DNA of 64,000 bases from Hellea sp. (GTDB lineage Bacteria; Pseudomonadota; Alphaproteobacteria; Caulobacterales; Maricaulaceae): contig JAHDEZ010000001.1 of NCBI GenBank assembly GCA_020628425.1, positions 62,001 to 126,000 of the forward strand. Direction: 5' to 3'. Position numbers and translations under genes: made by a program. Each line of letters opens with the position of its first letter. Position 1 is the first letter of the stretch. The notes below the pieces were generated by a model. That model saw only the letters and a list, made by a program, of their open reading frames with translations. It was not told the origin of the DNA and did no database searches. Below are positions 1 to 64,000 of the stretch, one piece after another.

Positions 1-825
1 GAGTGGGTCTGCAGCATAGGCTCCTAACATTATGATTTCTTCTGAAAAAAAGCTCAGTTCCTCCATGGCATGCTGCATGGCTTCATCTTCAGGGTGGGCT
101 TCGACATCCATATAAAACTGTGCCGCCGTAAACGACCCTCCGATCATATAGCTCTCCAATTTGGTAATATTAACACCGTTAGTGGCGAAACCGCCCAAGG
201 CCTTGTAGAGAGCGGAGGGCACACTACGGACACGAAATACAAAACTAGTGACGACGGGTCCGTGACCTTGAGCAGCTACCTCGCCCTCCTGCGCCAACAC
301 CAGAAAGCGTGTTGTATTATGGTCAGCGTCCTCTATGTTTTCCGCCAATAGATCCAACCCGTAAATTTCTCCGGCCAGAGCTGAAGATATGGAGCCCACA
401 GACTTGTCGCCACGTTCAGCTACTCTTCGGGCTGCACCGGCCGTATCCGTGTCTGATTTCGGCGTGATACCCCATCCGGCCAGACGTTTACGCACCTGCC
501 CCAGCGCCATTGGATGGGACCGGGCCACTTTGATATCTTCTCGTTTTGCCCCCGAAACGCCCCAGAGATTGTGATGAACGGGTAAATAGTGTTCGCCGAT
601 GATCTTAAGTCCGCCTTCCGGTAAAAGATGGTAGATATCCGAAACCCGTCCCGCCACGCTGTTGTCTACGGGGATCATGGCCAGATCGCCGGGCGTTGCT
701 CTGACGGCAGCAAAGGCGGCTGCGAAGCTCTGGCAGGGTCGCGGCGTCAACTGCGGAAAAAACCGAGAACAGGCCAAATGTGAGAAAGCACCCGGCTCAC
801 CCTGATAGTGAATATTTCCACTCAT
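1..825 (-). CDS. pheA: Prephenate dehydratase (partial, runs off the left edge)
   Basis: Reverse-strand reading from ATG at 825 gives MSGNIHYQGEPGAFSHLACSRFFPQ...DNSVAGRVSDIYHLLPEGGLKIIGEHYLPVHHNLWG...TTRFLVLA...ACT-like GGFATNGVNITKLESYMIGGSF; no stop before window start; ATGA overlap with kdsB. Confidence 0.9.
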   Translation of the reverse strand, partial: MSGNIHYQGEPGAFSHLACSRFFPQLTPRPCQSFAAAFAAVRATPGDLAMIPVDNSVAGRVSDIYHLLPEGGLKIIGEHYLPVHHNLWGVSGAKREDIKVARSHPMALGQVRKRLAGWGITPKSDTDTAGAARRVAERGDKSVGSISSALAGEIYGLDLLAENIEDADHNTTRFLVLAQEGEVAAQGHGPVVTSFVFRVRSVPSALYKALGGFATNGVNITKLESYMIGGSFTAAQFYMDVEAHPEDEAMQHAMEELSFFSEEIIMLGAYAADPL

Positions 826-1547
826 GACTTCGCTCCTAATAAGGCTCTAGCCCGCTCCAAATCCTCTAGTGTATCTACGCCGTCCGGTGCGGCGTCCAGT
901 ACTATAACGTCAATGTGCATATTATCCTCAAGCGCACGCAATTGCTCCAACCGCTCGCGTTGCTCCAGCGGCGATGGTGGCATGGCGCAAAACCTGTCCA
1001 AAGCCGCTCTTCGATAGGCATAAAGCCCCACATGGTGCCAGATGCCGCCCTCACCCGTCGGAACAGAGGCTCTAGTAAAATAGAGCGCCCGTTGCTTTTC
1101 CGTAATAATAGCCTTCACAACATTAGGGTCATTGATCTCGCGGGGATTATCTGTGTGAACCACGGCTGTCGCGATATCGCAAACGGGATTGCGTTTTAAA
1201 ACGGCGACCGTGTCTTTGACGATGGAAGGGTCTAATGCCGGCATATCCCCTTGCACATTGACCACCACATCATAAACCTTATCCGGATCATAACTGTCTG
1301 CAGCTATTTGGACCCTGTCGGTTCCAGAGGGCAAGTCGGGATCGGTCAATACCGCTATTCCGCCTGCGGCTGTTATGACTTCAGCGATCTCAGTCTCTGC
1401 GCAAGCTACGACCACAGGACCGCAATCCGCAGCCATAGCTCGTTCATATACGTGTAGAATCATCGGCTTGCCGTGAATATCGGCAAGCGGCTTACCCGGC
1501 AGACGCGTGCTGGCCATGCGGGCAGGTATGACAATCAAAATCTTCAT
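822..1547 (-). CDS. kdsB: 3-deoxy-manno-octulosonate cytidylyltransferase
   Basis: IVIPARMASTRLPGKPLADIHGKPMILHVYERA, VVNVQGDMPALDP, GLYAYRRAALDRF motifs. Confidence 0.95.
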   Translation of the reverse strand: MKILIVIPARMASTRLPGKPLADIHGKPMILHVYERAMAADCGPVVVACAETEIAEVITAAGGIAVLTDPDLPSGTDRVQIAADSYDPDKVYDVVVNVQGDMPALDPSIVKDTVAVLKRNPVCDIATAVVHTDNPREINDPNVVKAIITEKQRALYFTRASVPTGEGGIWHHVGLYAYRRAALDRFCAMPPSPLEQRERLEQLRALEDNMHIDVIVLDAAPDGVDTLEDLERARALLGAKS

Positions 1548-1707
1548 GCTTTATTTCCTGACACGATAATCAGACAGGCCTTAAACCCTTTGCGACCCTT
1601 CGCCGCAAGAGTTGAGTGAGCAAATAGCAGGAAAACATTTGGCTTGAACCCTATATTTTAATAGTAAGGCCTCAATTAAGAGGACCCAAGTCTGACAGGA
1701 ATTCGCT

Positions 1708-2568
1708 ATGGCCGGAGATCTCACATTAAATAAGTTTGCAGGGGCTATCCTGGCGACCGCGCTCGGCGTGATGTTGATCAAGGAATTCTCCCATGGTGCC
1801 GTCCATGCCCATGAGCAAGAACACGGTTTTGCTTACCTGTCCGAAGTTGATCCCGGAACGAAGGTCGAAATCGTCGAAGAAATCGAATTGCCCTTCCCGC
1901 AAACCACATGGGTAGAGTCCATGGATGCGGAAAAAGGCGCAAAATATTTTCAGGTTTGCAAAACCTGTCACTCTGTAGAGCCTGGCCCGTCTAACCTGAC
2001 TGGCCCAAGCCTTTGGAATATTGTTGGAAGGTCTTCGGGCTCTGTTGACGGCTTCGGATATTCAGGCGGCATGTCTGATATGAACATTACATGGGGCTAT
2101 GAAGAGCTGGACACTTTCCTTGAAAGACCTGCCAAATACGTCAAAGGCACAACCATGGGCTATGCCGGTGAAGGCAAAGAAAAGCGCCGGGCCGCAATAA
2201 TAGAATATCTACGTACACTCTCTGATAACCCACAACCCCGTCCAACCGCAGCACCGGCGGCTCTGCCGGCCGATGATATGGTCGAAGAATTGAGTGCTCC
2301 GGAAGGTGAGGCACCCAAAGCTGTCGAACTTATCGAAAGCGTTGAAGTCGGGACTGACGCCGTGATAGACAATGCCAGTGAAATGGCAACTGACGCAGGC
2401 GAGATGGCCAAAGATATGGCCGGAGACGCAATGGAGACCGTTGAAAGTGCAGCCGAAACAGTCGGTGAGGGCGCAGGCGATGTCATGGACAAAGTCGAAG
2501 ACGGCGCCAAAGACTTGATGGACGCGGCAGAAGACAAGGCGAAAGACCTGGTCACCTCTGACGAATAG
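1708..2568 (+). CDS. Membrane-anchored c-type cytochrome (CycM-like) with long acidic helical C-terminal tail
   Basis: N-terminal hydrophobic anchor, CKTCH haem motif, NLTGPSLWNIVGR, distal Met region (TTMGYAG); ~100 aa D/E/A/K/M-rich tail. Confidence 0.88.
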   Translation: MAGDLTLNKFAGAILATALGVMLIKEFSHGAVHAHEQEHGFAYLSEVDPGTKVEIVEEIELPFPQTTWVESMDAEKGAKYFQVCKTCHSVEPGPSNLTGPSLWNIVGRSSGSVDGFGYSGGMSDMNITWGYEELDTFLERPAKYVKGTTMGYAGEGKEKRRAAIIEYLRTLSDNPQPRPTAAPAALPADDMVEELSAPEGEAPKAVELIESVEVGTDAVIDNASEMATDAGEMAKDMAGDAMETVESAAETVGEGAGDVMDKVEDGAKDLMDAAEDKAKDLVTSDE

Positions 2569-2587
2569 TCGTTTCAAATCCTAAAGA

Positions 2588-3415
2588 TTAAAGACGCCGG
2601 ATACCGGTTACGGGGCCGGCGTTTTTCTTTATGCGAATGTTGGCCGTGTCCAAAGGTTCACGCTCTACCCGCATATGATGGGCATTGGCATGGAGTAGTT
2701 CTTTAGGAGAACTCATGATCCCCACATGACCTTTCCAGAAAACCAGATCACCCCGTTTCAAATTTGTAAAGCCAGAGCTTATCTCTACAGGTTTACCCAA
2801 AATTGCTTGTTGATCTGAATCTCTTGGTGCGTCTTTCCCAGCAAGACGCAAAGCCGTTTGCACAAGGCCTGAACAATCCAGACCAAAACCACTGATACCG
2901 CCCCAAATATAAGGGCACTCAAGAAACTGTTCCGCGATAGACACCCATTCTGCTTGCGGGCTGGATGTTAAGCGCCGTGCATGGTTTTTATGTATAAAGC
3001 CCAATTCCGTCCGTACAAAATCGCCGAACGTCTCACCAGAGACAACACTGCCCATGGACAAAACGGTTTTAACCTCTGATTTAATGGAACTTTTTACAAA
3101 AACCGGAGCCGTGCGCGCAGAGACGACGAAGCCCGGGTCGAGATAAATATCTTCCAAGTGAGAGGCTTTAACCCAGCCGACATAACCGGGATATTTTCGG
3201 CCAGGCAAACGGTTTTCAGATTGGCCCCAGACCCAACCGCGACCGACCTCGTGGATATGAAACAAGGTTCCATAAATCAACTCTGTCTCTGCCGATCCAG
3301 ATGGCTTTGCAGAAGCTCGTATAAAAGTGGACGGCACGGAGATTTGCCGGGTTTCTCGGCGTGGATGCGTCATTTGGTCGATAGAATTTCGGCTATCAAC
3401 GTTGTCCGAAAACAT
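2588..3415 (-). CDS. NlpC/P60 (C40) family peptidase with N-terminal SH3-like region
   Basis: CPYIWGGISGFGLDCSGLVQTALRLAGKDAPRDSDQQ and GDLVFWKGHVGIM catalytic Cys/His motifs. Confidence 0.9.
   Translation of the reverse strand: MFSDNVDSRNSIDQMTHPRRETRQISVPSTFIRASAKPSGSAETELIYGTLFHIHEVGRGWVWGQSENRLPGRKYPGYVGWVKASHLEDIYLDPGFVVSARTAPVFVKSSIKSEVKTVLSMGSVVSGETFGDFVRTELGFIHKNHARRLTSSPQAEWVSIAEQFLECPYIWGGISGFGLDCSGLVQTALRLAGKDAPRDSDQQAILGKPVEISSGFTNLKRGDLVFWKGHVGIMSSPKELLHANAHHMRVEREPLDTANIRIKKNAGPVTGIRRL
2594..2628 (+). terminator. Rho-independent terminator of the cytochrome c gene, overlapping the 3' end of the convergent gene
   Basis: ACGCCGG...CCGGCGT stem followed by TTTTCTTT. Confidence 0.65.
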
Positions 3416-3420
3416 AGGTT

Positions 3421-3786
3421 CTAGGCCACCCGCGTTTTAACAATATCGCGAATTTGATCTGCAAAATCACTGAGGAAATGCGTACCCGACGCGGTTCGCT
3501 CAATCACCACAGATCGCTTATCCACCGGATCATCACAACGTCGCACTAATCTTTCACTTTCCAGACGATCCAGCGCTCGCGTTATCGGCGACTTTGTGAG
3601 ACTTAACTTGCGCGCCAATGAGCGCACCGTATGCGGGCCTTCTTCGAGATAAATAGTTGTTAGAATAACAAGCTGGCGGGGCGATAATTCCTGATGAGTG
3701 CTGCGAACGCGTTCCAGAGTGACATCGTGCCATAGGGCCAGAGCATCGGTTCTATTGAACTTAACCGGCACGACGCGAGCCGTCAT
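3421..3786 (-). CDS. MarR-family transcriptional regulator
   Basis: wHTH: LSPRQLVILTTIYLEEGPHTVRSLARKLSLTKSPITRALDRLESERLVRRCDDPVDKRSVVIERT. Confidence 0.88.
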   Translation of the reverse strand: MTARVVPVKFNRTDALALWHDVTLERVRSTHQELSPRQLVILTTIYLEEGPHTVRSLARKLSLTKSPITRALDRLESERLVRRCDDPVDKRSVVIERTASGTHFLSDFADQIRDIVKTRVA

Positions 3787-3979
3787 ATCTTCCCCTCAAA
3801 TCAAAAAACAAATCACTTGATATGATGAGAATCGCACAAGCATGATTCTAGCGTCAAGACGTAATACTGACGACCAAATTCTACGGCGCTTAAGTGTTTA
3901 AAATGACTCACTATTTTTGCAGCAAATATTAAGGAATTTCCTCTATTCTCAAGAAAATAAAAACGAAAGTTGGGTGAGT

Positions 3980-5086
3980 ATGGGCGATAATCGTCCTAAA
4001 TTGTCGGAGGCCCCCCTCCCAAAATTGAACGCAATCCGGGTCATTATCGTTATGATGATCGCTTTGGGTTATGCGTCTACAATGCCGCTTGGTGAAAACA
4101 ATTCCGCCGGATTGCCTAATCCGGAATTTCTAGCCCACTTAGGTTATGACCCCAGCTGGATAGGCATATCACTCTTGTTTTTTTTGTCGGGTTTTCTGGG
4201 TATGCGCTCATTGGACCGGCACGAGTCTTCGACAAAATATCTGGAATCTCGTCTTCTTCGCAATATTCCTGTTCTGATATTTGTTACATTGATTGTAGTG
4301 CTTTTACTCTATCCAGTATTTGGGCAAGGCACGGGGTCAACGCGTGAAACCTTATCGACTATTTTCTTTTACTTTCTAGGCACTGTCACTTGTATCAAGC
4401 CAGGAGAGTTACTTCCGGGACTACTGGATAGTGCCGCCTATATGTGCATCGCGCAAGGGGCGATATGGACCCTGAAATGGGGCGTTATTGCGCACATCAT
4501 AGTCGCATTGGGCTATCAGATTAAACTTTTTTCGAACCGCGCCATAGTTCTGTGCCTGTCGCTTCTTTCTATTGTTTTTTATATCAGTATTGTCTTTGTG
4601 CATCTAAATTACAACCCAATGCCGGCGGATATTGTATTGGCGGCTCAGCTCGGCTGGCCGTTTCTGGTTGGTATTAGTGTGTACCAATATTGGGATAAAC
4701 TACCGCGCAGAGTCTGGCCCAATTTATTGATCACGGCGGGCTTTTTTGGACTAGCATTCGGTCTTTACTACACTTCTCTTATGCCGTGGTCCAAAGCCAT
4801 CATCGTAAGTTTGACAATGGGATGGGGATGGCTTTGCGTGACGCTTCTAAAGCTGGAGACACATCAGTTTTCGTTCCTGAATAATTGGGCACCTTTGGCT
4901 CTTGCACTTTATCTGGTCAACTGGCCGACAGCGCAGATTCTCCTTTTGGTATTACCAGAGCTTCCTTTAGGAGTTTTCATGACCTTCTCACTGACAATAA
5001 CAACATTGATTGCATGGTCGGTACACAAGCTCATTGCTGAGCGCGCGTTCGACTACGCAAGTCGACGGCGAGTAATGGCGGCTTAA
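3980..5086 (+). CDS. Acyltransferase-3-like integral membrane protein (ORF open from 3917; ATG at 3980 preferred)
   Basis: Multiple TM segments; LNAIRVIIVMMIALGYA...SWIGISLLFFLSGFLGMRSL...YLESRLLRNIPVL pattern typical of acyltransferase 3 proteins. Confidence 0.65.
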   Translation: MGDNRPKLSEAPLPKLNAIRVIIVMMIALGYASTMPLGENNSAGLPNPEFLAHLGYDPSWIGISLLFFLSGFLGMRSLDRHESSTKYLESRLLRNIPVLIFVTLIVVLLLYPVFGQGTGSTRETLSTIFFYFLGTVTCIKPGELLPGLLDSAAYMCIAQGAIWTLKWGVIAHIIVALGYQIKLFSNRAIVLCLSLLSIVFYISIVFVHLNYNPMPADIVLAAQLGWPFLVGISVYQYWDKLPRRVWPNLLITAGFFGLAFGLYYTSLMPWSKAIIVSLTMGWGWLCVTLLKLETHQFSFLNNWAPLALALYLVNWPTAQILLLVLPELPLGVFMTFSLTITTLIAWSVHKLIAERAFDYASRRRVMAA

Positions 5087-5095
5087 TCGAGCCGA

Positions 5096-6511
5096 TTAAA
5101 TAGACAAAGGTCCGGTTTTTAACCAGTCATAGAGACCCCGAACAGCAAAAATCTCACCGCCCGCAGGGTGCCCGGGCGCACTGGACGGGTTCCAGCCATA
5201 GACATCAAAATGCATCCAGCGCGCGTCCACAACAAACTGTTTGAGAAACAGAGCCGCGGTAACACTGCCCGCAAAGCCACCACCGGCATTCTTCATATCC
5301 GCAATAGGCGAGCTCAGCATTTTGAAATAAGGTTCCCAGAGTGGCATCTGCCAGACTGGATCATTTGTTTTTGTGCAATGTTCCAATACAGGCTCGACAA
5401 ACTCATCTGTATTACAGAAAAACGGCGGCAATCGAGGGCCCAAGGCAACACGCGCCGCGCCGGTCAATGTAGCAAAATCTATAATGAGCTCGGGCTTGTC
5501 TTCGCTGGCCTTGGTTAAAGCGTCCCCTAAAACCAGACGACCTTCAGCGTCGGTATTATCGATCTCAACTGTTTTTCCTATGCGCGACTGAAGAACATCA
5601 CCGGGACGGTAAGCCCCCGCTGAAACGGCGTTTTCCGCGATAGCCAGCAATAGGTGCAAACGTACAGGCAGATTATTCGCCATTATTAGATGTGACAATG
5701 CAATCGCATGAGCAGCACCCCCCATGTCTTTTTTCATCAGACGGGCACTCGAAGCGCTTTTAATATTCACCCCACCCGTATCAAAGGTAATGCCCTTGCC
5801 CGCAATAGCAAGACGCGGATGGCTCGGATCGCCCCACTCGATTTCAACCAGTCTCGGCGCCTCATGAGCGGCCCGGCCGACCGCATGAATCATGGGAAAA
5901 TTATTATCCAGCAGGGCCAGTCCCTCTGTGACCTTCACCTCGGCCCTGTGGCGTGAAGCGAGTGCCCGTGCAGCGTCTTCCAAGGCGACGGGCCCCATAT
6001 CATTTGATGGCATATTGATCAGGTCTCGCCCTAGATTGATACCGTCCACAATTGACTCAATTTCGAGATAATTTTCAAAATCACTCAAATCCAAACGCGG
6101 CTTTTCCTTTTTGTCTTTGAGGTATTTATCGAATCTATAGGATCCGAGCCCCCATCCAACCGCCATTAATGTCCCGTCCCAAGCCTCTGGATAAGTTTCT
6201 ATTCGGTAGTCGCCTTTGCTCAGCATTGACGACAATTTTCCGCAGCGAATAGGACCGAACTCGTCATGGGGGTTGCTACCGGCTCCAAACAGAATCATAT
6301 CGATTTGACCTGCGAGGCCCGGGATTTTCACCAACTGATTGGCTTTGCCCGTGAAGCCCTGTGCTCGGGCGACATTCACCAATGGCTCATCCAGACTCTC
6401 GAACAAAACGTCAACCTCATCCGACAGACAGATATATATCGGCGTGACCCCTGAATTATCCCTGTTTTCCTGTGGTTTTTGTGTGAAGAAAGCTGCCATA
6501 TCACCCTTCAA
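5096..6511 (-). CDS. M17 leucyl aminopeptidase family protein
   Basis: GKGITFDTGGVNIKSASSARLMKKDMGGAA and NTDAEGRLVLGDAL signatures. Confidence 0.95.
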   Translation of the reverse strand: MKGDMAAFFTQKPQENRDNSGVTPIYICLSDEVDVLFESLDEPLVNVARAQGFTGKANQLVKIPGLAGQIDMILFGAGSNPHDEFGPIRCGKLSSMLSKGDYRIETYPEAWDGTLMAVGWGLGSYRFDKYLKDKKEKPRLDLSDFENYLEIESIVDGINLGRDLINMPSNDMGPVALEDAARALASRHRAEVKVTEGLALLDNNFPMIHAVGRAAHEAPRLVEIEWGDPSHPRLAIAGKGITFDTGGVNIKSASSARLMKKDMGGAAHAIALSHLIMANNLPVRLHLLLAIAENAVSAGAYRPGDVLQSRIGKTVEIDNTDAEGRLVLGDALTKASEDKPELIIDFATLTGAARVALGPRLPPFFCNTDEFVEPVLEHCTKTNDPVWQMPLWEPYFKMLSSPIADMKNAGGGFAGSVTAALFLKQFVVDARWMHFDVYGWNPSSAPGHPAGGEIFAVRGLYDWLKTGPLSI

Positions 6512-6606
6512 AGTAACGTCTCGTTAACCGGCTGTGTTTACGTTTGTTAACCAATTAGCCGGGTGACGCAACCACAATTAGCGCCCCGATGTCATGGAAG
6601 CCGATT

Positions 6607-7857
6607 ATGAGACTTCGTAAGCTGTTAATTCTGGGCCTGAGCGCTTCATTGCCGACCCTTCTGTCCGCCTGTTCCATAGCCAAAGGCTATTCGGACTCTG
6701 AGAAGGAAATGGTCAACACCATGACACCGTCCAAATATCAACCGGCAACCCGGGATATGCGGACCAGTATCGAAACACAGGATGTATTGTCTCAGGCGGC
6801 ATTTTGGTCCCGAGAATATCAGCTCAATCCTGCGGACTTGGAAGCTGCCGTTAAACTTGCTTCAGCCGTGCGACGTATGGGTAATGCCGCCAAAGCCGCC
6901 GAAATCACACAAACGACCCGCGCTATGTATCCCGACGATCCTTATTTGATTGCCGAACATTCAGCTGCATTGATTGCGTTGGAAAAAGGTCAGGAAGCTA
7001 TCCGGCCGCTGGATAAGGCTCTACATTCGGCTCCAGGTTATGCACGTTTATGGTCCTTAAAGGGCGCGGCTCTAGATCAGATGGGCCAATACCCACAAGC
7101 GCGCCAACACTATAATCGTGCAATGCAAATAACGCCGAACGATCCAAATATCCTTGCGAATATGGGATTGAGTTTTGCATTGGCCGGCGACCCGGCTTCT
7201 GCGGAACAATGGCTCCGCCGCGCCGCCAGCCATCCAGAAGCCGGTGACGGGATCCGACAAAATCTGAACCTGGTTTTACAGCTGCAAGGTAAACCGACTT
7301 TATCTTCAGCGGCTGAGCCGAAGGCGCTCCAACAGCCGTCGGTTCAGAGACAGTCGGCGCCTCAAGCCCGTGGTGTCTATACGCCAGTTCAGCGATCAAC
7401 CGCGCCACAGCCAGCCCGTCAAACACTACCACAAGCCACTCATTTCGGCCATCGTTCCAATATTGCAGTCATGGGAAATCAGCCGGGTGCGCCTAAAACG
7501 GCCGCGGAGGCCGCCCGTGCAGCAGCGGCTCAGTCAACCCAACCCCGCACGGTTGTCCCTCAACAGGGTTACCCACAGATGCAAGGTCAAGTGCAGAGTC
7601 AGGTGCAAGGCCAGATGCCGGGTCAAATTCAGGGTCAGGTTCCGATGCAGACTCAAGCACGACCTCAGGGTGACATACTCGAACTTATTGCCCGATCTAA
7701 CAGTCAAAGACGAGCACAGGCAGCCCCCTATGGTCAACAGCCTGTTCCACAAACAGCCCCGCAACCTTATCTGCAACCGGGTCAAATTGCGCCGTCACAG
7801 CCCCAAATGTCATATGGAGATATGCCAGCCCGACGCGGTGCGGCCCGACGCCGCTAG
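6607..7857 (+). CDS. tadD: TadD-type TPR lipoprotein of the Tad pilus locus (ORF open from 6589)
   Basis: Lipobox LLSAC; TPR motifs (LWSLKGAALDQMGQYPQARQHYNRAMQITPNDPNILANMGLSFALAGDPASAEQWLRRA); Gln-rich repeat tail; adjacent to tad genes. Confidence 0.85.
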   Translation: MRLRKLLILGLSASLPTLLSACSIAKGYSDSEKEMVNTMTPSKYQPATRDMRTSIETQDVLSQAAFWSREYQLNPADLEAAVKLASAVRRMGNAAKAAEITQTTRAMYPDDPYLIAEHSAALIALEKGQEAIRPLDKALHSAPGYARLWSLKGAALDQMGQYPQARQHYNRAMQITPNDPNILANMGLSFALAGDPASAEQWLRRAASHPEAGDGIRQNLNLVLQLQGKPTLSSAAEPKALQQPSVQRQSAPQARGVYTPVQRSTAPQPARQTLPQATHFGHRSNIAVMGNQPGAPKTAAEAARAAAAQSTQPRTVVPQQGYPQMQGQVQSQVQGQMPGQIQGQVPMQTQARPQGDILELIARSNSQRRAQAAPYGQQPVPQTAPQPYLQPGQIAPSQPQMSYGDMPARRGAARRR

Positions 7858-7885
7858 CATTTTTTTTAAACTAATCTAAATAAAG

Positions 7886-7912
7886 AAAGGCCGTTTCGTA
7901 GCGGCCTTTTTT
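7886..7912. terminator. Bidirectional rho-independent terminator between convergent tadD and tadC
   Basis: AAAGGCCG-TTTCGTAG-CGGCCTTTT hairpin with A-tract and T-tract. Confidence 0.8.
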
Positions 7913-7940
7913 ACTATCCAAACTTGTTCTCGATGAATTC

Positions 7941-8900
7941 TTAGAGTGCGCTGCCCAATCTCATTGCAGCAGGTGTCAAGATGACGATAAACAGAACCGG
8001 CAAGAAAAACAGGATCATTGGAACGGTCAGTTTAGCTGGCAAAGCAGCTGCTTTTTTCTCAGCAGCCATAACCCGCATCTGGCGGTTTTCATTGGCAAGC
8101 GTACGCAAAGTGTCACCCAGCGGCGTACCGTAACGCTCTGATTGAACCAAAGCAGTTGAAACCGATTTGATACCTGAATTATCATTCCGTCTGGCAAGGT
8201 TTTCGAAGGCCTGACGACGGCTCTGCAGATAAGAGAGCTCAGCCGTGGTCAATGAAAATTCTTCGGCCAGCTCAACTGAGTTTTCTGCCATTTCCTGGGA
8301 AACCCGCCCAAAGGCCAACTCTACGGACATGCCGGATTCCACACAAATCAGCAAAAGGTCTAACGCATCAGGAAATACCCCCGCAATTTTTGCAGCGCGC
8401 TTTGTCGCGGTGTTCTTCACGTAAAGCAAAGGCATGTAGTAGCCGAGGAGTATCATGATCATGGTGATCATGAGATTTTGCGTGAAATTCAACTGAAAAT
8501 AATTCATCCCGATTAGGAAAACGAGCCCGAGAAGTCCCAGCACGATGGGTGAAGCAAACCTGAAGAAATAAAACATATAAACAGGACGCTGTCCGCGCAT
8601 TCCCGCCTGTGCCAGCTTGTCTTTAAGGTCGGACGCTTCCAGAAGTCTTTGCAAACTAAATCGGTCAACAAAACTTTTGATCCCACCTTTGTTTGAACCT
8701 CGCAGTGCGTTTTGCTGGCGGTTGAGTTCCTTAAGGCGACGCTCTTTTAACTGATCTCGGGCCGTCGAAACGGATTTCATCCGCTTCCGTTTTTTGTCAC
8801 CTTCTAGGAGAGGAACGGCCAGCGTATAGAAGGTCCCCACGACCATTATGGCCAGGATCGCATATCCAACATTCTGGAATAATGTGAAATCGCCTTCCAT
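7941..8900 (-). CDS. tadC: Tad pilus type II/IV secretion F-domain protein TadC
   Basis: GVFPDALDLLLICVESGMSVELAFGRVSQEM...RYGTPLGDTLRTLANENRQMRVMAAEKKAAALPAKLTVPMILFFLPVLFIVILTPAA. Confidence 0.95.
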   Translation of the reverse strand: MEGDFTLFQNVGYAILAIMVVGTFYTLAVPLLEGDKKRKRMKSVSTARDQLKERRLKELNRQQNALRGSNKGGIKSFVDRFSLQRLLEASDLKDKLAQAGMRGQRPVYMFYFFRFASPIVLGLLGLVFLIGMNYFQLNFTQNLMITMIMILLGYYMPLLYVKNTATKRAAKIAGVFPDALDLLLICVESGMSVELAFGRVSQEMAENSVELAEEFSLTTAELSYLQSRRQAFENLARRNDNSGIKSVSTALVQSERYGTPLGDTLRTLANENRQMRVMAAEKKAAALPAKLTVPMILFFLPVLFIVILTPAAMRLGSAL

Positions 8901-8907
8901 AAATCCT

Positions 8908-9900
8908 CTAAATCTTGAAGTTAATCATCTTGCGCATAACGAGCGTACCTAAGACCATCATAACGGCACCAATCACCATGTTTTGCTGACCTCGATCCGT
9001 ATAATAGAGGTCATTCATGTAATCTGGTGATGCGATTGTTACGATGATCGCTACAGCGATGGGCAAGGCACCAATAATAATTGCCGACATTTTAGCTTCA
9101 GCAGAAAGCGCTTTGATTTTCTCGCGTAAAAGTTTGCGGCCCCGTAAAACGCCCGAAAGGTTAGCGAGAGATTCACCCAGGTTACCACCGGTTGTTCTTT
9201 GAATGTTTAAAACTGTCGCAAAGAAGTTCACTTCTGGAACCGGCATGCGTTCAAACATACGTTCCAAACAGACCTCGATAGGTACGCCAACTGCCTCGCC
9301 TTCGACTACCCGCAAGAATTCGCCAGCTACTGGTTCGGGGCTTTCATGAGCAATGATTTTCAAACAATCACCCAATGGCAAACCGGTTCGAACACCGCGA
9401 ACAATAATGTCCATGGCGTCCGCAAAGTTTTTAGTGAAGTTCTTTTGGCGTCTTGCAATAACAAAGTTCAAGAACCATCGCGGTAAACCAAAACCAACGG
9501 CGAAGGCAATACCTGCCGCGATAAGCGGTTTACCTGTGATCAAAAATCCAAGCGCCCCGGCTCCGACCCCTATTATAACGGAAATAATGGTAAACCGTTC
9601 GGCCGAAGTCTTCCAATCCGCTTGAACCAGTTTTGCTTTAAGAGACTTGCGTTGTTTCTTTCTGTTCCTTTGATCGGCTTCCAGTTTGTGCAGAGATTCT
9701 TCGATCTGTTTTCTGCGCTGACTGGTATCTTCGACTCGCATAAAAGAAAGTCGGCCTTTCTTGTCGGTGCCGCCTTTGCTTCCGCCAATAGTTTTGACTC
9801 GTTTGTCAGCGGTAGATGAGCCACCGCCCATCAAAAACATAAATAGGACGACCACGAAAGCCGCCCCTAAAATTGCTGTCAGAGTTGCCTGGTCAAACAT
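8908..9900 (-). CDS. tadB: Tad pilus type II secretion F-domain protein TadB
   Basis: NFADAMDIIVRGVRTGLPLGDCLKIIAHE...RTTGGNLGESLANLSGVLRGRKLLREKIKALSAEAKMSAIIIGALP. Confidence 0.95.
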   Translation of the reverse strand: MFDQATLTAILGAAFVVVLFMFLMGGGSSTADKRVKTIGGSKGGTDKKGRLSFMRVEDTSQRRKQIEESLHKLEADQRNRKKQRKSLKAKLVQADWKTSAERFTIISVIIGVGAGALGFLITGKPLIAAGIAFAVGFGLPRWFLNFVIARRQKNFTKNFADAMDIIVRGVRTGLPLGDCLKIIAHESPEPVAGEFLRVVEGEAVGVPIEVCLERMFERMPVPEVNFFATVLNIQRTTGGNLGESLANLSGVLRGRKLLREKIKALSAEAKMSAIIIGALPIAVAIIVTIASPDYMNDLYYTDRGQQNMVIGAVMMVLGTLVMRKMINFKI

Positions 9901-9902
9901 GA

Positions 9903-11315
9903 TTATCCCCCTGCGGCATCCAGGGCTTCGGCCAGTTCTTTTTCAAGATTGAAATAGCGGGCCCGGTCCCAGAAGGCCGGGCGGGCGATACCGGTAGATT
10001 TATGTTCACCGATAATATTACCCTGTGCGTCTTCGCCGTCCATTTCATAAACAATCAAATCCTGCGTGACGATGACGTCACCTTCCATTCCAATGACTTC
10101 GGTCACTTTTGTAATACGCCGCGATCCATCCCGCAAACGTGCCGCCTGAACTATGACATCAACAGAGCCGACGATCATTTCTCGGATGGTCTTAGCCGGA
10201 AGGCTAAAGCCCCCCATGGTGATCATGGATTCCAGGCGAGATAAGGCTTCGCGGGGTGAGTTTGCGTGAAGAGTACCCATGGAACCGTCGTGACCTGTGT
10301 TCATTGCCTGTAAAAGGTCAAAGGCTTCTGGCCCTCGGACCTCACCCACAATAATGCGTTCCGGTCTCATCCGAAGACAGTTTTTAACCAAATCCGCCAT
10401 TGATACCTTACCTTTGCCTTCAAGATTAGGTGGGCGAGTTTCAAGGCGGACAACATGAGGCTGTTGCAATTGCAATTCGGCGGCATCTTCACAGGTGATA
10501 ATCCGCTCATCCGGATGAATAAAACCCGTTAAACAATTTAAAAGCGTCGTTTTACCAGAACCTGTACCACCAGAAATAACAATATTACATTGGCATGCCC
10601 CGATAATTTGCAGGACCTTCGCACCGGCAGGGGAAATGGATTTGAAATTCACTAAATCCTCAAGCTTAAGCTTATCCTTTTTAAATTTACGAATTGTCAG
10701 TGCAGGCCCGTCAATCGATAACGGTGGCGCGATAACGTTAACACGTGAACCATCTAGTAAGCGCGCGTCACAGATTGGGCTGGCTTCGTCAACACGACGT
10801 CCCACCTGAGACACAATCCGCTGACAAATATTCATCAGCTGCTGATTATCTCGGAAACGGATATTGGTTTTCTGCATCTTGCCATTGGCTTCAATGAAAA
10901 CATGCTTAGCACCATTGACCATAATATCGGCAATATCGTCCCGGGCTAAAAGCGGCTCTAAAGGGCCGTAACCCAGAATATCGTCACAAATTTCACTTAT
11001 GAGTTGATTTTGTTCGGCAACGGACAGACGTACATTTCGAATCGCGATAATTTCATCAACAATGACCCGGATTTCCTGGCGCGCTCGGTCAGGCTGCATA
11101 CCCGCAAGGGCAGATACGTCAATGGTTTCAAACAAGGCATTAAAAATAGTCGCCTTGGTTTCATAGTACTCTTCAGATCGGTCGGAACTCGTCGAGGCCG
11201 CCGATGTGGAGGCTTGCGGCGCCGGCTGAGCAACCTCAACTGGTTTAGGAGATTCGACCTTTGCAGGCTCCGGTGCGCTTAGCGCGGCATTGTTCGATTG
11301 CCTTTTCCCAAACAT
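9903..11315 (-). CDS. cpaF: Tad/Cpa pilus assembly ATPase CpaF (TadA)
   Basis: Walker [68 protein letters not shown]. Confidence 0.97.
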
Positions 11316-11321
11316 GAGCGG

Positions 11322-12977
11322 TTATTTCCTTTTCTTAAACTTGGAAAATAACGATTTAGACTGAGCTTCAGGTGCACTGGCTGCGGCCTTGGCGGCACGT
11401 CCGGACTTCCGGCTCTTACGCTTGGCAGCATTCTCTGGAACGCCTACAAACGAACCGGTCTTAATACGATTAGCAATATATGTCAGGCCGTTCACGGTTG
11501 ACTGGGCCGACTTTACATCGGTCAACATCTTGCCGTCATTGGCAGCCTCGAAAAATCCATCTGGATCAAACGGCACAACGAGAGACGGCTCCAATCCAAT
11601 CGCAGCACTGAAATCTTTGACCGAAATCTCGTGCCCTTTGGAACGACCCACCTGGTTTAAAATTAGTATTGGCGCCGCGTCATTGGGGCGTTCGGCTTTA
11701 AGGTAATCGATAAGATTTTTTGTGTTACGCAAATTCGCCAGATCGCTGGTTGCTGTAATAATGACATCATCAGCACCAATCAAAACATTGCGCGTCCACT
11801 CGCACCAGTAATGAGGCAGATCCAGTATGGATACCGGACTGATCTTGCGCACACTCCTTACAACGGTTTCGAAGGCCTCTGAATTCATAATCGGATCCCC
11901 CTCAAGTGTTGCCGATGCCGGCAAAATGGAGAGCTTTGCTGTGTGTCTGAGCATAATCCGGTCCAGAAGTGTGTCATCGAGACGCTCTGGTTGCGACAAG
12001 GCTTCTTCTAAGCCCTGCGTCGCATCATAAGCAAAATCCAAACCGGTCGTTCCCCAGGATGAATCCAAATCAACCAGAGCTGTTTCTTGCTGAATGCGTT
12101 CTGACAAACACCAAGCGACATTATGGGCTAAAGTCGAAGACCCAACACCGCCTTTGGCGCCAAAGAAGGCCGCAACCCGCCCCATAAACGGCTTCTCCGG
12201 ATCTACAAAATGTTCAGAAATCGTCCTGATCAGGCTAAGCGGATGGAAAGGTGGAACGATATAATCACTGACACCTTTTTCCAAAAGCTGACGGTATAAT
12301 TTGATATCATTTGTTGCGCCAATCATGATCAGCTTAGTGCCCGCATCACAGACAGAAGCCAGCTGATCCAATTGTGCGAATAGTTCGTTACCACGCATGC
12401 CGGATTCAATCAGGATCAAAGCCGGGGTGCTTTCTTTATGATAGAAATCCAGAGCGGCTGGTAAGCCACCCATGAAAATCTTCAAATTTGTTCGTTTCAT
12501 CCGCCAATCACGAGACATCTCGTGAATGGCACCAGCTGTCTCAGACCGCTCACAAAATGCCTGAATCGCAATATTTGGGAGGGCAACTTCACCCCCCTCA
12601 CCATATGGCTCTGGAGACGGTGGTTGAAAACCGGGGGCCTGAACGCCTGCCATGGGCATAGTTGAAGATGCCATTGGCGATGATGGCATTGGCATTCCGG
12701 GTTGAGCACCAGGTACCGGCATCGGCATGCCTTGACCCGGATGTGGGGCGGGTGCCATTTGACCAGGAACAGGAGCAACCGGTGGGGCCATTGGTGCCGG
12801 TGCATGAGGCATAGGTGCCTGTTGCGGGACACCCTGCGGCATTGCTTGTGGCGGCTGACCATAAGGAGACGGCATTGGAGCCGCGACCGGAACACCCGGC
12901 ATTGGCGGCGCCGGCATAGGCTGAGGCGCGGGTACCGGTTGCGGAGCTGGCGGTGGTAGTTGAGAAGGATTTGTCAT
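11322..12977 (-). CDS. cpaE: Pilus assembly protein CpaE (TadZ), receiver-like plus ParA/MinD ATPase domain, Pro/Met/Gln-rich N-terminus
   Basis: FFGAKGGVGSSTLAHNVAWCLSE deviant Walker A; LVDLDSSWGTTGLDFAYD; genomic context. Confidence 0.93.
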   Translation of the reverse strand: MTNPSQLPPPAPQPVPAPQPMPAPPMPGVPVAAPMPSPYGQPPQAMPQGVPQQAPMPHAPAPMAPPVAPVPGQMAPAPHPGQGMPMPVPGAQPGMPMPSSPMASSTMPMAGVQAPGFQPPSPEPYGEGGEVALPNIAIQAFCERSETAGAIHEMSRDWRMKRTNLKIFMGGLPAALDFYHKESTPALILIESGMRGNELFAQLDQLASVCDAGTKLIMIGATNDIKLYRQLLEKGVSDYIVPPFHPLSLIRTISEHFVDPEKPFMGRVAAFFGAKGGVGSSTLAHNVAWCLSERIQQETALVDLDSSWGTTGLDFAYDATQGLEEALSQPERLDDTLLDRIMLRHTAKLSILPASATLEGDPIMNSEAFETVVRSVRKISPVSILDLPHYWCEWTRNVLIGADDVIITATSDLANLRNTKNLIDYLKAERPNDAAPILILNQVGRSKGHEISVKDFSAAIGLEPSLVVPFDPDGFFEAANDGKMLTDVKSAQSTVNGLTYIANRIKTGSFVGVPENAAKRKSRKSGRAAKAAASAPEAQSKSLFSKFKKRK

Positions 12978-12996
12978 TATTTCACAGCCTGTCAGT

Positions 12997-13689
12997 CTAG
13001 TCAGTCGAAGAGATGGATTGGTTAGGCGGAATCACCGAAGCCGGGCTTTCACCTTTTATATATTTGTCATAAACGGTCATCCGACGTCGCATGTCCGCTG
13101 GGGCCATATCGTAAGGGTGCAGGAATTGTGAGTAGTCCTGAACCATGGCAGCCAAATTGGCATTCTGGCTACAGCCAAACTCGTGATAAGGCTGATTGTT
13201 ATAAGTCCGCGTTAGATCAGTTCGAATTGTACAATCCTGAGGCAATGTCTTGAGACGACGATAGGAAATAACCACGGGGGCGGGCTGACCTGGACGGGAT
13301 TGATACTGTCCTTCTTGAATAGGCGCACCCGCCATGCCGATTTCAGCCATGAGATTTTGAACAACACCGCGGGTCTGGACGACACCAGCGGAGCTGTGAG
13401 CTGGGAGATTCATATAGAGCGGGCCATCACCAAACCGGCCATATCCGCTTAAAAAGCCCGCCACAGCCTGCTGATCCCGAGCGGAAAGAGACATGCCGTC
13501 AGGACGCGAGTAAAGCTCTAAACGCTCAATAGATTCAGCGATCTGAATCGGGTTTTTTCTAAAGAGGGGCGGCTCGCTTTGCATCGGCGTTGCACAACCA
13601 GCCAGAAAAACAACCGTACCCGCCAAGAGGCTCGTTTTCATTTTCATGCTCAATTTCACCATGTCGTTCCCCTTTCTATCAGTCAACAA
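12997..13689 (-). CDS. cpaD: Pilus assembly lipoprotein CpaD
   Basis: VVFLAGCATPMQSEPP lipobox; FGCSQNANLAAMVQDYSQFLHPYDMAPADMRRRMTVYDKYIKGE. Confidence 0.93.
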   Translation of the reverse strand: MLTDRKGNDMVKLSMKMKTSLLAGTVVFLAGCATPMQSEPPLFRKNPIQIAESIERLELYSRPDGMSLSARDQQAVAGFLSGYGRFGDGPLYMNLPAHSSAGVVQTRGVVQNLMAEIGMAGAPIQEGQYQSRPGQPAPVVISYRRLKTLPQDCTIRTDLTRTYNNQPYHEFGCSQNANLAAMVQDYSQFLHPYDMAPADMRRRMTVYDKYIKGESPASVIPPNQSISSTD

Positions 13690-15157
13690 TGTGACCGAAG
13701 GTTCCTGTATTTGAGGTACCGGTTACATTTTTCGCCGCGTCTCCGTAGACCTTGTTGATAGTCCCCAAGAGAATGGAATCTTTGTCATTAGATGGAACAA
13801 AGCTGTCGAGTGGCGTCTGCAAATTATCCGGATGTGTTGGGTCCACCAGATAAGGCGTCACGATTATGACCAGCTCTGTCTGTGTGGTCAGGTCGTCCCG
13901 ACTACGGAAGGCTGCACCGACCAGTGGGAGGTCTTTCGCCCCCGGAATACCGTCAACAGATTGACGTGCTTCTTCGCGGATAAGCCCAGCGATAACCAAG
14001 CTGCCACCTGCCGGAAGTTCAACGACGGTGTTTGCTCTACGAATTCTTAGACCTAGGATATCTGATGAGACCCCCCCCGTTTCAAATGAACCTTCAGTTG
14101 TCGGCTCTGAAACCTCAGTAGAAATATTTAGAGAGATACGACCTTCGCTAAGCACGACCGGTGTAAAGCCCAAAGCAACACCATAAGGCTTAAATTCAAA
14201 CTCCCTTTGAACACGGCCCTGATCATCGACGAAGACATTTGTCAAAAGCGGGAACTCACCACCCACTAGGAAGTTCGCCGTTTCACCGGAAATGGCCGCC
14301 AAAGTCGGCTCAGCAAGGGTTCTAATAAGACCGACGCGCTCCAATGCATCAAATGCACCCGTAATCCGATCTAGCGCCCCGCCAAGGTCAAGATTGAAGT
14401 TACCGGCAAGACCGGCACCAGTCTGCAAGGCATTGTTTGATAACAGAGAAACTGTCGACCCGCCGCCTAATTCGCCGATAGCATTCAAATTAATACCCAT
14501 TTGCTTGGATACACTGCGCTGCATTTCGACCATTCTAACTTTAAGAAGGACCTGGTCCTTACCTTCGACAGTCATCATATTGACGATCTGACCCGCATCG
14601 CCGCCACCGCCTGTATTTTCCCCGAGCCACATATTGGCTATCGCTGCGACTTTGTCAGCTACAGCCGCATTAGGGACGCGCCCGGTCAGCAAAAGATTGT
14701 TATTTACCGCCTGAACCTCGACCTGAGCCCCTTCAGCATGCTGCGCTATCAAGGACTTAAGACCGTTGAGGTCTCGTTCAACCCGAATTTCCAGCGTGAG
14801 GATTTCTTCATTATTACTGCCATAAAAATAAACATTCGTTTGACCGACTTTGCGACCAATCAAAACTGTTCGGTGCTGTGTATGTGGCATCGCTTCAACA
14901 ACGGACGGATCAGCAACAATCACATCCATCATGGGCACAGGGAGTTCTACTGTAGTGGATTTACCAAAAGGCAGAACAATTGACCTTGTGACGGCACTCT
15001 GTCCTGGCAGTTGAATATTGATACCATCACTGGCTTGTGACTGAATATATGAATACGTCCTGTCACCCGCATTCGCCGTCCCTGCAATCAAAGCCGCAGA
15101 TGTTAAAATCAGGCCTGTTTTCAGGGCAAATTTTCTGATGTCAAAGTTTCTCATCAT
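13679..15157 (-). CDS. cpaC: Tad pilus secretin CpaC (RcpA)
   Basis: N-terminal pilus domain VIVADPSVVEAMPHTQHRTVLIGRKVGQTNVYFYG; secretin ETANFLVGGEFPL...GVALGFTPVVLSEGRISLNISTEVSE...LVIAGLIREEARQSVDGIPGAKDLPLVGAAFRS. Confidence 0.97.
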   Translation of the reverse strand: MMRNFDIRKFALKTGLILTSAALIAGTANAGDRTYSYIQSQASDGINIQLPGQSAVTRSIVLPFGKSTTVELPVPMMDVIVADPSVVEAMPHTQHRTVLIGRKVGQTNVYFYGSNNEEILTLEIRVERDLNGLKSLIAQHAEGAQVEVQAVNNNLLLTGRVPNAAVADKVAAIANMWLGENTGGGGDAGQIVNMMTVEGKDQVLLKVRMVEMQRSVSKQMGINLNAIGELGGGSTVSLLSNNALQTGAGLAGNFNLDLGGALDRITGAFDALERVGLIRTLAEPTLAAISGETANFLVGGEFPLLTNVFVDDQGRVQREFEFKPYGVALGFTPVVLSEGRISLNISTEVSEPTTEGSFETGGVSSDILGLRIRRANTVVELPAGGSLVIAGLIREEARQSVDGIPGAKDLPLVGAAFRSRDDLTTQTELVIIVTPYLVDPTHPDNLQTPLDSFVPSNDKDSILLGTINKVYGDAAKNVTGTSNTGTFGHIVD

Positions 15158-16014
15158 TATTGTCCTCTGATTGCAACCTGAGAAGGTTGACCATCCCGAT
15201 ATATGACAAGTGAAGATACTTCGCCGCCGTTACTGCTTTTGACAGTTGCGTGGCTTCTTCCGGGTACAGACCCTTTGCCAAGTGGGCGCAGCGTCAGGCT
15301 AAGATCGCCCTGCGCTACAGATTGCTGTAAAACTTCCGCGTCGTCTTGTGTCAGCTCGAAGGTCGCTGTTGAGCCGATAACAGCTGGGCCGGCTTCTGTG
15401 CTGGTAGAGAATGTCTGGTCGATCGCCAAAACACGAACATTTTCAAAGATTGTCTGAGATACGAACCGTTTCGACCCTTGAGACGCCCCTTGCAGACTAC
15501 TAATCGAGCTAGTCAGGATAATATCGACATGGTCACCGGGCTGAATAAAGCCGCCAGCGGCTGTATCAACAGAAATCCGAGTTGTAACGGCACGCATACC
15601 GGGGCTCAACAGGGCTGACATGACGCTCTTCTCACCAGGCATAACGATTTTCCGGCTGGAAATCGGATCTTCAGCGAAAAACTCTGCCTTAGCAACACCG
15701 CCAATGAAGGCTTCCATAGCCTGAGGGTTCGAATCCTTTGTGACGTGGTTCGCCAATAAAGCCTCTGACGGCCAAGGGCGCCAACTCATATGGCTCTCAT
15801 TCAAGCGTGTTCCGAAGGATATATCTGTACTGGCAACCAGAATGTCTGTGTACTGAACTCTTTCAACAACCTCAGTCACCTGTTGTGGCGGTGGAGGCGG
15901 TGCCGCTTTGGGTGTTCCCATCTTCCGCAACTGCAGAAAAATCAGTGGCACCAATATTATCATCAAAATGAGCAGTATCAGTCGTCTTTTATCCATGATC
16001 TGAACTTCCCTCAA
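15157..16014 (-). CDS. cpaB: Flp pilus assembly protein CpaB (RcpC)
   Basis: SAF-domain like; MSALLSPGMRAVTTRISVDTAAGGFIQPGDHVDIILT. Confidence 0.95.
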   Translation of the reverse strand: MREVQIMDKRRLILLILMIILVPLIFLQLRKMGTPKAAPPPPPQQVTEVVERVQYTDILVASTDISFGTRLNESHMSWRPWPSEALLANHVTKDSNPQAMEAFIGGVAKAEFFAEDPISSRKIVMPGEKSVMSALLSPGMRAVTTRISVDTAAGGFIQPGDHVDIILTSSISSLQGASQGSKRFVSQTIFENVRVLAIDQTFSTSTEAGPAVIGSTATFELTQDDAEVLQQSVAQGDLSLTLRPLGKGSVPGRSHATVKSSNGGEVSSLVIYRDGQPSQVAIRGQ

Positions 16015-16111
16015 TAACCGTTCAATTATGTTCCCGACCCTTTTTTAGGCGCGGAAACCATAAAGCATGGTTAATTTTTAGGAATCTTCGGCAAAGAAAA
16101 GGTTAACAAGA

Positions 16112-16618
16112 CTAGCTTAATAGCGCTGCAGCCCGGAAAATTTCACTATTTAGCAGGGCGAAGATGCCTCCAAAGGCCAATGCCAGGCCATAGGGCATGT
16201 CATTTTGCACTTTTACGAGCTTATACATCCAATCTGTCCCGAGCACTGTGACAGGGATATATTTCCGGCAACAAAGGATCAGAGCTGAAATCAATCCACC
16301 GGCAATGGCCGTCCAGACCACATAAAACAATAAATCCGGCCATTGCCAGAAAAAGGAGGTGGCTGCCATTAGCTTTGCGTCGCCACCACCCAGCCAACCG
16401 CCAGCAAACATAGCAAAGCCAAACAGGAATACGGTTGTACCAACCAAAAGGTGCTCACCAAACATTGACCAGCTTTCCATGACAAATGGTGAAATGACGA
16501 GGAAGCCCACAATCAGAAAAAGACTTATCCAATTTGGGATAGTCATGGTCGTCGCATCACTCCAAGCTGCGGAGAGCATGGCAAAGACAAAAATAGCGAA
16601 AAGGATAAATGTAATCAT
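16112..16618 (-). CDS. cpaA: Prepilin peptidase CpaA (TadV, A24 family)
   Basis: AAWSDATTMTIPNWISLFLIVGF and GGWLGGGDAKLMAATSFFW catalytic Asp motifs. Confidence 0.95.
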   Translation of the reverse strand: MITFILFAIFVFAMLSAAWSDATTMTIPNWISLFLIVGFLVISPFVMESWSMFGEHLLVGTTVFLFGFAMFAGGWLGGGDAKLMAATSFFWQWPDLLFYVVWTAIAGGLISALILCCRKYIPVTVLGTDWMYKLVKVQNDMPYGLALAFGGIFALLNSEIFRAAALLS

Positions 16619-16713
16619 CGCTGTTGAATCCTGATGTCGACTGTTGAACCTTTCTTAGCGCAACAGAGTTAACGTCCCGTTTCTAAAGGAATTTTTCTCT
16701 GGGATCTGGGCAT

Positions 16714-16740
16714 AAAAAAACCGCCCCGAAGGGCGGTTTA
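16714..16740 (-). terminator. Rho-independent terminator/attenuator between flp pilin and cpaA
   Basis: AACCGCCC-CGAA-GGGCGGTT hairpin; T-tract on minus strand (TTTTTTT). Confidence 0.8.
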
Positions 16741-16761
16741 AATCTGTTATCGACCGGCGAA

Positions 16762-16932
16762 TTATGCGCCGTCGACCTCGCCAGCGATGAAGCTGAACTT
16801 TTGGTTCAGAGATGTACCCAGAGCCTGAGCACCAATGATGATAGCGATAGCGATCAGAGCGGCGATAAGACCGTACTCAATAGCAGTTGCACCAGATTCG
16901 TCTTTAATAAAACGAGAAACCAACTTTTGCAT
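16762..16932 (-). CDS. flp: Flp/PilA-type pilin (56 aa; below the ORF-track cutoff)
   Basis: Minus-strand translation MQKLVSRFIKDESGATAIEYGLIAALIAIAIIIGAQALGTSLNQKFSFIAGEVDGA, classical Flp motif G-ATAIEYGLIA. Confidence 0.97.
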   Translation of the reverse strand: MQKLVSRFIKDESGATAIEYGLIAALIAIAIIIGAQALGTSLNQKFSFIAGEVDGA

Positions 16933-17251
16933 AACTTACTCCCACGTATGCGTTAGAGGAATTGTCCTCACAGGGCCAATCCCTGTTAAAACTGCTTATA
17001 GGGGTCACGCGTTACAATCTCTTTAAAGAGTATAGTAAAGAAAACCTTATTTTTTCAGTTGTTTAGCTTCCATTCACTTATCGGATAAATGTGGCGTAAT
17101 TATGCCCAATTCCGCTTAAAAAAACGCCCCTATATATATAAAGCCACTTATTTTGACGGCGGTTCCACTCCAAACTCCGTTTTATCAACGATTTATAAAC
17201 GCTTGATTCACTATGTTGGGGGAAATTCGCTTAAACTAGAGGACCACTGCG

Positions 17252-17809
17252 ATGGTTTCGACAAAAAATTTACTCAAAACAGGCATTTGTTTTGCTGCAA
17301 TGGTGGTAAGCGCTCACGCTCAGGCTGGCGACTTTAGCGGAACTTATAGCGTTGAGCTTAATAAGACAGAAATCGTTCGTTTGAGTGAACCAGCGGCGGC
17401 TGTTGTCATCGGCAATCCCAAAATTGCCGATGTATCTGTACACTCCAGCGATACTGTTTTTGTATTAGGACGCGGATATGGCCAAACGAATCTGATCATT
17501 CTGAATTCGAACGGCGATACAATTATGGATGCCGACATCCAGGTTGTGGCTCCGATTTCTGTTGGGAATGTCCGACTTTATGAAGGTCGTAACAGGTCCA
17601 CCTTTAGCTGTGCACCAAATTGCCTCCCGTCTCCGGTCCTGGGAGATTCTGTAGAGTTTGTTGTTTTGAATACACCGGAAACCCGTGAAATCAGTACTAC
17701 GATGATTAGCGGTCCAATTACCCGACCTCAAAACATAGTCGGTATGGCTGTCGAGACAGAACCTGAATTTTCCGAAGATGATCCACGTCGACCTTATTTT
17801 CCAGAATAA
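17252..17809 (+). CDS. Standalone pilus-assembly/secretin N-terminal-domain protein, secreted
   Basis: Signal peptide; LSEPAAAVVIGNPKIADVSVHSSDTVFVLGRGYGQTNLIILNSNGDTI matches the N-domain of CpaC; no secretin domain. Confidence 0.82.
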   Translation: MVSTKNLLKTGICFAAMVVSAHAQAGDFSGTYSVELNKTEIVRLSEPAAAVVIGNPKIADVSVHSSDTVFVLGRGYGQTNLIILNSNGDTIMDADIQVVAPISVGNVRLYEGRNRSTFSCAPNCLPSPVLGDSVEFVVLNTPETREISTTMISGPITRPQNIVGMAVETEPEFSEDDPRRPYFPE

Positions 17810-17898
17810 GTCACGTTTACCTCCGGTTAACGATAACCTTTCTCATAAAATAAATCATTTTTAGCTATTAATCCGCGGAATTAGTTCTGCGGGGAAAT

Positions 17899-18465
17899 AT
17901 GACTAGACGTTATCGTAAGTGGCTGAATAAATATAAAAACAATAATGACGGTGCGACAGCCATTGAATTTGCTATCTTGGCCGTGCCTTTTATGGCCTTG
18001 CTTTTTTCCATTGTAGAACTGGCCATTGTTTTCTTTATTAGTTCAACGCTCACATATGCCATGAACGAAGCCGCCCGTGATATTCGGACCGGTGAATTTC
18101 AGTCGACTTGTGGAACAGCAGAGACGTTCAAAACTGCTGTTTGTGATAATATGAGTACATTGGGGAATTGCGATAACCTGCGGATTGACGTCGTGACCTC
18201 TCCTAGCGGTACATTCCAACCAAATCTGTTGCCGCCTCCAACGCCAATCGAAGATCCCGACAATCCTGGGACGCCGCTCGTCCCCGTAGACGAATACATG
18301 AGCACAGGCCCCCGCGACGTTGTCGTTGTTCGCGCTCAATATTACCACAAATTGGCTTTCCCAGGCAAATTTACACGGCTGTCCAATCAACCTGGAAATA
18401 ATCGCCTGATAACATCATCAACAGCTTTCCGAAATGAGCCATTCCCGCAAGGATCCTGCGCATGA
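17899..18465 (+). CDS. TadE-like pilus assembly protein
   Basis: NNDGATAIEFAILAVPFMALLFSIVELAIVFF N-terminal TadE motif. Confidence 0.92.
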   Translation: MTRRYRKWLNKYKNNNDGATAIEFAILAVPFMALLFSIVELAIVFFISSTLTYAMNEAARDIRTGEFQSTCGTAETFKTAVCDNMSTLGNCDNLRIDVVTSPSGTFQPNLLPPPTPIEDPDNPGTPLVPVDEYMSTGPRDVVVVRAQYYHKLAFPGKFTRLSNQPGNNRLITSSTAFRNEPFPQGSCA

Positions 18466-19121
18466 CTTTAAAGACCAAATTACTAAGCACTATTGCTAAC
18501 CGTTTCCCAACTTTTGTAAAATTACGGGAAGATGAAGACGGCATCGCAGCTATTGAGTTTGCTTTGATTGCCCCAATTATGATTATCTTATATTTTGGGA
18601 TGTCCGAGATTGCTATGGGCATTATGGCAGACCGTGGCGTGTCTCATGCGACGGCCGTAACAGCGGACCTTACAACACAACTCCCAACCTATAATACAAA
18701 CGAAATTGCGGATATTATGACAGCTACGGTTGCAGTTCTTGGTGTTCCAGACTCCAAGCTGAATGAAGTCTCCATTGAGCTCAACAGCTATCAGAAAATG
18801 ACAGACGGCACCGTCAATCGTGTTGGTTATGCCTTATTGGGTGACGCCATTTCTACAGGTGCCGGAGCGACTTACGACCCAGAAGTTCTGAGCGATCAGA
18901 TGTTCAATGCTCAGTCCGGCGTTGTGGTTGCACGCATTAATTACAAATATACGCCGTCAACCTTTTGGTTCCTGGAGAATATGACCATGGCAGAAACCTT
19001 GGTAATGAAACCAAGAAAATCTGTGAATGTACCCTTTGACGAAGGTGGCGCGAATAGCTTTACCTGCTCTGTTGGAACGGACCGACTTGTCACCTGTTCC
19101 GTTTCGGCTTCGTCCGTTTAA
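18462..19121 (+). CDS. TadE/TadG-family pseudopilin-like protein
   Basis: EDGIAAIEFALIAPIMIILYFGMSEIAMGIMADRGVSHATAVTADLTTQ; ATGA overlap with upstream gene. Confidence 0.9.
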   Translation: MTLKTKLLSTIANRFPTFVKLREDEDGIAAIEFALIAPIMIILYFGMSEIAMGIMADRGVSHATAVTADLTTQLPTYNTNEIADIMTATVAVLGVPDSKLNEVSIELNSYQKMTDGTVNRVGYALLGDAISTGAGATYDPEVLSDQMFNAQSGVVVARINYKYTPSTFWFLENMTMAETLVMKPRKSVNVPFDEGGANSFTCSVGTDRLVTCSVSASSV

Positions 19122-19891
19122 GTTACCAGATATTGGCGTCGAATAGCGTCAATATTCGAATTCGGAACTTTTAAAACGTTCAAAATATAATCATTGAATG
19201 GTCCCATGGCAGATAGAGCGGCTTCCAGATAGACTGGCTCCACGCCAAACATCGGGCGCAAGGCTTCTGGGTCTATAGGACGTCCAAATCTTTGGGACAT
19301 GAACTTTGCTGCTGGCTCCAAAAAGCTATCAACATCGACCGCTTTCATGGTCAACATATAGTCCTTCATGATATCATCATCATTCATACCGAGAAGCTTT
19401 TGAATAATCGCCACAAGCGTTCCGGTTCTATCCTTGCCCGCCGCACAGTGTACTACGAGCGGCGTCCCCTGCTCCGCCATGTGTGAAATCGTCCTCGAAA
19501 ATATTTCAACGAATTTGGGATTATTGGCACGGTCCGTATAGGATCCGATCATATATTCACGGGCATCTTGCGGTTTCTCGAGCCGCTCTTTCAAGAACAT
19601 TTCGTGGGGCGCATATTCCGGGGCCGTCTCAGGCTCTACCATAGTATAAGTCAAGATATCTTCAGGGGAAGGATAACGATTGGGTTGTCTTTTTTGCTCG
19701 GGTTTATGTCGCAGATCGACAACAAGGCCAAGACTCAACGCTTCCACGAAATCCTTATCCTCTGGACCAGTTTCATTGAAATGAGCCGACCGAAAAAGCT
19801 TTCCCTGAACAAGCTCACGCCCGTCCAGTCCATTGTAACCCCCAAAATCTCTGAAATTCCGGATCGTTTTTAAGGGATAAATTTCTGGCAT
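19118..19891 (-). CDS. Tyrosine/dual-specificity protein phosphatase family
   Basis: P-loop HCAAGKDRTGTLVAI; NFRDFGGY N-terminal motif. Confidence 0.9.
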   Translation of the reverse strand: MPEIYPLKTIRNFRDFGGYNGLDGRELVQGKLFRSAHFNETGPEDKDFVEALSLGLVVDLRHKPEQKRQPNRYPSPEDILTYTMVEPETAPEYAPHEMFLKERLEKPQDAREYMIGSYTDRANNPKFVEIFSRTISHMAEQGTPLVVHCAAGKDRTGTLVAIIQKLLGMNDDDIMKDYMLTMKAVDVDSFLEPAAKFMSQRFGRPIDPEALRPMFGVEPVYLEAALSAMGPFNDYILNVLKVPNSNIDAIRRQYLVT

Positions 19892-19905
19892 GAGGCTTTA
19901 AAGCC

Positions 19906-20952
19906 CTATTCGGTTAGAGATTCCACCAGTTTTTTTGCTTGAATATTTTCAAAGCGTGACCAAACACCATCATCACCGTGCCAAGCCCCCTGCGTGGCCC
20001 CTTTAGAATATTCAGTAGCTCGGGCTTCAAAGAAGTTCGCATGCTCAACACCGTTGAGAATTTCCGTCAACCATGGCAGCGGGTGATGTTTAATTCCGTA
20101 GACCTTTGGCAGACCCAGCTGTCCTAGGCGCCAATCAGCAATATATCGGATATACTGCTTGATATCTTCACTGGTCATGCCTTCGACAGGGCCCAGCTCA
20201 AAGGCCAGATCGATAAACTTGTCTTCGAGACCCACAACCGTCTTACAGCAATCTACAATGTCATCGGCGACAGCCGGGGTGACACAACCGGTTTCTTTAG
20301 CGAATGTGTGATAAAGCTTGATCATTCCCTCGCAATGAAGGCTCTCATCCCGAATAGACCACGTTACGATCTGCCCCATGCCCTTCATCTTATTGAGGCG
20401 TGGAAAATTCATCAGCATAGCAAAAGAGGCAAATAGCTGAAGGCCCTCGGTGAAAGCACCAAACATGGCAACTGTCCGCGCGATATCGGCTTCTGTTTCA
20501 ACGCCGAAATCCTGCATATAGGTGTGCTTATCGGCCATGGCCTGATAATCCATAAAGGCGGAGAATTCCGTATCGGGCATGCCGATAGTCTCCAGCAGCA
20601 GTGCATAGGCTGCAATATGGATTGTTTCCATATTGGAAAAGGCCGACAACATCATTTTGACTTCGGTCGGCTTAAACACACGGGCATAGCGCTCCATATA
20701 ATTATCGTTCACTTCCACATCAGATTGGGTGAAAAATCTAAAAATTTGCGTTAGCAGGTTCTTTTCATTGTCCGTGAGATTTGTCGCCCAATCCTTGCAA
20801 TCCTCCCCCAAGGGCACTTCCTCGGGCATCCAGTGCACTTGTTGCTGCTTTTTCCAGAACTCATAGGCCCATGGATAGCGAAAAGGCTTGTAACTATGTG
20901 ACGGAATTAACAGTCCAGATTTTCCTGTCTCGATTGGCCCCTGTTGTCCCAT
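19906..20952 (-). CDS. nrdB: Class I ribonucleotide reductase small (beta) subunit
   Basis: FWKKQQQVHWMPEEVPLGEDCKDW, NMETIHIAAYALLLETIG, SIRDESLHCEGMIKLYH. Confidence 0.95.
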   Translation of the reverse strand: MGQQGPIETGKSGLLIPSHSYKPFRYPWAYEFWKKQQQVHWMPEEVPLGEDCKDWATNLTDNEKNLLTQIFRFFTQSDVEVNDNYMERYARVFKPTEVKMMLSAFSNMETIHIAAYALLLETIGMPDTEFSAFMDYQAMADKHTYMQDFGVETEADIARTVAMFGAFTEGLQLFASFAMLMNFPRLNKMKGMGQIVTWSIRDESLHCEGMIKLYHTFAKETGCVTPAVADDIVDCCKTVVGLEDKFIDLAFELGPVEGMTSEDIKQYIRYIADWRLGQLGLPKVYGIKHHPLPWLTEILNGVEHANFFEARATEYSKGATQGAWHGDDGVWSRFENIQAKKLVESLTE

Positions 20953-20988
20953 CTTTTTCCCCTCGCGAATGAATCAGTTGAATAACCA

Positions 20989-21035
20989 CTACTATATATT
21001 GACGAAGAGAAAGCCAAGACCTCAATATGTAGAGC
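20989..21035 (-). promoter_or_regulatory. Putative NrdR-box pair upstream of nrdB
   Basis: CTATATATTG (20992-21001, 10/10 to CWATATATWG) and CAATATGTAG (21023-21032, 9/10); centres exactly 31 bp apart. Confidence 0.75.
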
Positions 21036-21109
21036 GGACACTTTTTCGCAGGCTGACAGCCTCAAGGTGTTGATAACCGAACCGGAAACGAAATGAATGA
21101 GTGCCTAAC

Positions 21110-21877
21110 TTAGCGGCGCCAAGTAAAGGAAATAGCCGCGGCGTCCTCACTAAAACTTGAGTTTTGCAAATCTGTTTCATTGCCAAAGGACGTGACCTCC
21201 CGGCGGAAATATCCAAGCGAAATATCGGTAGATTCGTTTAAACGATATCCCACACCAGCCTGCGCATCTCCAACAATCACACGTTCCTGTAAGCGGAAAT
21301 CACCAATTGTCACCCGGTTCATGTCATTAGGCGCATAAGAGAGCGCCTCGGCATCTGCGCCGGCAAACACATACCATGTATTGGATTTAAATTCTTCCCC
21401 GTCCTTGAGGTCGTCGCCGATTTTTACATGAGCGCCGACGGCCGCACTAGACGTACCATCGTTAAAAGTCACAGCGGCTCTGGGCGTCAGCTCAATATCA
21501 ACCACTTTGTCGATCAAAGACGTTGATAATGACTTGGAATAACGCATATCCAGAGCCTGATCACTGGTCAAACAACGTTCGTCTCCGGTCAAACAATTGA
21601 TTTCCGTGAGGTCCAAATCAAAAATCTGCGATCCAAAAGTTTCTGGAGTAAGCTCCAAATCCCGATTCAACTGAGTTAAATCATTAGTATTTGAAAACGG
21701 CGTTTCAACATTCAACCGGAACGCATCATTGTTGGTAGCTTTTTCGTCAACATCCTGGGCAAAAGTCAGAGAAAATGGAAAAATTCCTGCAAAAACAATA
21801 GCTAAAGCACAGCTCACGTATCTCGTGAACCCTTGGCTTCCATTATGGATTTGATATTTCAAACCCTGCTTACGCAT
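21110..21877 (-). CDS. Predicted secreted/outer-membrane beta-barrel protein of unknown function
   Basis: Signal peptide ...FSLTFAQ; alternating strands ending in AAISFTWRR; no family recognised confidently. Confidence 0.6.
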   Translation of the reverse strand: MRKQGLKYQIHNGSQGFTRYVSCALAIVFAGIFPFSLTFAQDVDEKATNNDAFRLNVETPFSNTNDLTQLNRDLELTPETFGSQIFDLDLTEINCLTGDERCLTSDQALDMRYSKSLSTSLIDKVVDIELTPRAAVTFNDGTSSAAVGAHVKIGDDLKDGEEFKSNTWYVFAGADAEALSYAPNDMNRVTIGDFRLQERVIVGDAQAGVGYRLNESTDISLGYFRREVTSFGNETDLQNSSFSEDAAAISFTWRR

Positions 21878-22025
21878 CTTTCCTTCTCTAACTGGGGCCG
21901 AATTCCGGTTAACCCGGTCCCACTATACCATAATTTCCGTCAAAAAGAGACAGAAGAACAGTTAAAATCCATTAATCAGGATCTATACTGAATACAAGAT
22001 TAAGACCTTAATAGGACATAGTTTT

Positions 22026-22058
22026 GCAAAGAAGTGTGACCTAAATCACACGCTTTGC
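22026..22058. promoter_or_regulatory. CRP-type dyad TGTGA-N6-TCACA within a larger inverted repeat
   Basis: GCAAAG-AAG-TGTGACCTAAATCACA-CG-CTTTGC; perfect TGTGA/TCACA half-sites at 22035-22039 and 22046-22050. Confidence 0.6.
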
Positions 22059-22178
22059 GAGAAAACACCAAATTCCGATTTTTTCATCTTAATTGTACGA
22101 CTCACACTTTTTCAATCTCCACTCAGCCAAGATGGCAGGTACGAACAAATTCGTGATTCGATGACGATGGCCCGTTCA

Positions 22179-22496
22179 TTAATAAGGGGCGGCTTTACGG
22201 AAATCCCTTAAAACCTGCCACCATGCGCGCCATTCACTCTTAGTCTCTCCATATCGATACATTACAAATCTTTCTGCGACAAACGCGGAGCCCCCTGCTG
22301 GACCTGAAAAGGTAGAAATTCGAGCCTGAAGACTTGCCTGATCTCCATTAAAAGACAATAAACCTTCATCCACCATCGCATTATATGCAATGTAGTATCC
22401 TGCTCTGTCATGTGTAGCTAAAAGGTCTTCCAAAATTTTTAATTCAGCTTCGGTCAAAACCAAAGTTTTCTGCGAATCTACAGTATAATTAATCAT
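22179..22496 (-). CDS. Hypothetical protein, translationally coupled to upstream lipoprotein gene
   Basis: 105 aa ORF; ATG overlaps upstream stop (ATGA). Confidence 0.6.
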   Translation of the reverse strand: MINYTVDSQKTLVLTEAELKILEDLLATHDRAGYYIAYNAMVDEGLLSFNGDQASLQARISTFSGPAGGSAFVAERFVMYRYGETKSEWRAWWQVLRDFRKAAPY

Positions 22497-23176
22497 TTTA
22501 TATCCCCTCTAACTGTCATGCTTGATAAAAACCTATCTACGGACTGACACACGAACTCGGTATTGTTCATTAGTCGTCTATCGATACTCATATTGACCGA
22601 CCAGCCATCTTTATTGAGGTAGAGTCGACACATATATGGCGGCGCAGATGTCGTTGTGGCACATTTGTCAAAACGTCTTTTGCGTTCAGTTGGCGTTTCA
22701 CAAAACCCAAATTCTCTAATACTAGTGTTTAATCTATTGTTTTGTAGCCTTATAATTATCTCGTTTTCCACACTCAAAGGATCTTCTCGATGTGGATAGG
22801 AACTAATCGTCCCTGAATCTGGATCCATAATTCCACGTAGCTGCACCATATACGCATTTCTTTGATTTAACCCCGAAGCTGGATGCGCGGTTCCTGGAAC
22901 TCCATTATTTCCCATGTGAGACATTACAAATTCTTGCGGTATCCGGAGCAACCAGCGATTTTGAATATACTCTTCTTTTTGCTGCGCGTGGGACAATCTT
23001 TCCCAAGCTCGGAAATCGGCCTCATAAATGCCAGTTCCTTCACCGGATGTCTGGACCCTTTTGCCCTCACCACATCCAGTCAAAATCAAGAATAATGACG
23101 CGAACAAAAAAGTAATAAACGAATGCGTCATTCGCCGAAAATTACAGATATTGTTACCCACACTGTCCCCATTCAT
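22493..23176 (-). CDS. Hypothetical lipoprotein (paralog B)
   Basis: LFLILTGC lipobox; shares RW-L-IP, MS--G--G-P, ENEIII, KDGWSV and four Cys positions with the adjacent gene. Confidence 0.75.
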   Translation of the reverse strand: MNGDSVGNNICNFRRMTHSFITFLFASLFLILTGCGEGKRVQTSGEGTGIYEADFRAWERLSHAQQKEEYIQNRWLLRIPQEFVMSHMGNNGVPGTAHPASGLNQRNAYMVQLRGIMDPDSGTISSYPHREDPLSVENEIIIRLQNNRLNTSIREFGFCETPTERKRRFDKCATTTSAPPYMCRLYLNKDGWSVNMSIDRRLMNNTEFVCQSVDRFLSSMTVRGDIK

Positions 23177-23411
23177 ATTGCATTCATTTAAAGCAAATCT
23201 ACATCTGCTTGCGAAGTCCTAATTTGCAATTTTGGCGATTTTTTGATGCGAATGTGGATAAATTGATTTTTCAGTCGGTTTTCAGGGGAAAGTTTAAGCA
23301 CGGAGACCTTGAAAAACGGATTATGATATCCTTTGTCAGGCACAGTATAGAGAACGCTTGCCCTCCCTACTTTCTGTTAACATCTACAAAATCAAACACC
23401 GTCATTATCTC

Positions 23412-24110
23412 TTATAACTCACTCATTTCATCCAAAAACGTCTCGACTGCACGGCAAACCGAAACATGATGTTTCATCAAATTTTTGTGGATATTCAGCG
23501 AGACACTCCACCCATCCTTTTTTAGAAAGACGGAACACAAAGCTCGTTTACTTTGGCCTTCATCAGCTCCACAATTATCAAGCATAAACTCGCTCACTTG
23601 GCTGGGCAGAAGACAGGTTTCGGCTTTGTCAACAGTCCTTATAAGCTTTCTGTTTTTTATGCGGATAATAATTTCATTCTCAAATACCCGTTGGTCTGCT
23701 GGGTCAGGATGAGAAATAATGGCACTGTTATCTGAGGCCATGACAACTCTTAATTTTACGACATATTCATTTTCGTCATTCTCGCCCGAATTAGGATGAG
23801 GAAATGCCGGAATGCCACTCTTTCCTCTATAAGACATCAAATGTTTTCGCGGTATTTCTAGGACCCATCTATCCTGGCGATATCCATCAAATGCATCGGC
23901 TGCCGAGGAACTTTCCCATATTTGAAATTCCGCTTTATAAAGACCTTCTCCCGCACCATAGGTCTTCGTGTTCCCGGAGCCGTCGCATCCCGCAAATACG
24001 GATAAGGCGAGTCCGGCAGCCGCATAAATAAGTCGCTTGAAAATATTTTGTATTAGCTCATTCCCCACATTGTCCCAATCATAATAATTCTCGGAGATTA
24101 ATATACACAT
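23412..24110 (-). CDS. Hypothetical lipoprotein (paralog A); real start may be GTG at 24068
   Basis: LSVFAGC lipobox; paralogous to 22493..23176. Confidence 0.75.
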   Translation of the reverse strand: MCILISENYYDWDNVGNELIQNIFKRLIYAAAGLALSVFAGCDGSGNTKTYGAGEGLYKAEFQIWESSSAADAFDGYRQDRWVLEIPRKHLMSYRGKSGIPAFPHPNSGENDENEYVVKLRVVMASDNSAIISHPDPADQRVFENEIIIRIKNRKLIRTVDKAETCLLPSQVSEFMLDNCGADEGQSKRALCSVFLKKDGWSVSLNIHKNLMKHHVSVCRAVETFLDEMSEL

Positions 24111-25521
24111 TATGGCTCGACGCAGGTTTCTTCACCTGGCCGCCCTCGCCAATTATGAAAATGGCTGAGTCAGCGCCGGCCATGCCTGCGGGTAAGGCGA
24201 TAGAGCCGCTAACGAAGAAACAATTCAATTGTATCTGGCATCGACTAAGCCCGGTCCGCACATCTCGGGGTCGTCTGGCTTCAGTGCCTTCGGTCTCTTC
24301 GTCCTCCCACTGGTTTAGCTCAAATTCCGTGACATAACGGATTTTACCATCAGCAATATAAGGGCGCAGCTCTTTGTAACGGTCGCCGTTTCTGTTCTTG
24401 TCGAAAGCCTCCAAATTTACGGCGATACTCTGCACTTTGCCATCGGAACTATTATCGAGGTTGGCCAGGATCTGTTTGGCGTCACGCCAGTAATCCGCTT
24501 GTTCCAGATATTTTCGGGCTTTGTTTTTATCAACCGGCCCACCTTTGCCTTCCAAATATAGCAGAGCTAGTTCATAGGCCGCGCTTTGGGAATTATTGAC
24601 ATCGGCCGAGCGGCTGGTGGGGAAACCCCGCCATCGCAATCCATCCTCTCGTACTATCAGTTCATATTCAAAACCGGCACGCGGCGCGGCGGCCACGGCG
24701 TACCACTTTCGCGCCTCTTGATATTGCCCGGCCTCCTCGGCCCGATAAGCAAGTTCCTGCGCCGCCGTCAAACTGCGATTGACCGGGTTTGTTGCCGCCT
24801 GTTCCAACCAGAAGTTTGAGTCGTGACGGTTCTCAAAATAGCTCCCGAAAAAGTCCTGCGCGTCCGCAATGCCTGATTTTGCCGCCAATTCCGCATAGGA
24901 TTCACCTTTGGCTTTCAATTCCTCTAATTCAAACCTCATATTATGGGCATATTTATAGGCTGCCCAGCCATTGCCGCGATCTGCAATCGCCCGCATAGCG
25001 TCGTAATAAGCCTCTCCGTTTAAGGGTTTTGCCAACATCAGGTCTTTGGCGTCTCGGGACATTGCATCCCCCAACCTGATGCCTTTATCGAAATGAGACA
25101 ATGCGATTTTGTAGCATCTTTGTTTTGACCCGCAGCGGTAATTAAACATGCCGCGATTATAGGCTGCAGCCGGCAGGCCCTGACCTATCAGTAATTCAAA
25201 ATCATCTCTGGCCGCTAGGATGATTTCATCTTTTATAGTTTTGGGAAAATCCTCATCCGCGATCGCCAGACGGTAGTTCAAGACATGATAATTATTGGTC
25301 GACAAAGGCTCGCCCTGCCATTTGCCAATAGCGTAAACTGTTTTGGCGGCCGTCCAATACCCACCTTCAACCATTTTATAGGCCAGCGCGTTGCGGGCAT
25401 CCTGTACGGGACTGAAAGGCAGGAATATGGCTGACAAGGTCAGCAGGCCTAATCCGAGAACCTTGTAAGTTTTTCGCATGTCACCCCTCCACATTATTTT
25501 TATAATGGGATTAAACAACAA
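24079..25521 (-). CDS. Sel1/TPR-like repeat protein with signal/anchor
   Basis: SAAYELALLYLEGKGGPVDKNKARKYLEQA, AYAELAAKSGIADAQDFFGSYF-type helical repeats. Confidence 0.75.
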   Translation of the reverse strand: MLFNPIIKIMWRGDMRKTYKVLGLGLLTLSAIFLPFSPVQDARNALAYKMVEGGYWTAAKTVYAIGKWQGEPLSTNNYHVLNYRLAIADEDFPKTIKDEIILAARDDFELLIGQGLPAAAYNRGMFNYRCGSKQRCYKIALSHFDKGIRLGDAMSRDAKDLMLAKPLNGEAYYDAMRAIADRGNGWAAYKYAHNMRFELEELKAKGESYAELAAKSGIADAQDFFGSYFENRHDSNFWLEQAATNPVNRSLTAAQELAYRAEEAGQYQEARKWYAVAAAPRAGFEYELIVREDGLRWRGFPTSRSADVNNSQSAAYELALLYLEGKGGPVDKNKARKYLEQADYWRDAKQILANLDNSSDGKVQSIAVNLEAFDKNRNGDRYKELRPYIADGKIRYVTEFELNQWEDEETEGTEARRPRDVRTGLSRCQIQLNCFFVSGSIALPAGMAGADSAIFIIGEGGQVKKPASSHNVYINLRELL

Positions 25522-25535
25522 CCCTTAATTTCAAT

Positions 25536-25563
25536 TAAAAAAGCCCGGACAATGCCGGGCTTG
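25536..25563 (-). terminator. Rho-independent terminator of nrdA
   Basis: AAGCCCGG-ACAAT-GCCGGGCTT with minus-strand T-tract. Confidence 0.8.
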
Positions 25564-25587
25564 GTTAATTAAGCTTAAAACTGCTCA

Positions 25588-27510
25588 CTACTGACAGGCT
25601 AGGCATTCCTCGTAATCGGTGGGGGCGGCTTCGCGCATGGCCTTTTCCATTTCGTTTTCCGGCTTGTCTTCGGCACCAGCAAAAGAGGCGCGCTGAACTG
25701 ATTTGGAGCGGCAATAGTAAAGCGACTTTACGCCCTTCTCCCAGGCCGACCAGTGCAGCATGTGCAAGTCCCATTTATCCACGTCACCCGGGATGAAAAT
25801 ATTCACACTTTGCGCCTGACAGATATAAGGTGAGCGGTCAGCGGCGTGCTCGATAATCCATCGCTGGTCGATTTCAAAGGCGGTGCGGAAGACGGCCTTT
25901 TCGTTTTCATCCAACTCGTCCATGTGCTGGACGGAGCCTTCATTCTCCAGAATGGTCGCCCAGACTTCCGCTGTGTTCAGGCCCTTTTCTTCGAGCAGAG
26001 CTTCGAGGAACTTGTTCTTGACCGTGAAGGACCCAGACAATGTTTTATGGGTGTAGATATTGGCCGGTATCGGCTCGATACCTGCGGATGTGCCTCCGCA
26101 GATAATAGAGATAGAGGCAGTCGGTGCCACGGCCAGCTTGTGCGAGAAGCGGGCATTGGTATCCATATCGGCGGCGTCCGGACAGGCACCGCGCTCTTCG
26201 GCTAGTTTGACAGAAGCCGCATCGGCCTCGCGCCGGATATGGCGGAACATGCGGTTATTAAACGATTTCGCCATGGCACTTTCGAAAGCAATGTTCTTGG
26301 CTTGCAGCATGGAATGGAAACCCATCAGCCCTAGACCCACAGAACGCTCCCGCATGGCGGAATACTTGGCATCCGCCATTTCATCGGGGGCGCGCTGAAT
26401 GAAGTCTTCGAGAACATTATCGAGGAAGCGCATAATGTCTTCGATAAAGCCTTCTTCGTTCTTCCACTCATCCCATTTCTCGGCATTCACCGAAGACAGG
26501 CAGCAAACGGCGGTACGCTCTCTACCGAATTTGTCTTTGCCCGTTGCGAGCATGATCTCGGAACAGAGATTAGACTGCTTGACCGATAGGCCCTGCTCTC
26601 TCTGGTGCTTGGCGAGGGCCTCATTCACTGTGTCAGAAAAGACCAGATAAGGCTCACCAGTTTGCAGGCGCATTTCTAGGATTTTCTGCCAGAGATAACG
26701 GGCATCAATAGTTTTGATAACTTCATCCGTTTTAGGAGAGCGTAGACCAAATTCCTTACCGTCACGGACAGCCATCATGAACTCGTCCGAGACATTCAAA
26801 CCATGGTGCAGGTTCAGAGATTTGCGGTTAAAATCGCCAGATGGCTTGCGGATTTCCAGAAACTCTTCGATTTCCGGATGGTGAATATCCAGATAGACAG
26901 CTGCGGACCCGCGACGCAGCGAACCCTGGGAAATAGCCAGAGTGAGAGAGTCCATCACACGGATAAAGGGAATAATCCCTGAGGTTTTTCCGGCCTTGCC
27001 GATTTTTTCACCGATAGAGCGCACATTGCCCCAATAAGTCCCGATACCACCGCCATTTGACGCCAGCCAGACATTCTCATTCCAGATGTCGACGATAGAC
27101 CCAAGGCTGTCATCGACAGAGTTCAAGAAACATGAAATCGGAAGACCGCGATTGGCTCCACCATTGGATAGAACAGGTGTTGCCGGCATGAACCAGAGAC
27201 GGGACATATAATCATAGATACGTTGGGCGTGTTCCTGGTCATCGCCATAAGCCTCAGCCACGCGGGAGAACATGTCTTGATAGCTTTCGCCTGGCAATAG
27301 ATAACGGTCAACAAGCGTCTTTTTACCGAAATCGGTCAGCAAAGCATCGCGGGATTTATCCTGACGGACTTTAATGGAATCAACCATTTTAACGTGGCGG
27401 GGTTTACCAGCTTTTTGTTTATCAACCGGTGGTCGGTTCTCTATCTGTTCTGCTGCATCCATTTCTGGCAAGATCTGCGCCGTCGCTTCATTCAAGCTCG
27501 TCTCCGACAT
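25588..27510 (-). CDS. nrdA: Class I ribonucleotide reductase large (alpha) subunit
   Basis: MPATPVLSNGGANRGLPISCFLNSVDDSL, NLCSEIMLATG, ASISIICGGTSAGIEPIPANIY, C-terminal ECLACQ redox pair. Confidence 0.97.
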   Translation of the reverse strand: MSETSLNEATAQILPEMDAAEQIENRPPVDKQKAGKPRHVKMVDSIKVRQDKSRDALLTDFGKKTLVDRYLLPGESYQDMFSRVAEAYGDDQEHAQRIYDYMSRLWFMPATPVLSNGGANRGLPISCFLNSVDDSLGSIVDIWNENVWLASNGGGIGTYWGNVRSIGEKIGKAGKTSGIIPFIRVMDSLTLAISQGSLRRGSAAVYLDIHHPEIEEFLEIRKPSGDFNRKSLNLHHGLNVSDEFMMAVRDGKEFGLRSPKTDEVIKTIDARYLWQKILEMRLQTGEPYLVFSDTVNEALAKHQREQGLSVKQSNLCSEIMLATGKDKFGRERTAVCCLSSVNAEKWDEWKNEEGFIEDIMRFLDNVLEDFIQRAPDEMADAKYSAMRERSVGLGLMGFHSMLQAKNIAFESAMAKSFNNRMFRHIRREADAASVKLAEERGACPDAADMDTNARFSHKLAVAPTASISIICGGTSAGIEPIPANIYTHKTLSGSFTVKNKFLEALLEEKGLNTAEVWATILENEGSVQHMDELDENEKAVFRTAFEIDQRWIIEHAADRSPYICQAQSVNIFIPGDVDKWDLHMLHWSAWEKGVKSLYYCRSKSVQRASFAGAEDKPENEMEKAMREAAPTDYEECLACQ

Positions 27511-27634
27511 TTTTCCCCTCGTCTATTAATAACGCGAACAATTGCGCCCGCTAATTTTACCCAAAACATCCCTCGCCGCGCCGTAAGCGCGGTGCCGTCT
27601 TTAATTGTTCGAAAGATCAACTCTATGAGTTATC

Positions 27635-27681
27635 GAACTATATATAGTGTTGATTTGCCATCTTTCGTCAACACCTTGTGT
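27635..27681 (-). promoter_or_regulatory. Putative NrdR-box pair upstream of nrdA
   Basis: CTATATATAG (27638-27647, 10/10) followed by TGT; weaker CAACACCTTG-TGT (27669-27678, 7/10); centres 31 bp apart. Confidence 0.65.
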
Positions 27682-27702
27682 GCTAAAAAAGGAAATTTTT
27701 TG

Positions 27703-27717
27703 TTAACGAGAAGTTAA
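27703..27717. promoter_or_regulatory. CtrA-type site TTAA-N7-TTAA
   Basis: TTAACGAGAAGTTAA between divergent nrdA and glycosyltransferase genes. Confidence 0.55.
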
Positions 27718-27844
27718 GTACCCAATTTAATTATAAATTTTTTTCACCGGCCTATTATTAAGGTCGCTTTATGCCCATAATCGCCCTGACATGCGGAAAA
27801 TCTTACCGCAATAAAACGCCAATTTATAGGCTTGGAGAGCGATT

Positions 27845-28900
27845 TTGAGGATCATGCTGGTGACAGATGCATGGAAACCCCAAATGAATGGGGTTGTGAA
27901 AACCTTATCCACAACTATTGAGCATTTGCGCCGTCAGAATCATGAGGTCGAAGTTATAGCTCCAAGCGATGGATATTGGACCATGCCGCTTCCGACCTAT
28001 CCCGATATTCGTTTGGCGCCGTTTGCTAAACGCGATGTGCAACGCCGGATTAAAACCTTCCGCCCGCAAGCCATACACATTGCAACCGAAGGCCCCTTGG
28101 GACAGGCCGCCCGAAAATATTGTTTAAAATGGGATATGCCTTATTCGACCAGCTATCATACAAAATTCCCTGAATATGTAAAAGCCAGGTTCCCATTTGT
28201 TCCTCTGTCACTCGCTTATCGAGTCGTTCGTAAATTTCATAACAGTGGTCAGCGCATTATGGTGACGACGCCGTCTATGGCAGAATTCCTAAAGACAAAA
28301 GGTTTTAAAAACCTGGCAGCTTGGAGCCGCGGCGTCGACTTAAAACAGTTCAGTCCGGCCCTCCGGTTTAATCCAGAGGATGTTTATAAGGGTTTACCAC
28401 GGCCGATTTTTGTCAATGTTGGTCGTGTCGCAGTAGAGAAAAATATTGAGGCATTTCTGGATATGGACTTACCGGGTTCCAAAGTCGTCGTAGGAAAAGG
28501 TCCCCAGTTGGACGCGCTTAAAAAGAAATACCCAGATATCCTGTTTACAGGTGCAAAATTTGGAAATGAGCTTGCTCGATATTTTGCTGATGCCGATGTG
28601 TTTGTGTTCCCGTCGAAAACCGATACGTTCGGCTTGGTGAATATTGAAGCCATGGCCACCGGGACGCCCGCGGCCGGCTATCCGGTTTCTGGCCCAATCG
28701 ACATTATACCGGGCAGCGGCGCTGGGGTCGTGCACGAAGATTTGCGAGAAGCCTGCTTACAATGCTTGAATATCGACAGAGATATCCCCGCACAATTTGC
28801 CAAAACGTATAGCTGGAAAAATGTCGCTGACCTCTTCTTAGATTATCTTGCTCCGCTCGACAATGAGGACGTTGAGACATTTTGGGACAAAATAAGATGA
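27845..28900 (+). CDS. GT4-type glycosyltransferase family 1
   Basis: VTDAWKPQMNGVVKTLSTTIEHL; SRGVDLKQFSP; FVFPSKTDTFGLVNIEAMATGTPAAGYPVSGP. Confidence 0.92.
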   Translation: MRIMLVTDAWKPQMNGVVKTLSTTIEHLRRQNHEVEVIAPSDGYWTMPLPTYPDIRLAPFAKRDVQRRIKTFRPQAIHIATEGPLGQAARKYCLKWDMPYSTSYHTKFPEYVKARFPFVPLSLAYRVVRKFHNSGQRIMVTTPSMAEFLKTKGFKNLAAWSRGVDLKQFSPALRFNPEDVYKGLPRPIFVNVGRVAVEKNIEAFLDMDLPGSKVVVGKGPQLDALKKKYPDILFTGAKFGNELARYFADADVFVFPSKTDTFGLVNIEAMATGTPAAGYPVSGPIDIIPGSGAGVVHEDLREACLQCLNIDRDIPAQFAKTYSWKNVADLFLDYLAPLDNEDVETFWDKIR

Positions 28901-28909
28901 TAGAGCCGA

Positions 28910-29098
28910 CTAAATAGGACGCTTGAAATAACAGGTTGTACTGTTTTCACCATATTTGATGTTGGCTTGAACAAGCTCCCAGCGATCCTGTCCGAGGCGA
29001 TTAATAGTGTCTTCGACCTCCGCCCGACGGCTTTCAGCAGAGCGAAAAACACCCGCACCTAATCGAACGACTTTATACTGCCATTTAACATGTGACAT
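28910..29098 (-). CDS. DUF4177-like small protein
   Basis: WQYKVVRLGAG...INRLGQDRWELVQANI...TTCYFKRP pattern. Confidence 0.75.
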   Translation of the reverse strand: MSHVKWQYKVVRLGAGVFRSAESRRAEVEDTINRLGQDRWELVQANIKYGENSTTCYFKRPI

Positions 29099-29308
29099 TT
29101 ATGACTCTCCTTTATTTTTACCTTCCTGAGGTGACGTCTCAGTCATAACAGGCGTGCTTTCCTTGAGACGGCCCTGCCGACGCAATGCGTCGCGCAGCAC
29201 ATATTCTATTTGCGCATTTAGTGAGCGCAGCTCGTCATCAGACCAACGCTTCATGGCCTTTAGCACATCAGCATTGATCCGAAGCGGATATGATTTCTTA
29301 CCAGACAT
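29099..29308 (-). CDS. Arc-family ribbon-helix-helix DNA-binding protein
   Basis: KKSYPLRINADVLKAMKRWSDDELRSLNAQIEYVLRDALRRQGRL. Confidence 0.85.
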   Translation of the reverse strand: MSGKKSYPLRINADVLKAMKRWSDDELRSLNAQIEYVLRDALRRQGRLKESTPVMTETSPQEGKNKGES

Positions 29309-29322
29309 CTATATGAAGGTTG

Positions 29323-30225
29323 TTAGTATAGCGAACCCGTATTCACGACTGGCTGTGTGGCCCGGTCAGAACACAGCACCACTAGAAGATTGGACACCAT
29401 AGCCGCTTTCCGCTCTTCGTCCAAATCTACAACACCTTTTCCAGATAGTTCATCCAGAGCATGCTCCACCATGCCGACGGCACCCTCAACAATTTTCTGG
29501 CGGGCGGCAATAATAGCTCCGGCCTGTTGACGTTGTAGCATGGCTTGCGCGATTTCCGGCGAATAGGCCAGATGCGAAATACGGGCCTCGATGACATTGA
29601 TTCCCGCTTGTGCCAGTCGGTCCTGAATTTCCACCTTCAAACGCTCGGATATTTCCGTTGGGTGCGACCGTAGAGAGATTTCATCCGGTTCATGTTGATC
29701 ATAAGGATAGCTTGTTGCCATAGCGCGAATGGCCGCCTCTGACTGGATTTGAACAAAACTCTCATAACTATCGACATTAAAGACCGCCTCAGCCGAGTCC
29801 GAGACCTCCCATACCACAATAGCCGCAATCTCAATAGGTGAGCCGTCCAGCTCGTTGACCTTTAAGCGTCCACTTTCAAAATTACGCACTCTGAGGGAAA
29901 CTTTTTTCTTGGAATAAAAAGGATTGTTAAACCGCAGTCCGGGTGTCCGGACCGTACCGATATATTTTCCAAATAGCGATAGGACAGCCGACTGATTGGG
30001 CTCAACTTTATAGAGGCCAGTCAAACCAAAAACCGTCGCCAGAAAGATACCAACACCGCCTAATATGCGGGGTATATAATCATACCTTATTCCCGTGAGA
30101 AACAAGAATGCGGCACAAGCTAGCATAGCTAGCAAGACAAATAAGAACGGAATACCGCTGACAGAACCAACCTGTCTTTCGCGAATATCGTCCGCACGTA
30201 CATTTTGGGTTCTGTATTCAGACAT
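29323..30225 (-). CDS. SPFH/band-7 domain membrane protein (ORF open from 30321)
   Basis: Two TM segments then [47 protein letters not shown]...[42 protein letters not shown]. Confidence 0.92.
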
Positions 30226-30251
30226 AGAACTCTCCCTTTGAACAAATAAAA

Positions 30252-30269
30252 TGATATCTTTTTGATATC
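30252..30269. promoter_or_regulatory. TGATATC tandem direct repeats (11-bp period), putative operator
   Basis: TGATATC at 30252-30258 and 30263-30269. Confidence 0.55.
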
Positions 30270-30369
30270 TATTTGTCAATATGGTGGTAACAAGTACAAC
30301 TTTCAAGACCTGTACCCGCATTAATTTATACGCTAAGAGACTTCTCTGAGAGATTACCGGGAGAGACCA

Positions 30370-31296
30370 ATGAAAAAGATTTTGCTAATATCCGCATTAT
30401 CCCTGACTGTTTTGGCGGGATGCGGCGGCGAAACAACATCAGAGAGCCCAAAGGCCGAATCCAATGAAAACATAATGACAGATACAGCCAAGGAAAACGT
30501 AATGGCGTCTTCCTCAGCGCGTCTGGACGATGTCCTCGCAGCGCAGGGCAATGACCATAAGGCCCGCTATCAGTATCGTCACCCTAAGGCCACAATTGAG
30601 TTTTTTGGAATTGAACCAGGAATGACCGTCGCGGAAATTCTGCCCGGCGGAGGATGGTATTCCAAAATTCTTATTCCCTATCTCGGGGATGACGGACACC
30701 TAGTTGGAATTGATTATGACCCGGCCATGTGGGCAAAGTTTGGCGGTTTCGCCAATGAAGAGTTTTTGAAGAAAAAGGAAACCTGGGCTGCTGACTGGGT
30801 CAAAGGCGCCAATGAATGGCGCGGCGGATCCAATGGCGAGATTTCCGCCTTCGCCTTTGGAAAGGCCCCCACAGACATGAAAGGAAAAGTCGACGTGATT
30901 TTCCTGCCACGGGCTATTCACCACTTAAACCGGTTTGAACAAGCCCACCTTGCCAGTGCTCTGAATGATATGAAAGCTATCTTGAAGCCTGATGGGACGG
31001 TGGCCGTCGTGGCGCACCGTGCTGCCGAAGATCAGGACGATGGCTGGGCCAATGGCGATAATGGCTATATGAAACAAAGCAAAATCGTTGAGATCATGGA
31101 AAGTGCCGGCTTTGTTCTAGCGGGCTCAAGCGAAATAAACGCCAATCCAAAAGACCAAGCCAAATCCGCCAACAAGGATATGGTTTGGCGCCTGCCACCT
31201 AGTCTGGCTACAAGCCGGGAAAACCCCGAACTCCGCGCCGAAATGGAAGCCATCGGAGAAACGGACCGCATGACACTCAAGTTCAAGTTAAAATAA
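30370..31296 (+). CDS. Lipoprotein-type class I SAM methyltransferase-like protein
   Basis: LTVLAGCGG lipobox; GMTVAEILPGGGWYSKILIPYLGDDGHLVGIDYDP. Confidence 0.82.
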   Translation: MKKILLISALSLTVLAGCGGETTSESPKAESNENIMTDTAKENVMASSSARLDDVLAAQGNDHKARYQYRHPKATIEFFGIEPGMTVAEILPGGGWYSKILIPYLGDDGHLVGIDYDPAMWAKFGGFANEEFLKKKETWAADWVKGANEWRGGSNGEISAFAFGKAPTDMKGKVDVIFLPRAIHHLNRFEQAHLASALNDMKAILKPDGTVAVVAHRAAEDQDDGWANGDNGYMKQSKIVEIMESAGFVLAGSSEINANPKDQAKSANKDMVWRLPPSLATSRENPELRAEMEAIGETDRMTLKFKLK

Positions 31297-31303
31297 TAAA
31301 GTT

Positions 31304-31819
31304 ATGTCAACTCACTCAATCTATGAATCTAGTGTGCCGGTCCTGAACCGGCTGCTGGATAATTTGGAACACATCCTCAGAAAAGGCGAAGCTAATGCGA
31401 GCGAACGGGATATCGATCCAGCCGTTTTCCTAAGCGCACGTCTAGCGCCAGACATGGCCACACTGACCAAACAAGTTCAGATCGTTGCATCATTAGTTAA
31501 AAACTGCGTGCACCGTTTGGCAGCTACGGAACCTCCTATCTTTGAAGAAACTGAGACGAGCTTCGCAGAACTTTATGCCACACTCGATAGAGCGCGGACA
31601 GAACTTAGAGGTGCATCCAAAAGTCATATCAATGACAATGTAAACAGGAGCTTTTCAGTAAAACTGGGCCCGATGGAGGTGGCGTTTACATCGCCGTCAT
31701 ATTTGAACAGCTTCACACTGCCCAATGTCTATTTCCATATTACGACCGCTTATAATATCCTTCGCCACAATGGTGTACCCTTGGGTAAGATGGATTATTT
31801 TGGCGGGAAAATGACCTAA
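31304..31819 (+). CDS. DUF1993 family protein
   Basis: SVPVLNRLLDNLEHILRKGE...RLAPDMATLTKQVQIVASLVKNCVHRLA...YNILRHNGVPLGKMDYFGG. Confidence 0.85.
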   Translation: MSTHSIYESSVPVLNRLLDNLEHILRKGEANASERDIDPAVFLSARLAPDMATLTKQVQIVASLVKNCVHRLAATEPPIFEETETSFAELYATLDRARTELRGASKSHINDNVNRSFSVKLGPMEVAFTSPSYLNSFTLPNVYFHITTAYNILRHNGVPLGKMDYFGGKMT

Positions 31820-33009
31820 CGGGAACCCGAGCCCTCATAAACAGGGCCCTGATTAACGTTACCGCGCGCATATCGGTTATAGCGAGGCGCCAGACGCATC
31901 CAGTCGCGTCTGGGTCGATCATACACCTGATCGAACACTTCAAGAGCCAGGCCGGAAGGCCGATAGTGAGAACTGTTCCATAAAACAGCGACCCCAGTTT
32001 TTAATTCTGGGTCAAAAAGTATATGAGCCCGATAGCCCTGAACAGCGCCGCGGTGGCCGACAACTCTGTGACCTTCAAAATCATAAATCCGCCAACCCAA
32101 CCCGTAGCTGGCATTTGTCAGCGCTCCATAATAGCGGCGCATTTTGCGGTCCTCATAGGGCGTCGCAATCCGGGGCGTATGTGTCGACTGTACGACCTCA
32201 GCACCCAATGGTGTTTCTTCGCCAAATTGTGCCTGCATCCATTTGGCCAGATCAACAACCGACGAATTGACACCCGCAGCAGCCGGGACCCGGTAATAGG
32301 TCGGCTTAACATCGCTAACAGGCATGCCGCGACTATTGTGCGGACGCGCCCAATTACGGGACTGTTTTAATCCTGCCAAAGTCGTCGTGGCGGAATCCAT
32401 CCCCAGAGGCTTGAAAATTTGTTCAGAAATAACCGCTTTATATGGAAGTCCGGTTGCACTTTCGATGGCTTCGGCCGCCGCATCGAAAGCAACATTTTGA
32501 TAGCTGTGGCAGGCGCCAGGCTCACATAAGCGATCCACACCTCCTAAAGCCCTTCTGACAAATTTCGCCTGTTGCCCCGCTTCGATCCGCCGATCATAGG
32601 CATTATGGGCAATACCAGTCCTTTGCGAGAGGATATCCTCAAGCGTCGTTTCATACTCGGACCCGGGCATAACCAGAGATGGCGCGTAATTGGATATGGG
32701 CATTTGGAGTTCGAGCATGCCCTCTTCGGCTAATTGCATGGCGGCAGTTGCGCCAACGGCCTTGGATAGTGACGCCCAACGAAACACGGTATTTTCATCG
32801 ACCTTGTCACGGCGGGAGCGGTCTCTGAGACCAAACCCTTTGGCGAACACGACCTCCCCGTTTTCGACAATTGCTACAGCCAGACCTGTCATTTCAGGTC
32901 TTTGCATGAGCTGGTTAATGCGACGCTCAACCTCCTTTGTATCAATATTATCCGCTCGCGCCGTAAAGGCCGAAATCACTATCAGACATATAACCAAAAA
33001 CTGTTTCAT
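31816..33009 (-). CDS. Serine hydrolase (class C beta-lactamase fold)
   Basis: RWASLSKAVGATAAMQLAEEG (SxxK), YQN motif, HRGAVQGYRAH. Confidence 0.92.
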   Translation of the reverse strand: MKQFLVICLIVISAFTARADNIDTKEVERRINQLMQRPEMTGLAVAIVENGEVVFAKGFGLRDRSRRDKVDENTVFRWASLSKAVGATAAMQLAEEGMLELQMPISNYAPSLVMPGSEYETTLEDILSQRTGIAHNAYDRRIEAGQQAKFVRRALGGVDRLCEPGACHSYQNVAFDAAAEAIESATGLPYKAVISEQIFKPLGMDSATTTLAGLKQSRNWARPHNSRGMPVSDVKPTYYRVPAAAGVNSSVVDLAKWMQAQFGEETPLGAEVVQSTHTPRIATPYEDRKMRRYYGALTNASYGLGWRIYDFEGHRVVGHRGAVQGYRAHILFDPELKTGVAVLWNSSHYRPSGLALEVFDQVYDRPRRDWMRLAPRYNRYARGNVNQGPVYEGSGSR

Positions 33010-33818
33010 CAGAGCAATAAAATAAGAATTATCACCAAACCCAGCAAAACCCGGTAGACCATAAAAGGAAACATTCCAATTCGGCTCACGAGCTTCATGA
33101 AAAAGGAGATCGCAATATAGGCGGATATAAAGGATAGCAGCGCTACGACAAGGCCGGACTGCAGGGAAGCACCACCTACCCCCTCGCCTCTCAGGAGTTT
33201 CAATAATGCAAATGTGCCTCCAGCCCCGATAAGTGGAATACTCATCAACATGGAAAAACGTGCGGCCTCCACGCGCGTAAAGCTCATCATACGCGCCGCT
33301 GTCATAGTGATGCCTGAACGGGAAGTTCCTGGAATAAAAGCGATTGCCTGCGCAAGACCCATTTTAAATGCTTGCTTCCAGGTTAAGTCCTCGGTGGTTT
33401 TTTCTCGGGCAAATTTGATGTCTGCCCACCATAAGACAATACCAAAAAACATCGAGGCGGCGGCAATAATCCAAGCTTGCCGCAATATTTCTTCCGTGTC
33501 GGTCAAGGCTAAACCGGCCCCGACCAGTAAAGCCGGAGGCGTCGCAACGATGAGATTCAGTGCGAGCGCTGAATTTTTGTTGAGTTTTCGCTGAATGAGA
33601 TCAAAAAACCCGCTTATCCCATCCATAACATCTTTGCGGAAATAAATCAGAACAGCAAAAAGTGAGCCGAAATGGGCCATCAGATCAATCATCGCGCCTT
33701 GATTAATCTCTTCATGGACAAGCGACGGCAAAATAAGATGAGCCGAACTCGAAACTGGCAAAAACTCAGTCAAGCCCTGAATAATCGCCAGAAGAACAAG
33801 ATAATATAAAGGCAGCAT
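33009..33818 (-). CDS. uppP: Undecaprenyl-diphosphatase
   Basis: AIIQGLTEFLPVSSSAHLIL; FIPGTSRSGITMTAARM. Confidence 0.96.
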   Translation of the reverse strand: MLPLYYLVLLAIIQGLTEFLPVSSSAHLILPSLVHEEINQGAMIDLMAHFGSLFAVLIYFRKDVMDGISGFFDLIQRKLNKNSALALNLIVATPPALLVGAGLALTDTEEILRQAWIIAAASMFFGIVLWWADIKFAREKTTEDLTWKQAFKMGLAQAIAFIPGTSRSGITMTAARMMSFTRVEAARFSMLMSIPLIGAGGTFALLKLLRGEGVGGASLQSGLVVALLSFISAYIAISFFMKLVSRIGMFPFMVYRVLLGLVIILILLL

Positions 33819-34270
33819 GGGCGGGTTTTACGATTCGGGCGTTACAATAGGGTTATCAAATTAAAAAATGACGTCACCATAACCATATTCAGAAAACAAA
33901 ACCTTCAATTAGAGGGAAAACTATATTTTTACACATGATTGACATTTTGTCTCACCTTGTAATTATACAAATAAATTGATTTTTTTGTTTATTTTCAAAA
34001 CCTTATAAGCTTCCCCATATATTTTTTTGCGAACCTACGCTATTTTGTCGCACTTTATTTACTCACTTCAAACAAAACAATAGCATCAAACCGCTCACGC
34101 AATGCCAAATTAACCTTCTCGTAATAGACTTTACGTCATTTTGAGGCATTTTATCCCAAACCATCATCCCTCAACAGCATAAACATGTCTTTTGACGAGC
34201 AAAACAACTCCCTGCTATAAGCTTTTTTCGGGCGACCCCTCCCCGTTTTCTTTACTTGATGGAGCCGACC

Positions 34271-35695
34271 ATGCCGCAGCGCATGCTTAAATTTGTGGAT
34301 GTTGACCGGCAAATGCCGGAAAAAAGACAAGCCGAAGCCCGTGCCGAAGATTTCGCAGAAATTTACGGCGACTACATCCTGGAAAAGGCTGAAGAACAAG
34401 CCTCTCGCTGTTCCCAATGCGGGGTTCCTTTTTGCCAGAGTCATTGTCCGCTGCAAAACAACATTCCTGACTGGCTCCGTCTAACCGCTGAGGGGCGTTT
34501 AAAGGAAGCTTATGCTGTCTCCGCCGCGACGAATTCCATGCCGGAAATCTGCGGGCGAATTTGCCCTCAGGACAGGCTTTGTGAAGGCAATTGTGTCATC
34601 GAACAATCTGGTCATGGAACGGTGACCATTGGCTCTGTGGAGAGGTTTCTGACTGATAACGCTTGGAATGAAGGCTGGGTCCCTCCGTTGAAGCCACGGG
34701 TCGAGCGCGACTTGTCTGTTGGTATTATCGGGTCCGGCCCGGCAGGACTAGCCGCCGCCGAAACCCTGCGAGAGCAAGGATGGCAGGTCACAATCTATGA
34801 CCGCGCAGATCGTCCCGGCGGTCTGCTGATTTACGGCATCCCGAATTTCAAACTGGAAAAGTCCATAGTTGAGCGCCGTACAAAGCGCCTTCAAGATGGA
34901 GGCGTCAAATTTGAGCTAGGTGTGGATGTTGGCGCAGACATTAGTTTTGATAAGCTTCGTGAGAAACATAATGCAGTTCTAATCGCTACAGGTGTTTACA
35001 AAGCCCGTGACCTTGAATGTCCCGGAGCCGGCCTTGATGACGTACGCCCTGCTTTGAATTTCTTGATTGATAGTAACAAACGGGGTCTTGGTGACAAAAT
35101 CGACAGCGAAACCGCTGAAGGTAAAGATGTGGTCGTCATCGGCGGCGGCGATACGGCCATGGACTGTGTGCGCACAGCCGTTCGTCAAGGCGCAAAATCC
35201 GTCACCTGCCTTTACCGCCGTGACGAGACCAATATGCCCGGCTCTGCCCGCGAGACCTATAATGCCAAAGAAGAGGGTGTTGAGTTCAAATGGTTAGCCG
35301 CCCCCAAAGCCATTTTGGACTCAGATGGCAAGGTCTCGGCGGTTAAAGCTGATAAAATGCGGCTGGGTGTCAAAGATGCCTCTGGACGTCAGCGCCCCGA
35401 AGCCATCAAAGGTGCAGACTTTGATGTTAAGGCTGACCTTGTCATCAAAGCCCTCGGCTTTTTGCCAGAAAATATGGAAAACCTGAAACCGGAGCTTACA
35501 ACAACCCGTTGGGGGACTGTCCGTGTTAATCCGGTGACCTTTGAAACAAATCTCGACGGTGTTTATGCCGCTGGTGATATTGTACGCGGTGCTTCGCTTG
35601 TGGTCTGGGCCATTCGCGAAGGTCGGGATGCAGCCGAGCATATGCACAAATATCTATTGGAACAGCAATTCGCCGTGATGGAGGCGGCTGAATGA
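34271..35695 (+). CDS. gltD: Glutamate synthase small subunit (ORF open from 34256)
   Basis: CSQCGVPFCQSHCPLQNNIPDWL; ICPQDRLCEGNCVIE; GSGPAGLAAAETLREQGWQVTIYDRADRPGGLLIYGIPNFKLEK. Confidence 0.96.
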   Translation: MPQRMLKFVDVDRQMPEKRQAEARAEDFAEIYGDYILEKAEEQASRCSQCGVPFCQSHCPLQNNIPDWLRLTAEGRLKEAYAVSAATNSMPEICGRICPQDRLCEGNCVIEQSGHGTVTIGSVERFLTDNAWNEGWVPPLKPRVERDLSVGIIGSGPAGLAAAETLREQGWQVTIYDRADRPGGLLIYGIPNFKLEKSIVERRTKRLQDGGVKFELGVDVGADISFDKLREKHNAVLIATGVYKARDLECPGAGLDDVRPALNFLIDSNKRGLGDKIDSETAEGKDVVVIGGGDTAMDCVRTAVRQGAKSVTCLYRRDETNMPGSARETYNAKEEGVEFKWLAAPKAILDSDGKVSAVKADKMRLGVKDASGRQRPEAIKGADFDVKADLVIKALGFLPENMENLKPELTTTRWGTVRVNPVTFETNLDGVYAAGDIVRGASLVVWAIREGRDAAEHMHKYLLEQQFAVMEAAE

Positions 35696-36108
35696 GCGAA
35701 CTATCAGGACAATGCCTTTGCGGAGCCGTCACCTTCACTGTCGCAGGCGACATCAATAGAGTTTCCGCTTGTTACTGCGGACAGTGCCGCGCACAAAATG
35801 GTGGCGGCGCTTTTCATGGCGCTGAATTTCAAGGCGAGTTGACCCTGACACAATCTGAAGCATTGAAATGGTATGCGTCGTCGAAAAAAGCCCGCCGTGG
35901 TTTCTGTACAGAGTGTGGGTCCTCACTTTTCTGGCAATCCAACGCTAATCCCGCTTATTTTGACGTTAGTCTTGGTGCCTTCCCAAATGAAGAGTTTGAA
36001 CTCGACGCTCATATTTTTGTCGACAACAAAGCTAATTACCAATCCCCCCCCAAAAACGCCCCTCATTTTATCGAGAGCACGAGCCCGCTCTCACAGGAAA
36101 CATTATGA
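35692..36108 (+). CDS. GFA (CENP-V/glutathione-dependent formaldehyde-activating-like) family protein
   Basis: GQCLCGAVTFTVAGD...ACYCGQCRAQNGG...GFCTECGSSLFWQS. Confidence 0.93.
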   Translation: MSELSGQCLCGAVTFTVAGDINRVSACYCGQCRAQNGGGAFHGAEFQGELTLTQSEALKWYASSKKARRGFCTECGSSLFWQSNANPAYFDVSLGAFPNEEFELDAHIFVDNKANYQSPPKNAPHFIESTSPLSQETL

Positions 36109-39100
36109 GCAATTGGAAAGAAACCTACGAAAAGAACCGGGATCTGCTGATCGAAGCCGGTACCTATAACCCTGCCGATGAGCACGATGCGTGCGGTGTT
36201 GGCCTTGTCGCCTCCATCGACGGATCGCCGCGGCGCGATGTGGTGGAAATGTCCATTCAGGCCCTCAAAAATGTCTGGCACCGCGGTGCTGTTGACGCCG
36301 ATGGCAAAACAGGTGACGGTGCTGGCATCCGACTGGATATCCCACAAGGCTTTTTCAAAGCCCAAGTTGAGCGCACGGGGCACAAAGCCGGAAATTCTAA
36401 AATTGCGGTCGGTATGATTTTCCTGCCGCGTACGGATTTTGGCGCTCAAGAGGAAGCACGGACAATTGTCGAATCTGAATTGCTACGCGAAGGCTTTTAC
36501 ATATACGGATGGCGTCAGGTGCCCATTAATATTGATGTCATTGGCGAAAAAGCCCAAGCCACACGTCCAGCGATTGAGCAAGTGCTCTTCAGAGATAGCC
36601 GTGGTCGCAAGGGCGATAAGCTGGAACGGGAGCTTTATATAATTCGGCGACGAATAGAAAAGCGCGTCATCGCCGCCGCTATCCCGAGCTTTTATGTCTG
36701 CTCACTCTCTGTCCAGACTATCATCTACAAGGGAATGTTCCTGGCAGAGGACATTGATGCCTTTTATCCGGACCTTACAGATGAGCGCTTCGTATCTCGC
36801 GCCGCGATTTATCATCAGCGTTACTCGACCAATACATTTCCTCAGTGGTGGCTGGCTCAGCCATTTCGGATGCTGGCCCATAACGGCGAAATCAATACCG
36901 TAAAAGCGAACACAAATTTCATGAAAAACCATGAAATCAAAATGGCAAGTTCTGCTTTTGGTGATCGGGCCGGTGATGTAAAGCCAATCATTCAAAAAGG
37001 CAGCTCAGACTCGGCGGCTTTGGATTCCGTGTTTGAACTGCTTGTCCGCGCCGGTCGGATTGCCCCTATGGCCAAAACCATATTGGTTCCTGAAGCTTAT
37101 TCCAAACGCGGCGACCTGATGCCCGATAGCTGGCGCAATCTTTATGAATATTGCAATGGTGTGATGGAACCCTGGGACGGCCCGGCCGCCCTGGCCGCTT
37201 ATGATGGACGTTGGTGTATGGCAGGACTCGACCGCAATGGTCTGCGTCCTATGCGCTATGCAATCACTAAGGATGGCATACTGGCCGTTGGCAGTGAAAC
37301 CGGTATGTGTCCGATATCTGAAGCTGTTATTCAAAAGAAAGGCTTCATCAAACCCGGTCGGATTATTGCCGTGGATCTTGAGGAAGGCAAATTTTACCAC
37401 TCCTCAGAGATCCTAGACAAGATGGCCTCTGAGCGCCCCTATGCCAAATGGCTGGAAAAGGTCGTTAACCTGGATGAAAAACTTTCCGGGCCTGAACCAA
37501 CTCCCGAGCTCTCGGGCGAAGACCTGATACGCCGTCAATACGCCTCCGGCCAAACCTTGGAAGATATGGAACTTATTCTGACGCCAATGGCTGAAAATGG
37601 TAAAGAGTCAGTCGGATCTATGGGGGATGATACACCTTTAGCTGTCCTGTCAGACATGTACAGACCACTATCCCATTATTTCCGTCAAAAGTTTTCTCAG
37701 GTTACCAATCCCCCAATTGATCCTTTGCGTGAAACCCGCGTCATGGGACTGAAAACCCGCTTCCGCAATTTGCGGAACATCCTTTCTGACGGTGAGGTCC
37801 AGACCAAGGAAATGCTGGTGCTCGATAGCCCAGTCATGACCAATGGGATGTATGGGCGTTTTATGGATATGTTTGAAAAAAGCTCCCATGTTGTGGACTG
37901 TACTTTTGACAAGCCAGTCCCTGATATTCGGGCTGGGCGCACTCTGAAGCTGGCACTCGATCGTATTCGTGAAGACGCCGAAAAAGCCGTTCGCGATGGT
38001 AATGAAAATATCATTATTAGCGACAAAGCTGTGTCGGAAAATAAGCCCGCCATGCCAATCATTCTTTGTGTTGGAGCTATTCATTCCCACCTGGTGAATA
38101 AGGGCCTTCGCTCGTCGTGTTCAATTATCGTTCAATCGGCTGAATGTCTGGATACACATTATTTCGCCGTCCTCATTGGTGCCGGTGCAACTGCGATTAA
38201 TGCCTATATGGCGCAAGACAGTCTGACTGACCGCGTGAATCGCGGTCTGCTGGATATGGATGCGGACAAAGTCGCGCAGCAATATAAAAAGGCCATCGAA
38301 GCCGGGCTTTTGAAAATCATTTCTAAGCTGGGAATCTCTGTTATCTCCTCTTATCGTGGCGGGAATAACTTCGAAGCTTTGGGCTTATCCCGCTCTCTGG
38401 TCGGAGAATTTTTCCCAGGCATGACCAGCCGAATTTCTGGAATCGGTTTGGCCGGACTTGAGAAAAAACTACTGGAAATTCACGAAAAAGCTTTTGACCC
38501 CTCTGTCATCACCTTGCCCGTGGGCGGACTATATCGGGTACGCGCCAAGTCCGAGCGACATGCCTATACAGCGGATATGATCCATATGTTGCAGGAAGCG
38601 GTGACACGAGGCGATTACGAGCTCTACAAGCGATATGCCGAAGTCGTGAACAATCAATCACCCATACAGGTCCGTGATCTGCTGGATATACAGCCACTCG
38701 ACAAACCTTTGCCGTTGCGAAACGTACAAAGCGTCAACGAAATCAGGCGTCGTTTCTGTACCCCTGGTATGTCGCTGGGGGCCCTGTCACCGGAAGCTCA
38801 CGGCACACTGAATATCGCTATGAACCGAATTGGTGCGAAATCTGTTTCTGGCGAAGGCGGTGAAGATCGATCTCGTTATAAGCCCTTACCCAATGGCGAC
38901 AATCCCAATTCTGCCGTTAAACAAATTGCCTCTGGTCGATTTGGTGTCACGGCTGAATATTTGAATCAGTGCCGTGAAATTGAAATTAAAGTCGCTCAAG
39001 GCGCCAAGCCTGGCGAAGGTGGACAATTACCCGGCTTCAAGGTAACAGAGATGATCGCTAAATTTCGGAACGCTACACCGGGCGTAACACTCATCTCTCC

Positions 39101-40619
39101 ACCCCCCCACCATGATATCTATTCCATCGAGGACTTGGCGCAGCTGATTTATGATCTCAAACAAATCAATCCAACCGCGCGGGTCTGCGTGAAGCTCGTC
39201 GCCTCCTCAGGAGTGGGCACAATTGCAGCCGGTGTGGCCAAAGCAAAAGCCGACACTATTTTGATCGCCGGACATAACGGCGGAACAGGGGCGTCGCCCA
39301 ATACATCTCTGAAATATGCTGGCATGCCGTGGGAATTAGGACTGTCCGAGGCCCATCAGATCCTTACGCTCAACAATCTGCGCGATCAGGTGACTTTGCG
39401 GACAGATGGCGGTCTCAAGACGGGTCGAGATATTGTCATTGCCGCCATGTTGGGCGCTGAAGAATATGGCATAGGTACACTAAGTCTAGTGGCCATGGGC
39501 TGTATCATGGTGCGTCAATGTCATTCAAATACCTGCCCTGTTGGAGTCTGTGTTCAAGATCCGCGCCTACGAGAAAAATTCACGGGTACGCCGGAAAAGG
39601 TCATCAACCTTATGAGCTTTATTGCCGAAGAAGTCCGTGAAATCCTCGCCGAACTCGGTGCGGAACGATTGGAAGATATTATCGGTCGAACCGACCTGCT
39701 GACTCAGGTATCCCGCGGTGCGGTGCACTTGGACGACCTGGATTTGAACCCCATTCTGGCCCGAGTTGATAACAGTCCAGTACTGGATACGCGTCATGAG
39801 CGGATCGAAGTCCCGGACGGACTTGATCCGCTTATCATACAGGACGCCGCTCAATTCTTTGAGCGCAACGAGAAAACCTCACTGACCTATGCCGTGCAAA
39901 ATGTCCACAGAGCGGTCGGGACTAGAACATCATCCGAGATATATCGAACTTTTGGCGACGTGAATCTACCGGCAGGTCATTTAACCGTGCGCCTGCGGGG
40001 ATCAGCGGGACAAAGCCTCGGGGCTTTTGGCGTCAGAGGCCTTCGCTTGCTTGTGGATGGCGACGCTAATGATTATGTAGGCAAAGGCTTGTCGGGCGCT
40101 GAAATTATTGTGTCGCCTCAGGGTCGAACACCCATTAACGCCCACTTATCCGCTATCATCGGGAACACCTGTCTTTACGGAGCCACGGCCGGAACATTGC
40201 TAGCTGCGGGTCGCGCAGGTGAGCGTTTTGCGGTTAGGAATTCGGGCGCGCGGGCCGTGGTTGAAGGCTGCGGGACCAATGGCTGTGAATACATGACTGG
40301 CGGTGTCGTCGTTATACTAGGTGCCGTCGGTGATAATTTTGGCGCCGGCATGTCCGGTGGTATGGCTTATGTTTATGACCCTGAGAGCCGTTTTGAGAAG
40401 GCCGTCAATCCGGACATGGTCGTCTGGCAACGATTTGGCACTGAGTATTGGGAAAATGAGTGCAAGACACTCATTGAAGAACACGCCAGGATGACGGGAT
40501 CAGATTTCTCCCGCAAACTCCTATTGGAATGGGAACTCGAACGCGGCCATTTCTGGCAAATTATACCTAAGGAAATGCTGAGCCGTCTAGCTCAGCCTTT
40601 ATCAGAAGCGGCGGAGTAA
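36105..40619 (+). CDS. gltB: Glutamate synthase large subunit
   Basis: [16 protein letters not shown] glutaminase; [67 protein letters not shown]. Confidence 0.98.
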   Translation: [1504 protein letters not shown]

Positions 40620-40645
40620 TCCGCCGCCAACTCCATTCTTCGCGC

Positions 40646-42097
40646 TTAACTGCTTATTGGGAAAGCAAAAAAGGCAATCACCGCAGAGCCCAATGCCACC
40701 GTATTGACAATCTTGCGAGCGCGATCATCCTGTTTCAGCAAGAAGAAAGCTACCGGCAATAGTAACAGGTTAGCGATAATCACGAATATCAGGAATTGAT
40801 ATGATATGGCAGTGACGTCTTTCCCGGTCATATATTGTGAAAGACGCGGCAAACCGACCGCCATATTGATGGAAATCACCAGGCCGATATAGGCCTTGGA
40901 CAAATCCGATAATGACAAGCGCCAAGCCTTATCGACTGATAAATCCTTGCGCATAATAGAGAAACCAAATTCACGACCAGCAATCAATCCCAGGAAGACA
41001 AAGGTCGTCGACATCGGGATCTCTGAAACCTCTTTAAAGAAGAACAGGAGACCGGCATAAATAAAATCAATCATCGTAGCTGAACGGATATCAGTCACAG
41101 AGGTTTTGGCCTGAAGAATTTTCTGAACCGGTCCGCCCTTGTTCCAGAACGTATATCCCAGCAGTGCGACCATCACCAAAAGCGCAATAAGACCTTCGAG
41201 CGCCGTTATGCCTCGTGGCATGAAAATCAGAATATTAGCAAAGTCCTGAATAAGCCAGACTCCCCACAACCAAGCCGTCGTAACCCATTGTAGAATGGCC
41301 CAATAAGACGCATTGCCAAATTTTCGGGAGACTGAAAAAATAATGGCTTCGATGATAAACCCACTTCCGATGATATAGGGAATAGAAGCCTGATAGGTTG
41401 CGATCTTACCCAAACCTTTATTGCAGGATTTGATAGCGTCCGGATCCGACAAGGCAGACGGATCGCACCCTAGCAACAGGCCCGGAATAAAATATACCAC
41501 GGCCGCAATAAGCAGTCCCATTATACTGGCAAGGCCCCATGGGGCTCTGTGGGAGGTATCATGTTCTTCGAAATATTTCTCTACGGTTCGAGTGATTGCA
41601 AGGAACACTAATAAGCCAACCAGGAAAGCCAAACCATAGCCGGTCAGAGATTTACCCAACATGGATGTGAATCCGTCTACGGCAGCAAACACGGTCAAAA
41701 CCATGAATGACGTCGAAACTGGAACCCCTAATCTGGTAATTATCAAAAGTGCCAAAGGCGGCAAAATGTGATACCATTGGATATCGACTATCGGGTATTT
41801 GGATACTTTATTCAGCCTTCCCCAGGATCCATCCCGCCTTTGCTCCCAGAAGGACGTATTGCCGTCTTGAACTATCCCGGCTGCAGCCGCCACATCCTCA
41901 TTGAGCGGGTTTGCATACCAGCCATAAACAAAGGTGAAGATTAGAACAGAACTGGCGAACATAAACAGCCAGAACCAGTGAAGCCTAGAATTTGAATTGA
42001 TGAAAGTCCCAAGTGTTTGCAGGGCGTCATTTCCCACCACTGCATAGGCGGCAAAGAAAAACCCCATAAATGCGAAAAAAGATACTTCGAACATCAT
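40646..42097 (-). CDS. Polytopic membrane protein, divergent PiT-like phosphate/anion permease
   Basis: VGNDALQTLGTF, LGVPVSTSFMVLTVFA, EIPMSTTFVFLGLIAGREFG resemble PiT GND and PVST motifs. Confidence 0.6.
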   Translation of the reverse strand: MMFEVSFFAFMGFFFAAYAVVGNDALQTLGTFINSNSRLHWFWLFMFASSVLIFTFVYGWYANPLNEDVAAAAGIVQDGNTSFWEQRRDGSWGRLNKVSKYPIVDIQWYHILPPLALLIITRLGVPVSTSFMVLTVFAAVDGFTSMLGKSLTGYGLAFLVGLLVFLAITRTVEKYFEEHDTSHRAPWGLASIMGLLIAAVVYFIPGLLLGCDPSALSDPDAIKSCNKGLGKIATYQASIPYIIGSGFIIEAIIFSVSRKFGNASYWAILQWVTTAWLWGVWLIQDFANILIFMPRGITALEGLIALLVMVALLGYTFWNKGGPVQKILQAKTSVTDIRSATMIDFIYAGLLFFFKEVSEIPMSTTFVFLGLIAGREFGFSIMRKDLSVDKAWRLSLSDLSKAYIGLVISINMAVGLPRLSQYMTGKDVTAISYQFLIFVIIANLLLLPVAFFLLKQDDRARKIVNTVALGSAVIAFFAFPISS

Positions 42098-42160
42098 TCA
42101 ACCCTATGATCCTGCAACATGCGACCTTACGGTCGTATTGCTTTATTTTTTTCTGAACCG

Positions 42161-44909
42161 TTACCTGTCCCTCAATGCGTCTGCGAGTTCGACAATTTTG
42201 GCATTCTTCAAAGCTGTACATAGCTCTATTGTTTCTAAAGTCTGTGCCAATGTCCGCTCATAGCCAGGTATCAAATCTGCTTTGGACTTAAAGAATGATT
42301 CGGCATCATCTCTAAGGTCTTTTGAACAAAAACCTGACGCAAACGCTGGCATGGAAGCACGTCGAACATCCGGCACACGTTTTTCAACATAGACATCGAA
42401 GTTTGACTTAAGCCAACTCCAGGCCATATCTTCCAATTCATCTCGTTGCATAAATGAATAGACGATGCCCGCGCTGTCGCGTCCTGAAATGGGGCCTGCG
42501 TCGTCCAGGGACCATTCCAGCATTTGAGCCACACGGTCCTCAGATTTAACTCCGGTTAATGCCCTCAATGCTACGCCTTTGTCTCTAGGAGAGCCGGTTA
42601 CATAAATATCCAAGAGAACATCAAAGGCTTCGTCTTCCCTGCTCTCAAGAACTGCGCCCAGCGCAAATCCCAACAAGTTGGACGGCACAGCTCCTTTGTC
42701 AGCTGCGTCAGCATCCAACCCCAGATACCTTGCGCCCAACTCTGCATATTCCGTTTTCAAAGCCACGTCATTGGCCCGGGACATTAAATTTCCAAGCAAA
42801 GTTGGAGTCAGAAGCTGGCTTTCAGTTGTATCTTTTCCCTTCAGGGACTCATAACGTTCTGCGTAAATATCCCGGACAAACCTCTCATAATCCAGGCGCG
42901 CCGTATCAGGCAAATGCTCGTTCATAAATCCAAGTAAATCTCCCGCTTTATCAACTACATCATATTCAGGATGTTTCGCAAAAGCCTCAACGCCTTTTAA
43001 ATAGACTGAACTCTCAACCTCGCCCGCACGGTATGCAGCGAGCAAACTATCCTGTGTCGCCAGAACTTCACGGGTATTCAGTTTATCCATATTATCGATA
43101 AGTTTTGCCCAATTCTCAGTGGACATAGTAAATCTATAATATCCCGCACCATTGGCATTAGGCATTATAAATGATGGGCAGGTCCTCTCTTGCGTCATGA
43201 GGAATTGACGATATCCCTCTTTTGATTCCCGCAATATCATACAGGAATTTTCGGCATCGTTGGATGCTCCAAGATTTACACATAAAGGAATTTCCCAAGC
43301 TTGCGTATTCTCGACCTTAGAGCCAAGCGGTTTGTAACGACTTTGAGTAATCTCAAGACTTGCCTCAACCGTCTCAGGGCAAAGAATTTTGTCCACATTG
43401 ACCAAAGGTAGACCTGGTTGGTCGACAAATGTTTTGAGAGCATCCACAACGTCGGCATTGCCTGAGCCATCTGCCAGACTTTGGAAGAAATCATCAGCGG
43501 AGGCTACGCCATGTTCAAAGCGTTTCATATGCAATTGCACACCTTTACGGAAATTTTCCTCCCCGAGATAGCTTTCGATCATGGACAAAACTCCCCCCCC
43601 TTTGCGGTAGGTAATGCTGTCGAACTGATCCATGACACGCTCGGACCGCTCCAACGTCGTTCGAATGGCTCGGGTATTGGCCAGACTATCCAAGTTCATT
43701 GTGCCAAGGGCTGAGCGCTGGTTATTGCGGTCAAAATTGCCATCAGGCTTCCATGTGGTGATGCCTTTATTACCCATCCACGTGGCGAAAGCTTCATTGA
43801 GCCAGATATCTTCCCACCAATAAGGTGTTACAAGATTGCCAAACCATTGATGGGCCAGTTCATGAGAATGGACACTTGCATAAGCACGCTTTTGTGACAG
43901 GGGCGCATTTTCGTCCATCAATAAAAGGTATTCGCGGTAAACAATAGCGCCCGGATTTTCCATAGCACCAAAGGCGTAATCGGGCGCCGCAATCAAATCG
44001 ATTTTCTCATATGGGTAAGGTATGTCGAAGTACTCTTCGATAGCCTCCAGAATACCGGCTGTATTTGCCAGAGCATATTCAAATTTCACCCCCTCGCCGC
44101 GCGCCGCAATACCTCGTAAGGGAATAGCATGATCGCGAACGGGGGTCGGTGGCAGTGGGTCATACTCAACCACATCATATGGGCCAACGCCGAAAGCTAT
44201 AAGATAGGTCGGAAGTGGTAGAGTTTTTTGAAACTCATATTTTGTCCAGCCATCCAGTGTTGAGGAGGTCGCAACCTTCGGCGTATTTGCATAGACGAAA
44301 TCCTCATTCGGAGCCGTAATAGATACCGTAAAAGGTATCTTAAATCGCGGCTCGTCAAAACTAGGGAAGGCCTCCCGTGCCCCCAAAGGTTCGAACTGAG
44401 TTACGACGTATGCATCTTCGCCGCGCACGACTTTATATGCTGAATTCAGAGACAGGTTAAACGGCGTTTCATAGGGTAACCGCAAGGTCGCTTCGCCTGC
44501 AGGGATAATGGTGTCTGAGGTAATTTTAGCAATACCAGATGGCGCCTCATCCGCTGGCAACTCCGTAAATTGAATGGGGAGTGAATTGCCATCGGCCAAG
44601 GCGATCGTCCCTTCTGAGACAGTCATATTTTTACCATGTAACCAAATGTGTTTTGTTGCCTGCCTGATATTGACATCGATCTCGACGACACCGCTATATC
44701 CGTCTTGATCTGGGTCAATTGTCATATGAAGACGATATTCCGTCGGATTTACGTTATCCGGCAGCATGGCATGCGGCACCTCCCCTTCCACCAAAAATTT
44801 ACCGCTCTCTGGTTCTGTTTCTGAAGCAAGCGGCGCATCGGCCTGCCGACAGCCAGATAACAAGATGAGCATGCCTACGAATACAAGGAACAGATTTCTA
44901 GCTGTCATG
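42161..44909 (-). CDS. M1 family metallopeptidase lipoprotein (ORF open from 44986)
   Basis: GAMENPGAIVYRE, HELAHQWFGNLVTPYWWEDIWLNEAFATW; lipobox LILLSGC from ATG 44909. Confidence 0.94.
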
Positions 44910-45025
44910 ACAATCCACCAATTATTTTTGTAATCATCTACGCGCGGCATCATGTCAGGTAAAGACCAATAAGATAACATTTCCACTATCCTCGCGTTAT
45001 GGTTATGCTATAACGCCCGCTCATT

Positions 45026-46009
45026 ATGGCGGAAGAACTCTTGAAATCTGAGGCAGACTACGAAGCGCCGCGCATGCGCGGTCGCCCTGGTCGTATTCCG
45101 CCAGAAGAAAACGCGGCAATAACGCGCAAGATAACCCTGTTATCCATGGCCGTAGGTATATTCTTTGTTGTCGCCAAAGTTTTCTTGCTCGAAGAAACTC
45201 ACTCAGAGGGTATTCTGGCTTCACTGATCCATTCCTCTTTAGACCTCTTCGCGGCCCTTACGACTTTTGTCGCTGTCCGTTTCGCCGTTCGAAAGCCCGA
45301 TGATAGGTATCGATATGGCCGGGGGAAAATCGAAAGCTTTGCTGCAGTTTTGCAGGTTTGCTTGATTGTAGTTGTGGCCATGCATTTGCTGGAGCATATG
45401 GTCGAATCTTTCCATGAACCGGAAGAAGTTGAGCGCTCTGCCTTGGCTATTACGGCTCTGATTGTTTTTATTGTTATAAGTACATTTTTGGTTTTGGCGC
45501 AGGGTTGGGCCATTCGCGAAACTGGTTCCATTGCCGTTAAGGGCGATCGAGCTCATTACTTTGCTGATCTTATATCTAATCTATTTATCATCGCCGGAAT
45601 CCTCTTTGTGACTTACACCCCTTTCAAACGCGCAGATGTAATCGTTGGCATGCTAATGGCTTTATGGCTGTTATATACGGCTTACAAAATTACAACCATT
45701 GCCTGGTCACAACTCATGGATAAGGAGCTTCCGGCTAAAGAAAGAGATCTGATTGTAAAACTGGCTATGGATGACCCTGACGTCAAAGCCGTTCATGACT
45801 TGCGAACGCGTGCATCCGGCCCTCATATTCATATTCAAATGCGTTTGGACCTAGATAGTCAGCTCTCTCTTGAACATGCTCACGACATTATTCTGGCGGC
45901 AGAAAAACGTATGATGCAAGTCTACAAAGCAGCTGATATTCTTATCCACCCGCACCCCACCGGATGTCAGCACGCTCACGGAAATGAACGATTTCGCACG
46001 GATGTTTAA
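45026..46009 (+). CDS. Cation diffusion facilitator family transporter
   Basis: SLIHSSLDLFAALTTFVAVRFAVRKPDDRYRYGRGKIESFAAVLQ; GDRAHYFADLISNLFII. Confidence 0.95.
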   Translation: MAEELLKSEADYEAPRMRGRPGRIPPEENAAITRKITLLSMAVGIFFVVAKVFLLEETHSEGILASLIHSSLDLFAALTTFVAVRFAVRKPDDRYRYGRGKIESFAAVLQVCLIVVVAMHLLEHMVESFHEPEEVERSALAITALIVFIVISTFLVLAQGWAIRETGSIAVKGDRAHYFADLISNLFIIAGILFVTYTPFKRADVIVGMLMALWLLYTAYKITTIAWSQLMDKELPAKERDLIVKLAMDDPDVKAVHDLRTRASGPHIHIQMRLDLDSQLSLEHAHDIILAAEKRMMQVYKAADILIHPHPTGCQHAHGNERFRTDV

Positions 46010-46044
46010 CAGATCGTTACCCACTCTAATATACAAACAAGCTT

Positions 46045-46722
46045 ATGCGCACCCTTTACCATTGGCCGCTAGATCCGCAATCCAGACAGGCACGTCTTGC
46101 TCTGGATGAAAAAAAGCTTCGATATAAATCGGAGTCCATAAACCCTTGGGAAATTGAAGAAGCCTTTTTGGCGCTGTCGCCGGAGGGACGTCCACCGGTT
46201 TTGGTGGAGTCTGTATCCGGTGGCCGTATCGTCATTTCTGGATCGCGTGCTATTTGTGAATACGCCGAAGATCACGCAGCCCGACTAAGTCTCTTACCCG
46301 GCTCACCTGCTGAGCGGGCAGAAGCGCGACGTCTATGTGTGTGGTTCGATGTCAAGTTTCAGGATGAAGTCAACGCCTTTATCCTGGCTGAAAGATTAGA
46401 GAAAACCCTGACAGGCGGCGGCGCCCCAGATCCTCAGATCCTGCGAGAAGGCCGCGCTCATTTGCAATATCACCTAGATTACATGGAATGGTTGCTAGAG
46501 AACCGCACCTGGTTGGCGGGTCATGGCTTTTCGCTGGCGGATATCGCAGCTGGCGCCCATTTTTCCTGTTTGGATTATCTAGGGGAAATCCCTTGGAAAG
46601 ACTACAAACTGGCAAAAGAATGGTATCAAAAACTAAAATCCCGTCCCAGTTTTAAGTCTTTGTTGAACGACAATCTTCCGGGCCTTATACCGCCTCGGCA
46701 TTATCGCGATCTGGATTTCTAA
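46045..46722 (+). CDS. Glutathione S-transferase family protein
   Basis: LYHWPLDPQSRQARLALDEKKL...ISGSRAICEYAED...WLAGHGFSLADIAAGAHFSCLDYLG. Confidence 0.9.
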   Translation: MRTLYHWPLDPQSRQARLALDEKKLRYKSESINPWEIEEAFLALSPEGRPPVLVESVSGGRIVISGSRAICEYAEDHAARLSLLPGSPAERAEARRLCVWFDVKFQDEVNAFILAERLEKTLTGGGAPDPQILREGRAHLQYHLDYMEWLLENRTWLAGHGFSLADIAAGAHFSCLDYLGEIPWKDYKLAKEWYQKLKSRPSFKSLLNDNLPGLIPPRHYRDLDF

Positions 46723-47771
46723 TGACGGCAGGGCGACTCAGTCGGCGCATCGAAGAGCGCTGTCAAAAACTGGGTTTCACTCGGCCATTTATAGCTGACC
46801 TGTCGCAATGGCCTGACACAATCGGCCAACGACTAAACGCATTTATCAAGCAGAATTACCACGGACAAATGGATTGGATGGAAGAGACTCTGGAACGACG
46901 TCAGCATCCTAGACAAATGTGGCCTGACGCCCGTTCCGCCATTGTTCTAGGTATGAATTACGGTCCGGACACAGACCCGCTCAGTAATCTGGGTAACACT
47001 GACAAGGCCACCATATCAGTATATGCCCGCAATCGGGATTATCATGATATTATGAAAGGACGGCTCAAAGAGTTGGCCGGGTTAGTCGCCAGAGACCTCT
47101 CCGCCGATGTAAAAGTATTTGTCGATACGGCTCCGCTCATGGAAAAGCCATTAGCACAACTTTCCGGCATGGGATGGCAAGGAAAACATACCAACCTGGT
47201 CAGCCGGGAGTTTGGCAGCTGGTTGTTTTTAGGAACCATTTTAACAACAGCGGAACTTGCACCGAGCGCAACAGAAACGGATCATTGCGGGAGCTGCCGT
47301 GCGTGTCTGGATATTTGCCCGACAGATGCCTTTCCGGCCCCCTATAAGCTCGATGCCCGTAAATGTATTTCCTATCTGACCATTGAGTTTGATGGCGTCG
47401 TCGAAGAAGAATTGCGGGAGAAAATGGGCAATCATATTTACGGCTGTGATGACTGTCTGGCCGTTTGCCCTTGGAATAAATATGCCCAGACAGCATCCGA
47501 AGCAAAGCTGCAGGCGCGAGAGGAACTCAACGCCCCTGATCTGGTTGAACTGGTCAGATTAAATGACGCGGAATTCCGGCAGAAATTTTCCGGCTCCCCT
47601 ATTAAGCGCATTGGTCGAAACCAATTTATCCGTAACGTTCTGTACGCAATCGGAAATAGCCAAAAGGCAGAGCTGCGCGAAGCGGCTCTGCCTTTTGTAA
47701 ATGATGATGACCCGGTTCTAAGCGAAGCCGCTCGCTGGGCCGTAGGACGTCTTACTCCTCTTCGGGAATAA
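46722..47771 (+). CDS. queG: Epoxyqueuosine reductase
   Basis: CGSCRACLDICPTDAFPAPYKLDARKCISYLTIEFDG; CDDCLAVCPWNKYAQ. Confidence 0.96.
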   Translation: MTAGRLSRRIEERCQKLGFTRPFIADLSQWPDTIGQRLNAFIKQNYHGQMDWMEETLERRQHPRQMWPDARSAIVLGMNYGPDTDPLSNLGNTDKATISVYARNRDYHDIMKGRLKELAGLVARDLSADVKVFVDTAPLMEKPLAQLSGMGWQGKHTNLVSREFGSWLFLGTILTTAELAPSATETDHCGSCRACLDICPTDAFPAPYKLDARKCISYLTIEFDGVVEEELREKMGNHIYGCDDCLAVCPWNKYAQTASEAKLQAREELNAPDLVELVRLNDAEFRQKFSGSPIKRIGRNQFIRNVLYAIGNSQKAELREAALPFVNDDDPVLSEAARWAVGRLTPLRE

Positions 47772-48888
47772 CGTCTTCGATGATGACGTAACCGCCGCGC
47801 GGCGTAATCAAACCGCGATTGATTAATGTACGTCGTTTCTCTTCGGCTTCTCTCATGAATTGCATAACATCGCGAGGCACGCTGAGTTCACCGTTTAAAG
47901 CGAGACCTGAAGAACCTCGGCGCTGACCATTTGTCAGGTCCGAGATATCGTCTTGATATTGGTCAAAGGTCAAAGGCAGGTCGCGATTGATATCCGCAAC
48001 GAGATCTTCTTTGGCATAATCGGTCAAGTGTGCCGCCAAATCTTTGTCAAAGTCATTAAAGTAAATACCTTCAAGATCACTATAGAGTTCCGAGACATAT
48101 CGTTTACTGGCACCTTTTCGAAAACCCCGCAGAGAATTGACAAATTCGCCGGCGCTCTCTTGCAATAAAAAGTCTACCCGGTTGGCTGTAAACGCGTTTC
48201 GGTGAATCTTTGGGCTCCCTATATCTCCGCGATAGAAACCATAAAAGACAACCGGGTCACTCCAATTGGCGAAAACAATGTTTTCACGAATATCACGCAA
48301 GGACAATGGTTGCCCCTTGACGTTTAGAATTTTGGCGTCGTCCAATGGTGTTTTCACACCGTTGATGATCACTTTGATCCGGTTTGGCTCTTCGACAGGG
48401 TAAGCTTTTGAAATTTGCTCTAATACCGTCACATTATGCAGGTTAAACCAATAGGCCAACTGCTCTTTGCGGGAAAGTTTAGCAATATCAACGCGGGTTC
48501 CGACCGCTTCCAGCTCTTTTCGGTATGCCGTCAAACCGTCAAGGAAATCGTCTGTGATATAATCAAACGTTACCCTTGTGCCTTCCATACGGTAAGGTGA
48601 AGTATGTCCTTGAATTCGACGTGTTCCCGTTTTCGCCTGTGGTTTCGGCATACGAGACCTGAGCGATGGCCCAAGGTCCAGAACTATATAGCTTAAAGCT
48701 TCGTCCATGAGGCCATAATCCAAACGCGTAGATTTTGTGGGATTAGGAATAAACTGAGAAAAGTCCGAACTTTGAACAATCGTGTTCGTTGTGTGGGTTG
48801 ATGTATCATCAGCCTGGGCAGGCAGTCCAGTCATGGATAATGACAGTAGAATAGCCGCGGTCCTACTTAATAGAATTTTTTTAGTCAT
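47752..48888 (-). CDS. DUF547 domain-containing secreted protein
   Basis: AYWFNLHNVTVLEQISKAYPV...SLRDIRENIVFANWSDPVVFYGFYRGDIGSPKI. Confidence 0.88.
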   Translation of the reverse strand: MTKKILLSRTAAILLSLSMTGLPAQADDTSTHTTNTIVQSSDFSQFIPNPTKSTRLDYGLMDEALSYIVLDLGPSLRSRMPKPQAKTGTRRIQGHTSPYRMEGTRVTFDYITDDFLDGLTAYRKELEAVGTRVDIAKLSRKEQLAYWFNLHNVTVLEQISKAYPVEEPNRIKVIINGVKTPLDDAKILNVKGQPLSLRDIRENIVFANWSDPVVFYGFYRGDIGSPKIHRNAFTANRVDFLLQESAGEFVNSLRGFRKGASKRYVSELYSDLEGIYFNDFDKDLAAHLTDYAKEDLVADINRDLPLTFDQYQDDISDLTNGQRRGSSGLALNGELSVPRDVMQFMREAEEKRRTLINRGLITPRGGYVIIEDVIPEEE

Positions 48889-48953
48889 GCGCTCTCTCCT
48901 AAATCAGGTAGGTGCCCTGCCTTATGGCAGGGGTATTTCTTAAATCGACAAAT

Positions 48954-50927
48954 TTACATGCCGCATTTTTTGTCCAGGAATTCCAACATGGCTGGATAAA
49001 ATTCCATTTTGTGCTTGTAGAACAAGGTGTTTGAGAAGTGATCGGCGTCTTTGAGCTCGATATAGTCATAGTCCTTCTTCTCTTTTTTCAATGCATCCAC
49101 ATACTTTTTCGCATGTTTAGGCGGAACACGTTGATCGATAGATCCATGAATAACCAAGAGAGGGATGTTGACGTTTTCAACTTCATCAATGGGGTTCACA
49201 CTGTCCGTCCACATATTCAGCTGCTCTTTTCCTGAAGCTGATTCTTCATCCAAAAAGGATCTGTAATAGTTTATCTGCTGGAAATTATCCGCGACCGCAG
49301 CACCAGCAATTGAACAATTATATAGATTTGGTGTTCTCGCCGCCGCAATCAATGCTGCATAACCACCATAAGACCAACCAAAGAAGGCGATTTTATCGGC
49401 ATCAACCATGCCTTTGGATATCAGATACTTAACGCCGTCATCCTTGTCGTCCTGCATTTTCTTTCCACCTTCACCGCCATTGATGAAAGCGGTTTTATAA
49501 AAATCAATGCCGTAGCCTTCGGACCCACGATATTGTGGTTGCAAGACCATATAGCCATTATTGGCCAGCATCTGCGCCCATTCATCATAAAGAACAAACT
49601 CGCGAACAAATGGTCCGCCGTGAGGCATCACCACAAGAGGATGTGGACCAACACCTTTTGGCTTTGTTATAAAAGCCGGAATGGTTTTGCCATCACGAGC
49701 CGTATAGGTGATATATTCAACATCGGACAACCCATCAGGCTTCAACAAACCGTTTGCAGAACCGACCTTCATGAATTTACCGCTATCCGCCTGATACAGA
49801 TAAAAAGTTCCAGGATCTCTTGGTCCGACATTTTCAACAATCATGGTTTTACCATCGCGGGAACGGGAGGTAATTCGCACTAGGCCAGCATTTGCAATGG
49901 AGGCCTCAAATCGCTTCATAATTTGTTCTTCAGTGTTATCGAAGTAGTTTCTGTAGAACTTGTCTTTATAATAAGAGACACCCGTGACTTTTCCTGGGTT
50001 TGACCAAGTATTTGAATGACGGAAGGTATTGTTAATATCGACCTTATCGTCTCTAAACACCAAGTCTTCAAACTGTTTTGTACTAAGGTTAAAACTCCAA
50101 AGTCCCGCACGGTCATGCCCGTTATGGGCGACAACATATATTTGATCTGATGATCCTTCGACCAAACCGGCATATTGGAATGTTTCAAAGGAGCTTGTCG
50201 GCAAACTGTAATATTCACGCCATGTCTCATCACCTGCTAGTTTATAGTGAAAATTTATCTTATTCCCAGAACGGCTGCTTGCAAAACGTGGATTGCCTTT
50301 ATGGTCAAAAATAACATTCCCGAATCTATCACCGCTCATGACAAATTCACGTTTTTCGTTTCTGAGATCGAGTTTGTAGTAATCTCGGCTAACACCTGAA
50401 TTGGAACGACCACGCTCAAATTCTAAAATTCGGACGAGTACTTTATTTGGTTCCTCTGGAAGCGCACCTACAAACTGAACAAGCTTAACTGAACGGCGGC
50501 TTTCTTCTGTCAGATCATTAAACTTATTTGTTCTTAAATCGAAGTGAGCCGTCTTAGTTTTATAGGCGCCCTGATTGAAACCGTCGATAAACTTACTGAC
50601 CTGGTCCCTGAACTGAACAACCATATCATTTTCACTGACCCAGCCAAAACCGGTAACTTCCATGGATTTACCCCCAATCACATAGGGCTTACCCATCAGA
50701 TCATCGACGTCTCGGATTTCGATCACTGGATTACCATCACGGGAAGCTATTTTCATGAAGGCAAGTTTTTTACCATCGGGTGACAAAGATACATTGCTCA
50801 TCTGATCGCGAACCGCCCAGTACTCGATAGGATAAGGCTCAACGGATTGCGCTTCGGCATTCCCCGCAAATGGCGCAGTCATTGTCATGGCTGCAATCGC
50901 AACAGACATGGCTAAAAGTTTTTTCAT
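48954..50927 (-). CDS. S9 family peptidase (prolyl oligopeptidase-like)
   Basis: GGPFVREFVLYDEWAQMLANNGYMVLQPQYRGSEGYG; IAFFGWSYGGYAALIAAART; VIHGSIDQRVPPKHA. Confidence 0.95.
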   Translation of the reverse strand: MKKLLAMSVAIAAMTMTAPFAGNAEAQSVEPYPIEYWAVRDQMSNVSLSPDGKKLAFMKIASRDGNPVIEIRDVDDLMGKPYVIGGKSMEVTGFGWVSENDMVVQFRDQVSKFIDGFNQGAYKTKTAHFDLRTNKFNDLTEESRRSVKLVQFVGALPEEPNKVLVRILEFERGRSNSGVSRDYYKLDLRNEKREFVMSGDRFGNVIFDHKGNPRFASSRSGNKINFHYKLAGDETWREYYSLPTSSFETFQYAGLVEGSSDQIYVVAHNGHDRAGLWSFNLSTKQFEDLVFRDDKVDINNTFRHSNTWSNPGKVTGVSYYKDKFYRNYFDNTEEQIMKRFEASIANAGLVRITSRSRDGKTMIVENVGPRDPGTFYLYQADSGKFMKVGSANGLLKPDGLSDVEYITYTARDGKTIPAFITKPKGVGPHPLVVMPHGGPFVREFVLYDEWAQMLANNGYMVLQPQYRGSEGYGIDFYKTAFINGGEGGKKMQDDKDDGVKYLISKGMVDADKIAFFGWSYGGYAALIAAARTPNLYNCSIAGAAVADNFQQINYYRSFLDEESASGKEQLNMWTDSVNPIDEVENVNIPLLVIHGSIDQRVPPKHAKKYVDALKKEKKDYDYIELKDADHFSNTLFYKHKMEFYPAMLEFLDKKCGM

Positions 50928-50963
50928 AACACATTCCCTTTTATGAATTTGGCTTTGAATTAC

Positions 50964-50997
50964 CCAAAAAAAAAGCCGCTGACAAATGCCAGCGACT
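50964..50997 (-). terminator. Rho-independent terminator of the TonB-dependent receptor gene
   Basis: Minus strand GTCGCTG-GCATTTGT-CAGCGGC followed by TTTTTTTTT. Confidence 0.75.
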
Positions 50998-51033
50998 GAA
51001 ATTTACATGATGTTTTCCTGATGTTTCAGAAAA

Positions 51034-54000
51034 TTAGAAGTTCTTTCTGAGACTTACGAAGAACTCACGTCCGTTGAAGTCATAGCCGTTACCCAGTGGG
51101 GCGTTGGCACGTGAGAATACGAAACGCGGATCAACAAGCGGTGGTCTTTCATCAAAGACGTTAGATACACCACCAACGATACTCCAGTCTTCGCCAGAAT
51201 AACGCAGAGACACAGCATGCTCCCAGTAATCAGGCGCTTCAACAACCGGACGACAGTTTACATCACCCGCAGCTTGACCTGCACAGGTCACGGTACCGAA
51301 GTTGTCATCTGAGTTGAAGTTGGAGAACAGGCGCTGACCTGGAATGATGTTATCCAGATCCGGACCCAGGTTCTCACGCAAGCCGTTGATAACCTGAGTT
51401 TCCTTATCGATTTCAACGCCACTTCTGTACTGTGTTGACCACGTCAAACGGAAGTTATCATACTCGATAAACGGCGTAATGAAGCCTTGCCAATCTGCAA
51501 AACCAAACTCACCAACATCCTCATCGATGTCCAATTCTCCGCTTGGTAGCGTAAAGACGAAGCGACGCTCTGTCTTGTGGTTCAACTGCGCGAAGGCACC
51601 GAAGTCAAAAGATCGATCACCGATTTCGATCCCGTCCTTGCGGAAGCGGGCATTGATGTCAAAACCTTTGGCCGTTTCATTGTCACGGTTGATAAAGCTC
51701 CGGTCAACGAAGACGATATCACCCGGGTTACCGGGATCATTAAAGTCCCGCGTAATCCGTCCACAGAACGCACTGGAGAGGTTAGGCTGCTGGTTATAAC
51801 AGTCGTCAATGATGAAGCCAGCACCCGGCTCGACAACCGTGTCGTCGATATCGATTTCATAGTAAGTCATACCGAAATCAAGGTCGAAAGCGTCAGTGAA
51901 TGGCTGCTCGAATGAGAAACCAACAGTGAAGCTGTCAGATGTTTCCGGATCGAGACCAAAGTCACCACCAGCGCTGGACTCGAGGCTGATGCTTCCGCCT
52001 TGACCCTGACGGAATATCTCTGGGTCAATGCCTGCCAAACGACAGTTCGCCAATGTCAGGTCGGTTCTTGGGTCCAAAGCGCGATCGTAGCCGCCCGAAC
52101 CACCGATGCCACCGCCAAATGCTGCATCTGGAACCGCACATGGGTCGAAAGCGTTACCGAAACCGGATTGGCTTCTCAGGAACAATTCACGGATATTTGG
52201 CGCGCGGAAAGACGTACCATATGTACCGCGAAGCAAGAGCGAGTCGATCGGGCGATAACCAACTTTTACAGAGTAAGTTTCGTTAGTCCCATAGAACTCG
52301 TCATCGGTAAGACGACCGGCAAGTTCGACATTCAGCTCTTTGAAGCCAGTTGTACCCAGACCTAATGGAATGAATGCCTCGGCGTAGAGCTCTTTTGTAT
52401 CTCTCGAGCCAACAGCACCCGCATCAGAGAAGAAGCCGAAGAACAAACCATCACGCGCAATAGCGTCAGGCTGTGAGTTCAGCGTATCTTCACGGTACTG
52501 AGCACCCAGAAGCAATGAAACATCGCCGCCCGGCAAGGAGAACAGATCGCCTTGAACGATACCATCAACAATCGTCTGACCTACGTCAGTGTCAAAGTCA
52601 CGTGAGTCGAACAGATAATCCCGCTCCGCCTGAGTGGCGAAATCCCCGCCTGCCGCGGTAGCATAAAGTGATGGCGCGAACAGGTTAACCGGTACACAGC
52701 CGGCCGTGATATCGGCGTTTAGTCCCGGCTGAGGCGCACAAGGCACGTTGCCAATCGGCGCACCGGAAGCAATATCATTACCCAGAGCAAAGTTTAGACG
52801 GTCACCACGGATACCTGTCCGCGATGAACGACCTTGAGACGCAGAGTGAGACACAGCCACGTCAAATGACCAGTCTTTCACGTCACCAAAGTTCAGGAAT
52901 GGCAGGTCACCTTTAACACCACCAACAACACGGAACTGGCTGATATCTACCAATGTGCGGTTTCTATCGCCCCGAACACCGATAACAGGACGGGCCGTCA
53001 GGGACTGACCTGTGGGCCTTAACAGACCAAATGTGACAGGGTTACAGAAAGGGTCATCACCAATACCAAAACAGTTCGTTGTCCCAAACGGGTTCAAGTC
53101 CGTATTTAGAAAACGCTGGAAATTCGCCAGATAGTTCGGGTTCAACAATGTGGCATTATAAGCTGCATTACAGTCAACGCCATTTGGCTGGTTCAGGTTA
53201 CAAGGGTTAAACGGATTGTTAGCTGGAACAAATGGGAATAATTGTGGCTGACCACTATTAGCTTCCACGTCGAGGCTAGAATAAAGACCTTCGAAATAAG
53301 GTGTAATATTAGCTGAGCCTTCAAGCGTAAGCTCACCCACCAGCATACCAGACCACAGCTCTTGCTGGTTGATCAGGTCTTCAAGCTGGTTCTGCTGACC
53401 GTTTGGAGAGAAGTTCGGGAAAGCCACATCAACGATACCGTCGCCGTTCCCGTCAATAGGGACACTAAAGAGTGACGATTCACTAAAGCCAGGAATATTA
53501 GAACTCGAAATACCTGGCTGATAATAAATAGAGCCAAAGTTCCCAGCAATAAATCGCTGCGTCAGACGATTTGGCAAACATTCGCTTGTCTCAATTGACA
53601 GGCCAAGGGCTTCTGGAACGCGCGTTACCGCTGTGTTGACCGTTCTGATTTCGCCATTTTCGGTAACTTCACGGTAAGTATCACAACCGTCTAAGAAATC
53701 GCGGTCGCCAATTTTAACTGCGTCCTGATAATCATACTCAATGGCGCCACCGATAAATCCGCGGTCACCATTAATACCGTAGCTGGCACCGATAGTGTAA
53801 TCTTCACCGGCACCTTGCTCTGGTGCATCGGCATTCGCAACAACTTCCAGACCATCGAAATCCGATTTCAAGATGACGTTCACAACACCAGCAACAGCAT
53901 CAGAACCGTAAACTGATGACGCGCCGTCCGTTAGAAGGTCAATATTGTCGATCATTGTACTTGGGATCGTATTAATAGAAGGCTGGGTAGGCGCGCCTTC

Positions 54001-54426
54001 CACACCAGCAGCCGCGATTCGTCGACCATTAACTAGGACGAGAGTACGCGATGCGCCCAGTCCACGGAGGTCAATCGTTTCAGAACCTGGGCCGTTATCC
54101 AAAACGAAGCCTTGGAAGGTCGAGTCAATCTGAACACCGCCGGCAACAGATGATGTTTGCAGAATTTCAACGGGATTTAAAAGACCCTGGTCAGCTGCAA
54201 TTTCAGTATCGATAACCTGTAGTGGTGCAACACTCTGGAACGTGTCCTTTTTAAGACGCGAACCGGTGACAACGACTTCATCATTATCTTCTTCATCTTC
54301 TTCAATTGTAGTTGGTGTTGTTTCGACAGGCGCATCCTGCGCGAAAGTTGGCGCTGCGGCAAAAACCGTAAAGCCAGCGATGAGTGTCGAGCCCATCAGC
54401 AATTTTTTCAGATCAATTGATGTCAT
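51034..54426 (-). CDS. TonB-dependent receptor
   Basis: Signal peptide; DEVVVTGSRLKKDTFQSVAPLQVID; plug and barrel; terminal NGREFFVSLRKNF. Confidence 0.95.
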   Translation of the reverse strand: MTSIDLKKLLMGSTLIAGFTVFAAAPTFAQDAPVETTPTTIEEDEEDNDEVVVTGSRLKKDTFQSVAPLQVIDTEIAADQGLLNPVEILQTSSVAGGVQIDSTFQGFVLDNGPGSETIDLRGLGASRTLVLVNGRRIAAAGVEGAPTQPSINTIPSTMIDNIDLLTDGASSVYGSDAVAGVVNVILKSDFDGLEVVANADAPEQGAGEDYTIGASYGINGDRGFIGGAIEYDYQDAVKIGDRDFLDGCDTYREVTENGEIRTVNTAVTRVPEALGLSIETSECLPNRLTQRFIAGNFGSIYYQPGISSSNIPGFSESSLFSVPIDGNGDGIVDVAFPNFSPNGQQNQLEDLINQQELWSGMLVGELTLEGSANITPYFEGLYSSLDVEANSGQPQLFPFVPANNPFNPCNLNQPNGVDCNAAYNATLLNPNYLANFQRFLNTDLNPFGTTNCFGIGDDPFCNPVTFGLLRPTGQSLTARPVIGVRGDRNRTLVDISQFRVVGGVKGDLPFLNFGDVKDWSFDVAVSHSASQGRSSRTGIRGDRLNFALGNDIASGAPIGNVPCAPQPGLNADITAGCVPVNLFAPSLYATAAGGDFATQAERDYLFDSRDFDTDVGQTIVDGIVQGDLFSLPGGDVSLLLGAQYREDTLNSQPDAIARDGLFFGFFSDAGAVGSRDTKELYAEAFIPLGLGTTGFKELNVELAGRLTDDEFYGTNETYSVKVGYRPIDSLLLRGTYGTSFRAPNIRELFLRSQSGFGNAFDPCAVPDAAFGGGIGGSGGYDRALDPRTDLTLANCRLAGIDPEIFRQGQGGSISLESSAGGDFGLDPETSDSFTVGFSFEQPFTDAFDLDFGMTYYEIDIDDTVVEPGAGFIIDDCYNQQPNLSSAFCGRITRDFNDPGNPGDIVFVDRSFINRDNETAKGFDINARFRKDGIEIGDRSFDFGAFAQLNHKTERRFVFTLPSGELDIDEDVGEFGFADWQGFITPFIEYDNFRLTWSTQYRSGVEIDKETQVINGLRENLGPDLDNIIPGQRLFSNFNSDDNFGTVTCAGQAAGDVNCRPVVEAPDYWEHAVSLRYSGEDWSIVGGVSNVFDERPPLVDPRFVFSRANAPLGNGYDFNGREFFVSLRKNF

Positions 54427-54755
54427 TATTTTCCCCTTCAGAAAATCATGCTAGTTTTTTCGGTAATCCATTAAGGTTCTTTAATGATCGGCTAACGGGG
54501 ATGCAAGAGAATCCCTGAGAACTCCGAAATTTTAGGAGGATAGTGGCAAAAAAAGCACAGAATCCCACAATTAAGCGGGTTTATTTCCAATTATCCCTAA
54601 AAATAGAAATTTTATTTTAATAATTAAATATTTCGAGGGTTTTTTATCGCAATATTCGAACTGAATCTGAACTGAGCACATTGACATTACCGAATTTTTT
54701 GCTAACCGCCGCGAAAAATCATTCACAAGCTAGCGAATTTCCCGTTTTTAGACCA

Positions 54756-54968
54756 ATGACAGATCTCGAGTTAACATTGACGGGACTTATCCTGTGCGCC
54801 CTGATAGGCACCTTCAGTTTTTGGCGGCATTTCCGAAAGCGTGAAACCTTGAAAGCGGCCCCGATTATTCCATGGATTATCCCTGGACTAGGCGCGGCCG
54901 CCACTGGATTTATGCTAATGGTCCACCTGGCAAATTTAATGGGATTTGAGACCGGAGGACGGTTCTAA
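54756..54968 (+). CDS. Small two-TM hypothetical protein (ORF open from 54681)
   Basis: MTDLELTLTGLILCALIGTFSFWRHFRKRETLKAAPIIPWIIPGLGAAATGFMLMVHLANLMGFETGGRF. Confidence 0.6.
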   Translation: MTDLELTLTGLILCALIGTFSFWRHFRKRETLKAAPIIPWIIPGLGAAATGFMLMVHLANLMGFETGGRF

Positions 54969-54976
54969 ATCCGGAG

Positions 54977-55738
54977 CTAAGCGGCAGATAATTCACCCTC
55001 ATATCCCGCAGCCGACAGGGATTTCAGGGCTTTTTTATAAATCATAGGGTCTTGAATTTTCATGCGTGCTCTCGCCTTCGACAAAGGTTCGTGCATAAGC
55101 GCCACAATGTCTTCATTGACTAGAGATAAACTGCCCTTGCCTCCGGTTTTAGCTTCTTTTCTCGCCGCTTTAACCAGACCTAGTTCAGCCACTTCTTTTG
55201 CCAAATCCCGGGCGGCCATAAAAGATATAAACACGGCACCCAAACCGCCTTGATGGGCATGACTGAACGCCAAGACACAGATTTCACCCAATTTATCCCT
55301 GCCATAGCCTGTTAGAACATGATAGAGATCGTGCGTATCGCGCAATCGACGACCATAAAACTCCAGATCATCATCAAAACGCTCATGATGCGCGAACATT
55401 TTTTCGCTTTCTTCTACGAGCCCAGCAGCTGTGAGACCCTCTCGTTTCATGAAAGCAACATAAGCGCGACCGACTGTCCCCTCCGGCAGAGCTTCCCATC
55501 GTCCGTGGTTATCCATGACTTCCGGCAGTTCTACACGACGACCCATCATGGCCCGTCCTTCTGGCGTCCGAACGGCCCGCTTCAAATGGCGTTCAAGCGT
55601 GCGTCCATTCAGGGCCTCTATGATATGAAACACCTGTTCTGTATCTTCCTTGTCAGCGAGCAATGTATTCATATGCCCCATAGCTTTGAATGGCCGGATC
55701 CGCGGGGGCTTGCGACGAGAATCAATGTAAAGCTTCAT
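54977..55738 (-). CDS. Coq4 family ubiquinone biosynthesis protein
   Basis: RRLRDTHDLYHVLTGYGRDKLGEICVLAFSHAHQGGLGAVFI. Confidence 0.92.
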   Translation of the reverse strand: MKLYIDSRRKPPRIRPFKAMGHMNTLLADKEDTEQVFHIIEALNGRTLERHLKRAVRTPEGRAMMGRRVELPEVMDNHGRWEALPEGTVGRAYVAFMKREGLTAAGLVEESEKMFAHHERFDDDLEFYGRRLRDTHDLYHVLTGYGRDKLGEICVLAFSHAHQGGLGAVFISFMAARDLAKEVAELGLVKAARKEAKTGGKGSLSLVNEDIVALMHEPLSKARARMKIQDPMIYKKALKSLSAAGYEGELSAA

Positions 55739-55946
55739 AACCTAATCTCTTTAATCGCCTTTTGAATTAAAAGCCTGAGACTCGAAAATCAAAGCAAATT
55801 GCAGGCGCTATATCATGCAAATTTGAATAAGTCTGAAATGAAGGCAAAATCATCAGCCATTAAAAAGATGTTAGAATGTGAGCCTACGACTTGAGTCTGA
55901 GCGTATATATTCTAATTTTGTCAGAACAATAAATGAGGCGTAAGAT

Positions 55947-57368
55947 ATGAATAAGCTCTTGAAATCCACGGCCATCGGGACCGCACTTCTCTTGGCACCC
56001 TTTACGGCCCTCTCTGCGAATGCCGGAATGGTGACGAACGCGACCGCGTTTCAAAGCAGCGCTATGATGGTTGATGATGACCGAGGCGTGCTCACGATGG
56101 CCCCACTGCTGGAGCGCGTGACTCCGGCCGTTGTCAGCATTCAAACTGAAGGGGCTGAGCGCCCTCGAAATGATGAAATGGACGAATTCTTCGAGCGCTT
56201 CTTTGGAGATCGTCCGGAGCAAAGGCGCGGCGGGTCTATTGGGTCCGGTGTTATTGTCGACGCTGACAAAGGCTATATTATGACCAATAATCACGTTGTG
56301 GAAAATTCCGATGAGATCATTGTTACCCTCAAGGATAAACGCGAATTAACCGCAGAACTGGTCGGTGGTGATGCGCGAACCGACATCGCCATTCTAAAGG
56401 TTGATGCCACAGGGCTACGTGAAATGAAACTTGCGCCCGAAGACACCACGCGGGTCGGCGACTATGTGATTGCCATCGGAAATGCCTTTGGATTGGAACA
56501 TACGGTCACAACTGGCATCGTCAGTGCTATGGGACGATCTGTAGACCGGGGAGACCGCTTGCAGAACATGATCCAGACGGATGCGTCTATCAATCCTGGG
56601 AACTCCGGGGGTGCTTTGATCAATTCTAAAGGTGAGTTGATCGGTATCAATACCATGATCATTTCACGATCAGGCGGCAATAATGGCATTGGTTTCGCTG
56701 TTCCGGTTAAAATGGCAAAAACAGTTATGGATCAATTGGTTAACTATGGAGAAGTCCGACGTGGTCGTATCGGGGTTTCCATTCGCGATATCGATCCGGC
56801 CCTGCAACAGGCATTGGGACTAACCACGTTAAACGGAGCTTTAGTCAATGACGTCAATGCGGACAGCCCAGCTGAAAAAGCTGGTCTGGAGTCAGGGGAT
56901 GTTATCGTTGGATTTAACGGCGATGACATAAAAAATGCCAATGATATCCGAAATTCCGTCGGTCTTGTTCAACCAGGCACGCGGACCGATTTAACCTATC
57001 TCAGAGATGGTCGACGACTGACCACACGCATCACGGTTGAAGCTTTTGTCGAAGAAGCTTCCGAACAACCTACGTCCAAAAGTAGCAGTTCCAGCCGAAA
57101 ATCAGAAAGTTTCTCGGGTGCGCAGCTGACGGATATTCCAGATGATATGGAACTCATGGACGGGAATGCTGGTGTTCTTGTTTCCAGCGTTACGCGGGGT
57201 TCTCGAGCTCAACGGGCAGGACTTAGACGTGGCGATATCATCCGTGCCGTTGGCCGTGAGAAAGTCTCTGACCTGGCGGAGTTCAATGCAGCAACAGATG
57301 GAAAGTCCGGGCCCTTCGCCTTAACGGTCGAAAGAGACGGTAACAACCTCTTTCTAGCCATAAGGTAG
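55947..57368 (+). CDS. Do/DegP-type serine endoprotease with two PDZ domains
   Basis: GSGVIVDADKGYIMTNNHVVENSDEI; DIAILKVDA; QTDASINPGNSGGALINSKGELIGINT. Confidence 0.96.
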   Translation: MNKLLKSTAIGTALLLAPFTALSANAGMVTNATAFQSSAMMVDDDRGVLTMAPLLERVTPAVVSIQTEGAERPRNDEMDEFFERFFGDRPEQRRGGSIGSGVIVDADKGYIMTNNHVVENSDEIIVTLKDKRELTAELVGGDARTDIAILKVDATGLREMKLAPEDTTRVGDYVIAIGNAFGLEHTVTTGIVSAMGRSVDRGDRLQNMIQTDASINPGNSGGALINSKGELIGINTMIISRSGGNNGIGFAVPVKMAKTVMDQLVNYGEVRRGRIGVSIRDIDPALQQALGLTTLNGALVNDVNADSPAEKAGLESGDVIVGFNGDDIKNANDIRNSVGLVQPGTRTDLTYLRDGRRLTTRITVEAFVEEASEQPTSKSSSSSRKSESFSGAQLTDIPDDMELMDGNAGVLVSSVTRGSRAQRAGLRRGDIIRAVGREKVSDLAEFNAATDGKSGPFALTVERDGNNLFLAIR

Positions 57369-57373
57369 TTCTC

Positions 57374-58288
57374 TCAAGCGCGTTTGATTTGTCCGGCAGC
57401 CGGAACATATTCCTGAGGTGGGATAGTTGGTAATTCTGGCTCCGGCTCAGGGATTATTTCCATAGGATGTTTTTTGAGAACATTTGGATATTCAGCAATC
57501 GGGTCAAAGTTATAACTTGACGATGGTATTTCTTCTTCGGCACCAAACATGAGATAACACTCATGATGGACAATAGAAGACAAAGAACGAATAACTCGTA
57601 TCTGTGCTGGTGAGGAATAATGTTTCAAGCTATTCCTGAATAGTACCAAATCGAATTTCCCGAGACTGTCTAGTTTTGATAGAAGATGAAACTCCTTGAA
57701 CGTCACCATCTCGCGGATTGCAGGCTTCACGATCCAGTCTTCACCAGCGCGGTCAAAATAATTGACTAGGTCTCGTATGGGTAGGCCACGTTGAACTTCA
57801 AAATGCGTATATTGTGCAGCTTTTGCCCGTGTCAGAGCTGGTGACGGATAGTCTACGCCCAAGATTTCGACTTTAAAATCCGGATGTTTTTGGCGAAACT
57901 TATCGACTAATACAGCTAACGAATAAGGTTCCTGCCCACTGCTACAGGCAAAGGAAAGAATTTTTATGCCCAACTTACCTTTTTGCTCATAGAGCTTGGG
58001 CAATAAGTAATCTTGGATAACCTTTATTCCGTCCGGGTCGGGATTAAAATGAGTGTCGCGCTCTAAAAGCGACGAAACCACTTTAATGGCCAACCGAGTT
58101 TGGCCCTGGCCAAACAAATCATCAATCATCTTATTGAGATTCTGATACCCTTCCTGTCGGGCCAGCACCCCCAAACGCGTTTCAACTAGGAAGGCATGAT
58201 CATCTCCCAGATGAACACCGGCGAGTTCAAGGGTCAATCGTTTCAGAGCTTCATAATAGCTGGGTTTGAGACTTAATACTCCGCTCAT
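57374..58288 (-). CDS. Divergent CheR-like methyltransferase
   Basis: ILSFACSSGQEPYSLAVLVDKF, ILGVDYPSPALTRAKAAQY, FDLVLFRNSLKHYSSPAQIRVIRSL. Confidence 0.82.
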   Translation of the reverse strand: MSGVLSLKPSYYEALKRLTLELAGVHLGDDHAFLVETRLGVLARQEGYQNLNKMIDDLFGQGQTRLAIKVVSSLLERDTHFNPDPDGIKVIQDYLLPKLYEQKGKLGIKILSFACSSGQEPYSLAVLVDKFRQKHPDFKVEILGVDYPSPALTRAKAAQYTHFEVQRGLPIRDLVNYFDRAGEDWIVKPAIREMVTFKEFHLLSKLDSLGKFDLVLFRNSLKHYSSPAQIRVIRSLSSIVHHECYLMFGAEEEIPSSSYNFDPIAEYPNVLKKHPMEIIPEPEPELPTIPPQEYVPAAGQIKRA

Positions 58289-58656
58289 CAGCCCGTTAGT
58301 CCTGCCTGATAAAACTTGCTATTGATAATATCACTATCAAAGGGCTTCATGATATACTCGTTGGCGCCTGCATTCAAAGCTTCTGTAATCTTGAGAATAT
58401 CCCGTTCCGAGGTACAAAACAAAACCACGGGCCTGTCTCCACTGGGCTCTTGTCGCAGCGTTTTCAAGAAAGTCAGTCCATCCATGACAGGCATATTCCA
58501 ATCCAAAAGGATGACATCAGGCATGCTAGCGCGACACATGTTAAGTGCTTCGAGGCCATTTTCAGCTTCCTCTGTATTGAAGCGCATATCTGATAATATA
58601 CGTCCCGCAACCCGGCGTATCATTTTTGAGTTATCGACAATCAGACAGGTCTTCAC
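58288..58656 (-). CDS. CheY-like single-domain response regulator
   Basis: CLIVDNSKMIRRVAGRIL...PDVILLDWNMPVMDGLTFLKTLR...EYIMKPFD. Confidence 0.95.
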   Translation of the reverse strand: MKTCLIVDNSKMIRRVAGRILSDMRFNTEEAENGLEALNMCRASMPDVILLDWNMPVMDGLTFLKTLRQEPSGDRPVVLFCTSERDILKITEALNAGANEYIMKPFDSDIINSKFYQAGLTG

Positions 58657-59642
58657 GAAACGGCCTCTTGCTCTGATGGAATTGCAGGCCGCGCGGGAAT
58701 ATTTCTAATTTCCAGCCGAATGATGTCCTCTTGGAAATCTAAGTAAGGCGACAAACCACAAGCTCTTAAGTCTTTGACGATTGATTGCGCCAATCCTTCC
58801 TCAAACCCCTGACCGCCACAACTCAACAACACCGTCAAAGTCTTTTGCTTAAAACGAGCGGTCACCGCCATGTGGGCAGACCGACTTAGACCTTTGGCCT
58901 CCAAAGTTTCTGGTGTTCCAACACTTTCAGAAATCAGAATCTCGCCAAACCCTCTTAGGCCGGATTGAATTTTGTTTAATATGTCGGATGCCACAAGGGC
59001 GTCATCACATGCGGAAGAGACACTTATCGATTTTCCTTGAGAACGGGCCTCTCTCAACCATCCATTTGTTAGCGCCGGCAAAATAACATCAAATTGCTCA
59101 AGATCAGATACTAATCCTGCGCGTGGAATCATATTCTTCCTAGAATACACCTGAGTCTTACTATCGGCCTTTCCTCGGTTAGCTGCCAAGTTAACCAATT
59201 TAAACAGGCTCGGACGGTCTTCTTTGTTAGCATATTTAATCAAAGGGACCAGTGTGCGAGCCGTCTCAATTTGGCGGGTCAATTCCGACACGATTGCGGG
59301 TCCAACTGGATTTGTTTTTTCAGATTTGACGACCGGGCTGATCTGCGGTGCAATTTCTGAAAGCCCGCTCTCATATTGATTGATAAGTTTCTGCAGAACC
59401 AGAACCGAACTTGCGCAATCAGTTGGTGACCGATGCCGCGTCAGATCATCGATAACAGTTTGGGCCGATTTATAGATATATCTCGCTCGCATGAGCTTGG
59501 CCTGTGATTGAATTTCGGAAAGACGCATTACCACATCTTCCATGGGGACCTCACCACCGGAAAACATTTCAGACATGTGATTGCGGCACAGATTCATGAA
59601 TCTGCGGGCAGCTATCAGATCATCTCCGCATTTTTCGGCCAT
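58653..59642 (-). CDS. Degenerate CheA-like protein (hypothetical)
   Basis: Hpt-like helical N-terminus and C-terminal ESVGTPETLEAKGLSRSAHMAVTARFKQKTLTVLLSCGGQGFEEGLAQ resembling the CheA P4 segment. Confidence 0.5.
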   Translation of the reverse strand: MAEKCGDDLIAARRFMNLCRNHMSEMFSGGEVPMEDVVMRLSEIQSQAKLMRARYIYKSAQTVIDDLTRHRSPTDCASSVLVLQKLINQYESGLSEIAPQISPVVKSEKTNPVGPAIVSELTRQIETARTLVPLIKYANKEDRPSLFKLVNLAANRGKADSKTQVYSRKNMIPRAGLVSDLEQFDVILPALTNGWLREARSQGKSISVSSACDDALVASDILNKIQSGLRGFGEILISESVGTPETLEAKGLSRSAHMAVTARFKQKTLTVLLSCGGQGFEEGLAQSIVKDLRACGLSPYLDFQEDIIRLEIRNIPARPAIPSEQEAVS

Positions 59643-59756
59643 TTATCCTCTCAAGAACGAATCAGCTTGAGCGCAAAGCGTTCACGCTGACTTCTGAAGG
59701 GACAGTCCCAATAAATCGTTAAAATGCGCCTAAAAACCGTTGATTACGTGCGATTA

Positions 59757-60428
59757 TCAGGCCGCGTTTTGAGCCTGTTTCGACGGTAGAAAAACCATAA
59801 ATCGTGCTTCTTCATCATTCAGGGAAGAATCGATCCGACCGCCCAGTTCTCTGACTAGCATGCCCGCATAAAAAGGTTGAATGGTGCGACCATCGAACCC
59901 GTCCTCCGGGGCGCGCCCGGTTAAGGACCGCTGAAATTCCTCATAAATCCTAGCTTTGGGCCCTTTAGCCGTCAGATTATAAATCGAGGCATCAGCCTTT
60001 TTTGTAAGCTCAATGACAAGCTCACCACCCCTTGGAATACTTTGTAAGGCGACCATCACCAGGTTCAGCAAGAGACGCCCTTGCGTTTTCTCAACTTCAG
60101 TCAGAGACGTTTCAAATCTGATGGAGGCCTTCCCTGCGCCGTACATATCCTGTACCAGTGTTTCCAGCTGTCCCATGCCGAGCATGCCTGGGGCTGATGT
60201 GCCAGCTCCAAAAGCCAACCGTAAAAATTTAAGTTTATTTGATGCTTGCCCTGCTGATGTTCGCACCAGATCCATAGCATCTTCATGCATATCAGCATTG
60301 CTTTCGTCATTCAGCACTTCTAGCGCGGCACCCAAAGCTCCAATAGGGCTAACCAAATCGTGACAAATGCGAGCGCACATCAGCGCCGCCAGACTGGAAG
60401 GTGTCAGTTTCGAAGTTTTATCGGACAT
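59757..60428 (-). CDS. chpT: Histidine phosphotransferase ChpT
   Basis: SSLAALMCARICHDLVSPIGALGAALEVLND; degenerate HATPase-like C-terminal half. Confidence 0.88.
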   Translation of the reverse strand: MSDKTSKLTPSSLAALMCARICHDLVSPIGALGAALEVLNDESNADMHEDAMDLVRTSAGQASNKLKFLRLAFGAGTSAPGMLGMGQLETLVQDMYGAGKASIRFETSLTEVEKTQGRLLLNLVMVALQSIPRGGELVIELTKKADASIYNLTAKGPKARIYEEFQRSLTGRAPEDGFDGRTIQPFYAGMLVRELGGRIDSSLNDEEARFMVFLPSKQAQNAA

Positions 60429-60511
60429 GGAGCCGGATCCTGCTTGCAGCTAATTATGAACGCAACTGAATCAACCCATCCGGTAAATCAAGTGTTAACG
60501 AGCGAGTAAAC

Positions 60512-60904
60512 TTATTTTGAAATCCAGACGCCGTCTGCACCTCGAACTTTTTGCCCACTCGGAGCATTTGCTACCAGCTTCTCACCAGTCAATTGCGCGA
60601 TGACTTCGGTTTGAACATTTTGCTGACGCGCCTTTTGGGTAAAAACGGTTTTGCGTCCAATATTGATTTCATTCATAGCGTCTTCAATATCTTGTGGCAA
60701 AGGCTCTGACACGGCCGAAAGATAGCCCGTGATACTTTCACCAATAACGCCATCGGCCTTAGCCTGATCTACGACCTGTTTAGCATCGCTGGCTTGAGCG
60801 TGAGCTGTGCCCGCCAAGGACGTAGTTATTGCCACGGCGCCGCCCACCATGAAGATCGCGGCCAATAGAGCTGTGATTGATTTCTTAAAAGTCATATTTA
60901 GCAC
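60512..60904 (-). CDS. YdbL family (DUF1318) periplasmic protein
   Basis: SDAKQVVDQAKADGVIGESITGYL...VFTQKARQQNVQTEVIAQLTGEKLV. Confidence 0.88.
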   Translation of the reverse strand: MLNMTFKKSITALLAAIFMVGGAVAITTSLAGTAHAQASDAKQVVDQAKADGVIGESITGYLSAVSEPLPQDIEDAMNEINIGRKTVFTQKARQQNVQTEVIAQLTGEKLVANAPSGQKVRGADGVWISK

Positions 60905-61093
60905 CTAAAACAAATCCGGGTTTTCTTCGATGAGGTCTTCAACTTCTTTATCCAACCTCACTCTGACCTCCTGATCAATCTTGACATTCAGATTGATTTC
61001 AATCGGTTTGTCGGGAGCAGCAATCTGTACCCGCGGCGCACACGCGCTAGCGAAAACGGCCACCAAGCCGATCGAAATTACTACCTGTTTCAT
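60905..61093 (-). CDS. YnbE-like lipoprotein
   Basis: VFASACAPRVQIAAPDKPIEINLNVKIDQEVRVRLDKEVEDLIEENPDLF. Confidence 0.88.
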   Translation of the reverse strand: MKQVVISIGLVAVFASACAPRVQIAAPDKPIEINLNVKIDQEVRVRLDKEVEDLIEENPDLF

Positions 61094-61159
61094 GCTTCAA
61101 ATTACCTTTTTACGTCTGAACTGTCGATTAACACGCCATTCAGAAAAATGCACACGTTT

Positions 61160-64000
61160 TTAGTTCGTGATGGCCTTTTTAACCTCTTCAGCGATCATAG
61201 TTCCCAATTGGAAATTTCGAATGATATTCAACAACTCTCCTTCAATTCGTACGTTGAATTTGAAGGGTATTCCATAAAGCACATCTGGATTGGAACCTTG
61301 GAAAACAAGACGTAAAACAATCAAACCATCTAACGGTCCGTTAAAAGTTGCTTCCAATTCCTCATATTTAAATTCCTTCAGGGAATCAAAGGCATAGCCT
61401 GCATAGGCATTAACATCGGCAGCCAAATCGGTTTGCGCTGAGGAGAACTTTATCACACCACCGTCTTTGACACCAATAGTCCCGTTTTCAACCTCTACAT
61501 TCAGGCCATCAACCTTAATAGGCATTCGTCCATTGACCGTCCCGCTCACAAAGAAGTTTTCACCGCCAAGATCGCTGAACAAGTCCTCAAGTTCAACATT
61601 AATGACATTAAGCTCTACCCGGTTTATATCCCTGTCATAGCGCCACTCTGTTGGGTTCAATGCAACAGACCCTCTCCCCAATGGCCACTGCGCTTTTTGT
61701 ATTTCAAATCCCCCCGGTATTGCTTCAAATTCGACAATACCGTCTTTGAGCGGAAACCCCGGATCAAATTCGTCAATCGTCACAAATTGCCGACCTTCAG
61801 ATACTAAAGGAAAAAACGACGCAAATTTTAGTTCTGTATTGATACCAGACATAGGGCCAGGCATTGTGCCCATACTCATATCAATCAGACGCGCGGACCC
61901 CGAGGATTTTAACTCTTCTCCATCGGCAAACTCTAACTGCATATTGACTTTAGCCGCACCTTCGACACTGCTTATTTTACCTTTTAGTATCGGGATTAAC
62001 ATTTGCGGTTGCAGCCCTCGAGGTGTGAAATAAATCTCGGGGATATCGACATCCGCATAGCCTCGGCTATCCACAAAACGATAGTCGACATTTAACGGCG
62101 TTACCCCGTCAAATGGCAAATAACTGTCTGCGGCGCCAAACCAGTTATCGTCATTATAATCTACATAACCGTCCATCTTGAAAGGTGGAAAATCAGTGGC
62201 GGTAAAGCTGATATCCCCGTTTTGATAGTTCACCCGAAAAGCCTCCGGTTGACCAGCAACTTGAACGGATAACCCCCTGGCATTAACGGCCTCTGTTTTG
62301 ACAGAGGCAGACGGCGTATCAATTGTAAATTCCGTTTTGCCATTCTCATCGAGAAACGCCGTTATGTCCGCTCGGTTTGCTGACATCACAGTCCCCTCAC
62401 TCGGCATGTTATCCGACGTCATTTGGATATCAACTCCATCAATCTGCCAACTTTGCGAAGTTCCGATTTTGGCATCAATCAGTGCCTGTCCAAAGGCAAT
62501 GCTCAGAGCACGTGTTTGCTCTAAATTTTCCAACTCCATACTCAGAGCACTGACTTGCGCGGACAAACTACCTTCATCATTGCCCAGTGTGAAATTCGGT
62601 TTTTCACCGGACTCCAGAAGGAATTTTATATTCCTAGCTTCCCATGGAATGTCAGATAGAAATCGGTCAATAGTTATTGGGCGGGCTTCGTCAGGCTGGA
62701 AATAAAGACGGGACGTAACCCCCAAATCCCCTGTAAAATATCCAGAGGTCTTTAGCCCCTCCACATATCCACCGGGAATATTGCCGTCAAAATCCAGTTG
62801 ACCCGATAATATGAGACGACGCCGGTTTTGTGGCCCGCCAAAATTCACCTTGGCAGATGTTGGCGCTAATCGAACTGGACGAGCTTCGCCCGTTTGGGCC
62901 ACCCAAACTTTGGGTAGGGTAATCTGACCCTCGAATGATTTTGTGCCTTTTATATTACGCCCATTAGTTGAAACCAATTCGAGCCGAGAGCCGTTGAAAT
63001 ACATCGGATAAGGTCCATCCAAACTGGCATTTATCAATAGTCGCATTGACTGCTCAGGGCGATTAAACAGAAGTACCGGACCATCAAGGTTTGGCTGCAA
63101 TACCGCGCTTTGAGAGGATGTCCGCCAATTTAAAGGACCATGCAGAGATATAGTCATAGACTGGGGCGCTTTGTGAATTCGCCCTTTGCCATCAATGGTT
63201 GCCCTATCAAACAATCTGCCAATAGAGCGGGTTAGAGGCTCAGCAAAATCCTCTGTCACCGGAGTTCGCGATAGGCTTTTGTACAGTGAGAGCGTTTCAG
63301 CAATCTCACGTTTGTCTTCTTTGCGTGTGATTGAAAACGCGTCGACCGATGTTTCCCATTCACCATCGGCTAGGAGAATATTTCCGTCACCTCGGGTCAT
63401 GCCGATAGCACCGTCCCAATTAAGCGTCGTATTCTCTATCTCAACAGCAGCTCCTTCGAAAAAACCCAACTTGGTGGATAGCGGACCTTCCAGATAAAAA
63501 GCATCTTCTTCCAATCGATAAGCCCCCTCTCCGCTCAGGCTCAATACCTCCCCGCGCATTTTTTTATAAGTCCACTTCGGTACAGAAAGTTCAAAGACCG
63601 CGTGGTTGCGGCCCTGTGTGTAGTCGACCTGGACTTTACCCAAAACGTCAAAACTTACATCCCCGTATTTTATGTTGGCAGGCATGATTTCGATACCTGC
63701 ATTGAAAGTGTCAGTACTCTGCATCGTCCCGTTTACGACTGAGGTCACAGTCCCAAAGGGACTGATTAAGTCCATTTGACTATTTGTTATCACAATACCT
63801 TTTGGTGGAAATATGAAACCCTCCCCATCTCCTGTTCTTCCACTAGTTTCAAATGGCAGAGACAACTGGCCATTTTCATCAATGGAGACGCTGGCGTTGA
63901 TACCGTCGGCGGTGATTTTTTTGAACCGTCCCTCCAAAGCATCGCGCCAAGCATAGTCAATATTCAGAGTTTTCGCTGTAAGGATCCTAACGTTATCTCT
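61160..64000 (-). CDS. YdbH-like AsmA-family intermembrane transport protein (partial; frame stays open to the right edge)
   Basis: Long beta-rich protein with C-terminal SAQTDLAADVNAYAGYAFDSLKEFKYEELEATFNGPLDGLIVLRLVFQGSNPDVLYGIPFKFNVRIEGELLNI; adjacent ynbE/ydbL; frame continues upstream of the listed TTG start. Confidence 0.85.
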   Translation of the reverse strand, partial: RDNVRILTAKTLNIDYAWRDALEGRFKKITADGINASVSIDENGQLSLPFETSGRTGDGEGFIFPPKGIVITNSQMDLISPFGTVTSVVNGTMQSTDTFNAGIEIMPANIKYGDVSFDVLGKVQVDYTQGRNHAVFELSVPKWTYKKMRGEVLSLSGEGAYRLEEDAFYLEGPLSTKLGFFEGAAVEIENTTLNWDGAIGMTRGDGNILLADGEWETSVDAFSITRKEDKREIAETLSLYKSLSRTPVTEDFAEPLTRSIGRLFDRATIDGKGRIHKAPQSMTISLHGPLNWRTSSQSAVLQPNLDGPVLLFNRPEQSMRLLINASLDGPYPMYFNGSRLELVSTNGRNIKGTKSFEGQITLPKVWVAQTGEARPVRLAPTSAKVNFGGPQNRRRLILSGQLDFDGNIPGGYVEGLKTSGYFTGDLGVTSRLYFQPDEARPITIDRFLSDIPWEARNIKFLLESGEKPNFTLGNDEGSLSAQVSALSMELENLEQTRALSIAFGQALIDAKIGTSQSWQIDGVDIQMTSDNMPSEGTVMSANRADITAFLDENGKTEFTIDTPSASVKTEAVNARGLSVQVAGQPEAFRVNYQNGDISFTATDFPPFKMDGYVDYNDDNWFGAADSYLPFDGVTPLNVDYRFVDSRGYADVDIPEIYFTPRGLQPQMLIPILKGKISSVEGAAKVNMQLEFADGEELKSSGSARLIDMSMGTMPGPMSGINTELKFASFFPLVSEGRQFVTIDEFDPGFPLKDGIVEFEAIPGGFEIQKAQWPLGRGSVALNPTEWRYDRDINRVELNVINVELEDLFSDLGGENFFVSGTVNGRMPIKVDGLNVEVENGTIGVKDGGVIKFSSAQTDLAADVNAYAGYAFDSLKEFKYEELEATFNGPLDGLIVLRLVFQGSNPDVLYGIPFKFNVRIEGELLNIIRNFQLGTMIAEEVKKAITN

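Follow-up and report, generated by a model that had tools for sequence, protein, structure and literature searches.

A CheA-derived protein without catalytic residues in the chpT neighbourhood of Hellea and its relatives

The window analysed here is a stretch of 64,000 nucleotides from Hellea sp., comprising positions 62,001 to 126,000 of the forward strand of contig JAHDEZ010000001.1 (assembly GCA_020628425.1). On its minus strand lie, in this order, the genes for a small secreted-type protein, the histidine phosphotransferase ChpT, a protein that we refer to as X, a CheY-like receiver and a CheR-like methyltransferase (Table 1). Gene X is preceded by a ribosome-binding-site-like GAGAGG and is separated from chpT by a gap of 114 bp; it overlaps cheY by 4 bp, and cheY in turn overlaps cheR by 1 bp. 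The small secreted-type gene stands upstream of chpT at most of the loci that carry X, and also at several loci that do not.

Table 1. Features of the chpT locus, in window coordinates and in the order of the minus strand.
Feature	Coordinates	Strand	Description	Evidence
Small secreted-type protein	60512..60904	(-)	conserved upstream of chpT	locus comparison
chpT	59757..60428	(-)	histidine phosphotransferase of the CckA-ChpT-CtrA relay	Pfam HPTransfase 9.5e-29; NCBIfam ChpT 2.3e-66
Gene X	58653..59642	(-)	329 aa, ATG start; CheA-derived, without catalytic residues	
N-terminal four-helix bundle of X	59352..59639	(-)	residues 2-97; Hpt/CheA-P1-like	AF2 and Foldseek
Two short helices of X	59181..59285	(-)	residues 120-154; where CheA has its P3 dimerisation hairpin	AF2 secondary structure
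P4-like (GHKL) domain of X	58704..59093	(-)	residues 184-313; ATP lid and G2 box deleted	profiles, AF2, Foldseek
Former N box of X	58923..58940	(-)	residues 235-240; NAxDHG replaced by ILISES	HMM alignment, column contents
Former G1 box of X	58806..58820	(-)	residues 275-279; DDGRG replaced by CGGQG	HMM alignment, column contents
CheY-like receiver	58288..58656	(-)		Pfam Response_reg 2.1e-27
CheR-like methyltransferase	57374..58288	(-)	without FFR motif (THFNPD)	CheR 6.5e-36; motif table

A first-pass annotation had aligned the C-terminus of X by eye with the P4 domain of CheA. As a single sequence, protein X has no match in Pfam or NCBIfam, and a single-sequence search of the PDB gave nothing useful; its myoglobin matches, with E-values of 0.5 to 2, were set aside as chance. 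When a profile built from 19 orthologs of the same family of the order was compared with the PDB, 10 of the 11 chains listed were CheA, all of them matched in P4 and with E-values from 3.5e-5 (best) to 1e-3, and many genomes of the order, as well as of the class, encode CheA-size proteins whose P4 the profile also matches. Direct comparison of the C-terminal part with CheA P4 by hhalign gave 97.4% at an E-value of 1.1e-11. The C-terminal profile scored 18-40 bits against 16 CheA proteins, and since the best of 100 column-shuffled profiles reached a maximum of 9.5 bits, a chance resemblance to CheA is ruled out. The whole-protein AF2 model, built from 9 sequences, is only moderate in quality (pLDDT 67.8, pTM 0.42), and the GHKL order of elements is present in it; the best Foldseek matches of this model are CheA P3P4 and P4 (E 6e-6 to 5e-5), with an rmsd of 2.5-3 Å over approximately 175 columns for several P4 entries. 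The alignment made by eye is borne out, far above the level of chance. A HATPase_c/P4 domain related to CheA is present in X by ortholog profile, hhalign and fold, and profile search, profile-profile comparison, fold and synteny all speak for the descent of this domain from CheA.

The replacements that the first-pass annotation had read at the former N and G1 boxes prove to be correct in register (Table 1), and the losses are conserved: the canonical Hpt histidine, the N-box Asn/Asp and DDGxG are absent in all 35 non-redundant X homologs. The columns formerly occupied by these three motifs are variable, while others are invariant (F15, A53, Y90, G93, L149, L196 and S209), and 27 of the 35 homologs still have Gly277 of the former G1 box. 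The ATP lid and G2 box, both visible in the CheA alignment, are missing from X, and Pfam finds no CheW-like P5 domain in the protein. These results support the first-pass view of X as a CheA relative that has lost its phospho-acceptor and, to judge from the residues, ATP binding.

AF2 predicts four helices for residues 1-104 of X (pLDDT 81.9), and Foldseek matches this N-terminus best to Hpt proteins, among them CheA P1 in complex with CheY6 (probability ~1.0, E 0.07-0.2). From the predicted fold and the position of the bundle, an Hpt nature is likely. The sequence similarity found by hhalign is not significant, either between the N-terminus and CheA P1 or between the middle region and CheA P3. 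X has no Pfam match to the P3 dimerisation domain (PF02895), in whose place it has a short helical hairpin, and the match of the X profile to the chpT-linked CheA starts from about profile position 125 and spans this hairpin region. The first-pass reading of the Hpt motif stood in part: the phospho-acceptor histidine is absent as proposed, but QSQAK are not the aligned residues, since in the collinear Hpt register given by hhalign H-T-I-K-G aligns with S42-E43-I44-Q45-S46, and this best register (SEIQS) lies three residues upstream. A well-conserved stretch on the Hpt-like helices comprises I44, A48, A53-R54, I56, A60, Y90 and G93. The N-terminal profile also hit 5cwf, a designed helical repeat, a match that was discounted as a general resemblance between helices. 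No match to the ChpT family (PF10090) was found in X, and two of the 19 orthologs match it weakly (best E 0.079).

Three states of the chpT locus are found in the order: a full che operon; chpT-X-cheY-cheR; and chpT-cheY-cheR or chpT-cheY without cheA. Eight relatives have chpT-cheA-cheW-cheY-cheB-cheR at the place held by X in others, and the chpT-linked CheA of this full operon, approximately 910 aa long, contains Hpt, P3 and HATPase domains and two CheW domains. In a tree of ChpT, CheY and CheR, the X loci form one group that is split from all others with a support of 1.0. The descent of X from the chpT-linked CheA itself rests on synteny; branches in the P4 tree are long and X is not placed with the chpT-linked CheA over other CheAs, and some unlinked CheAs score higher with the X profile than the chpT-linked one does. 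Loci with chpT-cheY-cheR and without any cheA are widespread in the order (L062, L063, L066, L067 and L070-L072); since such loci without X exist, X is dispensable in some lineages. Between chpT and cheY-cheR in genome G093, which belongs to another family of the order, lies a stand-alone CheA remnant of 363 aa (L065:8009-9100) that lacks the Hpt histidine, P3 and P5 and keeps a VRNACKHG N box, DDGCG and the lid. This protein falls outside the X clade, and hence it is an independent and less advanced reduction.

Of 137 genomes of the family, 56 carry X, with intact frames and in 8 genera; the named relatives comprise Hellea MAGs and uncultured Caulobacterales/Hyphomonadaceae MAGs. Among 289 genomes spread over the class, none outside the family showed a full-length X, and a literature search of partial coverage found no account of the gene, nor of any CheA pseudokinase next to chpT. 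CheW domains are entirely absent from 50 of the 56 X genomes, with a Fisher p of 6e-15, a value that ignores shared ancestry. Six X genomes (G033, G224, G273, G274, G275 and G278) have CheA/CheW matches on other contigs, and this shorter CheA/CheW set is possibly a second che system that was gained separately. MCPs were absent in 18 of the 20 X genomes tested; the exceptions, G033 and G273, possess a CheW system elsewhere as well. Each of the five full-operon genomes tested gave 5-14 MCP matches. The genome to which the window belongs (99 contigs, completeness 100, contamination 5.4) has no match to PF02895, CheW, CheB, MCP, flagellin or FliG, and, with no match to flagellin or FliG, an action of the CheY-like protein on a usual flagellar switch is improbable. 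Flagellin and FliG matches are also missing in several of its relatives. There are X genomes with a divergent FliG and a flagellin, so that loss of motility is not general in the X clade.

In the CheY-like protein of the window the phospho-Asp, Thr and Lys are intact and the second acidic residue is Asn (VDNSK). This residue of the metal site is lost in 11 of 35 X loci (L001-L008, L013, L033 and L034), being Asn in the group of the window's own genus and Arg or Gln in another genus (VDRSA, VDQS); at all full and X-less loci examined it is Asp. The CheY of X loci also has its own signature (SKMIRRVA, FCTAERD; SRVIRKVA/FCTTEND at full loci), which follows the species clade and is therefore not independent proof of contact with X. 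In the CheR of X loci, FF is not followed by Arg (THFNPD and similar), a residue of the FFR motif that in CheR proteins generally matters for methylation; all eight full-operon CheRs have FFR, as do most of the X-less ones, and the SAM-site motif GCSSGQE is largely kept in the CheR of X loci. This FFR-less form occurs at X loci though the window's genome shows no chemoreceptors.

On balance we favour the explanation that X is a dead remnant of the chpT-adjacent operon CheA which acts without catalysis, and whose most likely partner is the co-translated CheY-like receiver. The lineage would have lost its chemoreceptors, CheW and CheB, and CheA would then have lost catalysis and kept its protein-binding surfaces. 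The pseudo-Hpt and P4 surfaces of X may hold or read the CheY-like receiver, much as DivL reads DivK~P, and a phosphoryl group on this receiver would come from another protein, for which ChpT is the nearest candidate. From the overlap of X with cheY, the conserved residues of the Hpt helices and the distinct CheY signature of X loci, we infer a mode of action by binding, in which the translationally coupled CheY-like protein is the probable partner, and a scaffold role is plausible.

Several other explanations were weighed against this. X might be a functionless, decaying CheA pseudogene, which would accord with the stepwise loss of domains from CheA, with the complete loss of the gene in some relatives and with the faster evolution of X relative to chpT and cheY. 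However, dN/dS of X between two close orthologs is approximately 0.10 overall (0.07 for both the N-terminus and the P4-like domain and 0.26 for the linker, with chpT lower at 0.03), all of these ratios being approximate since dS for the pair is 1.4 and near saturation. X is clearly under purifying selection; as this ratio is accompanied by open frames in all 56 genomes and 8 genera, and by the invariant residues named above, the evidence argues against a pseudogene, and we regard decay as highly improbable. It is scarcely credible that X still binds nucleotide or phosphorylates through non-canonical residues, for although the P4 fold is retained, and Gly277 with it in most homologs, neither of the two Asn/Asp positions nor DDGxG has been preserved, variable residues standing in their stead, and the lid and G2 box have been deleted.

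A catalytic role of another kind could have persisted, for instance that of a CheY~P phosphatase acting through the Hpt-like helices in the style of CheZ or CheX, with Arg54, Tyr90 and Glu96 as candidate residues. Conserved polar residues do occur on the Hpt-like bundle and the phosphorylation residues are kept in the CheY of most X loci, but neither X nor its orthologs match CheZ or CheX in Pfam, the conserved residues are equally explicable as structural or contact residues, and loss of the second acidic residue of CheY fits ill with a dedicated CheY~P phosphatase at the loci concerned; we consider a phosphatase decidedly unlikely. The partner of X could also be ChpT rather than CheY, X serving as a pseudo-subunit which, docked to ChpT, modulates the CckA-ChpT-CtrA relay. 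The adjacency of the two genes agrees with this, as does the nature of ChpT, itself a degenerate histidine kinase (Pfam HPTransfase), and CheA P4 can dock an Hpt-type helical domain. Nevertheless, X is separated from chpT by a gap whereas it overlaps cheY, chpT occurs without X in many genomes, and X has no recognisable DHp domain, all of which makes ChpT a rather unlikely partner.

The explanation we prefer, a dead CheA remnant that binds the CheY-like receiver, may be extended to its neighbours, although only tentatively. Once chemoreceptors had gone, together with flagella in the case of the window's genome, the chemotaxis trio could have been rebuilt next to the ChpT cell-cycle relay as a module that needs no receptors and possibly no phosphorylation, consisting of a dead CheA, a CheY that has lost its second acidic residue in part of the clade and an FFR-less CheR. 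That X is kept by bacteria without chemoreceptors suggests that a dead enzyme has been reused as a binding or regulatory protein. It offers a natural case of the conversion of a kinase into a pseudokinase, maintained in such bacteria, and a single chromosomal place shows all stages: the full operon, the L065 remnant with an intact-looking ATP site, the dead remnant and the gene lost. Furthermore, it makes testable a possible takeover of chemotaxis proteins by the ChpT/CtrA cell-cycle relay, and the role of CheY and CheR where there are neither receptors nor a flagellar motor.

Among known proteins, the chpT-linked CheA resembles X in its P4-like fold, in the succession of an Hpt-like bundle, a helical hairpin and P4, and in its operon place between chpT and cheY. 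In contrast to that CheA, X is without the Hpt histidine, N box, DDGxG, ATP lid, G2 box, a recognisable P3 sequence and the P5/CheW domains, and its setting differs, as the window's genome is without CheW, CheB and MCP. The G093 protein is, like X, a stand-alone CheA remnant in the position between chpT and cheY-cheR which has lost the Hpt histidine, P3 and P5, but it keeps the N box, DDGCG and lid, all three of which X lacks. DivL is a pseudokinase that binds DivK~P and no longer has kinase or phosphatase activity (PMC4211667). As an alphaproteobacterial pseudo-histidine kinase linked to CckA-ChpT-CtrA it may be a precedent for X by mechanism, although DivL derives from a sensor kinase of the PAS type, whose DHp domain has Tyr in place of His, and X from CheA. 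CheA3 of Rhodobacter sphaeroides is, like X, a CheA with a degenerate HATPase domain, which is reported to be non-functional (PMC10542144); CheA3 retains the P1 histidine and P5 and acts together with CheA4 within a receptor array, whereas X has neither and there are no array parts in its genome. A dead P4 therefore has a precedent in CheA3, and what appears new here is a free-standing, double-dead CheA without an array.
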